The position numbers and the translations under genes were made by a program. This document shows, one piece after another, positions 1-36,832 of a stretch of DNA of 36,832 nucleotides (positions within the stretch are counted from its first letter, which is position 1; every line of letters begins with the position of its first letter). Under the pieces are notes generated by a model that had not been told where the DNA came from, did no database searches, and saw only the letters and a list, made by a program, of their open reading frames with translations. Source of the stretch: a virus; IMG/VR virus record IMGVR_UViG_3300042458_000413, positions 1 through 36,832 of that record; one strand, 5' to 3'.

Positions 1-127
1 CTATTTACCTAATTCTTTTCCGGGGTCAGATGCCCGGCTTTTATTGGGGTTTTGCGAAGATCCGCTTCCCCAGCCAGATAAGCCCCATCAATCCGGCAAG
101 CCCGATAAGCCCGAGCATGAGGCTATC
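1..127. repeat. Terminal direct repeat, left copy
   Basis: Bases 1-127 are identical to 36706-36832. An exact 127-base overlap equals a common largest assembly k-mer, so the simplest reading is that the contig is a closed circle (unique length about 36,705 bp) rather than that the virion DNA has a 127-bp terminal repeat. The left copy holds the 3' end of the lipoprotein gene that stops at 41. Confidence 0.95.
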
Positions 128-733
128 GAAAGCCGGGGAGCCCCAGAAGAAGCCGAGCGAGCCGATCCCGGCTCCGATGGCAATCAAGCCGACTGCGTTA
201 GCCTTGGAGCCGAAGATGAACAAGCCGACTCCGGCAAGGGTGATCAGTCCTCCGACTCCGGCAAAGATCAATAGCACCTTGGTCTTCCGCTCCTCTTCGA
301 TCTGCATCTTCATCCGGGAGATCTCTGCTTCAGCCTTCGCTCGATCCTCCGCTCGCTGGGCTTCCACCTTCGCCCACATCTCATCAATCTTCTTCTGCAT
401 CTTGTCGGCTTCCTCGAGAGCCTTTGCGTAAGCCTTCTCGTCTGACTTCTCTGATCGATCCTTCGCTTCCTTGAGATCTGCCGGAGTCGGTCGAGGTAAG
501 TTCGCTTCTGCGATCGTCAGTTCCTTCTCAACGACTCCCGGCTTCCCGGCTTTGTTGGCATCCATCGCCACCTTCACCGAAGCACTCGCCTTGCCAGCGG
601 CTTGATCATTTGCATCCGCATACTTCTCGACCACCTCTTCGGACTTCTTCGATGGAGGATTAATCTCCTCCGGCTTCTTGCTCGAGGAGCATCCGCAGAT
701 CAGCAGAGCGAGGATCAGTAGTAGGTAGTTCAT
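41..733 (-). CDS. Lipoprotein with C-terminal membrane segments, candidate unimolecular spanin
   Basis: A 230-residue protein. It begins with a lipoprotein signal (hydrophobic residues 4-12, lipobox ending ICGC, acylated Cys15 expected). A long charged helical region with heptad character follows (about 70-150), then three hydrophobic segments near 152-175, 180-198 and 204-221. Lipobox, helical linker and C-terminal membrane anchoring is the layout of unimolecular spanins, which join outer and inner membranes in the last lysis step of Gram-negative hosts. Known u-spanins usually have one C-terminal membrane segment, so three is unusual. It is the last gene of the late operon, after a holin-like gene, which fits lysis. 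The function is inferred from architecture only; an unrelated membrane lipoprotein remains possible. Confidence 0.6.
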   Translation of the reverse strand: MNYLLLILALLICGCSSSKKPEEINPPSKKSEEVVEKYADANDQAAGKASASVKVAMDANKAGKPGVVEKELTIAEANLPRPTPADLKEAKDRSEKSDEKAYAKALEEADKMQKKIDEMWAKVEAQRAEDRAKAEAEISRMKMQIEEERKTKVLLIFAGVGGLITLAGVGLFIFGSKANAVGLIAIGAGIGSLGFFWGSPAFDSLMLGLIGLAGLMGLIWLGKRIFAKPQ

Positions 734-1131
734 TTGTAGAGTCGGTACATCCGGAAGAACATCGCCAGCCCGATCATCATCGAGAGCGAAGCAAAGGAGA
801 TGATCAAGGAGTCGTAGAAACGGATCCTGGCATCGAGAGCCTCGACATCCTCATCGACTATCCGGATAGCCGTCCCGACATTCTCGAGTTTCTTTTCCAG
901 ATCGGCAGAGTCGGACTTAGCCCCGGCATCCGTGATCAAGAGGACATAAAAGTTCGGATCCTTCATCGCTCGCTTCGTATCCTCGATCGCCTGTTGGAGT
1001 TTCTCCCGGCTCGCCCGGAGATCGGATGAAAGCCCGAGCCCGATCTGGGCGAAGATCAGGCAGATCAAAGTGAAGCCAGCCACCCCAAGGATAGTCGCTC
1101 GCTCACTTACGCTTTCGCTTCTTGGGAGCAT
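730..1131 (-). CDS. Small two-pass membrane protein of the lysis region
   Basis: About 133 residues from the ATG at 1131; a GTG at 1152 would add seven residues. A hydrophobic segment lies near the N-terminus (around ILGVAGFTLICLIF) and a second near the C-terminus (around SLIISFASLSMMIGLAMF). Between them is a charged, probably helical loop of about 70 residues. It overlaps the downstream lipoprotein gene by 4 bases (730-733) and the upstream holin-like gene by 29 bases, so all three are likely translated together. Position and topology suggest a holin, antiholin or accessory lysis protein, but no family is recognised. Confidence 0.6.
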   Translation of the reverse strand: MLPRSESVSERATILGVAGFTLICLIFAQIGLGLSSDLRASREKLQQAIEDTKRAMKDPNFYVLLITDAGAKSDSADLEKKLENVGTAIRIVDEDVEALDARIRFYDSLIISFASLSMMIGLAMFFRMYRLYK

Positions 1132-1486
1132 TGGATCCTTTCTTTGCCTCACTCACCTTGGCATCTGCCTTGGCTTTGACCCAGCGAAGAAGTCCGTCCA
1201 GGATCTCGGGAGCCGCCATCCCGGAGATGCCGTAGCATCCCGCCTTAAATTGCCCAGCGATGTCGGCATCCCGGATCACATACCAGACGGACATGGCGGT
1301 GATGAAAGCGGCAAGGGTATGCCGGATAGCCTTCCCGATTGTCATGCCTTCCTCCGGACGAAGGAGAAGCCGGGCGATCATCCCTCCGGCTCCGACAAAT
1401 CCGGTCAGCCAACCGCCAGACTTGAAAGCCTCAAGGATGGCTTGCACATCATCCGGCTTCTTGAGGCTCTCAAGTGGAGGGCTCAC
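1103..1486 (-). CDS. Holin-like protein (LydA/phage_holin_3 type)
   Basis: 127 residues starting at GTG 1486, whose GTGA overlaps the stop of the 38-residue gene before it. A glycine-rich hydrophobic stretch (residues 25-40), a second membrane stretch (about 55-70) and a third near the GISGMAAPEILDGLL segment are followed by a strongly basic Lys/Arg tail. This layout and the GxxG...ARLL...GISG pattern resemble LydA-like class holins, which permeabilise the inner membrane at lysis. Neighbours are a tiny membrane protein, another membrane protein and a candidate spanin, so this is a lysis cassette. The muralytic enzyme candidate lies elsewhere (30192-30650). Confidence 0.6.
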   Translation of the reverse strand: MSPPLESLKKPDDVQAILEAFKSGGWLTGFVGAGGMIARLLLRPEEGMTIGKAIRHTLAAFITAMSVWYVIRDADIAGQFKAGCYGISGMAAPEILDGLLRWVKAKADAKVSEAKKGSNAPKKRKRK

Positions 1487-1599
1487 TTCTGGAACAGGGA
1501 CTTGATCTTGTCGATGATCTGCCCGGCAACGCTGGCGTTGTTTCGGAAGCAGAGGGCTCCAGCGATGAAGCCGATGATGAGTGCGAGTAGATAGGTCAT
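1483..1599 (-). CDS. 38-residue membrane peptide next to holin
   Basis: A small gene (ATG at 1599, TGA at 1483). The protein starts MTYLLALIIGFIAGALCF and continues with a polar helix ending in KIKSLFQK. It has one N-terminal membrane helix with a GxxxG-like pattern and a basic amphipathic tail. It sits 6 bases after the fibre gene and shares a 4-base overlap with the holin-like gene. Small single-helix proteins are common beside phage holins, so a role in lysis is likely, but the family is not recognised. Confidence 0.6.
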   Translation of the reverse strand: MTYLLALIIGFIAGALCFRNNASVAGQIIDKIKSLFQK

Positions 1600-1605
1600 G
1601 GGAAA

Positions 1606-4023
1606 TTAAGCCGGGCGAAGTCCGATCCGGTAGTTCACGCCATTAATGGTCACGATCGCATCGAGCGTGTCGGGTCCTCCGGTGTGAGCCGCAGTGCTAT
1701 TGATCGAGAATGCCGGACCGGATCCATTGGAGAAGGTATCTGCCTTCACATTGCCGACCACTTCGACCTTCGAGGTGGAGGTATATCCGGTAGCAACTCC
1801 GATGCCCACATTGCCGGAGGCATCGACCACAAGGGCAGAAGTATCCGGGGTGTTTTGGTCCTCAACCAGCAGGGCGTTGCCCGTTCCAAGTTGCGTGATG
1901 CGTAGGGCGGCATTTACAGTCCCGACTGTGGTCTGAATAATCTGCGGTGCGGTGTAGGTGTTTGAAGTGTTGGTATTAGCAACAACCTTTTGCGTCCCTG
2001 CGGCGTCCCTGTAATTGATGTTGGTGGCAATCCAGATGTCCCCCGCAACAGAGGTGGTCGGAGCAGTCCCTACGCCAAGGTTGAGAGAAGCCGAGCCAGC
2101 CGTAGGTGCGGCCATGTTAACCTTCCCATTGAAAGTCCCGCCAGCGAAAGGCATAAACTCATCAACAACAGCCTGTCCTGTGATGTAGCCTTGGTTTAGA
2201 ACCCATTGCTCTGATGCGATCGTATTAAGTCCTCCCGCTTGGTACTTAAACTTCGATGCATCACGCCAGAAGTCTCCATCCTCCGGCTGGCTCGGAACAC
2301 CACCACCAGAAGGGAAATTAAGTCGGGCAGAGTAGAAGCCTCCCTCCCCTGCCTCGACAACACCACCAATGATGAGTCTGCCGATAGAGCCGTCCCAAGA
2401 GATGTCGGTAGTTAGATTGGTGAGCGAAGGAGGAGGAGCAGAAGTGAGATAGCCCTGCGACTGCACCCAAGTCTCCGAAGCAAAGCCTTGAGATTGAACC
2501 CAAGACTCCGAAGCATAACCAGTCAGAGCAGACGAAGTGATGTAGTCTTGCGAAGTAACCCAAGACTCGGTCGCATACCCGGTGAGATCCGGGGTGGTGG
2601 TCGCAGTCGTTAGAGTAGTTCCATCTCCGAAGGCGATGCCGAAGCCGGAGGAGAAGATGATGTTGCCATCATGGATCGCCAACTTGTGAGCCGAGTTATT
2701 AGCCAAGCCACCTCCAATGCCAGCCCTGCCGGAGATCGTAAGATTGCCGGAGATTGCTCCACCGGAAAGAGCGAGCCGATCTTCGACATCATCGATGGTA
2801 GCGAATGGATTGCCACCGCTCGGGGAAGAAGCCCCATCGATTGCATCGACAACAGTCGAGCCATCAATCGTCACGCCAAGGTTCTGCCAGATAATGTCCT
2901 GCGTGGCATCACTTGGAGCCGAGGCGATATCCTTCCGGACGTATCGGTTATTAGCCACGCCTTCAGAGAGCGGAGGAGTTAGATCGAGAGGAGCAACCGA
3001 GCCCTCATCGATGAGATCGGCAACGATCGAGCAAGCGGTCTGGAGGATCGTAGTCTCTCCGGTGGACTCCGATACCATGATCTCAAGGACGGCAGTACCG
3101 GACTCCCGGGCATTTAGGAACTCATGGATCTGAACAGTATTGAGGGAGAGGAAGCCTTCAACCCCGAGCCAACCGATCAAGCCGGAGCCATCTGCCGTGA
3201 GAGAATTAGCGGAGGAGATCGAGATGTCCCAAGAGTAAGTGCCGGACTTGATCACCGATGCATCGGTCTGGATCGTGGCAGGGAGGGCATTGAGAACATC
3301 CGTAGAAGTCGCATTGACCGAGATCCCCGGGGACTCAAGAGTTCCGTTCGAGTTAGTGCCGGAGATGTAGAATGATCCTCCTGCCGGATTGGGAGCAATC
3401 GAGATCCGGTACACTTTCTTTGAGCCAATCGTAGCAAGCAAAGTCGAAGTCAGAACCGGATTGCCCATAGCCGTAAAGGTCTGGAGGAAAGCGACCGGGC
3501 TCTGCTGAAGGTGGAGCAATACCTTTTGAACATCTCCGACCACTTGCCCGACAAGGATCACTTGCGAGGAGGGGAAGAGTTCATCCGGATCGGAGGTCAG
3601 CGGATCATGAGTGTTGCCGGAGTTCCAAGTGAGGAGAAAGGCATCCCCGGCTGTCTCGACCGAGATCCCACCTTCGGTATCCACATCGGGGATGCCATTC
3701 AAAGCAGTCTCAAGAGCGGAAGCCGAGGCGTTGAAAGGGATCTCCGCAGAGGCAATACCCTTGTAGCCGATCTTGAAAGTCCCGGCAGTCGGCTGGGACT
3801 CGAGCCGTCCGATGCCCATCTTGAGGGTCGCACCAGCCGGGATACTGATCTCCTCCCGGTTCGAGCCGTTCCTCCGGAGAAGATGGACTTCGACTTTAGC
3901 CGTATCCCCTTGGATGAAGACCGGGCTCTTCGCTTGGGCTCCAGAGGTAAAGGACTCAAGCAACTTACCGCTTTCGTACTCGATCCAAAAAGTGTGGGAG
4001 GAGAGGGACATCATAGGGGGCAT
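1606..4023 (-). CDS. Tail fibre / receptor-binding protein
   Basis: 805 residues, the largest protein in the window. The N-terminal 400 residues look like beta-rich domains, probably for baseplate or tail-tip attachment. Around residues 480-560 are near-repeats with the core ESWVxSQxYxTS and GYASESWVQSQGF, typical of trimeric fibre shafts. The C-terminal half is glycine-, serine- and threonine-rich with LxIxGxxGIGxG motifs seen in phage fibre tips. Alternative starts at 4014 or 4011 are close to the 4023 ATG. It lies between the tail genes and the lysis cassette, the usual place for a fibre gene. The receptor cannot be read from the sequence. Confidence 0.75.
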   Translation of the reverse strand: MPPMMSLSSHTFWIEYESGKLLESFTSGAQAKSPVFIQGDTAKVEVHLLRRNGSNREEISIPAGATLKMGIGRLESQPTAGTFKIGYKGIASAEIPFNASASALETALNGIPDVDTEGGISVETAGDAFLLTWNSGNTHDPLTSDPDELFPSSQVILVGQVVGDVQKVLLHLQQSPVAFLQTFTAMGNPVLTSTLLATIGSKKVYRISIAPNPAGGSFYISGTNSNGTLESPGISVNATSTDVLNALPATIQTDASVIKSGTYSWDISISSANSLTADGSGLIGWLGVEGFLSLNTVQIHEFLNARESGTAVLEIMVSESTGETTILQTACSIVADLIDEGSVAPLDLTPPLSEGVANNRYVRKDIASAPSDATQDIIWQNLGVTIDGSTVVDAIDGASSPSGGNPFATIDDVEDRLALSGGAISGNLTISGRAGIGGGLANNSAHKLAIHDGNIIFSSGFGIAFGDGTTLTTATTTPDLTGYATESWVTSQDYITSSALTGYASESWVQSQGFASETWVQSQGYLTSAPPPSLTNLTTDISWDGSIGRLIIGGVVEAGEGGFYSARLNFPSGGGVPSQPEDGDFWRDASKFKYQAGGLNTIASEQWVLNQGYITGQAVVDEFMPFAGGTFNGKVNMAAPTAGSASLNLGVGTAPTTSVAGDIWIATNINYRDAAGTQKVVANTNTSNTYTAPQIIQTTVGTVNAALRITQLGTGNALLVEDQNTPDTSALVVDASGNVGIGVATGYTSTSKVEVVGNVKADTFSNGSGPAFSINSTAAHTGGPDTLDAIVTINGVNYRIGLRPA

Positions 4024-4044
4024 ACTGTCCCACCCCTTCCGGGC

Positions 4045-4920
4045 TTACTCCCGGTTGTAATAAGCGGCAGGAGTAACAGTCTCCTGTATCTCGCTCCAAT
4101 CATACTCTATGTAGGTCGTAGTGATCTTGGTCAGCACCCGATAGTAGGTGGTAGACTCCGGATTATCATCGAAGTAGTACCTGTTAAACTCTCTTACTTC
4201 GTACGACCAATCGTAGCCGTACTTCTGCTCTCCGTCTCTGAAAGTGCCGCCTCCCCTGCCGGGATGCACATAGCCCCTATCGATCAGTTCTTCTTCTGAA
4301 AGATCTGCTCTTGAGTCGAAGCGATGCTTCCCCTCCTCGTAGTCATCCGGCAGGGTGTGATTGATCTCTTCGGATGTCTCTTCTCTTTCGATCTCCGTGA
4401 TCTCCCCGGCATCTCCGTTCCTCCAAAAAGTATCCGGCTGACCGAAGATAGGGTAAGGCGTAGTGGGCGGGATGATCTCGAACTCTTGCTCTGTCTTGTA
4501 GGTGATCTTCTTGATGTTCTTGAAATTAAAAGTAACCCCTTTGAATGGGATGTGATCCTCCCATCTCGGACCAATTACAACAGTGGTAATAACTCCGGCA
4601 TACTTCTTTCTGTGTTCCTTCTCATGATCTCGATCAATCTCCTCCTCCCAAAACTCCGGAGGATGAAAGTACCCTTGCACAAATTGATCAATACTAAGCC
4701 CGATATTTCCATTGCCCTGCAAACTACCAATGAAGTTAAGGTTGTGATAAAAGTTTCCTCCCCCTTCTTCTTGATGCCAATTCTCAAAACCCGGGACAGT
4801 AGCATACCCAAGGATCTCGACTTCTGTTTCCGAACCCGGCTTGTACAAAGTCGGCAAGGGTCGATAGCCGCTCAAGTGGAAAGGCATGATCTCAAAAGGA
4901 CGCTCGATCTCGAACATCAT
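4045..4920 (-). CDS. Unknown virion-region protein
   Basis: 291 residues from the first of two consecutive ATG codons at 4920; the ATGA overlaps the stop of the preceding gene, which decides the start over longer in-frame options. It is rich in Tyr, Phe, Glu and Asn, has no signal peptide or membrane segment, and contains several short beta-like segments with Glu-rich stretches (EEEIDRDHEKEHRKK). It is placed between two other unknown structural-region genes and the fibre gene, so a baseplate, tail-tip or fibre-associated part is the best guess. No family is recognised. Confidence 0.6.
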   Translation of the reverse strand: MMFEIERPFEIMPFHLSGYRPLPTLYKPGSETEVEILGYATVPGFENWHQEEGGGNFYHNLNFIGSLQGNGNIGLSIDQFVQGYFHPPEFWEEEIDRDHEKEHRKKYAGVITTVVIGPRWEDHIPFKGVTFNFKNIKKITYKTEQEFEIIPPTTPYPIFGQPDTFWRNGDAGEITEIEREETSEEINHTLPDDYEEGKHRFDSRADLSEEELIDRGYVHPGRGGGTFRDGEQKYGYDWSYEVREFNRYYFDDNPESTTYYRVLTKITTTYIEYDWSEIQETVTPAAYYNRE

Positions 4921-5522
4921 ACCCGGGAGAAGTAATAGAAAGCCGAGTTCGGTTCCGTAAGTTTTCTTCGCTCTGCCCAGACGGATCCTCCGATGAGTTG
5001 ATTGAGTCTCCAACTTACCTTCTCCTCGCTACTCACGATCTTCGTAAGAGAAGCAAGGGCGAGATAGCCATGAGCGTCTGTATCTTGAGTCGCTTGGCTA
5101 TCGATGATCACCTCGACAGTCGCTTGAATTGGGAAGCGTTTGTTCTTTTCCCCGGTGCATTTGACCACGACCATGTAATTCTTGGATGATCCGGAGGGGA
5201 GGTTTAAGGTCGGAGCCGGATCCTCATCGAGTTTCTTTCCACCCATGGTCGGCACAACATTATTCACCGAGCCAGCCTTCACCTTGATCTTATCTCCTTC
5301 GATCGAGACACCGAATGGAGGGAGGACGATGGGCTGTCTGCGAGGCTGGGTCGGATCGATCAAGGTTCCTCCCGGAGTCTTGCGAGCGAGTAAGCCGGAT
5401 CCATGAATGCCCGGCTGATTGGATCTCATCGAGTTCCACATTTGGTTAAGCATACCGCTATCGATTGCTTTCATCCCCGGCTTAAAAGGACCGGGCGTTC
5501 CAGAGCCATTGCTAATCGCCAT
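4917..5522 (-). CDS. Unknown tail-region protein
   Basis: 201 residues. The N-terminus is flexible and Gly/Pro/Asn-rich (about 1-70). A beta-rich domain follows that includes PPFGVSIEGDKIKVKAGSVNN and a C-terminal segment with SWRLNQLIGGSVW. The first half could be a linker that docks to a neighbour, and the second half a small beta domain as in tail-tip proteins. It begins 3 bases after the upstream stop and overlaps the next gene by 4 bases. No catalytic motif or recognised family. Confidence 0.6.
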   Translation of the reverse strand: MAISNGSGTPGPFKPGMKAIDSGMLNQMWNSMRSNQPGIHGSGLLARKTPGGTLIDPTQPRRQPIVLPPFGVSIEGDKIKVKAGSVNNVVPTMGGKKLDEDPAPTLNLPSGSSKNYMVVVKCTGEKNKRFPIQATVEVIIDSQATQDTDAHGYLALASLTKIVSSEEKVSWRLNQLIGGSVWAERRKLTEPNSAFYYFSRV

Positions 5523-5525
5523 GAC

Positions 5526-6446
5526 TTATGAGGCAGAGCCTCCGGCTTGGCTATCCGGGTAAATCTCCTCGAGCCAACCAAGAGCCCCGCCCATGGTAAG
5601 ATCGTAAGAGACTTTGTAGACAGTTCCAAAGGCTTCGCAAGAAGCAGAGGAGAGGAGGAAGTTTCGCTGAAGTAATTTACCTTGAACCAACTCGACTGTG
5701 TAGGGCTTGAGAGCCGAAGCGACAGCCGATTTTGCCCAAACCGGGATCAGATCAACGCCTCCGAAGTTTCCGGTCTTGGAAGATTTGCCCACCGCACCGA
5801 TCACCTTATCAACTGTGCCGATGTCCTTCGTGAAGAACTCGCCCTTCATCGCCACCCCGGGATTGTAAAAGTTCTTCACCCCGGCAAATCGGTTCTTCTC
5901 TGACATCGTACCAAGCCCGGAAGATGGCGGGTAAGTGTGATTGGCAAAGGTAGCGAACTCGGAGAAGACTCCCTTCGCATCATCGGAGGTCACTTGGTTC
6001 GTCTGCGGATCAACGAAGACGGCTCCATTCATGGGCTTCGATGGCTTGCCTCCGATCTTCTTCTCGAAGTTAGGGTGCGTCTCGATCGGATCAGTCGAAG
6101 AAGATGCGGAGATCGACAACTTGATCTCTGTCATGTCTCCCTGTTCGATCCCGCAGTAGTCGGCTTTGCACTCGAGCATCCCGCCTTCGGTCTTGGTAGT
6201 CTCCACTCGATAGCAGAACAGTCGGCTATCCCGGATGTGGGGTTCATTCTTTACCGGGAGATTGCCGGCATTGTCCTGCGATCCTCGAAAGACTACTGAA
6301 GACTCAAGCAAGCCGAAGCCATCGTTCTTGATCGCCCATCCCTTCTGTAAGAAAAGGGTAGACATAGCATCTCCGTAAGACTTCCCGGTGAACTCCCGGT
6401 AGCCTCCGGATGCGGTGGCACTTCCTGTCGATGCAGAGTCTGGCAT
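5526..6446 (-). CDS. Unknown tail / baseplate protein
   Basis: 306 residues, begins with a Ser/Gly/Thr-rich tail and contains YREFTGKSYGDAMSTLFLQKGW near the start. The rest is soluble and mixed alpha/beta, with cysteines near 90-115 (FCYRVE, LECKADYCGIEQGD). It lies directly after the tape measure gene (6-base gap), where siphoviruses usually carry distal-tail or baseplate hub proteins, so a tail-tip role is inferred from position. I recognise no domain. Confidence 0.6.
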   Translation of the reverse strand: MPDSASTGSATASGGYREFTGKSYGDAMSTLFLQKGWAIKNDGFGLLESSVVFRGSQDNAGNLPVKNEPHIRDSRLFCYRVETTKTEGGMLECKADYCGIEQGDMTEIKLSISASSSTDPIETHPNFEKKIGGKPSKPMNGAVFVDPQTNQVTSDDAKGVFSEFATFANHTYPPSSGLGTMSEKNRFAGVKNFYNPGVAMKGEFFTKDIGTVDKVIGAVGKSSKTGNFGGVDLIPVWAKSAVASALKPYTVELVQGKLLQRNFLLSSASCEAFGTVYKVSYDLTMGGALGWLEEIYPDSQAGGSAS

Positions 6447-6452
6447 AAAGAT

Positions 6453-7700
6453 TTAGAGGTAGTCTCCGGCATGACCGGGATAGCCTCCGGTAGTCATCGG
6501 AGTTCCATCTTTGTTCAAGCCGTAGTATTCAAGGATCTCGTTCGTAAGGTTCTGGGCTTCGAGTTGCTTCTTCGCAATGTCGACTTGCTGTTGAGAGATG
6601 CTCGGACCGGCAACGAGTCCACCACCACCGACCGCTTGTATCGCTTGGACTGCGATGCCCTTTTCCTTTGAGCCCTTTGCCTTGTTCTCATCGGTCAAGC
6701 CCTCGATGTCTCGACCCTTCTTCGTAGCGACCTTTTCCTTTGAGGACTTCTTGCCAATCAAAGCACCAGCCATGTCACCAAGATCAGAGAGGTGATTGCT
6801 CATGTCCTCTCGAGCCCGATCCTTTGCCTTTTCCATCCGATCACGATGAGCATCGAGTGCATCAATACTCTTTTGAGTTTCAGTAGTATCCAGCCCGAAC
6901 ATCTTTTTGAAAGACATCCAAGCGAACATCATCCCCTTTACAGTGTAAAGGAAGCCGGAGTACAGACCCAAGAAAACATAAGCCAGAGCCTTCGCCACCA
7001 AGCCAAAGCCTGTGACGATGGTTCCGATAAGCAGGACGATCCACATCCCGGCAACCTTTGCTCCCTCAACGATCGTGTTGAACTGATCATCGAGGATGTC
7101 GGCTTGCTCGATCTGGGCATCAGTCATGACAGTCGCATCCTCAAACATCTTCCGGAGTTCCTCATCCGATTTGCTCAAGAGGGTAGCCATCGTTTCCCCG
7201 GAGCGTCCGAGCATATCGTAAAGAGCGAGCAGGACTTCACCTTTGTTGGAAGCCCCATCCAATCCGGCAGAGATCTGGAAGAAAGCATCGGTAGCGGTCA
7301 GCGTCCCATTACGGAGAGCGACAAGATCGATGCCCATCTTCTCGAGCATCTCCGCTTTCTTCGGATCGACTGCTCCTTCAGCCATCGCCTTGTTGAGTTG
7401 CTTCATCAACTTTGCGATCTCGCCCATCTCGATCCCGGCTTTCTTGCCGACAAAGGCAAGACGCTGAAGGGCATCAGCACTTACTCCGTATCTCTCCGAC
7501 AAGTCCGCAACATTAGCGGCTTGATTGAAGCCTTCCCGCATGAGGTTCAAAGTCTCGAGAGCGATAGCGACCGGACCAAGAGCGGAAAGTAAAGATCCCC
7601 GGATGGCAGAGCCATACGATTGAGCATAGCCAGCGGCTCCAGCCATGCCGGACTTGAACTTTTTGGCATCGAGCCCAAGGACTACGGAAAGAACGCTCAT
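6453..7700 (-). CDS. Tail tape measure protein (short)
   Basis: 415 residues. The opening (VVLGLDAKKFKSGMAGA) and following helical segments match the usual beginning of phage tail length tape measure proteins. These run through the tail tube and set its length. Residues 75-190 carry the alpha-helical pattern with ADLSERYGVSADALQRL and GKKAGIEMGEIAKLMKQL; a hydrophobic membrane-like segment is near 215-265. If the usual rule of about 1.5 angstroms per residue holds, the tail is short, near 60 nm. It overlaps the tail chaperone candidate by 4 bases. Confidence 0.8.
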   Translation of the reverse strand: MSVLSVVLGLDAKKFKSGMAGAAGYAQSYGSAIRGSLLSALGPVAIALETLNLMREGFNQAANVADLSERYGVSADALQRLAFVGKKAGIEMGEIAKLMKQLNKAMAEGAVDPKKAEMLEKMGIDLVALRNGTLTATDAFFQISAGLDGASNKGEVLLALYDMLGRSGETMATLLSKSDEELRKMFEDATVMTDAQIEQADILDDQFNTIVEGAKVAGMWIVLLIGTIVTGFGLVAKALAYVFLGLYSGFLYTVKGMMFAWMSFKKMFGLDTTETQKSIDALDAHRDRMEKAKDRAREDMSNHLSDLGDMAGALIGKKSSKEKVATKKGRDIEGLTDENKAKGSKEKGIAVQAIQAVGGGGLVAGPSISQQQVDIAKKQLEAQNLTNEILEYYGLNKDGTPMTTGGYPGHAGDYL

Positions 7701-8251
7701 GGTCTGGAGGAGTTAAGTTGTTCTTCGAGGTCGGTATCCATGATGTCGATCTCAATACCTTCGGTGATACCGATCGTAGTGTAGAGCCAGACAACTTGAG
7801 CCTCCGGCAGACTCAAGACTTCCTCCACACTCATGCCTCGCTTGACCATCGTGCCGATCAAGAGGGCTCGCCAATCAAGACCCCGGGGATCCCCGGCTCT
7901 CTGGCTCTCCGGCTTCTTGAACACCAGCGGATACGAGGCTCCCTCTTCGAGATGGACTCGGATCCCGGCAAGGTTGTAGTCGAAGTATTCCTTCGAGCGA
8001 TGCATGAGCCAAGAGCGGAGGATGTCTCCGATGGTCGGCTCGCTTAAACATTCATCTACGGATCGACCGCTCAAGACGATTGAGGCAACGATGAGATCCT
8101 TCGGGAAGATCGTCTCTTTGCCGGGCGTGACGAAGGGAGACTCCATCGCCTCCAGGATCATCCGATGCCGGATCGAGAAAGGCTGAAGAGTCCTCCCAAG
8201 CACCTTGCGAGTGCGTGAGGGAAGAAAGGCGGTGGCAAAGCGTTTATCCAC
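7697..8251 (-). CDS. Tail assembly chaperone candidate
   Basis: 184 residues, soluble, with a helical core (PFSIRHRMILEAMESPF, LIVASIVLSGRSVDECL). It stands between the tail tube candidate and the tape measure gene, the conserved position of tail assembly chaperones (lambda G/GT). Those often use a frameshift to make a longer form. I found no obvious slippery heptamer with an extended second frame here, so only the single product is annotated. The assignment rests on synteny. Confidence 0.55.
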   Translation of the reverse strand: MDKRFATAFLPSRTRKVLGRTLQPFSIRHRMILEAMESPFVTPGKETIFPKDLIVASIVLSGRSVDECLSEPTIGDILRSWLMHRSKEYFDYNLAGIRVHLEEGASYPLVFKKPESQRAGDPRGLDWRALLIGTMVKRGMSVEEVLSLPEAQVVWLYTTIGITEGIEIDIMDTDLEEQLNSSRP

Positions 8252-8266
8252 CGGAGGTGTTTTGGA

Positions 8267-8617
8267 TTAACCAGCCAGCGTGATGCCTTCGTAAGCCGAG
8301 CCCTTGATCGAAACTTTCTGGAAGCCCTTGGCTTCACCACGATGCTCGACTTCCTTGATGATGTAGGTGCGACCCTTGTAGGTGATGTTCGTACCGAGTT
8401 CGTTAAGAGATCCGGTAGCCTTCAGAGTGCCTTCGAGGGAGAGTTCAAACTCCTTGTCATCGAGTCGCATAGCAACTCGCTTGCCGTTCTCGTCTTCAAC
8501 GAAAGCCTCGATGCCGAACTTTTCAGTCAGCGAGAAGGAGGTGACAGTGATCGGAACCGCAGAGGTAGGATCAACACCCCAGATGTAAGCAGTACCGCCT
8601 TTTTCGATTGCAGCCAT
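8267..8617 (-). CDS. Major tail tube protein candidate
   Basis: 116 residues, beta-rich. It begins MAAIEKGGTAYIWG, then SFSLTEKFGIEAFVEDENGKRVAMR and a C-terminal beta segment ending IKGSAYEGITLAG. The pattern of short beta strands with an internal hairpin fits small tail tube proteins, and the place between the tail terminator candidate and chaperone/tape measure supports it. It is one of three virion genes preceded by the 13-base leader motif (8627-8639), as expected for a strongly expressed product. Confidence 0.65.
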   Translation of the reverse strand: MAAIEKGGTAYIWGVDPTSAVPITVTSFSLTEKFGIEAFVEDENGKRVAMRLDDKEFELSLEGTLKATGSLNELGTNITYKGRTYIIKEVEHRGEAKGFQKVSIKGSAYEGITLAG

Positions 8618-8626
8618 GATGAATGT

Positions 8627-8639
8627 GGCGAGCCGTCCC
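8627..8639 (-). promoter_or_regulatory. 13-base leader motif, copy 1
   Basis: GGGACGGCTCGCC on the minus strand, 9 bases upstream of the tail tube start. The same 13 bases precede the genes starting at 17087 and 19667. There is no Shine-Dalgarno sequence in this leader, so the motif may be a translation enhancer, a regulator site or part of a processed 5' end. Confidence 0.55.
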
Positions 8640-8642
8640 GCC

Positions 8643-9065
8643 TCAAGCGATGGCTCCTACCATGGCGATCTGGTATGATAGGACATTGCCGAAGTCATTG
8701 TCCTCCTTGCCCTCCTCATCTCCGGTGATCCAGAGATCGTACATGATCCCTTCGACAGCCGGATCCCATAGATCGGAGATGGCTTCGACATCCCGGAGCA
8801 GGGACTTCACGGCTTCGACCTCTGCTTTGTGGGCATCCTCATCAAGATCTTGAGCGGATGCGATCACCATGACCTTGAGATCGACCAAGTAGTTCTCATC
8901 GCAATCCGGGATCTCCGGGTTCGCCCGGATGCTTTGAGCGTAGACGATCACGCAAGGGGTAGACTTCTCATCATTCGTCTGACCCTTGAGAACCGGGTAG
9001 GTCAACAAAGTGCTATCCGCAAGGTAGCCGGAGATGATCTGTTCGCATACTGCTTTGGCATTCAT
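8643..9065 (-). CDS. Tail terminator / completion protein candidate
   Basis: 140 residues from the ATG at 9065, chosen because the next upstream gene ends at 9073 and a longer start would read through it. It starts NAKAVCEQIISGYLADSTLLTYPVLKG; the central beta segments (TPCVIVYAQSI, YLVDLKVMVIAS) and C-terminal helices fit the small alpha/beta tail terminator fold (lambda gpU-like). Its place between the HK97 gp10-like gene and the tail tube gene agrees. The identity is inferred mostly from order. Confidence 0.55.
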   Translation of the reverse strand: MNAKAVCEQIISGYLADSTLLTYPVLKGQTNDEKSTPCVIVYAQSIRANPEIPDCDENYLVDLKVMVIASAQDLDEDAHKAEVEAVKSLLRDVEAISDLWDPAVEGIMYDLWITGDEEGKEDNDFGNVLSYQIAMVGAIA

Positions 9066-9072
9066 GGTAAAG

Positions 9073-9990
9073 TTATTTGATAGTCTTTCGGGTAAGGCTG
9101 GAGATGTAAGATTTGATCTTTGCCCGGAGGTTCTTTTCACGAAGGTCAAAAGCCCGTTGAACAGTATTGAACTTACGAGCGAGATCAAAGGTGTTGCCCA
9201 GAGAGTTCCGCATGATGGCGGTCGGATTGTAGAGATCGGTTAGCCGATTGGATCCTCCTCCGGTTCCGCTATGCCGGGTGATCCAGAGCGGGACATCCGG
9301 GACTCCCTTCCCGGTGATCTGTATCACGGCTTGGTTCCAGCCACCCTTCATGCGACCGATCCGCTCGAGAGCCGGGAGCCCGGCTTTGTTGATCGAGTCG
9401 TAGTCGCTGACATAGTAGACCACTTTCTGCTGACCAGCCATGATGCGTCCCATCGTTCGGAAGTTTCCTCTTACGCCATAGGAAGCCGCTCCGATCGTTC
9501 TCCTCTGGATCGTATTGTTTGCCGGAGACTTATTCTTGAACATCTGTTGCAACCGGAAGAAGCCCTTGAGCGGATCTTTATCCCGGTAGAAGGATTGCAT
9601 CAAAGCAGACTTCGCTCCTCCCGGCTTATTGCGGTAGCGGAGTTTCTCTTTGCGGACTTGTTGGAAGATGTCGAAGCGATCTCGCTTTGCGATCTCGATC
9701 GAGGGGATCTGCCACATCGGCTTAAAGACCAACTGCGTCTCCCGGAGGATCCGCTTCTTTGAATTGTTGTAAGCCGCCAGCGATAGACCTTTGCCACCTC
9801 CGGGAGCGAAGGGTGGAGTCCATTGCATCAAGGCTTTGCCCATCAAGCCGACTTCCTCCTTGAGCAACTTTTCCAGATCGGGATGTCCCATCGACCACCA
9901 TTGCCGGAGAGCCCCGGCAAAGCCGGAGGTATCGACTACGATCTCTCCGGAGCCGGAGACATTGCCTGTGAGTCTTCCGGTAAGGCTCAT
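9073..9990 (-). CDS. Minor tail / neck protein, HK97 gp10 or lambda Z-like candidate
   Basis: 305 residues, basic. Residues 15-60 (EIVVDTSGFAGALRQWW, LLKEEVGLMGKALMQWTPPF) look like the first segment of HK97 gp10/lambda Z-type proteins, with a helix followed by a conserved Pro-Pro region. The rest is rich in Arg, Lys and Asn and is longer than gp10. It overlaps the head-completion candidate upstream by 4 bases, in the usual order connector, gp10-like, terminator, tube. It is probably a tail completion or neck component. Confidence 0.55.
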   Translation of the reverse strand: MSLTGRLTGNVSGSGEIVVDTSGFAGALRQWWSMGHPDLEKLLKEEVGLMGKALMQWTPPFAPGGGKGLSLAAYNNSKKRILRETQLVFKPMWQIPSIEIAKRDRFDIFQQVRKEKLRYRNKPGGAKSALMQSFYRDKDPLKGFFRLQQMFKNKSPANNTIQRRTIGAASYGVRGNFRTMGRIMAGQQKVVYYVSDYDSINKAGLPALERIGRMKGGWNQAVIQITGKGVPDVPLWITRHSGTGGGSNRLTDLYNPTAIMRNSLGNTFDLARKFNTVQRAFDLREKNLRAKIKSYISSLTRKTIK

Positions 9991-10367
9991 GGCATAGGAT
10001 CAGCGGCTTCGACCTTCATCGATACCCATGCCGATCCTTCCCGGATAGAGACAGCCATGACTCGGAACTCGGTATCGGTTCCGTTCATGGTCAAATGCCG
10101 ACCGACATCGCCCCACTCTTTGAAGCCTACCCATCCGGCAGGGATCACTTCAGTCGAGCGAACCTTGATATCGAAAGCGGCTTTCTGATTGAGTCCTCCG
10201 ATCTCCAACTCGGTCGAGATCATCGGCTCGGAGATCAGACCGATCAGCGTCAAGGTTGCCGGGGTAGACTCCGTCCGGACTTTCTTGAATACGATCGAGC
10301 GACCGAAGTCTCCGATCATCTCCCCGGCATCGGCTTGCATCTCTTGAATGATCGAAGGTCTGACCAT
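9987..10367 (-). CDS. Head-tail connector / head closure candidate
   Basis: 126 residues from ATG 10367; longer starts would run into the GC-rich repeat upstream and are disfavoured. A helical N-terminus (RPSIIQEMQADAGEMIGDFGRSIVFKK) precedes beta-rich segments, as in head-closure proteins of the gpFII type. It is the first gene of the tail operon after a long GC-rich leader (10368-10506), and lies downstream of an accessory array that separates it from the capsid genes. Assignment by order and size. Confidence 0.5.
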   Translation of the reverse strand: MVRPSIIQEMQADAGEMIGDFGRSIVFKKVRTESTPATLTLIGLISEPMISTELEIGGLNQKAAFDIKVRSTEVIPAGWVGFKEWGDVGRHLTMNGTDTEFRVMAVSIREGSAWVSMKVEAADPMP

Positions 10368-10449
10368 GCGGGAGGCGGGGAGTCCCCTCCCGACCCCATC
10401 CCGGGAGCCCCCGAAAGGCTCGCAAGAAGGGGGCAAGGAGGCGATTTGA
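10366..10449 (+). repeat. GC-rich segment resembling the 3' end of the 32423-32701 gene, opposite strand
   Basis: Read on the plus strand this segment gives a 27-residue frame ending EGGKEAI-stop. It aligns with the C-terminus of the 92-residue protein coded at 32423-32701, which ends KGGKEAV-stop; the shared pattern is SPL-TP-PP-GS-GGKEA. A 22-base stretch here (10428-10449) matches the other copy at 21 of 22 positions. This looks like a degraded, inverted copy, not a gene in use. The next bases form an AGGGGG/CCCCCT hairpin. Confidence 0.5.
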
Positions 10450-10506
10450 GGGGGAGCCCCCTACCTTCCCCTTGCCCGGGAGGGATACCCATCCCAGATC
10501 GAAGCC

Positions 10507-10534
10507 AAAGAAAAGCCCCGGGGATGCCGGGGCT
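10507..10534 (-). terminator. Rho-independent terminator after the accessory array
   Basis: A perfect 8-base stem (AGCCCCGG/CCGGGGCT, 10514-10521 with 10527-10534) with a 5-base loop. On the minus strand it is followed by a T-rich run interrupted by one C. It starts 5 bases after the stop at 10540 and closes the transcript of the genes above. Confidence 0.85.
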
Positions 10535-10539
10535 CTGGA

Positions 10540-10941
10540 TCAGATCTCGAGATCGAGGGTCGATGATAAGCCATCCGGCTCCTCTGCTCCCCGGCTCCAA
10601 GGCTTACCCTCCTTGATGTGGATCAGAGCCTTCGCAAGTAGGGCTCTGCCGTATGCTGATCCCCCGGTATTCCATTGCCGACAATTCCAAGGGTAGTCCC
10701 CGGTCTTCCAATCGTAGATCGTCACGACATGGGTCTGCTCATCATCCGGGTCGATCATGATTACCCACTCGCAAAGAGTCTTCTCATCATCCGGATCCAA
10801 TTGCGGACGGAAGAAGGTCGGAGTCCCGAGCAGGGTCACCAACTGTTTGAAGTCGGCATCGATGGATCCTGTCTTCCAAGTCCCGCAAGCCCGGGAGACT
10901 TCCTCAGTCCAAAGGTTCACCTTCTTGATTTCAATCTTCAT
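10540..10941 (-). CDS. Unknown small protein, last gene of accessory array
   Basis: 133 residues from ATG 10941, whose ATGA overlaps the stop of the upstream gene and so fixes the start. Soluble, alternating beta and helix: KIEIKKVNLWTEEVS at the N-terminus, WVIMIDPDDEQTHVVTIYDWK centrally, then ALLAKALIHIKEG. The middle looks like a small alpha/beta domain that might bind a partner or nucleic acid. It is directly followed by a terminator. No family recognised. Confidence 0.65.
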   Translation of the reverse strand: MKIEIKKVNLWTEEVSRACGTWKTGSIDADFKQLVTLLGTPTFFRPQLDPDDEKTLCEWVIMIDPDDEQTHVVTIYDWKTGDYPWNCRQWNTGGSAYGRALLAKALIHIKEGKPWSRGAEEPDGLSSTLDLEI

Positions 10942-11330
10942 TGGGCGAGGAAGATCTTTGCGAGCCGCTCGAGTTCGATGAAGTAGCCTTCGCTGGCTCC
11001 CATCTCCCAAGACTCTGATACCTCTTCGAGATAGTCGGAGAAGTCATCATCGCTCAGAGAGTCGGCATCGACTTTGATATCGTCCAGGATCTCCCGGGTA
11101 AGGGAAGTCGGGGTCGGATCGTTAGCCCACTCTCCGGAGAGATTGGGTACGCCATCGAGATACTCGGCATCGATGATTGCCTTTGCGTTCGCCCGGGCTC
11201 GCTCCGGCTTTGTCTGCCGACCTCCGAAGAGATCCATCGCAGACCACTCTGCGGCATTCTTCCCGGCTTTGAGTCCGAAATCGAAGGCAAGGCTCCGAGC
11301 CTTCTTGATCTTGATGATTGGATTGCTCAT
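10938..11330 (-). CDS. Unknown small protein
   Basis: 130 residues with a basic N-terminal third (IIKIKKARSLAFDFGLKAGK) and an acidic C-terminal half (SLSDDDFSDYLEEVSESWE). This bipolar charge is common in small phage proteins that bind host factors or DNA. It starts 3 bases before the upstream stop (ATGA overlap) and overlaps the next gene by 4 bases, so it is certainly in the operon. Function unknown. Confidence 0.65.
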   Translation of the reverse strand: MSNPIIKIKKARSLAFDFGLKAGKNAAEWSAMDLFGGRQTKPERARANAKAIIDAEYLDGVPNLSGEWANDPTPTSLTREILDDIKVDADSLSDDDFSDYLEEVSESWEMGASEGYFIELERLAKIFLAQ

Positions 11331-11482
11331 CGCTTGATCCTCTTCTTCGATGCCGGAGCCGAGAGGTAGATCGTGCGGATGCGGTCGATCTCCCGGGATA
11401 GGGCGTAGAGCCGGATGGCGATCTCTTCGAGATCCTGGACGAGTAGGGGTTTGCGACCCCGCTTCTTCTTGATGTGTTTCAT
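11327..11482 (-). CDS. 51-residue basic helical protein
   Basis: A short gene from ATG 11482 to the stop at 11327, overlapping the next gene by 4 bases. The protein starts KHIKKKRGRKPLLVQDLEE and continues as a predicted helix ending in SKKRIKR. The N-terminal KRGRKP segment resembles an AT-hook-like or general DNA-binding tail, so nucleic acid binding is possible. The start has the AAGCC-ATG leader common to this array, which supports a real gene. Confidence 0.6.
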   Translation of the reverse strand: MKHIKKKRGRKPLLVQDLEEIAIRLYALSREIDRIRTIYLSAPASKKRIKR

Positions 11483-11500
11483 GGCTTGGTGGTGGAGAGA

Positions 11501-11860
11501 TTAGTTATTGGAAAAGTAGAAGCCATCGGCCTCGAAGTAATCGTACATGAGTTCCCGGGCGTAGAAGTCCCAATCGAAGTAGGCTTCGCAAGGATGGAGA
11601 TCTCCCTTGTTCCTACCCCATTGCGGGAGATTGGAGAAGAGCCCGATCCCATCGGCAAACTCGTAAGCGAAGTCCTTATCGCTTTTGTATTCTCCGTAGT
11701 AGGCTTGATCAGCCTCCTCGAGATTGGAGAGATCCGGCTCGGTGATGCCCATGTGTTCGCAGTAGGCGATCATCGCCTCCGGCTTGAGGCTGATGTCCTT
11801 GTGAGGATAGAGATCGGCTACGAGCGTAGCAAGATCCTTGGGCTTCTTCTTCTTCGTCAT
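11501..11860 (-). CDS. ArdA-like antirestriction protein
   Basis: 119 residues. The C-terminal two thirds follow the ArdA pattern: an AYYGEYKSDKDFAYEFAD segment (about 53-70), then YFDWDFYARELMYDYFEADGF (about 93-113). The protein is acidic, as expected for a DNA mimic. ArdA proteins imitate B-form DNA and occupy type I restriction-modification enzymes, protecting incoming DNA. Typical ArdA proteins have about 165 residues in three domains; this one is shorter, so it may keep only the central and C-terminal domains. It starts with the AAGCC-ATG leader. Other antirestriction functions of this phage are the methyltransferase and the deazaguanine cassette. Confidence 0.8.
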   Translation of the reverse strand: MTKKKKPKDLATLVADLYPHKDISLKPEAMIAYCEHMGITEPDLSNLEEADQAYYGEYKSDKDFAYEFADGIGLFSNLPQWGRNKGDLHPCEAYFDWDFYARELMYDYFEADGFYFSNN

Positions 11861-11881
11861 GGCTTGGGATGGGATGAATGA

Positions 11882-12088
11882 TTAGCGAGAGGACTCCCGG
11901 ATCTCGACTTCGAGATCGAGCAGTTCAATCCGGGTGCGTTCATAATTCTCGAGCATCTGCTTTGAGATTTCCCCGAAGGTCGGGGACTGGCTGATCTTGT
12001 AGGCGATTGATGCGGAGGCTTCTCGATGGGCGATCACTGCGAGGCGATAGCGATTGAGGAGATTGGCGAGGGAGGACTTCTTGTTCAT
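11882..12088 (-). CDS. Unknown 68-residue helical protein
   Basis: A mostly helical protein (NRYRLAVIAHREASASIAYK, then ISKQMLENYERTRIELLDLEVEI) with a coiled-coil-like second half. It has an AAGCC-ATG leader and is separated by 32 bases from the upstream gene. No family recognised; it may be a small adaptor or regulator. Confidence 0.6.
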   Translation of the reverse strand: MNKKSSLANLLNRYRLAVIAHREASASIAYKISQSPTFGEISKQMLENYERTRIELLDLEVEIRESSR

Positions 12089-12120
12089 GGCTTGGATGGC
12101 TTGGGATGAGATGGGAGGGA

Positions 12121-12432
12121 TTAGCCGGGGAGTTGCCCGGCTTCACCCTTGAACTTAGCCGGGATCTTCTTGGCACAGGCGGCTCCGAAGAAGTAGGCTC
12201 CGAGATTAGGGACTCGGCTCTCTTCGCCCCAAGGGGCGAGGATCAAGCCTCCGAGATTGCAGAGGACTACCGGGACAGCCTTGCTCATGTCGAGCGGCTT
12301 GCCACAGCAGATGCAATACTCCGGATCGCCGGTGTATCGATCGGAGAAGATCTCGATGGCTTCCATCGGCTGACCTTCGCGATCGTTGATGGAGATGACT
12401 TCGAGGCTGAACTTATTGGATTTGATTTTCAT
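12121..12432 (-). CDS. Unknown protein with CxxC zinc-ribbon-like motif
   Basis: 103 residues from ATG 12432; the 25 bases around the start are identical to those at 36389-36413, which fixes it. It contains YCICCGKPLDMSK (near residues 39-51) and a later single Cys in GAACAKKIP, a pattern that suggests a zinc site (CxxC plus further ligands). Hydrophobic beta segments (AVPVVLCNLGGLILAPW) follow. It may be a small zinc-binding regulator. No family recognised. Confidence 0.6.
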   Translation of the reverse strand: MKIKSNKFSLEVISINDREGQPMEAIEIFSDRYTGDPEYCICCGKPLDMSKAVPVVLCNLGGLILAPWGEESRVPNLGAYFFGAACAKKIPAKFKGEAGQLPG

Positions 12433-12454
12433 GGCTTGGGATTGGGATGAGGAT
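12430..12454 (-). repeat. Constant gene leader, copy A
   Basis: 25 bases including the start codon of the 12121-12432 gene are identical to 36389-36413, although the two genes encode unrelated proteins. Similarity continues weakly for about 40 more bases upstream. The leader has no Shine-Dalgarno sequence and ends AAGCC-ATG. Confidence 0.75.
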
Positions 12455-12504
12455 TGGAGATGAAGGGAGATCCAGGATTGGAGCAACAGGTTTTTATTCC
12501 TGGA

Positions 12505-12954
12505 TCAGCCGTGGCGTTTCCGGCTCCACTTGCCGTCCTTGATCACTCGGGTGTAGGATCGGTTCCAGATCTGGTAAGTCTGGGTGTAGCCATCCGGCAG
12601 AGTCTTGGCGATCTCCCGATCGATGAAGTCGAACTCGATGCTCCAATCTCCGGAGAGATGGAGGACTTTGTTGATCCGCTCATCCCGGACTTTCCAGAGC
12701 CCGAGGATGAACTTGCGAGCGATGGCTCGATCAGCCTTCTCGCCTTGATAGTCCCCGGCTTCGACATCGGATGCGGTGATGAAAGCCCAGCGGAGGAGAT
12801 CATCGGCATCCGGCTTGTCCCAGCCTTGACCCCAGAGGAACTCGGCTTCGTCCTCGATGTGGCGAAGCCACACTTCGTAGGCGGCGGGCTTGGTGTGGTC
12901 GATCTTGCCGAGGGCGAGAGCGGAGATGAGGAGGGACTCGAGGGTGTTGTTCAT
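12505..12954 (-). CDS. Unknown protein, first gene after promoter-like region
   Basis: 149 residues; helical and acidic in the first half (LESLLISALALGKID, WLRHIEDEAEFLWGQGW), basic at the end (KWSRKRHG). It is preceded by a 59-base upstream region that matches that of the 36453-36647 gene in both sequence blocks and spacing, so it is likely the first gene of a transcript. No signal peptide, membrane segment or recognised family. Confidence 0.65.
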   Translation of the reverse strand: MNNTLESLLISALALGKIDHTKPAAYEVWLRHIEDEAEFLWGQGWDKPDADDLLRWAFITASDVEAGDYQGEKADRAIARKFILGLWKVRDERINKVLHLSGDWSIEFDFIDREIAKTLPDGYTQTYQIWNRSYTRVIKDGKWSRKRHG

Positions 12955-13018
12955 GGCTTGGATGTATTGGGTACTCGATCATCTTGGGAGATCCCCGGCT
13001 GGGATGCACTACCTATTT
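12955..13018 (-). promoter_or_regulatory. Promoter-like region shared with the early operon
   Basis: Upstream of the 12954 start lie two blocks conserved with 36648-36711. One is GAGTACCCAATACATCC next to the gene. The other is AAATAGGT (13011-13018), in both cases 59 bases from the start codon, followed by TxxTGxAT-like bases. The 35 bases between the blocks are not conserved. The two blocks are likely a promoter and transcript start; -10 and -35 boxes cannot be assigned with certainty. Confidence 0.5.
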
Positions 13019-13032
13019 CAACAAATTGTTGA
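13018..13032. promoter_or_regulatory. Operator-like palindrome
   Basis: TCAACAAATTGTTGA is a perfect 7-base dyad around a single central A, touching the AAATAGGT block of the promoter-like region for the 12954 gene. Its position suggests a repressor or activator site. The winged HTH (14587-14889) and the HTH protein (27231-27815) are possible binders. No second perfect copy was seen. Confidence 0.45.
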
Positions 13033-13084
13033 GCCAGGACTTTCCCTTGGATCCATTGCTCCGGATTGGATTTGAGAGGGGGAT

Positions 13085-13129
13085 GAGCCCCGGGGCAGGG
13101 GAAGGTATCCCCCTCCCCGGGAAGCCGCC
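13085..13129. repeat. GC-rich intergenic structure
   Basis: A dense run of G and C blocks with short inverted repeats (CCCCGGGG, GGGG...CCCC) just after the 38-residue gene. It resembles 10455-10510, both ending in GATCGAAGCCA on the plus strand. It may act as an RNA hairpin that reduces read-through into the next promoter, but it lacks a T-run and is not a classical terminator. Confidence 0.35.
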
Positions 13130-13246
13130 TCAGGATCGAAGCCAGCCCCATCCCTTGAGGATTGCCCAGAGGATCCCGGCTGTCGAGTAGAGGGCTACCC
13201 AATCAGCCAGCGAGTCCGGGTTCGAGAGTTCGATGAAGCAGATCAT
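13130..13246 (-). CDS. 38-residue hydrophobic peptide
   Basis: A short gene from ATG 13246 to TGA 13130, with a 4-base ATGA overlap with the preceding gene. The product starts ICFIELSNPDSLADWVALY and ends in a Trp-rich hydrophobic stretch (STAGILWAILKGWGWLRS) that could cross or lie on the membrane. The overlap and absence of a gap support it as real. Function unknown. Confidence 0.45.
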   Translation of the reverse strand: MICFIELSNPDSLADWVALYSTAGILWAILKGWGWLRS

Positions 13247-13488
13247 CGGGCATCCTCCATCGGCTTGAGATCGGAGAGTCGGATCATGAAGCCGTAGATC
13301 TTATGCCACGACTTGATCTCCCTCCGGAGATTGATCGGGTAGGACTTCACTTCAGCCGGAAGGCTCTTGAGCCAATACGCATCCTTGTAGGGAAGGTTGC
13401 GAGCCGGGATGAAGATGCTCCCGGCAGGGATCTTGATCTCCCTCCGAAGCCAGCCCCATGTGAGGACGATGTCTCGCTTGATCTTCAT
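13243..13488 (-). CDS. Unknown 81-residue basic protein
   Basis: A basic protein rich in Arg, Lys and Trp (KIKRDIVLTWGWLRREIKIP at the N-terminus; INLRREIKSWHKIYGF centrally). It overlaps the upstream and downstream genes by 4 bases each. The base context around its 3' end (ATCGGGCATCCTCC on the plus strand) is repeated at its 5' end, a sign of local duplication. Nucleic-acid binding is possible. No family recognised. Confidence 0.6.
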   Translation of the reverse strand: MKIKRDIVLTWGWLRREIKIPAGSIFIPARNLPYKDAYWLKSLPAEVKSYPINLRREIKSWHKIYGFMIRLSDLKPMEDAR

Positions 13489-13856
13489 CGGGCATCCTCC
13501 GCTTCGATGATCTTACCGATCTTGTTCTTGATCGAGTTGAAGATCCGGCAAGTCCTCATGTCATCCGCTCCGAAGCGGAAGGTCGGATCAGAGAGTCCGA
13601 CCGCTCGCTCATGGATGTCCCGGAGATGATCCAGGAGATTGACGATTGATCCCTCGCTCTTGGCTTCAGCGAGGAAGTGAGGCTCGAGTCCATCTGCGGA
13701 GAGATAGATCAACTCGGATAGTTCATCCGGGTTGAACTTCCCAAGGGTGCGGAGGACTTTGATTGTCTCCTCGCTTGATGCCGGGATCGGCATCTTGCGG
13801 AGGGGAGCGTATGAGATCCTGGCGATCTCCGGCTTCTTGGCTTTGGCTTTAGTCAT
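13485..13856 (-). CDS. Unknown protein
   Basis: 123 residues; basic start (TKAKAKKPEIARISYAPLRK), helical middle (SSEETIKVLRTLGKFNPDELSELIYL) and a helical end (RIFNSIKNKIGKIIEAEDAR). It has the AAGCC-ATG leader. No catalytic motif, membrane segment or recognised family. Confidence 0.6.
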   Translation of the reverse strand: MTKAKAKKPEIARISYAPLRKMPIPASSEETIKVLRTLGKFNPDELSELIYLSADGLEPHFLAEAKSEGSIVNLLDHLRDIHERAVGLSDPTFRFGADDMRTCRIFNSIKNKIGKIIEAEDAR

Positions 13857-13893
13857 GGCTTGTGGTGGTGAGAGTGAAAGTGAAAGCGGGGAG

Positions 13894-14385
13894 TCAGCAC
13901 TCCCACACTTTGTAGATCTTGTGATCCCAACCGATGAGGCTGAAGATCTCTCCGGTATCGAAGTCGGCTACTTCCCGGACTTCATTGTACCAATCCCAAG
14001 AGTCCACCGGGCATCCATCGATGACAGCGAACCAATGCTTCCGGGATTTGAAGATGTACCGACCCTTCGGGAACCGGGCGATTGCTTCCCGGATGGAGAT
14101 CGCCTTCACCGGAGTCGCTCCGTGAAGCGAGCCGATCTGGGAGAAGACTTCCTTCAACTTGAAAGCCTGGATCAACTTGTTGCAGATCTTCTTTTCGGTT
14201 CCGGAGCCGGACTTGCGACCGAGGGATTTGGCGAGATCGCCCGGCTCGTCGATCGGGAGATCCTTGGCTACTGCGATCGCCCGGAGGACGCAGTTATCCG
14301 AGTCGGACTTCCGCTTGATCGAGGTGGAGGAAGCATCGTAGAGGATCACTCCTTTGATGGCTTCCGGGATGGGATGATGTTTCAT
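13894..14385 (-). CDS. Papain/C39-like cysteine peptidase-fold protein
   Basis: 163 residues. A DNCVLRAIAVA segment places Cys32 at the start of a helix. GRKSGSGTEKK follows, then the FPKGRYIFKSRKHWFAVIDG segment with His117 in a beta strand, and a VDSWDW segment with Asp128. Cys, His and Asp in this order and spacing fit the papain-like fold of C39-type peptidases and related phage proteins. The substrate is unknown: it could cut a host protein or a peptide link, or be an inactive binder. It is in the accessory array with the ArdA-like gene, so an anti-host role is plausible. Confidence 0.55.
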   Translation of the reverse strand: MKHHPIPEAIKGVILYDASSTSIKRKSDSDNCVLRAIAVAKDLPIDEPGDLAKSLGRKSGSGTEKKICNKLIQAFKLKEVFSQIGSLHGATPVKAISIREAIARFPKGRYIFKSRKHWFAVIDGCPVDSWDWYNEVREVADFDTGEIFSLIGWDHKIYKVWEC

Positions 14386-14507
14386 GGCTTTTTGTATTTG
14401 GATGTTTGGATGCCGGATCGCTCCGACTCAAATCATCATGGTCAATAGCCTGTTGAATGCAACATCATTTATTTCCCCAATGTTTCCGGGAGCCGGATAA
14501 ACCAGCC
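14386..14507 (-). promoter_or_regulatory. Intergenic region with promoter-like elements
   Basis: 122 bases upstream of the 14385 start. On the minus strand it contains GGCTATTGAC (14441-14450), where TTGAC resembles a -35 box, and an AAATAAATGATGTTGCAT stretch (about 14455-14473) similar to the AAATAGGT-TGTTGTAT block at 36697-36711. A TGTTG...CAACA inverted repeat lies between. I see no open frame in it. Confidence 0.4.
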
Positions 14508-14627
14508 TCAAAGCCACATCAAGAACTCGATCGGGTAGATCTCATCCGGGCTCTCGCTTCCATCGAGATCATCTTCATCCGGCAGATCAGCACTCGAGCC
14601 GGGCTTTGATGAACGCTTCTTCCGCAT
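14508..14627 (-). CDS. 39-residue bipolar small protein
   Basis: A short gene from ATG 14627 to TGA 14508, overlapping the 3' end of the winged-HTH gene in another frame by 41 bases. The product has a basic start (RKKRSSKPGSS), an acidic middle (LPDEDDLDGSESPDE) and a hydrophobic end (IYPIEFLMWL). That ordered charge pattern is unlike a random frame. It may be a small host-binding or regulatory peptide. Confidence 0.4.
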   Translation of the reverse strand: MRKKRSSKPGSSADLPDEDDLDGSESPDEIYPIEFLMWL

Positions 14628-14889
14628 GGCGAGACTTAAACTTGTAATGCGGTACGATGCGGATGCAAATCGGGCTCACTCTGGCTCGGAGGTTTTTCAC
14701 GATCAGTTGACCTTCAGCGTAGAGATCCCGGACATACCGGGAAGCATGACGCTCGTTCAGATTAATCCGCTTGCTCATCTGCCAGATCGTCCAGAAGCCG
14801 GGCGGGATCTTATCCGGGATCAACTCGGATCGCTCTGATCCTCGCTTCCGGATCTGCTGAAGAAAAGCCCGGGTGCGATCTGGGTTCAT
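14587..14889 (-). CDS. Winged helix-turn-helix DNA-binding protein
   Basis: 100 residues. Residues 30-65 (GFWTIWQMSKRINLNERHASRYVRDLYAEG) form a winged-HTH pattern, with a recognition helix near NERHASRYVRDLY and a wing at QLIVKNLRARVS. It overlaps the upstream phosphoesterase gene by 4 bases. It is probably a transcription regulator of this array or of host genes; the TCAACAAATTGTTGA palindrome (13018-13032) is one candidate target. Confidence 0.6.
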   Translation of the reverse strand: MNPDRTRAFLQQIRKRGSERSELIPDKIPPGFWTIWQMSKRINLNERHASRYVRDLYAEGQLIVKNLRARVSPICIRIVPHYKFKSRHAEEAFIKARLEC

Positions 14890-15623
14890 ACGATGGTCGA
14901 AACGATGAAGTCCTTACCCACCTTGTGAGCCTGCCAGACTTTCCAATCATTACCCTGCACGAAGCCATACAGCCATCCGCTACCCCACTTGCTTGTCGCT
15001 AGTCGGTTCTTTGCGTATCGCATCTCGCTCTTTTTGCAGAGGCATCCACCGGAGAAGCCGACCGCTCCTCCATGCTTTGCGGCATTCACCGCTTGGATCG
15101 AGTGGAGATGTCCCATGATCAAGGCTCCTCCCGGCTGGGCATAGTGCCGGGCATGGACTTCAACGGCATCTCGTCCGCAAGTGTATCCGTGAACGAAGGT
15201 GATCTTCTTCAGCCGATGGACTCCGTCCTCTGCGTGGTAATCGTAGATCTTCCGGCATCCATGTTGCTTCAATACCGACTTGATCTCGGAGTCCAGATCT
15301 TTGCAGTAGTCCCGGAGAGTCCCCCTCGAAGAGCAGGACATGATGTGATGTAAACGATCCTCATGGTTTCCGTAGAGGAAAGCGGTGGGAGCCGTCTTCC
15401 GGATGAAGTCGATCCCCGCATCCAGATCGGCTTCGAGCGACTCATCCTCCTCGCTCCCGGTCGCTCCCTGCCGGATCGAGCGTAGATCGAAGCAGTCACC
15501 CAGATGAATGCGATGGTCACAGGGATACTTATCGAGGAAGCGGAGAAGCCCGGCTTCACTATCCTTGTCGATCTTATCTCCGTGGTTATCCCCGAAGGCT
15601 ACGAAAGTCTCTCGTTTGCTCAT
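14886..15623 (-). CDS. Calcineurin-like metallophosphoesterase
   Basis: 245 residues with the complete metal-binding set: GDNHG (Asp12, His14), LGDCFD (Asp43), GNHED (Asn86, His87), VHGY (His145) and GHLHS (His172, His174). This two-metal family cuts phosphate esters of proteins, nucleotides or nucleic acids. The substrate here is not visible; a nuclease, a cyclic-nucleotide phosphodiesterase or a protein phosphatase are all possible. It is the first gene of the accessory array and follows the capsid terminator, with a TTGACA-like box (15659-15668) upstream. Confidence 0.85.
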   Translation of the reverse strand: MSKRETFVAFGDNHGDKIDKDSEAGLLRFLDKYPCDHRIHLGDCFDLRSIRQGATGSEEDESLEADLDAGIDFIRKTAPTAFLYGNHEDRLHHIMSCSSRGTLRDYCKDLDSEIKSVLKQHGCRKIYDYHAEDGVHRLKKITFVHGYTCGRDAVEVHARHYAQPGGALIMGHLHSIQAVNAAKHGGAVGFSGGCLCKKSEMRYAKNRLATSKWGSGWLYGFVQGNDWKVWQAHKVGKDFIVSTIV

Positions 15624-15658
15624 GGCTCTACGGCTACTGTGAGTAAGATGTGGATGCT

Positions 15659-15668
15659 GTCAATAGCC
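15659..15668 (-). promoter_or_regulatory. Promoter-like box before the phosphoesterase gene
   Basis: GGCTATTGAC, continuing as TTGACA, on the minus strand, located between the capsid terminator and the 15623 start. The same ten bases occur at 14441-14450. The spacing to the start codon (about 35 bases) leaves room for a -10 element, but none is clear. Confidence 0.45.
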
Positions 15669-15669
15669 C

Positions 15670-15698
15670 AAAAAAAAACCCCGGGGATTAGCCGGGGT
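15670..15698 (-). terminator. Rho-independent terminator after the major capsid gene
   Basis: A 7-base perfect stem (ACCCCGG/CCGGGGT; 15678-15684 with 15692-15698) with a 7-base loop, followed on the minus strand by nine T residues. It sits 22 bases after the capsid stop and is the clearest terminator in the genome. It separates the late capsid operon from the accessory array. Confidence 0.9.
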
Positions 15699-15720
15699 CT
15701 TTGAAGAGCATCCTTTCGGA

Positions 15721-16641
15721 TTAGTCGATCACACCGACAAGAACCGGGATGATGGCGTTCTTCTCGAGAAGAGCCGTACCGAAGAGCCACTCCGCACGAA
15801 GTTTGTGCAGACCTTCGTCATGGTTGTACCACGAAGAGATGGCGAAGGTGAAGCCGGTGTTCGGATCGGTCGCAAGAGCGACATCAGCGTAGGTGCTGGC
15901 TTGGATAGCCGGGGCTCGGCTGACCACCATGAAGGCAGACTTCGTAGCGGCAACGCCCTTGAGGGTGCTGGTCACATCGTAGGCTTGGTCACCGATCTGC
16001 TGGGACTCATAGACCGACAGACCATGCAGAGTGCCGACAGCGTTGTTGCGGATGACTTCAGAGCCACCGATCGAGAACGCTTGGGCAACAGTATTGTCAG
16101 CGATCAGATTGTAGAAGAGATCAACGCCCAGATGGAGCGAGCGACCCTGCTCCGGGAGGTTATTGGCAGACATCTTCTTGGCGATCGCCACGACATCGGC
16201 TCGGTCGAAGTCCGTCACATTGGCGAGAACAACGGCATTGGCATTGAGGACGCTATCATTGACGATCTTCGAGAGAGCGTTGGCGGTCATGCTCTTCACG
16301 ACAGCGTGAGCGATGGGCTCGATAAAGATCTGACGGAGGCGATCGAAGCCGATCTTAGCGGCTTCCTTCGGGGTGAACTCGACCTGCACATACGAAGGAT
16401 CGCCCATCGTGACGGAGATCGGAGAGGTGGTCGCATTGCTGGACTCGTACTTGTCCGTGGCGTTCCAAGTGGAAGCGGTGAAAGTGCCGGGCTTGCGAGT
16501 CACGACAGTCTCGCCAGAGTTGGCAACTTCAGCGGAGAAGTCGGTCGAGAAGGTGGAGAGGCGAGCCAGACCCGGCAGGAGAGCCGGGAGGGTGGCTTGG
16601 GCGATGATGTCGGAGGTAAGTCCGTTGAGGGTGTTGCTCAT
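15721..16641 (-). CDS. Major capsid protein
   Basis: 306 residues. It starts with a flexible arm (SNTLNGLTSDIIAQATLPALLP), then VVTRKPGTFTAS and a beta-rich A domain that includes QVEFTPKEAAKIGFDRLRQIF and RSLHLGVDLFYNLIADN. This is the layout of HK97-fold coat proteins, closest in feel to the P22 coat-like group. Its position after portal, protease and scaffold candidate and before a strong terminator is standard. The leader has no Shine-Dalgarno sequence although the product must be abundant. Confidence 0.85.
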   Translation of the reverse strand: MSNTLNGLTSDIIAQATLPALLPGLARLSTFSTDFSAEVANSGETVVTRKPGTFTASTWNATDKYESSNATTSPISVTMGDPSYVQVEFTPKEAAKIGFDRLRQIFIEPIAHAVVKSMTANALSKIVNDSVLNANAVVLANVTDFDRADVVAIAKKMSANNLPEQGRSLHLGVDLFYNLIADNTVAQAFSIGGSEVIRNNAVGTLHGLSVYESQQIGDQAYDVTSTLKGVAATKSAFMVVSRAPAIQASTYADVALATDPNTGFTFAISSWYNHDEGLHKLRAEWLFGTALLEKNAIIPVLVGVID

Positions 16642-16667
16642 GGGTTAGGTGTAGAGTGAGTTGGAAA

Positions 16668-17087
16668 TTAGAGACCGAGGAGAACCTTCTGGTTCGCCAT
16701 AAAGAACTTCTGCTTGTCGGCAGGATCGAGGATCTTGCCCATCTCGGAGAGGGCTTCTTCCCGGCTCTTGATCTTGCTCGAGGACGAAGGGCTGACAGCG
16801 ACCGGATCAACGCCACACTCGGAGGCGATGCGAGCGGCAACCTTTTCGACCTTGGCTTCAGAGGCTTCAAGAGCCTTCGCCTTGTCTTCAGCGACAGCGA
16901 GATCAACAGAGAGAGCAGAGATCCTGGCTTCGGCTTCAGCCTTGTCCTTGAGCAGAGCCTCGACCTTGGCTTCGGCTTCACCGACCTTGGCGGTCAGAGC
17001 GGAAACTTCAGAGGCGAGAGCGGAGGCGTTAGCCGTGGCGGTGGCGAGATCAGCCGTAGCCTTGGAGAGTTCTTCTTCGGGAGTCAT
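16668..17087 (-). CDS. Scaffold-like coiled-coil protein
   Basis: 139 residues from ATG 17087. Residues 5-95 are an alanine- and lysine/glutamate-rich coiled coil (ATADLATATANASALASEV, EAEAKVEALLKDKAEAEA). The C-terminal part (ASECGVDPVAVSPSSSSKI, then MGKILDPADKQKFF) could be the coat-binding end. The location between head protease and coat gene, and the coiled coil, fit an internal scaffold. The 13-base leader motif lies 9 bases upstream of the start. Confidence 0.7.
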   Translation of the reverse strand: MTPEEELSKATADLATATANASALASEVSALTAKVGEAEAKVEALLKDKAEAEARISALSVDLAVAEDKAKALEASEAKVEKVAARIASECGVDPVAVSPSSSSKIKSREEALSEMGKILDPADKQKFFMANQKVLLGL

Positions 17088-17096
17088 GCTGTGAGT

Positions 17097-17109
17097 GGCG
17101 AGCCGTCCC
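17097..17109 (-). promoter_or_regulatory. 13-base leader motif, copy 2
   Basis: GGGACGGCTCGCC on the minus strand, 9 bases before the scaffold start, the same distance as in copy 1. It directly follows the protease stop at 17114. Confidence 0.55.
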
Positions 17110-17113
17110 TGTT

Positions 17114-17929
17114 TCAACGATTGATCTCCGCAAGGATCTGATCCATGCCGGATACGATCCCGGTAAGCATACCGAGCGAAGCCGCTTTCTTAGCGGCAAA
17201 GGACTGACCCTCCATCGCAGAGTCCGGGACGAGAGATCGAACCGAGCGGACATCGGCTTTAAAGTCATTGTGAACATCTACCACGGACTGCTGGATCAAG
17301 TCCTTTCCTTCGGCATCAATCGAGGTGCCGGGCAGACCGATCGCCTTGTACTTGCCGCTCTTGAAAACTTCCATCTTCACGCCCATGTTCTCGAAAGCCT
17401 TGGAAGCATCCGGCACGACTCGGTAGACCCCTACGGAACCTACGGAAGCCGACCCTGTTGCAAGGAAACGCTGGCTCTGACTCCCAAGCCAAAAGCCAGC
17501 GGAAGCGGCTTGAGAGTCGGTGAAGGCGATGGTCGGCTTCGTAGAGTTGCGGATACGAGATGCGAGTTCCGGGACTCCGGTGACAGTACCTCCCGGAGAG
17601 TTGATGTCAAAGACGAGGTGAGTGATCTGCGGATCCTTCTCGAAGGCATCGATGTTCTTACGGATGTCATTCACATCAACCATCCCCAGGATCTTTTCGA
17701 TCGGCATGAGATTGGAACCGATGGCTCCCTTGATCGGGATGATCCCGGCTTTGCCGACCTTCTCCGCTTTAGGCTGATTGCCAAGCAGAGCCGTGAGCAT
17801 CTCGGCTCCGGCTTGATCCTGCTTTACGCTGGCGAGCAACTCGGCAAATCGCTCTGCGATCATGGCGGCTTTGTTGGGCTCGATGAGCAGAGGCTCACCG
17901 GACTGCATGGCGATCTTCAGAGAGTTCAT
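17114..17929 (-). CDS. S49 family head maturation protease
   Basis: 271 residues. The SppA/ClpP-like core is clear: FDINSPGGTVTG (oxyanion region, residues 108-118), SQAASAGFWLGS with catalytic Ser143, ATGSASVGSVGVYRVV, and SGKYKAIG with Lys193/Lys195 as the Ser-Lys dyad partner. Phage S49 proteases (lambda gpC-like) trim scaffold, portal or coat during prohead maturation. It overlaps the portal gene by 4 bases and precedes the scaffold candidate. In lambda the scaffold is nested inside the protease gene; here it is separate. Confidence 0.9.
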   Translation of the reverse strand: MNSLKIAMQSGEPLLIEPNKAAMIAERFAELLASVKQDQAGAEMLTALLGNQPKAEKVGKAGIIPIKGAIGSNLMPIEKILGMVDVNDIRKNIDAFEKDPQITHLVFDINSPGGTVTGVPELASRIRNSTKPTIAFTDSQAASAGFWLGSQSQRFLATGSASVGSVGVYRVVPDASKAFENMGVKMEVFKSGKYKAIGLPGTSIDAEGKDLIQQSVVDVHNDFKADVRSVRSLVPDSAMEGQSFAAKKAASLGMLTGIVSGMDQILAEINR

Positions 17930-19401
17930 GGAAGTTGATCTTCCGGAGGCGGGGAGTCCTGCTCGGTCGGTTCGTTCACAGGATCTTGCACCCCGGGCTT
18001 ACCACCGACTCCGGGCTGGAGCCAATTGAACGAAGGCTTGTAGAGGAACTCGAGCGGGATGTTCCGCTCCTTGGAAAGATTGATCATGTACTCCGCTTCA
18101 TCGGCTCGGAGGTTCATCTGCTCCTCGAAGTCCTGCTGACGCTCGGCAAAGTCTTCCGTCCGGCTCTTGAGTCCGAACTCGATATCAAGTCGGTTCTGGA
18201 ACGCTTCTCGAGAGACATCGAGTTGGATCTGCTTCGGTAGCATCCATTGCGGTTGCCACCAACCCTCGACAGCCGGGAGCATACCCTGCTCGATGGCATC
18301 TCCAAGGATGTAGAAAGAGATCTCCCGGAGACCGACACAGATCACGGACTGACGATGCTTCACCACTCGGGTAGCCTTGGCTAAAGCCAACTTAACGCCA
18401 GCGGCTCCGACCTTGGAACTATCGTAGATGAACTCCGGGGGCAGACCGCCCATCATGGAGTCCCGAGTCAGATGATCCAGCCACGGCACGAAGTTCGAGT
18501 TCGGTCGCTTCGACTCGAGAAGATTTAGTTTCTCACCGGGCTCGGTGATGTAAGTGACACCGGCAGGAGTAGGCTTGGAAGTATTGGGAGTTCCTTCACC
18601 GAAGACTTCTTCATCGTCCTCGTCAGCCTCTCCGCTGTTCTTCTCGAGATGGATCGAGATCTTCGACTGATCGAGCGTGGCTCGCTTCTCATTTGAGAGC
18701 ATCTCCATCTGATCAATCAAGTGGCAGATCGAGTGCTGAAGCGGAGGGTAGCCCCGGGATCCGGAAGCCTGTTGCTTATCGTAGATGTGAACGATGGCGT
18801 TTGCCTGGATCGGCAGAGTAGTACCATCGTCTTGCAAGACATGGTACTCGAGGACTTCTCCGGATCGACCGAAGCGGATACCATCGACCAAAGTAGGATC
18901 GTCACCGATCGAGCCATTGCCGATACGATGAGCCTCGATCAGTTGGATCTTGGCAAAGCCCAGAGCGTCCCGGGTCTTGAGGATGAAGATCTCTCCGTCT
19001 CGATCAAGAGCCCGGGAGATGATCTGTTGTACTTCCCAATAGTTAAATCGTCCGCTGATCTCCGGAGAGTTAGCCCAATTGCCGTGGTAGCCTTCGTATT
19101 GGGTATTGGCGTTGCGATCTTTCGTCCGGTATTGAGGAGTGATGCCGGAAGCACCGACCGCAAGGATCGCCATCTGCTGGATGTATTCTCGAAGAACGCC
19201 CGAGTTCTTTTCGAGGTAGCGGCTCTTCCGCATGATCTCCCTGCGGGTGTATCCATCATACTCTTTGCGAAAGTCCGAAGGAGACTTCGAGTAGATGTTC
19301 GATCGATTTGGAGAGTTCTTCGCTCCCTCAAACGATTGAGCCTTCGGCTTGGAGCCGGAGCCCTTGAGGAGATTGAGAAGCCCGGAGATGTAAGATGCCA
19401 T
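17926..19401 (-). CDS. Portal protein (lambda type)
   Basis: 491 residues. It has the lambda portal family pattern: basic N-terminus, YTRREIMRKSRYLEKNSGVLREYIQQM (about 50-76), the FAKIQLIEAHRIGNG segment and HIYDKQQASGSRGYPPLQHSI, then a helical C-terminus rich in charged residues. An acidic insert (GEADEDDEEVFGEG) sits near 260. The portal forms the dodecameric DNA entrance of the head. It lies between the gpW-like gene (2-base gap) and the protease (4-base overlap). Confidence 0.9.
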   Translation of the reverse strand: MASYISGLLNLLKGSGSKPKAQSFEGAKNSPNRSNIYSKSPSDFRKEYDGYTRREIMRKSRYLEKNSGVLREYIQQMAILAVGASGITPQYRTKDRNANTQYEGYHGNWANSPEISGRFNYWEVQQIISRALDRDGEIFILKTRDALGFAKIQLIEAHRIGNGSIGDDPTLVDGIRFGRSGEVLEYHVLQDDGTTLPIQANAIVHIYDKQQASGSRGYPPLQHSICHLIDQMEMLSNEKRATLDQSKISIHLEKNSGEADEDDEEVFGEGTPNTSKPTPAGVTYITEPGEKLNLLESKRPNSNFVPWLDHLTRDSMMGGLPPEFIYDSSKVGAAGVKLALAKATRVVKHRQSVICVGLREISFYILGDAIEQGMLPAVEGWWQPQWMLPKQIQLDVSREAFQNRLDIEFGLKSRTEDFAERQQDFEEQMNLRADEAEYMINLSKERNIPLEFLYKPSFNWLQPGVGGKPGVQDPVNEPTEQDSPPPEDQLP

Positions 19402-19403
19402 GA

Positions 19404-19667
19404 TCAGAGATTGCGACCCCGGGAATAGTCGGAGGTCAAGTACCTCTTCGGCTTCGGGTAAGCCACAGGATCCAGATACTGAAGAGCGAACTTACACTCG
19501 TCAAGGATCCGCTCGGTACTCATGACGATCTGTTTCGTGGCAGAGACCCCGGACTCCGAGTAGGAAGTCAGCACCTTACCAGCGAGCAAGTCGGCTTTAG
19601 CCCGGGCTTGGATCGCAAGGACTTCTTGAACAGTAAAGCCAACAGTAAGTAAGCCTCTCGCAGACAT
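19404..19667 (-). CDS. gpW-like head-tail joining protein
   Basis: 87 residues. The helix-beta-helix pattern (FTVQEVLAIQARAKADLLAG, SATKQIVMSTERILDECKF) and its location between terminase and portal agree with lambda gpW, which joins head and tail after packaging. It is slightly longer than gpW (68). The 13-base leader motif lies 7 bases before its start. Confidence 0.65.
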   Translation of the reverse strand: MSARGLLTVGFTVQEVLAIQARAKADLLAGKVLTSYSESGVSATKQIVMSTERILDECKFALQYLDPVAYPKPKRYLTSDYSRGRNL

Positions 19668-19674
19668 TTGAAGA

Positions 19675-19687
19675 GGCGAGCCGTCCC
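19675..19687 (-). promoter_or_regulatory. 13-base leader motif, copy 3
   Basis: GGGACGGCTCGCC on the minus strand, 7 bases before the gpW-like start. Same sequence as at 8627-8639 and 17097-17109. Confidence 0.55.
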
Positions 19688-19699
19688 AAGGGGTAAGAC

Positions 19700-19765
19700 C
19701 TACTTGCCGTTACCGAGCAAGTAGATCGCAATCCGAGAAGCCCATCCTTGACGAAACAAAGCCAT
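19700..19765 (-). CDS. Possible 21-residue peptide
   Basis: The 111-base gap between the terminase and gpW-like genes holds a short frame from ATG 19765 to TAG 19700 giving ALFRQGWASRIAIYLLGNGK after the start Met. It has a basic amphipathic start and a hydrophobic end. There is no other support, so it may be untranslated leader for the gpW-like gene. Confidence 0.25.
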   Translation of the reverse strand: MALFRQGWASRIAIYLLGNGK

Positions 19766-19778
19766 AAGTTCCGGGCAA

Positions 19779-21611
19779 CTACTCCTTGGACTGATCGGAG
19801 CCAGCATCTCCATCCTCCACCACCTCGTCAATGTCTTTCCTTGCTTCTCTGCCGATCAACTTGAGAAGAGTTGCCGGGATCAGTCCAAGCACCTCGCAAT
19901 CCCATAGGTGATTAGCCCGAGTGCCGATCAGTCTCCACTCCGGCTTTCCGCTGGCGGTCTTCTGCCGGGCTTCGCTGTTCATCTGCTTTTCATACTCTTC
20001 CGTGGCATCGACTGCGTAAGAGTGGATCCCGGCTTTACGGAGCCGATACAAAGCGTCTTTGAAAACCAAGTTCGAGAAGAGATACAACTTCGTGTACTTC
20101 TGTCCGGCTTGGATCTTCCGGGGTCGAGAGAAGGGTCGGTAAAAAGGTTTGTTCCCGGTCTGGGTTTTCTTGAGCCAAGGGAAGTCGTTGCTCGCTGATC
20201 CCTTGGTACAGTTGTACCCGAAGTGAGCGGCTTGTCCATAGACATCCCCGGTCTGATAACCGGAGTCGATCCATACCCCGGCAGGGTCAATAGATAGTTT
20301 AATCCGGAGGGCTTCGATCTGATCCCATCGCTCGACAAACTCCCAATGGATTAGCCGGGAGCGACCATCGAGTGACCAAGATCTTGCCAAGCAGTAAAAG
20401 CCATTTGCTTGCACATCGATTGAGAGGAAGCGAAGTCTGCGAAAGCCTTTGAGATCTTTGACCTCCTGGATCCGATCAGCCGGGACTAACTTGCCATCGA
20501 TGAAGCCACCTTCATCTGCCCAATCTTCGAGCATCTTGTAGTCCTGCGGAGTCACCACATGATCGATATCTTCCGGCTCTTCCGACCAAGACTCTGCCAT
20601 CTCCTTTTGTTTCCAGATCCTTCGATGACCTTCATCACCGAAGAGGGTAGCACTCTGCTTCGCCCGGATGAGACGGACGGCAAGATCTCCCCATGATCGG
20701 ACGGCGATCGAATTGTAATGGAAGCCGACCATGCCTTTCTCCGCATTGCCATTCTTGGCGATGAACCTTCCGGTCGCTCTCATCTCTGCCCGGGATCCTT
20801 CATTGTCATCCCAAGTCCGCTTACAACTGACGCATTCGTATTTGCATCCGACAGAGATCACCTTGAAGTCGTATTCATCTCCGACTTTGTAGTTCTCCGG
20901 GAAGCGGATCTGAGCCCAAGTGTAGGGCTGGCGGGTAAGGCATGAAGGACACTCGAAGGTGAACTCTCTCTGATCAGTCGAAGCATGGATCTCTGAAGAC
21001 TCGTCTCCCTCGTAAGATCCTTGGCTTGCGAGGATCACTTTCCCCAACCATCCGTAAGCCTTTACTCGGCTCATCGCTTCAGCGATATGCCCATGCTTGA
21101 ACTGCCAAGTCTCGTCAGCGACAAGCCATCGGATTGATCTGCGTTGAAGGTTGCGGATGTTGTGGGCTCCGAGAGTCCACAGATGCATCCGATCAAATTG
21201 GGAGGACTGCCATCGAGACTCTTTCTTGTTCATCCGCTCGAGAGCCGGAGGGCAATTCTCGATCAGCGGAAGCAAGCGAGTCTCATACCAATCCCGGGCG
21301 TTAGGATCTTGATCTTGTAGATACAAAGTCGGACCGGGCTGGCGAGCGATGATCCAACAGAGCAAGAGTTCCAGAGCCATCGACTTACCGCTTTGGATTG
21401 GGGCTCTGATCGAGACGAGTTTGATCTCCGGATCTACGCAAGCCCGGAGGATCTCTTCGAGCCAAGGAGTCTCCGTAGTCCGGAAGCCTCCCGGCATCGG
21501 AGAGTAAGGGATCGAGCGGATGTTCTCCTTCAGCCACTCGATGATGTCTTGCGACTCCTCGAGAGCGAACTGCCTCCGGAGAAGAGCCTCGAAGTAATCA
21601 ACTCTGTTCAT
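19779..21611 (-). CDS. Terminase large subunit (GpA family)
   Basis: 610 residues. The ATPase part has a Walker A-like RAPIQSGKS (69-77) and RWLVADETW as the Walker B region. A zinc-ribbon pair follows (ECPSCLTRQ and CKYECVSCKRTW, about 230-275). The C-terminal nuclease shows LSIDVQANGFYCL and WIDSGYQTGDVY with metal-binding aspartates. This is the lambda gpA type, which cuts concatemers at cos and drives packaging, so cohesive ends are likely. It overlaps the small subunit gene by 14 bases. Confidence 0.92.
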   Translation of the reverse strand: MNRVDYFEALLRRQFALEESQDIIEWLKENIRSIPYSPMPGGFRTTETPWLEEILRACVDPEIKLVSIRAPIQSGKSMALELLLCWIIARQPGPTLYLQDQDPNARDWYETRLLPLIENCPPALERMNKKESRWQSSQFDRMHLWTLGAHNIRNLQRRSIRWLVADETWQFKHGHIAEAMSRVKAYGWLGKVILASQGSYEGDESSEIHASTDQREFTFECPSCLTRQPYTWAQIRFPENYKVGDEYDFKVISVGCKYECVSCKRTWDDNEGSRAEMRATGRFIAKNGNAEKGMVGFHYNSIAVRSWGDLAVRLIRAKQSATLFGDEGHRRIWKQKEMAESWSEEPEDIDHVVTPQDYKMLEDWADEGGFIDGKLVPADRIQEVKDLKGFRRLRFLSIDVQANGFYCLARSWSLDGRSRLIHWEFVERWDQIEALRIKLSIDPAGVWIDSGYQTGDVYGQAAHFGYNCTKGSASNDFPWLKKTQTGNKPFYRPFSRPRKIQAGQKYTKLYLFSNLVFKDALYRLRKAGIHSYAVDATEEYEKQMNSEARQKTASGKPEWRLIGTRANHLWDCEVLGLIPATLLKLIGREARKDIDEVVEDGDAGSDQSKE

Positions 21612-22206
21612 CGATGTCTTGAGTGGCTCGCTGTTCCATCTTCGAGATCGAGTTCATGACCCGATCCTTCCACTTGCGGACTGCTTTCATGGCTTTGCCC
21701 GGCTCCTCCGGATTGGCTTCCTTCGAGATCTCCAACTCTGCTTGTTCAAGCATCTGCCGGATCTCGCCCATCACCTTGCTGAACCTTTCGATGGCGTGTT
21801 CAGCCCGGATGTATTCTCTCGAAGCGATCGATCTCTCCCGGGCTTCCTTCTCCAACTTCGTCAGCGTCATGACAGTCTTATCGTATGACGAATAGAGCCG
21901 GGCTTGTTGCGGAGACTTCTCCTTGATGGCGATCATGTACTGCTGTCGGGATACCTTGACGAGATATCTCTGACGCTCGAGGACTTCCATGAAGCCATCC
22001 GGATTTAGAGCGGTATGTTCTTCCGGCTGGTTCTCATTGGTTCCGATCTGATGCCCGGATGGAGCGATGCCTGTGGCTTGATGCCGATTGTTTCTCCAAG
22101 TCTCCGCAGACTCAAGAGAGTCGAGCGGCATCCCAGCCGATACGAGTTGAGAGATCCTCCCGGGAGAGAGGCTCCATCGCTTCGCAAGTTCCGTCTGGGT
22201 GATCAT
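21598..22206 (-). CDS. Terminase small subunit (Nu1-like) candidate
   Basis: 202 residues from ATG 22206; a TTG three bases earlier is less likely. An N-terminal HTH (TQTELAKRWSLSPGRISQLVSAGMP, about 3-28) is followed by a long helical region (EVLERQRYLVKVSRQQYMIAIKEKS and more) for assembly. HTH plus helical tail directly upstream of a GpA-like large subunit is the Nu1 arrangement; it would recognise cos DNA. The start codon shares one base with the stop of the QueE gene, coupling packaging to the modification operon. Confidence 0.75.
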   Translation of the reverse strand: MITQTELAKRWSLSPGRISQLVSAGMPLDSLESAETWRNNRHQATGIAPSGHQIGTNENQPEEHTALNPDGFMEVLERQRYLVKVSRQQYMIAIKEKSPQQARLYSSYDKTVMTLTKLEKEARERSIASREYIRAEHAIERFSKVMGEIRQMLEQAELEISKEANPEEPGKAMKAVRKWKDRVMNSISKMEQRATQDIDEQS

Positions 22207-22895
22207 CAATCAAGCCCGAGATACTTATGAGTCTGGATCGAGATCCGGAACCCATACTCGTAGCAAGTATCGATACAGAGTTGCGTGGCGTTCTTACCCT
22301 GCGAGATGGGCTGAAGCCAGATGGGAAGTTCCCGGGGATCCAGGCAATGCTCGTTCAAGAAGCCGAGCAACTTTTCGACATCGCTCTGCTTACCAATCGG
22401 CATCTTAATCTCATCGGCTCGGAGGATGGCTTGCTTGACGATTGCCCTGCCTCCGGGCATATTGATCTTCGGGCTGACAGTAATCCAAGCCAGCGGGATG
22501 TTAATCGGGTAAGTGCCGGAGGTTTCGATCTGCACCGAGTAGCCTTCAGCGTAAGCCTCGACTACGAACTTCCGGACTTCATCCGGTTGAGCCAGCGGCT
22601 CTCCTCCGGTCATGACGATGTGCTTGATGCCCGGCTTCCACTTCATGATCTTCTTGAGCAGTTGCATCCCGCTGATCCGGATGCCGTAGTTGCGAGAGCC
22701 GACCGGAGAGCCGATCAACTTATGCCATGCTTCATCCACCTCGACATCATGCTGACCCTCGAAAGCCCAAGAGTATTTAGTATCGCAGAAGGGACATCCG
22801 ACATCGCATCCCTGCGTCCGGATGAAGATCGATGGAGTCCCGGTGAGGGAGGCTTCTCCTTGGATCGTGGCAAATACTTCAGAGATGTTTAGCAT
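22206..22895 (-). CDS. queE: 7-carboxy-7-deazaguanine synthase (QueE)
   Basis: 229 residues. A radical SAM enzyme: TIQGEASLTGTPSIFIRTQGC leads to the iron-sulfur ligands Cys30, Cys34 and Cys37 (CDVGCPFCDTKYSW). HIVMTGGEPLAQPDE is the GGEP SAM-binding motif, and YSVQIETSGTYP and WITVSPKI follow. It converts 6-carboxytetrahydropterin into 7-carboxy-7-deazaguanine, the third step to preQ0. Its start overlaps the phosphoribosyltransferase gene by 17 bases, and its stop meets the terminase small subunit start. Confidence 0.93.
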   Translation of the reverse strand: MLNISEVFATIQGEASLTGTPSIFIRTQGCDVGCPFCDTKYSWAFEGQHDVEVDEAWHKLIGSPVGSRNYGIRISGMQLLKKIMKWKPGIKHIVMTGGEPLAQPDEVRKFVVEAYAEGYSVQIETSGTYPINIPLAWITVSPKINMPGGRAIVKQAILRADEIKMPIGKQSDVEKLLGFLNEHCLDPRELPIWLQPISQGKNATQLCIDTCYEYGFRISIQTHKYLGLD

Positions 22896-23298
22896 GGTAG
22901 TTCAGAAAGTCTTGGTTCGCTTGCTCCGGATCTTCCCAAGGGAAGATTACCCATCGGTCATCATTCACGAAGATGCCGTAGTTAACTGCGACCCGGGAGC
23001 GAGCCTTGAGGCAGAGAGCCCACCGGAGAGCGATTGCCTTCTCGGTAGCGATGGCGATCTCAACAGTCTCTCCGCTATCAACGATATCATCGACCCAGAG
23101 GTAGACCCCGGATGAAGGACGCTCCTTGAGAAGCGGGATCTGGAGGTAATGGGAAAGCATGACTGCCGGGATGAGCCCACCCCGGGCTTCTCCGTAGACC
23201 CCTTCCGCTCGCATTGTGAGGGGGGCTTCCCGGTAAAGGGATACGAAGGATCGCACCGACTGATCAACCTCTGCCCAAGTCAAAGCCAGAGGGCTCAT
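22879..23298 (-). CDS. Phosphoribosyltransferase of the deazaguanine operon
   Basis: 139 residues. The type I phosphoribosyltransferase signature is VDDIVDSGET (69-78), and the flavodoxin-like start shows GEARGGLIPAVMLSHYL (36-52), as in xanthine-guanine and hypoxanthine phosphoribosyltransferases. These join a purine-like base to PRPP. It lies between QueD and QueE with overlaps on both sides, so it belongs to the same operon. Known phage DpdA routes insert the free base and need no nucleotide form, so its role is open: salvage of guanine to GTP for FolE, or use of a deazaguanine base. Confidence 0.85.
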   Translation of the reverse strand: MSPLALTWAEVDQSVRSFVSLYREAPLTMRAEGVYGEARGGLIPAVMLSHYLQIPLLKERPSSGVYLWVDDIVDSGETVEIAIATEKAIALRWALCLKARSRVAVNYGIFVNDDRWVIFPWEDPEQANQDFLNYHAKHL

Positions 23299-23753
23299 CG
23301 CTTATCCTCCCGGATCGCCATCGCTGAGTTGCCCTCATGCTCGCAGACCTCGACAAGCCGGAGTTCGACCCTGCCATCATACTCAGAGTTACGGATGAAG
23401 GACTCGGCTTTCTCGTAAATAAGTTCAGCGAACTTTTCACAGCCTACTGCATCGAGGATTACAAGGTCGATGATACCCTTCTCATGCAACCGAAGATACT
23501 CAAGGAACTGAGGATCATCCTTTGCGACCAAGGTCTTGTGATCGAAGATATCCTCGAGCCATCGCTTGAGGGACTTCAATCCTCCGAAGTCTACTACCCA
23601 ATTCTTTTCGTCAAGTTTCTTGGCATCGAACTCGAACCGAACCTTCAGAGCGTAGCCGTGAAGGAAGCGACAATGCGAAAGGGCTTTCCATTGCCGGAAG
23701 GCACAGGAGAGTCCGATTGAGTGGGTAAAGGTTTTGGTCGAGCGGTAGATCAT
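23295..23753 (-). CDS. queD: 6-carboxytetrahydropterin synthase (QueD), phage variant
   Basis: 152 residues from ATG 23753, whose ATGA overlaps the FolE stop. Family motifs are SHCRFLHGYALKVRFEFD (26-43), VVDFGGLKSLKRWLEDIFDHKTLVAKDDP and VCEHEGNSAMA near the end. It makes 6-carboxytetrahydropterin from dihydroneopterin triphosphate. Canonical QueD has a LHGH zinc pair; here the second His is Tyr34 (LHGY) and an HSIGLSCAFRQW segment replaces the usual first zinc segment, so His11, His27 or Cys17 may complete the site. The operon context makes the call firm. Confidence 0.88.
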   Translation of the reverse strand: MIYRSTKTFTHSIGLSCAFRQWKALSHCRFLHGYALKVRFEFDAKKLDEKNWVVDFGGLKSLKRWLEDIFDHKTLVAKDDPQFLEYLRLHEKGIIDLVILDAVGCEKFAELIYEKAESFIRNSEYDGRVELRLVEVCEHEGNSAMAIREDKR

Positions 23754-24388
23754 GACTTGAAACCCTGCCCTTCGATGAGGCTCATGAACTCCGACTTTGC
23801 GGAAGCATTCTCCCGGAACTTTCCTCGCATGACCGAGGTGATCATGTTGGAGCAAGGCTCCTTCACGCCTCGCCACTTCATGCAGAGATGGTCGGCTTTG
23901 ACGATCACCGCCAGAGCCTTCGGCTTGATCTTCTCCTCGAGGATGTCAGCGAGTTGGATGGTCGCTTCCTCTTGGATCTGGGGGCGGGAGAAGATCCAAT
24001 CAGTCAGCCGGGCGAACTTCGACAAGCCGATCACTTCATCTCCCGGGATGATACCGATCCAGACTTCTCCGAGGATCGGAGCGAAGTGGTGCGAGCAAGC
24101 GGAGCGGATCGAGATTGGACCAACTGTGTAGATCTCATCGAGAGCCTTTGCGTTTGGGAAAGCCGTGATCTTCGGCATGGCAGAGTATCGACCATGGAAT
24201 ACTTCCTTGAGATACATCTTAGCCATACGCTTTGCAGTCCCCTTGCTGTTGTGATCGTTGGCGGTATCGATGAGCAGGGAGGAGAGAAGACCTTGGCAAG
24301 CCGACTCGACAGCCGGGAGCATGGCTTCAATCTGCTCCGGAGTGAGATCGAGATGATCGTTTGCGAACTTAGGTTGAGGGAGATCCAT
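23750..24388 (-). CDS. folE: GTP cyclohydrolase I (FolE)
   Basis: 212 residues. Motifs are GTAKRMAKMYLKEVFHGRY (50-68), SIRSACSHHFAPILGEVWIG with zinc ligands Cys98 and His101, IIPGDEVIGLSKFARL, and DHLCMKWRGVKEP with the third zinc Cys. It converts GTP to dihydroneopterin triphosphate, the first committed step to preQ0. It overlaps QueD by 4 bases and starts one base after the stop of the small gene upstream. Folate synthesis alone is unlikely, since QueD, QueE and QueC are adjacent. Confidence 0.95.
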   Translation of the reverse strand: MDLPQPKFANDHLDLTPEQIEAMLPAVESACQGLLSSLLIDTANDHNSKGTAKRMAKMYLKEVFHGRYSAMPKITAFPNAKALDEIYTVGPISIRSACSHHFAPILGEVWIGIIPGDEVIGLSKFARLTDWIFSRPQIQEEATIQLADILEEKIKPKALAVIVKADHLCMKWRGVKEPCSNMITSVMRGKFRENASAKSEFMSLIEGQGFKS

Positions 24389-24389
24389 G

Positions 24390-24653
24390 TCAGAAGTCTT
24401 GTTGAATGATGGGAGGAAAGTCAGACGGAGATGCCCCGGTCACCATGTTGTAGATGATGAACTCTTCGGCATCATCCTTATCGGTGCCAGGATCATTGAC
24501 CATGATGATCTTGATCAGTTCTTTCCCGGAGTAGATTACCCGGTCGCACATCGTGATGCCGATGATGGCTCGATCGTAATCAGAGCGAGGCTCGAAGACA
24601 GCCGCCTCATCCGGGATGCAATCGAGGATGTTATCCTTTCGCTTCTTAGCCAT
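24390..24653 (-). CDS. Small unknown protein embedded in the deazaguanine operon
   Basis: 87 residues from ATG 24653, inside the last codons of queC (8-base overlap). Starts AKKRKDNILDCIPDEAAVFEP and continues DYDRAIIGITMCDRVIYSGKE and EEFIIYNMVTGASPSDFPP; it looks like a compact alpha/beta protein with a hydrophobic strand pair. It stands between queC and folE, two essential steps of one pathway, so a supporting role or a regulator is possible. Not recognised. Confidence 0.65.
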   Translation of the reverse strand: MAKKRKDNILDCIPDEAAVFEPRSDYDRAIIGITMCDRVIYSGKELIKIIMVNDPGTDKDDAEEFIIYNMVTGASPSDFPPIIQQDF

Positions 24654-25320
24654 TGGCGTAGGTGGTCGGATCCTGGACTCCGGCAATCTGGAAAGCCTCA
24701 ATCCTCTCCCGGCAGGAACCGCATTTGCCGCAATGATGATCGCCACCTTTGTAGCAAGTCCAAGTGTCCTCGAAGGGGACTCCAAGGCTATGACCGAGCG
24801 AGACGATTTGGGCTTTGCTCATGTGGAGCAACGGAGCGGAGATGCGGAGATCATCATGTCGATGCCCTTCCGTCCCGGCTCGCAGGGAGTCGTTCATGAG
24901 CGAGATGAAGTTCGATCGGCAATCCGGATAGATGTAATGATCTCCGGCATGGACTCCGCATCCGACGATCGTGGCTTCCGGATCAGTCGAGGCGATGCCC
25001 CAAAGGATCGAGAGGAAGATCGCATTGCGGTTCGGAACTACAGTAAGCCTCATCGACTCCTCTTCGTAATGACCCTCCGGGACATCGATCGAGTCGGTAA
25101 GAGCAGAGCCCTTGAGCAAGCGACCGAAGCCGGAGATGTCGATCACCCGGTGATTGGCTTCCAGATCGGAAGCAATCTCCTTTGCGTAAGCGAGTTCCTT
25201 GGAGTGCCTCTGTCCATAGTCGTAAGAGATCAGATCGAGTTTGTATCCGGAAGCCTTGAGTAGATAGGCGAGAACAGCGGAGTCGAGTCCACCGGAGAGT
25301 GATGCGTATGCTTTCTTCAT
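24646..25320 (-). CDS. queC: 7-cyano-7-deazaguanine (preQ0) synthase (QueC)
   Basis: 224 residues, normal length. PP-loop SGGLDSAVLAYLL (9-21) binds ATP. YDYGQRHSKEL, VPNRNAIFLSI and GCGVHAGDHYIYPDCR are conserved QueC blocks, and the zinc site is Cys189, Cys197, Cys200 and Cys203 (TCYKGGDHHCGKCGSC). It turns carboxydeazaguanine into preQ0 with ATP and ammonia. There is no glutamine amidotransferase fusion as in phages that make dG+. It overlaps the DpdA gene by 4 bases. Confidence 0.95.
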   Translation of the reverse strand: MKKAYASLSGGLDSAVLAYLLKASGYKLDLISYDYGQRHSKELAYAKEIASDLEANHRVIDISGFGRLLKGSALTDSIDVPEGHYEEESMRLTVVPNRNAIFLSILWGIASTDPEATIVGCGVHAGDHYIYPDCRSNFISLMNDSLRAGTEGHRHDDLRISAPLLHMSKAQIVSLGHSLGVPFEDTWTCYKGGDHHCGKCGSCRERIEAFQIAGVQDPTTYANG

Positions 25321-26159
25321 GAAGTAATCAGTTTGGATTTAGAAAGTTTCTCGAAGCCTTCGGATGCGTAGTCCACTTGATCCTCGCTTCCGGAGATCAC
25401 AGTAAAGACCTTTGTGCCGAAGTGCCTTTCAAAGTCGATGGCAAAGTCGAGTTGCGAGATCATTGCCAACTTCCGGCTGACCGAGTAGGCATGGTTCCAT
25501 CCCCGCTCGACCCGGAGTTCAAAGGGATCGAAGCCGTAGTAGCGGATGCGATCGATCACTTCCTTCGAGGGCATCTTCTCAAAGTCCTTCTTGCCGACCC
25601 GGGTGAAGCGTCCTCTGCCCATGTAAAGGTTGATCATGGCAGAGATCGCAGACGATGCCCATGAAGCCGAGTCCACGGAATAGGGTTTGTACCGGGCGAT
25701 GAAGCCCGGCTGAGTGAAGCCAAGCCAATGTACCGGACGATCTTTCACATGATGTTGAATGCCTTTGACGAAGCCGTAGTTGCCCTTCGTCTTGACCAAG
25801 CCTCCGATGCCAACGATCTCCGAGGTCTTGAAATACTCATCGAGCATCGAGGGATCTTCTCCCCGGGTAAAGATCGGGATTGGCTTGTAGCCTCTCCGGA
25901 GGAAAGTCTTGTAATTCTCATGGCTCCCCTTCGGGTCTCCGATCTTATCGAGGGTGAAGTAGCCGTGAGGCGTGAAGCCAAGCCCATCGAGGAAGCGACA
26001 GTACTCATCGATCGTCACTTCCTTGCCACCCTTCCAAGCCGTGAAAGCCCCGGAGTCGATGTAGATCCGAACCCGGGGATCTTTCGATACCTTCCGGATC
26101 CGGTTCAACAAAGCCTCCGTCTTGAGGTAGGGGTAAGCGATGAGGAGATTGAAGTTCAC
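25317..26159 (-). CDS. dpdA: DpdA-like DNA deazaguanine transglycosylase
   Basis: 280 residues starting with GTG 26159 (overlap with the ParB gene stop). It has the shortened TGT-fold pattern of phage DpdA: YIDSGAFTAW with Asp35, IVGIGGLV (115-122), HWLGFTQPGF and YSVDSASW with Asp163 as the likely nucleophile position. DpdA exchanges guanine in DNA for preQ0. Bacterial tRNA transglycosylases are longer (about 370 residues) and have a zinc site that is not visible here. Its position just upstream of queC, with folE, queD and queE in the same operon, makes DNA and not tRNA the expected target. It could act on DNA or, less likely, on RNA. Confidence 0.88.
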   Translation of the reverse strand: MNFNLLIAYPYLKTEALLNRIRKVSKDPRVRIYIDSGAFTAWKGGKEVTIDEYCRFLDGLGFTPHGYFTLDKIGDPKGSHENYKTFLRRGYKPIPIFTRGEDPSMLDEYFKTSEIVGIGGLVKTKGNYGFVKGIQHHVKDRPVHWLGFTQPGFIARYKPYSVDSASWASSAISAMINLYMGRGRFTRVGKKDFEKMPSKEVIDRIRYYGFDPFELRVERGWNHAYSVSRKLAMISQLDFAIDFERHFGTKVFTVISGSEDQVDYASEGFEKLSKSKLITS

Positions 26160-26749
26160 TTGATGATGATGTCGGTGAAGCCTTTATCCAAGAGCCAGTC
26201 CTTCAGATCCTGGACATACTCGGATCGCTTCTCCTGCGGACATCCAAGGATGATCTTGGCTTCGATGCCGTCCAAGTTCTCCTCCGTCTGATCGACCTTC
26301 TTGAAGTCCGGAGTCCAGCCATCGAGCAAGACCTTCACTTCATCTTCTGTGTAGCCGGTGAGAGCGACTTCGACCTCATCGCTCTCGGCAAGGTCAGCGA
26401 GTTCGATCTTCAACATCTCTTCATCCCAGCCGCCTCCGATCTCTGCGAGGCGATTGTCGGCAATCACATACGCTCGCTTCTGGGCTTCGGAAAGATGCCC
26501 GAGCCGGATGCAAGGAACCTCCGGGAGATCGAGTCGCTGGGCGGCAAGCACTCGACCATGCCCGGCAATGATCCCATTCTCCGCATCGATGAGAACAGGG
26601 TTGTTGAAACCGAACTCTTTGATGCTCGAGGCGATCATCGAAATCTGCCGATCATCATGTCGCTTACTGTTCCGGGCGTAAGGGATCAGCGAGATGGTCA
26701 ACACCTTTTCGATCTTGGGTTCGTTCTGATTGTTTAGTGATTGGGTCAT
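26156..26749 (-). CDS. ParB-like nuclease-domain protein next to dpdA
   Basis: 197 residues from ATG 26749 (ATGA overlap with the previous stop). A ParB/Srx N-terminal domain is clear: LIPYARNSKRHDDRQISMIASSI, FGFNNPVLIDAENGIIAGHGR and LSEAQKRAYVIADNRLAE. The C-terminal 60 residues are acidic and have no known fold. In phages, ParB domains are often joined to DNA methyltransferases. No ParA gene is present, so plasmid partition is unlikely. The 4-base overlap with dpdA suggests joint action, perhaps choosing sites for base exchange or regulating it. Confidence 0.85.
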   Translation of the reverse strand: MTQSLNNQNEPKIEKVLTISLIPYARNSKRHDDRQISMIASSIKEFGFNNPVLIDAENGIIAGHGRVLAAQRLDLPEVPCIRLGHLSEAQKRAYVIADNRLAEIGGGWDEEMLKIELADLAESDEVEVALTGYTEDEVKVLLDGWTPDFKKVDQTEENLDGIEAKIILGCPQEKRSEYVQDLKDWLLDKGFTDIIIK

Positions 26750-27045
26750 GATAGGGTATGGTACGCTTGGTGGTAAAGTTCTGGAGATCCTGTCCAATTG
26801 TCCGGGGACAATGGGGACATTTGCGGATTAATGATTGGATTACTTTCTAAAGGTTCAATTAACTTTTGAAACTCGATGCTTTCCTTTGAGTTTCTCTTTA
26901 GGGGTTTGTTTTTATGATTAAATACACGCAAAACCCGGGGAGTCATTAAAGCCCACGCACAGTCTTTTTTTGCGTCAAAGAGAACTCTACAGACCCCCGT
27001 AGGTAATGATAAAAAACGGCTCACTTTTTTTCCTTTTTTTGGCAT
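26746..27045 (-). CDS. Unknown protein, possible -1 frameshift extension
   Basis: A 99-residue frame in an A-rich stretch, overlapping the ParB gene by 4 bases (ATGA). After a lysine-rich start it reads VSRFLSLPTGVCRVLFDAKKD, then RVLRVFNHKNKPLKRNSKE. It may have its own start at 27045, but no ribosome site is visible. More interesting is that it is in the -1 frame relative to the upstream gene, joined by slippery runs at 27024-27041, so it may be the second half of a fusion protein. Confidence 0.5.
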   Translation of the reverse strand: MPKKGKKVSRFLSLPTGVCRVLFDAKKDCAWALMTPRVLRVFNHKNKPLKRNSKESIEFQKLIEPLESNPIINPQMSPLSPDNWTGSPELYHQAYHTLS

Positions 27046-27158
27046 TTTTTTGGCATTTTTTCGGACTTTTTTTCGACTTTTTTCTGATCAGAAAGCCCGG
27101 CAGAGGAGATAGCCCGATCGATCGAGTCAGAGATAGCGATGAACACTTTGTTGAGCAT
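27021..27158 (-). CDS. Small lysine-rich protein with slippery 3' end
   Basis: 45 residues from ATG 27158, which has one of the few good Shine-Dalgarno sequences in the genome (AAAAGGGAGGGG, 8 bases before the ATG at 27164 or 27158). The first part is a helix (NKVFIAISDSIDRAISSAG); the second is almost only Lys, Glu and Gln. It ends with two A_AAA_AAG heptamers in frame, the last directly before TGA. A -1 shift would add about 90 residues of the following frame. Confidence 0.55.
   Translation of the reverse strand: MLNKVFIAISDSIDRAISSAGLSDQKKVEKKSEKMPKKCQKKEKK
27024..27041 (-). other. Tandem A_AAA_AAG frameshift sites before a stop codon
   Basis: On the minus strand, in frame with the 27158 start, the codons are CAA AAA AAG GAA AAA AAG TGA. 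Both CAA AAA AAG and GAA AAA AAG contain A_AAA_AAG, the most efficient bacterial -1 slippery heptamer. After a -1 slip at the second site the next codon is GTG at 27022-27024, in frame with VSRFLSLPTG. Transcript slippage on the seven-A runs is an alternative mechanism. Confidence 0.55.
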
Positions 27159-27230
27159 GAACATCCCCTCCCTTTTTGTTAGAAAGTTTTTAGACTTTTT
27201 CTTTTTGTCGAGAGGGAGCGTCATTGGTGA

Positions 27231-27815
27231 TCAGCGTGAAGGGGAGGAGGGCTTCTCATCGGTAGCCTTTAAGATCTGTGCCATCGTATGCCCGAGAGAG
27301 AATGCCCGGCAATGACCAGCGTGATGCATGAGATGAGATGGATCGAGCCCCATCTGTTCCTGCATCTGCTTGACCCTCTTGTTGATGGTAGATCGAGGGA
27401 TGCCATACTTCCGGGCGATCTCTCGCTGGGGAGGAGGATTGCCGATACCGAGGACGATCTTGATCACAAGGCTTTGGATCGAGGCGAGATCATTGGGCTT
27501 GTGGCAGTCGTAGAGTTCGAGAAAGAAGTGGATGATCCGGATCAGTTGGGCGTTTGAGATGTCTGGCTTCCCTTCAGAGGCGTTTTGATGGGCATCCCCT
27601 TCCCTTGCCTTGGACATGGCTTGGATCGCCTTCAGAACCTCATTTGCCCCGGCATGGGGAGAGTCTGACTCGAGCAACTGCTCATCGATCTCTCGCATCC
27701 CTCCGATGGGAGGATCTTTGAGGGTAGAAAGTCCGGCTCCGGTCGCTTCAAGATCCTGTTGAAGAGTCTTGGGAAGGGTCTTGAACCATGTCTTGAAGCG
27801 ATCTTCGTGAGTCAT
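27231..27815 (-). CDS. HTH DNA-binding protein
   Basis: 194 residues from ATG 27815 (ATGA overlap with the previous stop). A helix-turn-helix is visible at PPPQREIARKYGIPRSTINK (about 131-150), followed by RVKQMQEQMGL. The N-terminal half is soluble and without a known motif; a His/Cys-containing helical segment (HLMHHAGHCRAFSLGHTM) follows the HTH. It is likely a transcription regulator acting on early or modification genes, whose promoter region must lie near 27160-27230. Confidence 0.6.
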   Translation of the reverse strand: MTHEDRFKTWFKTLPKTLQQDLEATGAGLSTLKDPPIGGMREIDEQLLESDSPHAGANEVLKAIQAMSKAREGDAHQNASEGKPDISNAQLIRIIHFFLELYDCHKPNDLASIQSLVIKIVLGIGNPPPQREIARKYGIPRSTINKRVKQMQEQMGLDPSHLMHHAGHCRAFSLGHTMAQILKATDEKPSSPSR

Positions 27816-28015
27816 CGTAGATGGGAGAAGAAGCCTTGCTTCTCGGCTTCCATGAGGAGCCGGATTTGATTGAGGTAGCCTTGCTTGAAGTTCTTGAGGT
27901 TCCATTGATCGCTGTCCTCTTGGAACTTTGATTTGACGATCATCTGATCAGCCGGGATACGGAGAAGCCAAGCGGCAAGCCTCCATCGCCAGCCGGAGCG
28001 TCCAGGATCACTCAT
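27812..28015 (-). CDS. 67-residue unknown protein
   Basis: From ATG 28015, inside the last codons of the upstream gene. It starts SDPGRSGWRWRLAAWLLRIP, a Trp-rich amphipathic stretch, and ends as a charged helix (LNQIRLLMEAEKQGFF). The ATGA overlap with the next gene supports it. Function not recognised. Confidence 0.5.
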   Translation of the reverse strand: MSDPGRSGWRWRLAAWLLRIPADQMIVKSKFQEDSDQWNLKNFKQGYLNQIRLLMEAEKQGFFSHLR

Positions 28016-28334
28016 GGCGAGCATCCTTCCACTCTTCGATCGCTTCCTGCATCCCGAGTTTGTCGTTATGCCGGATGCAATACCATAGGTCATCCCCGGC
28101 TTCCCGGAGGAGATTGCACTTCGATTGAAGCCCGGAGACTTGGGCTTTCAATTCAGCGAGGCGATCCATGATCTTTGCTTCGACCGGGACGGCTTTGATC
28201 CTTTGCTCTTCCCGGAGGCGATCGACCTCGGCTTTGAGATGGGCGTTTTCGGTATTCAATTCACCGATCCGTTTCATCATGGACGGCTCCAAGGATACAG
28301 ACTTGAAGCGTTTGGGATTTAAAGGATCGCTCAT
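28008..28334 (-). CDS. Coiled-coil protein
   Basis: 108 residues from ATG 28334 (ATGA overlap). A coiled coil covers about residues 25-85 (MMKRIGELNTENAHLKAEV, MDRLAELKAQVSGLQSK), and a C-terminal helix follows (LWYCIRHNDKLGMQEAI). It resembles the next upstream protein in its first coil, which suggests that the two arose by duplication or form a hetero-oligomer. Function unknown. Confidence 0.6.
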   Translation of the reverse strand: MSDPLNPKRFKSVSLEPSMMKRIGELNTENAHLKAEVDRLREEQRIKAVPVEAKIMDRLAELKAQVSGLQSKCNLLREAGDDLWYCIRHNDKLGMQEAIEEWKDARHE

Positions 28335-28537
28335 AGTCCCTTGCCCTCCAAGAAGTCGCACCGGGCTTGGAGTTGCTCGTTGTCAGCCTTCAGCCGCTCG
28401 ACCTCGGCTTTAAATCGGTCAGCCTGTGCCTTACAATCGGTCATCCGCTCGATCTGTGCCTTCAGATCGGCATTCTCTGACCAAGCCTTGACCATCTCTG
28501 CCCACTTCTCGGGCTCGACCGGGATGAAGCGGCTCAT
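28331..28537 (-). CDS. Small coiled-coil protein
   Basis: 68 residues from ATG 28537 (ATGA overlap with the 55-residue gene). Almost all coiled coil: ENADLKAQIERMTDCKAQ and FKAEVERLKADNEQLQARCDF. A likely partner of the larger coiled-coil protein encoded next. Function unknown. Confidence 0.6.
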   Translation of the reverse strand: MSRFIPVEPEKWAEMVKAWSENADLKAQIERMTDCKAQADRFKAEVERLKADNEQLQARCDFLEGKGL

Positions 28538-28701
28538 TTGATCAGCCTCCACTTATTGAGGGAGAAGAGATGCTTCCATCGCTCCCGATCTTGGATCGTG
28601 ACTCGCTGGATCATCTGACGCTCGAGGGGAGTGAGCAGTTTCAGCCCGGGGGTTGCCCGGGCTTCATCTGGAGACTTAGCAGATTTGAACCTCTTGCTCA
28701 T
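28534..28701 (-). CDS. 55-residue basic protein
   Basis: A short gene from ATG 28701 to TGA 28534, overlapping both neighbours by 4 bases. It starts SKRFKSAKSPDEARATPGLK and continues as a basic helix (LERQMIQRVTIQDRERWKHL). The double 4-base overlap is strong support. It probably binds nucleic acid or a protein partner; not recognised. Confidence 0.6.
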   Translation of the reverse strand: MSKRFKSAKSPDEARATPGLKLLTPLERQMIQRVTIQDRERWKHLFSLNKWRLIK

Positions 28702-29381
28702 TTGAGGATCGCTCCCATCTTCCGGGCGATGGCTTCAGTCAGTTCGAGATCCTTGACGAGATAGTTCTTCGCCTTCTCCGGATCCTCCTTCAGCCAGATG
28801 TGGAAGTGCTTGCCTGTCTCATCCTTGCCCTCGAAGCCGAAGAAGCGAGAGAGGGTATCGAGAGACGATTTGCCCTCCTTCTTGCCGAGCATGAAGAGGA
28901 CTCGGGTATCTTGGAAAGCGTCCGACCAATTGGGATAGCGTCCCCGGATGGAGAATACGCCCGGAGGGATAGCGATGCCGAGAGCCCAAGAGCGGTGGAT
29001 GATAAAGGGCAGATCGAAGTCGAAGATGTTATGCCCGATCATCATCGTCTGTCCATGCCCGGTGACGCAATCGACATAGACTTTCCAGAAGTGAGCCAGG
29101 ATCCCGGCTTCGCCTTCCGGCTCGGCAGAGGCATGGATCTCATGACCCCGATCGAACTTGTAGCCGATGGCACAGATGCGACCGGATACGGCAGAGAGAG
29201 CCGCCTTGTCGATGAAGTCGCTGATGTGCTTCTCCTTAGCCTTGGCGATCTTCTCAGCGATGAGAGCCGGATCCTTGATGTTGCCGACCTTGACCTCCGC
29301 TTCATCGAAGGGAGGGATCATGGAGGCGATTTGCTCTTCGGGGAGAGGAGCGGTTTCGATGTCGAAGACGATGTAGTTCAT
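28698..29381 (-). CDS. 3'-5' exonuclease (DnaQ/PolB-like, DEDD)
   Basis: 227 residues from ATG 29381. Motif I is IVFDIETAPLP (Asp7, Glu9); motif II is MIGHNIFDFDLPFI; motif III lies near YLVKDLELTEAI. SSLDTLSRFFGFEGK is the part typical of predicted PolB-like 3'-5' exonucleases. It would trim single-stranded 3' ends in replication or recombination. No DNA polymerase gene is present, so it must serve with host enzymes or the ERF recombinase encoded just upstream. Confidence 0.8.
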   Translation of the reverse strand: MNYIVFDIETAPLPEEQIASMIPPFDEAEVKVGNIKDPALIAEKIAKAKEKHISDFIDKAALSAVSGRICAIGYKFDRGHEIHASAEPEGEAGILAHFWKVYVDCVTGHGQTMMIGHNIFDFDLPFIIHRSWALGIAIPPGVFSIRGRYPNWSDAFQDTRVLFMLGKKEGKSSLDTLSRFFGFEGKDETGKHFHIWLKEDPEKAKNYLVKDLELTEAIARKMGAILK

Positions 29382-29412
29382 GGCTTGGGTTTGGTAGGAG
29401 ATTAGTTCGAGA

Positions 29413-30195
29413 TTAGAAGGGTACATCATCGGAAGGCTCGATCTCCGGAGTGGAGTTCATCGAGGCGAGGAAAGCCCGGCATTGTTCGGTGAAGATCACA
29501 TCGTTGCGATAGGGTTTACCATCCGGGGCGTTCTTCAGTTCCCGCTTATTGGCAAGCCAATCGATGTAGTTGCGACCCTCTTGATCGGAGCCGAGTTCTG
29601 CGAGGGTCTTGCCCTTATGCTTTCCGAACATGACCACGGCAATGCCGGGATCGCCCGATTGAGCCGTCTGGCTTTGGCTCTGGGGCGATTTGATTGCCGG
29701 GGCAGGGGAAGGTGCGGATCGGGCAGGAGCCGGGGCGGGAGAATGATCCCGGATGGAGCGATCGGCTTCAGCATCATCGTCTTCTTCCCCTACCAGATTT
29801 AGCAAGGAGGCGATGCCGTATCTCCGAAGATAAGTCGTAAGCGAGCCGATGGCTTGACCATCTCCCGGGAGTTTCTCGATCTTGCCGGAAGCATCCTTGC
29901 GAGTGGTGAAGCACTCGGCTTGGACGGAGAAGGAAAGCCACTCTCCGGAAGAGTGAGCGAGCATCGTATCGACACCGACATTTAAGCCGGAGCCGTTGAT
30001 GCCTTGGATGATCACAAGTCCATGCTCCATCAAGGGACGCTTGGTAGCCTCGATGTAAGAATGAAGCGAAGCGAACTTCGACTTGTGATGCGGATTGAAC
30101 GAGTCCTTTGTCGGGTTCTCGATCTTGGTTTGGGCTTTAAGCAGAGCAGGGATCAGATTGCTGATCGTCTCCGATTTTTGGATGGTGTGGTTCAT
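29413..30195 (-). CDS. ERF-family single-strand annealing protein with extra C-terminal domain
   Basis: 260 residues. The ERF domain covers about 1-150 (NPHHKSKFASLHSYIEATKRPLMEHGLV; QAIGSLTTYLRRYGIASLL). A Pro/Ala/Ser-rich linker follows (about 150-180). Then comes an ExoX-C/DUF3820-like segment (VVMFGKHKGKTLAELG, YIDWLANKREL), and the last residues are PSDDVPF. That tip resembles the SSB C-terminal tail (DDxPF), which recruits DNA repair proteins. ERF proteins anneal complementary strands in phage recombination. It overlaps the endolysin-like gene by 4 bases. Confidence 0.85.
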   Translation of the reverse strand: MNHTIQKSETISNLIPALLKAQTKIENPTKDSFNPHHKSKFASLHSYIEATKRPLMEHGLVIIQGINGSGLNVGVDTMLAHSSGEWLSFSVQAECFTTRKDASGKIEKLPGDGQAIGSLTTYLRRYGIASLLNLVGEEDDDAEADRSIRDHSPAPAPARSAPSPAPAIKSPQSQSQTAQSGDPGIAVVMFGKHKGKTLAELGSDQEGRNYIDWLANKRELKNAPDGKPYRNDVIFTEQCRAFLASMNSTPEIEPSDDVPF

Positions 30196-30650
30196 GGGTG
30201 GGAAAGTTGAGAGAGGAAGCGAGCCATGCCCTTACGCTTGACTGCCGGGGCTTTGGTAAAGTCGAAGCCAATCTTCTTGGCTCCGGCATAGCCCATCGTG
30301 TAGCAGAGATAAAGACGAGCAGGAGAGGGCTTCACTCCGGCTTTAATTAGCCGAGACTCAATTAAAGCGAGATAGGATCGGCAGATCTCCCGGGACAGAG
30401 AATGATCAGCCCATCGAGAGCGAGAGATTGGGCGAAGACCTTGCTCGATGCGATAGGCGTTCGCATCATCCCAAGCAGATCGCCAGATCTGGAAAGCGGA
30501 AAGAGCGGATCCATTATCTCCGATTGAGCCGGGAGTGTTTCGAGACTCCGCAAAGCCGACTGCATCGACAATGCGATCCTGGATCTCTGCGAAGAGATCG
30601 ATGTGGGAGATGGCTTGGATCACTAAGCAGACGATGAGATGCTTAATCAT
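30192..30650 (-). CDS. Lysozyme/transglycosylase-like endolysin with N-terminal signal
   Basis: 152 residues. A hydrophobic N-terminus (IKHLIVCLVIQAISHIDLFA) looks like a cleavable or anchor signal. The catalytic core is VGFAESRNTPGSIGDNG with Glu35 and ALSAFQIWRSAW, the pattern of lysozyme-fold transglycosylases; a helical end follows (LYLCYTMGYAGAKKIGF). It would cut peptidoglycan at lysis. It is placed in the replication block and not in the holin cassette, which is unusual; a role in DNA entry is less likely. The signal suggests export without holin, as in SAR endolysins. Confidence 0.75.
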   Translation of the reverse strand: MIKHLIVCLVIQAISHIDLFAEIQDRIVDAVGFAESRNTPGSIGDNGSALSAFQIWRSAWDDANAYRIEQGLRPISRSRWADHSLSREICRSYLALIESRLIKAGVKPSPARLYLCYTMGYAGAKKIGFDFTKAPAVKRKGMARFLSQLSHP

Positions 30651-30997
30651 GGAGTCAATGTTTTATCGGGACGCTTTGCCGATGAGTATTCAAAGTGAGC
30701 GATGTTCAACAGACTGTGAAGCAACTCCGGGGTCGCTGGAAGGACTCTCTTGCCATGAGAGACATCGACGATCCAGACGGCAAAGGCTTCCCGGGCTTCT
30801 TGGATGTGCTTGCATCGAGTCCTCATGGAGCGGGGTTCCATGTTCTTGATCCGCTTCATCTTGGTGATCTGGAAGTCCTCGCATGAGCATTCTCCATGCC
30901 CGGCATGGGCAGAGATATCTACCATGTGATGCTCCCCGATCCTGGACTTCGAGGAGATGAGCCATCGGAAGGGATTGTCAAAGATCCTGGCACTCAT
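30647..30997 (-). CDS. SWIM-type zinc finger protein
   Basis: 116 residues. HGECSCEDF (Cys37, Cys39) and TRCKHIQEA (Cys62, His64) form the CxC...CxH pattern of SWIM zinc fingers, which bind DNA or proteins. It lies between the DnaC-like gene and the endolysin-like gene, overlapping both by 4 bases. A role in replication or recombination is inferred from context. Confidence 0.7.
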   Translation of the reverse strand: MSARIFDNPFRWLISSKSRIGEHHMVDISAHAGHGECSCEDFQITKMKRIKNMEPRSMRTRCKHIQEAREAFAVWIVDVSHGKRVLPATPELLHSLLNIAHFEYSSAKRPDKTLTP

Positions 30998-31683
30998 GGG
31001 TTCACTTTCTCCAAGAGATATCGGTCGAAGAAGTCGATCAGCCTTCCCCGGATAGCACCGCCAAGAGTCTCATCGGCAAAGCGGTCAGCCAAAGCGGTCG
31101 GGGTGAAGTTCGAGGTGATGATCGTGGTCAGCCCATGAGAGGTGCGATGATCGATGATCTTGAAAATGCCGGAGGCTACCTTGTCGGTCAGTTTCTCTTT
31201 GCCGAGATCATCGAGGAGGATGAGCCGGGAAGTCCGGAGCCGGGTGAGATCGGCATTGCCAGCCCCATAGCCTGTGAAGGCTTCTTCGAGACGGAAAGAG
31301 TCTACCCACTTAATCGGGCTTTCGGATAGGATGGAGAGCCTCCGGGCTACGAGGAAAGCCGATCGGGTCTTGCCGGAGCGGACTCCTCCGCAGACGAAGA
31401 GATGCTTCCCCTTTGGATTGGGGATCCACTGATCGGCAATCGAGCGAGCCTTGTCGCTGGGAAGCATGGCAAGATCTGTCTCCCGGATGGCTTGCGGGAC
31501 TTCAGCCAAGAGTTTTGGGATGAGATCTCTCATCCGGTTCTCCCGATCGATGATGGTCGCTTTATCAATACATTGTTGAGCGATGCAGACCTCCGGAGCC
31601 GGGAAGGAAAGTTTCGCTCCTCCGACTTCCATCTCTCGCCCGGTAGTCTGGACTCCACAGAAGATGCACTTGCCGTGGTTCAT
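30994..31683 (-). CDS. DnaC-like helicase loader (AAA+)
   Basis: 229 residues. A cysteine cluster is at the N-terminus (Cys6, Cys9, Cys33, Cys38; likely zinc). Walker A is GGVRSGKT (99-106), Walker B is LILLDDLG (154-161), and the sensor TSN is at TTIITSNFTP. It would load the host DnaB helicase at the origin. It is directly downstream of the O-like initiator gene, which is the lambda O-P order, and the phage has no helicase of its own. Confidence 0.88.
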   Translation of the reverse strand: MNHGKCIFCGVQTTGREMEVGGAKLSFPAPEVCIAQQCIDKATIIDRENRMRDLIPKLLAEVPQAIRETDLAMLPSDKARSIADQWIPNPKGKHLFVCGGVRSGKTRSAFLVARRLSILSESPIKWVDSFRLEEAFTGYGAGNADLTRLRTSRLILLDDLGKEKLTDKVASGIFKIIDHRTSHGLTTIITSNFTPTALADRFADETLGGAIRGRLIDFFDRYLLEKVNP

Positions 31684-32411
31684 GAGAGCGAGTCCTCCCC
31701 GGATTGGTAATCGACCTTAATCTTCGTCTTGCCGGGGAAGATGCCGGGCTTCTTGAGCGGGAAGAGTCCCATCCAAGAGTTGCGGATGGACTGCTCGATG
31801 ATCTCGACCGCATCTTTTTCATCGAGAGCCTGTTCGATGATGAACTTGATCTGCTTGGAACAGGCTGAAGCGGTCAACTTTGGCTTACGCTCCGCTCGAT
31901 AAGCGATCCAATCAGCCCAAGCATCGGTGAAGAGATTGCCCGGCTTCCATCTGGATCCGGAGAAGATGGACTCCATGTTTTCCGGTAGCCCCCTTTGTCT
32001 CTTATCTTTTCTTTCTTCTATTCTTTCAGATGGGATACCGATTTTCGGTATGGGGGATACCGATTTTCGGTAGGGTGGGGTTCCGATTTTTCGGTAGGGG
32101 GCTTTGAGAGCCATCCGATCGACAGTCTCGATGATCCTCCGACCACCGGGCTCTTGATTGATTGAGATGAAGCCGAGCCGGGCAAGATTGCCGATGCATC
32201 CGGAGACATGGTTCGATGAGATCCCGATCTGGCTGGCAAGCCGATCATTGCTCATCCAAAAGCCCTTCCCGGAGTCGAGGGCAGAGATCACCCCGAAGAT
32301 GATCTTCTCCGAGAGGCTCAAGCCCGGCTCCTCCAGGATCTCGAGGGGTAGCCAGATCCCTGCGTAATCGCCTTTTGAGAGGGGGATGCCCTCCGGAGGG
32401 GTGTCAGACAT
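31680..32411 (-). CDS. Replication initiator, lambda O-like, carrying internal iterons
   Basis: 243 residues from ATG 32411; a TTG at 32426 overlapping the previous stop would add five residues. An N-terminal winged-HTH region (GIWLPLEILEEPGLSLSEKI; DRLASQIGISSNHVSGCIGNL) is followed by a low-complexity region (APYRKIGTPPYRKSV) and a C-terminal helical domain. DNA coding for the low-complexity region carries three palindromic repeats and an A/T-rich stretch, so the origin appears to lie inside this gene, as in lambdoid phages. The protein would bind the repeats and recruit the DnaC-like loader. Confidence 0.75.
   Translation of the reverse strand: MSDTPPEGIPLSKGDYAGIWLPLEILEEPGLSLSEKIIFGVISALDSGKGFWMSNDRLASQIGISSNHVSGCIGNLARLGFISINQEPGGRRIIETVDRMALKAPYRKIGTPPYRKSVSPIPKIGIPSERIEERKDKRQRGLPENMESIFSGSRWKPGNLFTDAWADWIAYRAERKPKLTASACSKQIKFIIEQALDEKDAVEIIEQSIRNSWMGLFPLKKPGIFPGKTKIKVDYQSGEDSLS
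31994..32096. repeat. Putative replication origin: three palindromic iterons plus A/T-rich stretch
   Basis: Three 15-base near-identical palindromes lie at 32036-32050 and 32058-32072 (both TACCGATTTTCGGTA) and 32082-32096 (TCCGATTTTTCGGTA). They start 22 and 24 bases apart. On their left is a purine/pyrimidine-biased, A/T-rich tract (31994-32028). Repeats plus A/T-rich tract within an initiator gene is the layout of the lambda ori. Confidence 0.7.
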
Positions 32412-32422
32412 AGGGGTGGGGG

Positions 32423-32701
32423 TCAAACCGCCTCCTTGCCCCCTTTCCGTGAGCCGGAAGGAGGGGTCTTGGGGGTGAGGGGGCTCGTATCCCCGGCAAA
32501 GGGATTGGCTCCATCCTGGATCTGCCGGAAGGCAAACCCCAAGAGGAGGGAGATGGCATCAGTCCGGGAGATGAACAGATGTTCACTAAATGCCGTGATC
32601 TCTTCTTCGAGATCGGGGCGAAGCCGGAACTGCGACCATTGGCGAGCGGGAACCTTGTCCCCGGGATTGCTCCCGGGAACTCTCTTGGCTTTCGGCTTCA
32701 T
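32423..32701 (-). CDS. Small DNA-binding-like protein
   Basis: 92 residues. A basic start (KPKAKRVPGSNPGDKVPARQ), then QFRLRPDLEEEITAFSEHLF and ISRTDAISLLLGFAFRQIQ, a strand-helix-helix order like ribbon-helix-helix regulators. A flexible Pro/Gly/Thr-rich tail ends KGGKEAV. The DNA of the tail (32423-32497) recurs in degraded, inverted form at 10366-10449. It precedes the replication initiator gene, so it may regulate it. Confidence 0.55.
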   Translation of the reverse strand: MKPKAKRVPGSNPGDKVPARQWSQFRLRPDLEEEITAFSEHLFISRTDAISLLLGFAFRQIQDGANPFAGDTSPLTPKTPPSGSRKGGKEAV

Positions 32702-32702
32702 G

Positions 32703-33167
32703 TCAGAGAGCCTTGGCGATCTCCGAGAGGATCCACTTCCGGGAGACTCGCTTGATCTTCTCTCCGGTCTTCGAGAGGTTGAAGTATTCTCGACCCTTCA
32801 CGATGCAGGGCTTGAGGAGACGAGCGATCTGACCATCCGGGAGGAGGATGTAATGCGTCCCCGGGATCGGATGGTAGAGAGCCGGAGGGAAAGATGCCGG
32901 GATCTCAAATGCCTTGGGCTGATAGCCCTCGACCTTGATAATCTCGAAGGAGGGATCCGCTTCGCAGATGAAGCCGGAAGCCTGGATCTTCTCCGGGGTG
33001 AAGTGAGCGAGGGTGATTTGGAAGTCATCGGACTTTTCATCCGGGGACTTCTTACCGATCGAGATCTTGCCTTCCATCTCGCTCGAGAGGAAGCCGTCTT
33101 GATTGATGCGGTAGGTGCAGTTGAAGATCTCGTAGCCGAGATCGGATTTAGTGTTGGGTTCTTTCAT
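32703..33167 (-). CDS. Unknown protein with NUMOD-like C-terminus
   Basis: 154 residues. The C-terminal third (YILLPDGQIARLLKPCIVKGREYFNLSKTG, then KIKRVSRKWIL) resembles the DNA-binding repeats found with HNH endonucleases and in phage regulators. The first part is soluble and acidic, with no motif. No HNH residues are present, so if the likeness is real it is a DNA-binding remnant or regulator. It starts at 33167 with ATGA overlapping the methyltransferase stop, and its leader (TTCCCACCCATG) is shared with the 30195 start. Confidence 0.5.
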   Translation of the reverse strand: MKEPNTKSDLGYEIFNCTYRINQDGFLSSEMEGKISIGKKSPDEKSDDFQITLAHFTPEKIQASGFICEADPSFEIIKVEGYQPKAFEIPASFPPALYHPIPGTHYILLPDGQIARLLKPCIVKGREYFNLSKTGEKIKRVSRKWILSEIAKAL

Positions 33168-34021
33168 GGGTGGGAAGGGGGATGAAGTTCGGAGAGAAGA
33201 TGGTAAAAGGCAACAGCGGCTACTTGCGGAACGACCCCATTTCCAAGGAGGTGAAGCCGATCAATTCGTTCGGACTCGACCATCCCTCCGGCAAGCCCAT
33301 CAACATCTCCACCCATATGGGAGACAATCGTTCGGCTGGGTTCAAAGGCTCTGGGGTAATCTCCGGGACGAGCGGGGATCCTGGATTGACTACCCAATGG
33401 AGCCGGACGGCTTGCCCAAGATTGACGCTGTGCATCGAGCCCGGCTTTTGCTGGGTGCTCTTGAGCCGATCGGTTCGATAGTCGGATGCAGTCGGTGTCG
33501 GGAAGTTTCGCAAGGATGAAGACTCTCCTCCGTTGATGAGGATAGCCGACTTCTTCCGCTGTAAACATTCCCCACGCAGTCTCATAACCTTCTCGCTCCA
33601 AGTCTCCGAGAACATCTTGAAGTCCTCGCTCGATGTGTCCTTCGACATTCTCGAAGAAGCAGTAGCCGGGTCGCATGATGGAGATGCCTTCGAGGATCCA
33701 AGGAAAGAGATGTCTTGGATCTTCCTTCCCTCTTCGGAGTCCGGCTTTGCTGAATGGCTGGCAGGGATATCCGCCAGAGAGGATGTCCACCAAGCCACGA
33801 AAGTCTGACCATGGGAAGGACTTGAGATCCGTCCAGATAGGAGCCGAGTCCAAGGCTCCTTGCTCAATCTTGCTGAGAAGGTTTGCGACCGCAAATGCTT
33901 CCCGCTCACAGTAAGCGATTGTGCGGAGATCGGGTAGAACTCTAGAGAGTCCAAGGTCAATCCCGCCATAGCCGGTGCAGAGCGACAGATGGGTTGCTGG
34001 AGAGTGAGAGGGATGATCCAT
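33164..34021 (-). CDS. C5-cytosine DNA methyltransferase
   Basis: 285 residues from ATG 34021. Motif I is LSLCTGYGGIDLGL (12-25, SAM binding), motif IV is GGYPCQPFSKAG with catalytic Cys87, motif VI is FENVEGH, motif VIII is QRRRVFILA, and motif X is LLGNGVVPQVAAVAF near the end. The target-recognition part (about 170-250) is short. It methylates cytosine in a specific DNA sequence, probably to evade host restriction; no matching restriction enzyme is seen. It starts one base after the stop of the RusA-like gene. A second long frame overlaps it almost fully. Confidence 0.92.
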   Translation of the reverse strand: MDHPSHSPATHLSLCTGYGGIDLGLSRVLPDLRTIAYCEREAFAVANLLSKIEQGALDSAPIWTDLKSFPWSDFRGLVDILSGGYPCQPFSKAGLRRGKEDPRHLFPWILEGISIMRPGYCFFENVEGHIERGLQDVLGDLEREGYETAWGMFTAEEVGYPHQRRRVFILAKLPDTDCIRLSNRSAQEHPAKAGLDAQRQSWASRPAPLGSQSRIPARPGDYPRAFEPSRTIVSHMGGDVDGLAGGMVESERIDRLHLLGNGVVPQVAAVAFYHLLSELHPPSHP

Positions 34022-34026
34022 GTCAT
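33220..34026 (-). CDS. Overlapping frame in the methyltransferase gene (268 residues), possibly coding
   Basis: This frame starts at ATG 34026, whose ATGA overlaps the RusA-like stop; the methyltransferase ATG follows 5 bases later in the other frame. The product has segments I associate with a family of phage proteins often found beside C5-methyltransferases: DPATASSRMSKDTS, FSETWSEKVMRLRGEC, NFPTPTASDYRTDRLKSTQQ and LSPIWVEMLMGLPEGWS. Both frames therefore look conserved over the same DNA. It might be a true overprinted gene or a by-product of constraint on the methyltransferase frame; I cannot decide without alignments. Confidence 0.4.
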   Translation of the reverse strand: MTWIIPLTLQQPICRSAPAMAGLTLDSLEFYPISAQSLTVSGKHLRSQTFSARLSKEPWTRLLSGRISSPSHGQTFVAWWTSSLADIPASHSAKPDSEEGRKIQDISFLGSSKASPSCDPATASSRMSKDTSSEDFKMFSETWSEKVMRLRGECLQRKKSAILINGGESSSLRNFPTPTASDYRTDRLKSTQQKPGSMHSVNLGQAVRLHWVVNPGSPLVPEITPEPLNPAERLSPIWVEMLMGLPEGWSSPNELIGFTSLEMGSFRK

Positions 34027-34499
34027 GATTGATAGATGAGGTGGATAGCGATGTAGCCATCTTGACGATCTTCGTCACTCCTTGGATTGAGATACTTTTC
34101 CAGGATCAGTCGGAAGATCTGGGCATCATCGGCTACGAGCCCGACCTTAGTCATGCAATCGACTACGGACTTCGCCATGTTGTCGACATCTGGGCGAGTA
34201 GTCTTCGGGATCTTCTTCGATCCAGGCTTCGTTGATTGGAGCGGAGAAAAGAAGAAGCCGATCCAGCAGGACACCGGGATGTCTCTGCCGGGAGTCTTAA
34301 AGTTCGGATCGCGGGAAGCGATTTGCTTTCTCATCTGGATCATCAAGGCATTCTCAAATTGCCGGAGCGAGCCCTTCTGATACTTGGCTACGAACATCCG
34401 ACCATCCTTTGTCTTGATCACCCGCCCGGCTGATTGAGCGGTTGCCCGGATGGGCTCAATCCAGAGGGGGAGGAACAGGGAGCGAGGAGTCCGCTTCAT
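34023..34499 (-). CDS. RusA-like Holliday junction resolvase
   Basis: 158 residues from ATG 34499 (ATGA overlap with the previous stop). The family signature is RPDVDNMAKSVVDCM followed by GLVADDAQIF, giving metal-binding Asp104, Asp106, Asp114 and Asp124/125. RusA resolves four-way DNA junctions made in recombination and replication, which fits the ERF recombinase, and it may also prepare branched DNA for packaging. Confidence 0.85.
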   Translation of the reverse strand: MKRTPRSLFLPLWIEPIRATAQSAGRVIKTKDGRMFVAKYQKGSLRQFENALMIQMRKQIASRDPNFKTPGRDIPVSCWIGFFFSPLQSTKPGSKKIPKTTRPDVDNMAKSVVDCMTKVGLVADDAQIFRLILEKYLNPRSDEDRQDGYIAIHLIYQS

Positions 34500-34702
34500 G
34501 AGTGGGTGTAGCCATCCGGCTCGATGACCATGAACATCATCATCCCGGAGCCGCCGATCACTTGGATCGCAACGGCTTTCTCTCCCGGGAGATGTTGGAA
34601 GTTCTCGAAGTTGAGAGTCCATCCCCGGGCTTTCAGATTGAAGAGGGCTTCGATCTGCGGGATGGAGAGATCGAAGGTCTGGCGAGGTGGCTTGTTGTTC
34701 AT
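34496..34702 (-). CDS. 68-residue unknown protein
   Basis: Starts NNKPPRQTFDLSIPQIEALF, then NLKARGWTLNFENFQHLPG and beta segments KAVAIQVIGGSGMMMFMVIEPDG. A compact alpha/beta protein. It overlaps the RusA-like gene (downstream) and the 73-residue gene (upstream) by 4 bases each. Function not recognised. Confidence 0.6.
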   Translation of the reverse strand: MNNKPPRQTFDLSIPQIEALFNLKARGWTLNFENFQHLPGEKAVAIQVIGGSGMMMFMVIEPDGYTHS

Positions 34703-34920
34703 GCGAGGTGATGCTTGATTTGCTGGCTCATCGAGTCCCAGCCATAGGGAAGCCGGAGCCGGATCGACTCATCCTTAGCGGCATCTTCCGCTTCGGACTC
34801 TGAGAAGAATGTCCCGGCATACTCGAGATGTTGTCCAAGGGTGTTGCAGATGATCACGCTCCAAGAGCCATCCCGGGCGTGATCATGGGAGATCAAGATG
34901 AAGGCGGGCTCCAGGATCAT
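34699..34920 (-). CDS. 73-residue unknown protein
   Basis: From ATG 34920, overlapping the previous stop by 4 bases. It reads ILEPAFILISHDHARDGSWS at the start, then FFSESEAEDAAKDESIRLR and PYGWDSMSQQ near the end. It may be a small beta-alpha protein. No family recognised. Confidence 0.55.
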   Translation of the reverse strand: MILEPAFILISHDHARDGSWSVIICNTLGQHLEYAGTFFSESEAEDAAKDESIRLRLPYGWDSMSQQIKHHLA

Positions 34921-35102
34921 GCTCGGTTGAGATTGGCTTCGAGGAAGCGGATGATCTCTTCTTGGGCGAAGACTTCGGCTTGGGCTTCTTCGAGTTCCCA
35001 ATCCATGTGGCTCTTCTTGCTGATCTCTTTCCATTGAGCCCGGGCAACCTTGAGATTGTATCGGGCTTCTTTGAGCAGGGCTCGGATGGTAGGCTTGTCC
35101 AT
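34917..35102 (-). CDS. 61-residue helical protein
   Basis: Mostly one long charged helix pair (IRALLKEARYNLKVARAQWK; LEEAQAEVFAQEEIIRFLEA). It starts 2 bases after the previous stop and overlaps the next gene by 4 bases. Function not recognised. Confidence 0.6.
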   Translation of the reverse strand: MDKPTIRALLKEARYNLKVARAQWKEISKKSHMDWELEEAQAEVFAQEEIIRFLEANLNRA

Positions 35103-35104
35103 GA

Positions 35105-35404
35105 TCAGATAGCGGCTTCGATGTGGATCATGTTCCAGATCCGGATCGTTTCCTCCTCGATGTGGGCATGACGCTTCTCGACATCATCGATGGACTTCTC
35201 CGCTTCGATGATCATCAAGCCGACAAGATGCCGGGCGATGTTGGATCGCTCGAACGATCCTCCGAGACGCTGGATGTAGAAGATGGCGATCCACTTCTCC
35301 GCATCGCTCATCAAAGCCCAAGGCTTCGGGAGGAGATCCGGGATGATGGAGGCGTAAGGACGATTGATGCGGATGATCTGATCGGCTTTGATGATTTGGC
35401 TCAT
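35105..35404 (-). CDS. 99-residue unknown protein
   Basis: Starts SQIIKADQIIRINRPYASII, with a central helix (MSDAEKWIAIFYIQRLGG) and an acidic helical end (EKSIDDVEKRHAHIEEETI). It has the AAGCC-ATG leader. No family recognised. Confidence 0.6.
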   Translation of the reverse strand: MSQIIKADQIIRINRPYASIIPDLLPKPWALMSDAEKWIAIFYIQRLGGSFERSNIARHLVGLMIIEAEKSIDDVEKRHAHIEEETIRIWNMIHIEAAI

Positions 35405-35440
35405 GGCTTTTGTTATTGGGATGTTGGGATGGGAAAGGGC

Positions 35441-35647
35441 TTAGGCGTTCCAGAGGGTGACATCGGCTTCCTTGGCAGACTCGAGCCGGAAGTGGAGATC
35501 ATGGGAGAGGGCTTCAGCCCGGGGAGAGGAGAAGGCTCCGTGACCCTTGGCTTCGAGATCAGCGAGATGCTTCTTGTAGGCTTCCGCAGTCTTGATGAGG
35601 GCATCAAGACGCTTGGAGAGATCGATCATATTCTGGGCTTCGTTCAT
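35441..35647 (-). CDS. 68-residue coiled-coil-like protein
   Basis: A helix from residue 5 to 35 (MIDLSKRLDALIKTAEAYKK), then a second helix (RAEALSHDLHFRLESAKEAD). AAGCC-ATG leader. A promoter-like TATTGAC plus AAATAAGT lies about 55 bases upstream. Function not recognised. Confidence 0.6.
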   Translation of the reverse strand: MNEAQNMIDLSKRLDALIKTAEAYKKHLADLEAKGHGAFSSPRAEALSHDLHFRLESAKEADVTLWNA

Positions 35648-35695
35648 GGCTTGGGATGGATTGGTAGGTGAAATGTGGGGAGGGATGGGGATGAA

Positions 35696-35709
35696 GTCAA
35701 TACTTATTT
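35696..35709 (-). promoter_or_regulatory. Promoter-like element before the 35647 gene
   Basis: On the minus strand AAATAAGTATTGAC. The TATTGAC part matches the boxes at 14441-14450 and 15659-15668, and AAATAAGT lies about 57 bases from the start codon, close to the 59 bases of AAATAGGT in the two stronger promoter-like regions. Tentative. Confidence 0.35.
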
Positions 35710-36066
35710 CCGGCAGATGGCTTGATGAAGTTCGATGATCGCCTTGCGACCAGCCCGGAGATTGGCGAGGGCTCCTTGCTCCCGGTGATAGGGGGAAGCG
35801 ACGGAGTGGGCTTCCTGGATCGCTCCATCACAGAACTCGAGAGCCTTGAGGCACTTCATCACGGCTTCAGCCCGGGCGATCGGATTGACGGCAGAGGCGG
35901 CATGGTTCATGGCATGGACGGCTTCTTCGATACAATCTTGGGCTTCGACCACCTTGACCCAGAGTTCGCCTTCGCCTTTGAACAGGAAGGAGAGATCGAT
36001 GCATCGCTGGATCTTCTGGATTTCCCAGACGAGAGAGGCGGCTTCATTGGAGGAGATGTTGATCAT
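35704..36066 (-). CDS. 120-residue helical unknown protein
   Basis: Nearly all helix: NEAASLVWEIQKIQRCIDLS, AQDCIEEAVHAMNHAASAV and AVMKCLKALEFCDGAIQEA. Four-helix-bundle-like. AAGCC-ATG leader whose upstream bases (GGGATGTTGGGATG on the plus strand) recur before the 35404 gene. No family recognised. Confidence 0.6.
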   Translation of the reverse strand: MINISSNEAASLVWEIQKIQRCIDLSFLFKGEGELWVKVVEAQDCIEEAVHAMNHAASAVNPIARAEAVMKCLKALEFCDGAIQEAHSVASPYHREQGALANLRAGRKAIIELHQAICRK

Positions 36067-36100
36067 GGCTTGGGATGTTGGGATGATTGGGAGAAAGGGC

Positions 36101-36391
36101 TTAGAAGCCGAAGTTGTAGAAGATCTTGCACTTCGCTTCTTCGAGGGCTTTGCGATGGGCGATCAGATTGTAAATCTTGGTTTCCATCTTAGTGGTGACA
36201 TCGAAGAGGATCTGGCTCGTGCGACCGATGGAGATTTGTTCCTTGGCGATGTCTTCACGGAGTCCATCGAGGGCGTGGACTTCCTCCGAGATGTGAGCGT
36301 TGAGGGTATCGATCCGGAGCGAGAGGGCTTCCAGGATCTGCTTCTTCGTGGCGAGATCGGCTTCGGTGAGGGTCATGGGATGATTGTTCAT
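36101..36391 (-). CDS. 96-residue coiled-coil protein
   Basis: From ATG 36391, in the constant leader identical to 12430-12454. A long helix (ATKKQILEALSLRIDTLNAH; LDGLREDIAKEQISIG) is followed by KMETKIYNLIAHRKALEEAK. Function not recognised; a structural or adaptor role is possible. Confidence 0.6.
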   Translation of the reverse strand: MNNHPMTLTEADLATKKQILEALSLRIDTLNAHISEEVHALDGLREDIAKEQISIGRTSQILFDVTTKMETKIYNLIAHRKALEEAKCKIFYNFGF

Positions 36392-36413
36392 GGCTTGGGA
36401 TTGGGATGAGGAT
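36389..36413 (-). repeat. Constant gene leader, copy B
   Basis: Identical over 25 bases, including the start codon, to 12430-12454. The two downstream proteins are unrelated. Confidence 0.75.
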
Positions 36414-36452
36414 GAAAGAGAAAGGGAGATCCTGGGTGTGTTCAACAACTTT

Positions 36453-36647
36453 TTACTTCGAGGCTTTGGCGATCTTCTTTTCCATCCGGGTAATCGTGGC
36501 TCGGTAGTTCGAGACTGCGGTCACGGAGAGGGTCGCTTCCGGATTGTAGGACTTCTGGTATTCATGCTCGGCATGGAGACGCTCGATCTCCTTCTTGCAG
36601 AAGTTGACGATGTTAATCATTTCGCTGACGGATCGGGTTTTTTTCAT
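36453..36647 (-). CDS. 64-residue helical protein, first gene of the early operon
   Basis: From ATG 36647. It starts KKTRSVSEMINIVNFCKKEI, then a helix (RLHAEHEYQK) and RATITRMEKKIAKASK at the end; basic. It follows the promoter-like region shared with the 12954 gene and so is probably the first translated early product. Function not recognised. Confidence 0.6.
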   Translation of the reverse strand: MKKTRSVSEMINIVNFCKKEIERLHAEHEYQKSYNPEATLSVTAVSNYRATITRMEKKIAKASK

Positions 36648-36711
36648 GGCTGGGATGTATTGGGTACTCCGATAAGATGGGGCATCCTTCCCCATGATAC
36701 AACACCTATTT
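36648..36711 (-). promoter_or_regulatory. Early promoter-like region
   Basis: Contains the same two blocks as 12955-13018: GGAGTACCCAATACATCC beside the gene and AAATAGGT at 36704-36711, 59 bases from the start codon, here followed by TGTTGTATCAT. Between them is a short hairpin (ATGGGG/CCCCAT). It crosses the contig junction and faces away from the lysis gene end. It is the best candidate for the early promoter. Confidence 0.5.
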
Positions 36712-36832
36712 ACCTAATTCTTTTCCGGGGTCAGATGCCCGGCTTTTATTGGGGTTTTGCGAAGATCCGCTTCCCCAGCCAGATAAGCCCCATCAATCCG
36801 GCAAGCCCGATAAGCCCGAGCATGAGGCTATC
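36706..36832. repeat. Terminal direct repeat, right copy, with truncated spanin gene 3' end
   Basis: Identical to 1-127. 36746-36832 is the end of the lipoprotein gene already given at 41-733, cut by the contig end and not a second gene. Confidence 0.95.

Follow-up and report, generated by a model that had tools for sequence, protein, structure and literature searches.

XGPRT-like purine phosphoribosyltransferases (PRTases) recur in the preQ0 cassettes of unrelated phages, either as stand-alone proteins or fused to FolE. This link is the useful, and apparently unreported, part of the present analysis; no published report of it was found in the literature searched, and work of 2023, on 7-deazaguanines in phages or on the structure of DpdA, may already mention it. 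The case analysed is a viral record of 36,832 nucleotides (the whole stretch of DNA, from here on the window) with an operon that very probably modifies the DNA of the phage itself, the predicted base and main product being 2'-deoxy-preQ0 (dPreQ0). The core of the cassette is another case of a type already known, and extends the known set of dPreQ0 phages by one probable member that is taxonomically unplaced.

A preQ0 gene run on the minus strand

All genes of the run lie on the minus strand, from 26797 down to 22206, overlapping or nearly touching one another and running on into terS-terL. A first-pass annotation of this DNA had described such a compact arrangement and had placed FolE, QueD, QueE, QueC and a 280-aa DpdA in it, all of which agrees with our profile searches and ORF positions. 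It had omitted three genes of the run, namely those for the ParB-like protein, the 87-aa ORF and the PRTase. The genes are as follows:

26156..26797, minus strand: 213-aa protein with a ParB/sulfiredoxin fold, at the head of the run (phrog_620, 2e-47; PF02195 below cut-off)
25317..26159, minus strand: predicted DpdA, 280 aa, GTG start (phrog_887, 7e-29; profile match to PDB 7ui4; fold match to 1j2b)
24646..25320, minus strand: QueC, 7-cyano-7-deazaguanine synthase, 224 aa (PF06508, 9e-62; TIGR00364, 193 bits)
24390..24653, minus strand: small ORF, 87 aa, no function assigned (weak phrog_13182)
23750..24388, minus strand: FolE, GTP cyclohydrolase I, 212 aa (PF01227, 8e-47)
23295..23753, minus strand: QueD, 6-carboxytetrahydropterin synthase, 152 aa, divergent LHGY form (PF01242, 8e-18; phrog_2389, 8e-43)
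22879..23298, minus strand: XGPRT-like purine PRTase, 139 aa (phrog_8995, 3e-14; XGPRT structure profiles; model)
22206..22895, minus strand: QueE, 7-carboxy-7-deazaguanine synthase, radical SAM, 229 aa (TIGR04322, 216 bits)
21598..22209, minus strand: small terminase subunit (phrog_57, 7e-10)

The overlap of 4 bases between queE and the small terminase gene indicates that the run continues into terS-terL. A small terminase gene adjoins the cassette also in CRB2 and in the viral locus L045, where the entire block, terS-terL included, recurs (identity 72% for QueC, 79% for DpdA and 66% for TerL), together with the 87-aa ORF in the same position (45% identity). For every gene dN was lower than dS between the two blocks, with dS near saturation, and the block appears to be under purifying selection. 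In other words, the recurrence of the block under these values means that the gene arrangement is not due to chance. A search of genome contigs with TerL for a host gave no match, and PADLOC gave no dpd match on the record.

All four enzymes of the route from GTP to preQ0, which the first-pass annotation had considered complete, have profile matches. QueE passes its cut-off (216 bits against 200) and has the CX3CX2C motif; QueC also does (193 bits against 150), with SGGLDS and CGKCGSC present and, as had been claimed, without an amidotransferase fusion (the domain is absent from its 224 aa). Two of the enzymes call for some caution. FolE has the CxHH (CSHH) and HxC (HLC) motifs and scores below the NCBIfam FolE cut-offs (154 vs 182). 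QueD, for which the earlier start at 23876 (GTG) was replaced by the ATG at 23753, is divergent (TIGR03367, 43 bits against a cut-off of 89), and its HC-RFLHGY motif has a Y in place of one metal-ligand His of the LHGH of classical QueD. Among the 82 related QueD sequences from viruses, 23 have this LHGY. Neither QueF nor TGT was found by search of the record, in line with the earlier reading, and no PHROG match suggests a QueA among the ORFs scanned; since the record is linear and possibly incomplete, the absence of QueF and TGT is provisional.

DpdA, its proposed ParB-like partner and the predicted base

Sequence and structural model both lead us to predict that 25317..26159 encodes a DpdA1-type DNA guanine transglycosylase, which would exchange guanine for preQ0. 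Pfam gave no match for this protein, and phrog_887 is its family match. The first-pass annotation had made the assignment depend on this region aligning with DpdA, and it does align: a profile of 30 DpdA sequences searched against all PDB sequences matched 7ui4, a bacterial DNA-guanine transglycosylase of 436 aa, at 2.6e-5, the sole other match being at 0.18. The alignment pairs DSGAF with DCGAF, VHWLG with VHLLG and VDS with IDS, and D35 (DSGAF), D71, H144 (VHWLG) and D163 (VDSASW) are invariant in the 30 sequences. The DSGAF and SVDSASW motifs had already been read as those of a DNA transglycosylase, and both catalytic aspartates, D35 and D163, are indeed present and aligned with 7ui4. The structure prediction proposed at that stage was also run (AlphaFold2, pLDDT 92), and the archaeosine tRNA-guanine transglycosylase 1j2b was the best fold match in the PDB and the only one below E 0.001 (1.8e-4). 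DpdA2 proteins lack a histidine that is conserved in DpdA1 (PMC6884629); we infer that H144 equals this residue, numbered 196 in that work, and its presence points to the DpdA1 type. A truncated DpdA was considered and rejected, the protein having 306 aa in both CAjan and BcepGomr. A lone distant DpdA-like protein with no cassette (48% over 31 residues) was also seen in the viral locus L001.

The run opens with a gene that shares 4 bases with dpdA and whose product belongs to the ParB superfamily by its matches to ParB-like PHROGs (2e-47). Pfam found no DndB-type domain in it, only PF02195 below the cut-off, and we therefore consider it analogous to DpdB without classing it as DpdB. Of the 38 dereplicated related viral loci that bear DpdA, 30 have a ParB-like gene no more than 1.2 kb away from it. 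In the DpdA tree, 35 of 39 ParB-linked rows fall on the window's side of one branch (support 95/90), and the ParB label changes 5 times, compared to 13.3 in shuffles, which places the window DpdA in a ParB-linked clade. The same tree rules out an ordinary member of the CAjan branch, the type of the best BLAST matches. The ParB-DpdA gene order is found also in phages CRB2 and Sonali and is already known from cluster-B mycobacteriophages. This ParB-like family is common in phages beside DNA methyltransferases, to which it is often fused; a methyltransferase fragment was discarded here, where the protein has no fusion partner and its gene is coupled to dpdA. The conserved pair offers a small two-gene system for testing the role of ParB-like DpdA partners.

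Such a gene content corresponds to group 2 of Hutinet 2019 (PMC6884629), which includes CAjan and Rosebush, the latter being the cluster-B case named there. Both carry almost only dPreQ0 (32% of G in CAjan, 28% in Rosebush), and deletion of dpdA in CAjan abolished it (PMC6884629). The DpdA, FolE, QueD, QueE and QueC set of this group is all present in the window. As to the amidotransferases and reductases that the group lacks (ArcS, QueF/QueF-L, Gat-QueC), QueC here has no Gat, and the search for QueF in this possibly incomplete record gave no match. Since neither QueF nor TGT was found, dPreQ0 is the best prediction, and the proposal of 2'-deoxy-7-cyano-7-deazaguanosine in phage DNA, and not of tRNA queuosine, is supported as such. 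FolE, QueD, QueE and QueC would convert GTP to preQ0, and the DpdA1-type transglycosylase would then swap this preQ0 into replicated phage DNA in place of some of the guanines, the fraction being a prediction like the base itself. The ParB-like protein probably helps DpdA to act on DNA, as DpdB does for bacterial DpdA, and the product, most likely 2'-deoxy-7-cyano-7-deazaguanosine, would hinder host restriction enzymes. preQ0 in phage DNA is a known shield against these enzymes.

It is unlikely that the DNA carries a further product (dADG, dG+ or dPreQ1), made by host enzymes or through a phage gene that escaped recognition. The 87-aa ORF and several other ORFs of the window are unassigned, parts of the genome may be missing from the record, and dADG is present in Salmonella phage 7-11 although its genes had not pointed to it (PMC6884629), but no QueF was found in the record, QueC has no amidotransferase domain and the group-2 phages measured have almost only dPreQ0. 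Enzymes of the host could nevertheless convert the base. We give hardly any credit to a role of these genes in host tRNA queuosine, with more preQ0 for the host TGT. preQ0 is the shared precursor, and this role was proposed for phages with preQ0 genes but without DpdA (PMC6884629). In the window, however, a conserved DpdA is translationally coupled to QueC, and neither the missing TGT and QueF nor the CAjan deletion fits such a role.

The phosphoribosyltransferase of phage preQ0 cassettes

To judge from its sequence and model, the product of 22879..23298 is an XGPRT-like PRTase, with guanine or xanthine as the predicted substrate. It has the type I PRTase fold with a PRPP motif (VDDIVDSGET), an RGG loop and a C-terminal WVIFPWE; its profile matches XGPRT structures at 1e-22 to 4e-17, and the best folds for the model (pLDDT 93) are 1vdm, 6kp5 and 1a95. 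D70, D71, G76, W116 and F119 are invariant in 29 sequences, and D74 is kept in 90% or more. In XGPRT an Asp contacts N7 of the purine, and the Asp of DDIVD is conserved here, as in enzymes acting on 6-oxopurines with N7.

The flexible active-site loop is ca. 20 residues shorter than in 1a95 and 1vdm, and the Arg of the RGG (PPi) loop is replaced by T or Q in many fused copies, so that PRTase activity is not assured, above all in the fused forms. Both features would suit a domain that is a sensor, binding PRPP or a purine nucleotide and tuning FolE or the operon, and not a catalyst. FolE, the fusion partner, is the committed step, and PRT-fold regulators such as PurR exist. We consider this reading rather unlikely, as all copies preserve the PRPP motif (DD..D-G) together with the invariant residues, the stand-alone PRTases of viral loci L021, L024 and L030 keep the full loop and the window copy retains the R of RGG.

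Viral contigs were scanned with single proteins as queries. A PRT-FolE fusion was present in 18 of 50 dereplicated loci, and also in the isolates JG054, Bhz54, VpKK5 and MMDA13 (hosts Pseudomonas, Vibrio and Stenotrophomonas among them). No PRTase was seen in 29 of the 50, and it is therefore not obligatory. Genes of the que/fol/dpdA set lie within 3 kb of the PRTase in eight of ten dereplicated PRTase loci, and one further cluster is itself a PRT-FolE fusion. All 12 PRTase-bearing records tested have a preQ0-pathway gene (QueE in 11, QueC in the twelfth), against a QueE background of 270 in 50,697 phage records. Along similar lines, proteins labelled just "GTP cyclohydrolase" in well-studied phages of Pseudomonas, Vibrio, Stenotrophomonas and Sphingomonas appear to have two domains.

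One guanine would be freed for each preQ0 inserted and one GTP spent for each preQ0 made. The PRTase would most likely turn the guanine released by DpdA into GMP and hence GTP, the substrate of FolE, a recycling to which we give about an even chance. To the same degree, a dedicated PRTase, stand-alone or FolE-fused, might close a guanine-GTP-preQ0 loop and so be a regular part, not recognised before, of the 7-deazaguanine pathways of phages. Alternatively, the PRTase could ribosylate preQ0 or another 7-deazaguanine, opening a nucleotide route in which a polymerase, and not DpdA, inserts the base. Campylobacter phage CPt10, which has a stand-alone PRTase, is cited in PMC8306585 as reported with all G replaced, and Brevundimonas phages have a dNMP-kinase gene beside FolE-PRT. 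But the Asp that would contact N7 is conserved, while preQ0 has a nitrile-bearing carbon at that position, and DpdA-type genes are present in 13 of the searched PRTase-bearing records, among them CPt10 with its DpdA-like protein, all of which makes this route quite improbable. If guanine recycling is true, hypermodification of guanine obliges a phage to balance its purines; by our own estimate, an exchange of 30% in this 36.8-kb sequence (54% G+C) would free ca. 6,000 guanines per copy and consume GTP in equal number. The role of the PRTase is testable in phages already in culture, where, under recycling, a PRTase-dead mutant should show less modification.

Comparison with known systems

The closest layout is that of the cluster-B mycobacteriophage CRB2 (PMC6392294), with overlapping ParB-like, DpdA, QueC, QueD, QueE and FolE genes followed by terminase genes. 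However, the window has FolE and QueD ahead of QueE, the extra 87-aa ORF and the PRTase between QueD and QueE, its DpdA is just 24% identical and the phage is of a different type. CAjan and other Queuovirinae-type cassettes share the same five enzymes and the DpdA1 type, and dPreQ0 was measured in CAjan, but there DpdA is beside polymerase processivity-factor and polymerase genes, has no adjacent ParB-like gene and falls on the other main branch of the DpdA tree.

The bacterial dpd island (DpdA, DpdB, DpdC) also pairs its TGT-like DpdA with a protein of the ParB superfamily (PMC12839542), whereas no DpdC or restriction genes were recognised beside the window DpdA, no DndB-domain match was found in the ParB-like protein and DpdA has 280 aa compared to 436 in 7ui4. 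The PRTase resembles XGPRT of E. coli (1a95) and P. horikoshii (1vdm) in fold, PRPP motif and C-terminal W..FPWE, and differs in its 139 aa, the missing loop residues, its place in a preQ0 cassette and its FolE-fused relatives. Flavobacterium phage immuto and CPt10 likewise combine a PRTase, preQ0 genes and a DpdA-like gene, although their DpdA is of another type (that of immuto is 17% identical to the window's) and immuto has in addition QueF and a formyltransferase.

The gene run and its conservation

The window, a linear virus record from IMG/VR, spans 36,832 bases and yielded no tRNA genes; its head and packaging, tail and lambda-O/DnaC-type replication genes indicate a tailed phage. In one minus-strand run, from a ParB-like gene to the terminases, every gene overlaps its successor or sits one base away.

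Genes of the run, in transcription order, and two further genes of the window
26797-26156, minus: ParB-like gene
26159-25317, minus: DpdA
25320-24646, minus: QueC
24653-24390, minus: 87-aa ORF, between queC and folE
24388-23750, minus: FolE
23753-23295, minus: QueD
23298-22879, minus: purine phosphoribosyltransferase (PRTase), between QueD and QueE
22895-22206, minus: QueE
after QueE, minus: small, then large terminase
11501-11860, minus: ArdA-like antirestriction protein (Pfam 27.2 bits, barely over the cut-off of 27)
33164-34078, minus: C5-cytosine DNA methyltransferase (PF00145, 3e-28)

All four preQ0 enzymes were detected with Pfam, PHROGs and NCBIfam, the curated NCBIfam cut-offs being passed by two, QueE and QueC, and not reached by FolE and QueD. 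The first-pass annotation was right to describe a preQ0 DNA-modification cassette with DpdA (the latter recovered by profile and model), although it had not seen the PRTase. QueD is of a phage form (HC-xx-LHGY, with LHGY where LHGH is expected) common to BcepGomr, Rhizobium, Microcystis, immuto and Synechococcus phages and found in 23 of 82 related viral sequences; a Tyr replaces one metal-ligand His. Alongside the preQ0 operon and ArdA, the methyltransferase is a possible third anti-restriction layer.

A QueC scan found 63 viral loci, which dereplication reduced to 50. In the nearest of them, L045, gene set and order are identical from the ParB-like gene through TerL, the 87-aa ORF is retained, and dN was lower than dS in 10 of 10 genes. 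The PRTase belonged to the less conserved of these (identity 46%, dN/dS ca. 0.4), such ratios being rough because dS is near saturation. Gene order is also kept, without a recognised copy of the ORF, in L017/L018 and in L061, which is truncated at one end. In L018 (723-1397, G008) the phrog_887 match crosses two TAG codons at one end, which puts start placement or codon usage in question. A 7.4-kb viral contig from another metagenome (L108) encodes a TerL identical to that of the window over 405 residues and, judged by sequence, is from the same phage or a very near one.

DpdA and the predicted base

The window DpdA matched no Pfam family and, in PHROGs, only phrog_887 and phrog_7068. When eight phage DpdA sequences were combined into a profile, the single PDB match was the DNA-guanine transglycosylase 7ui4 (0.0022), which a profile of 30 viral homologues recovered at 2.6e-5, with the DSGAF, GGMV, VH-G and VDS motifs all aligning to this bacterial enzyme. 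The structural model (pLDDT 92, pTM 0.90) had one PDB fold match below 0.001, an archaeosine tRNA-guanine transglycosylase whose TM-score of 0.47 makes it a distant barrel relative. The protein has a histidine that is absent from DpdA2 and is therefore classed as DpdA1-like. Applied to these genes, the gene-content rule of Hutinet et al. (2019; PMC6884629) predicts 2'-deoxy-7-cyano-7-deazaguanosine (dPreQ0), and the earlier proposal of this base is sound. Such predictions held for the phages CAjan and Rosebush; dADG in phage 7-11 was not foreseen from gene content (PMC6884629).

Some related cassettes carry two tandem DpdA genes (L049, 5786-6613 and 7142-7972; L055, 5766-6593 and 7142-7972), and in Arthrobacter phage Sonali gp81 is annotated as a second queuine tRNA-ribosyltransferase. 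In Flavobacterium phage immuto (L007, 8135-9612) a formyltransferase gene (PF00551) comes shortly after the DpdA-like gene, with QueF nearby, so that the modified base may be a formylated one of the preQ1 type.

The phosphoribosyltransferase

In the PRTase (139 aa), an RGG loop is present, VDDIVDSGET forms the PRPP motif and WVIFPWE stands at the C-terminus; by both profile and model its closest structural relatives are xanthine-guanine phosphoribosyltransferases (XGPRTs). Scanning with it found 29 viral loci. A stand-alone PRTase was recognised in 10 loci after dereplication, and in 8 of these, genes of the que, folE or dpdA type lay within 3 kb; a further cluster (L025/L026) proved to be a PRT-FolE fusion. 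When 12 PRTase-bearing records, including those without such a neighbour, were searched whole, 11 encoded QueE and the remaining one QueC and QueD; the background rate of QueE in the phage collection is 270 of 50,697 records. Among the 50 dereplicated QueC loci the domain is fused N-terminally to FolE in 18 and stand-alone in three. Pfam matches to the fused domain mostly stay below the cut-off, exceeding it only in L056, so its assignment is based on the family profile and conserved motifs. Fusions of 295-300 aa occur in the isolates JG054, Bhz54, VpKK5 and MMDA13, annotated as GTP cyclohydrolase only. A stand-alone PRTase also occurs in Campylobacter phage CPt10, together with a DpdA-like protein (NC_027996, 54372-55133; 44% identity to that of immuto); phages of its kind had been grouped with those lacking DpdA (PMC6884629). 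The literature searched, which did not extend to the most relevant 2023 papers, held no report of a PRTase linked to preQ0 cassettes.

Most likely, as established families and measured relatives indicate, the enzymes from FolE to QueC make preQ0 and DpdA swaps it for guanine in DNA. The likeliest further step, an inference, is that the PRTase would return the released guanine as GMP, which host kinases would convert to GTP. In XGPRT, an Asp of DD..D contacts N7; its conservation here favours guanine over preQ0. Room should be left for a PRTase acting as a sensor, as its flexible loop is short and the RGG arginine is lost in fused copies, but the FolE fusion, the co-occurrence, the conserved Asp and the one-to-one stoichiometry count for guanine recycling.

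The proposed ParB-like partner and known cassettes

A ParB-like gene lies within 1.2 kb of DpdA in 30 of 38 dereplicated DpdA-bearing loci. ParB-linked proteins cluster strongly in the DpdA tree: labels change 5 times, whereas shuffling gave 13.3, and 35 of 39 lie on the same side of a 95/90 branch as the window protein, with the type of CAjan, BcepGomr and the Rhizobium phage falling separately. Bacterial DpdB has been described as a ParB-like ATPase aiding preQ0 insertion (PMC12839542), and the gene in the cluster-B mycobacteriophage CRB2 was already proposed as a possible DpdB homologue (PMC6392294). Both DpdB and the window protein are ParB-like, but the latter gave no match to the DndB-type domain and is therefore not classed as DpdB; it may still work like it, most likely assisting the exchange. 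The operon's core belongs to a known kind of cassette, and it is the PRTase that raises it above just another member.
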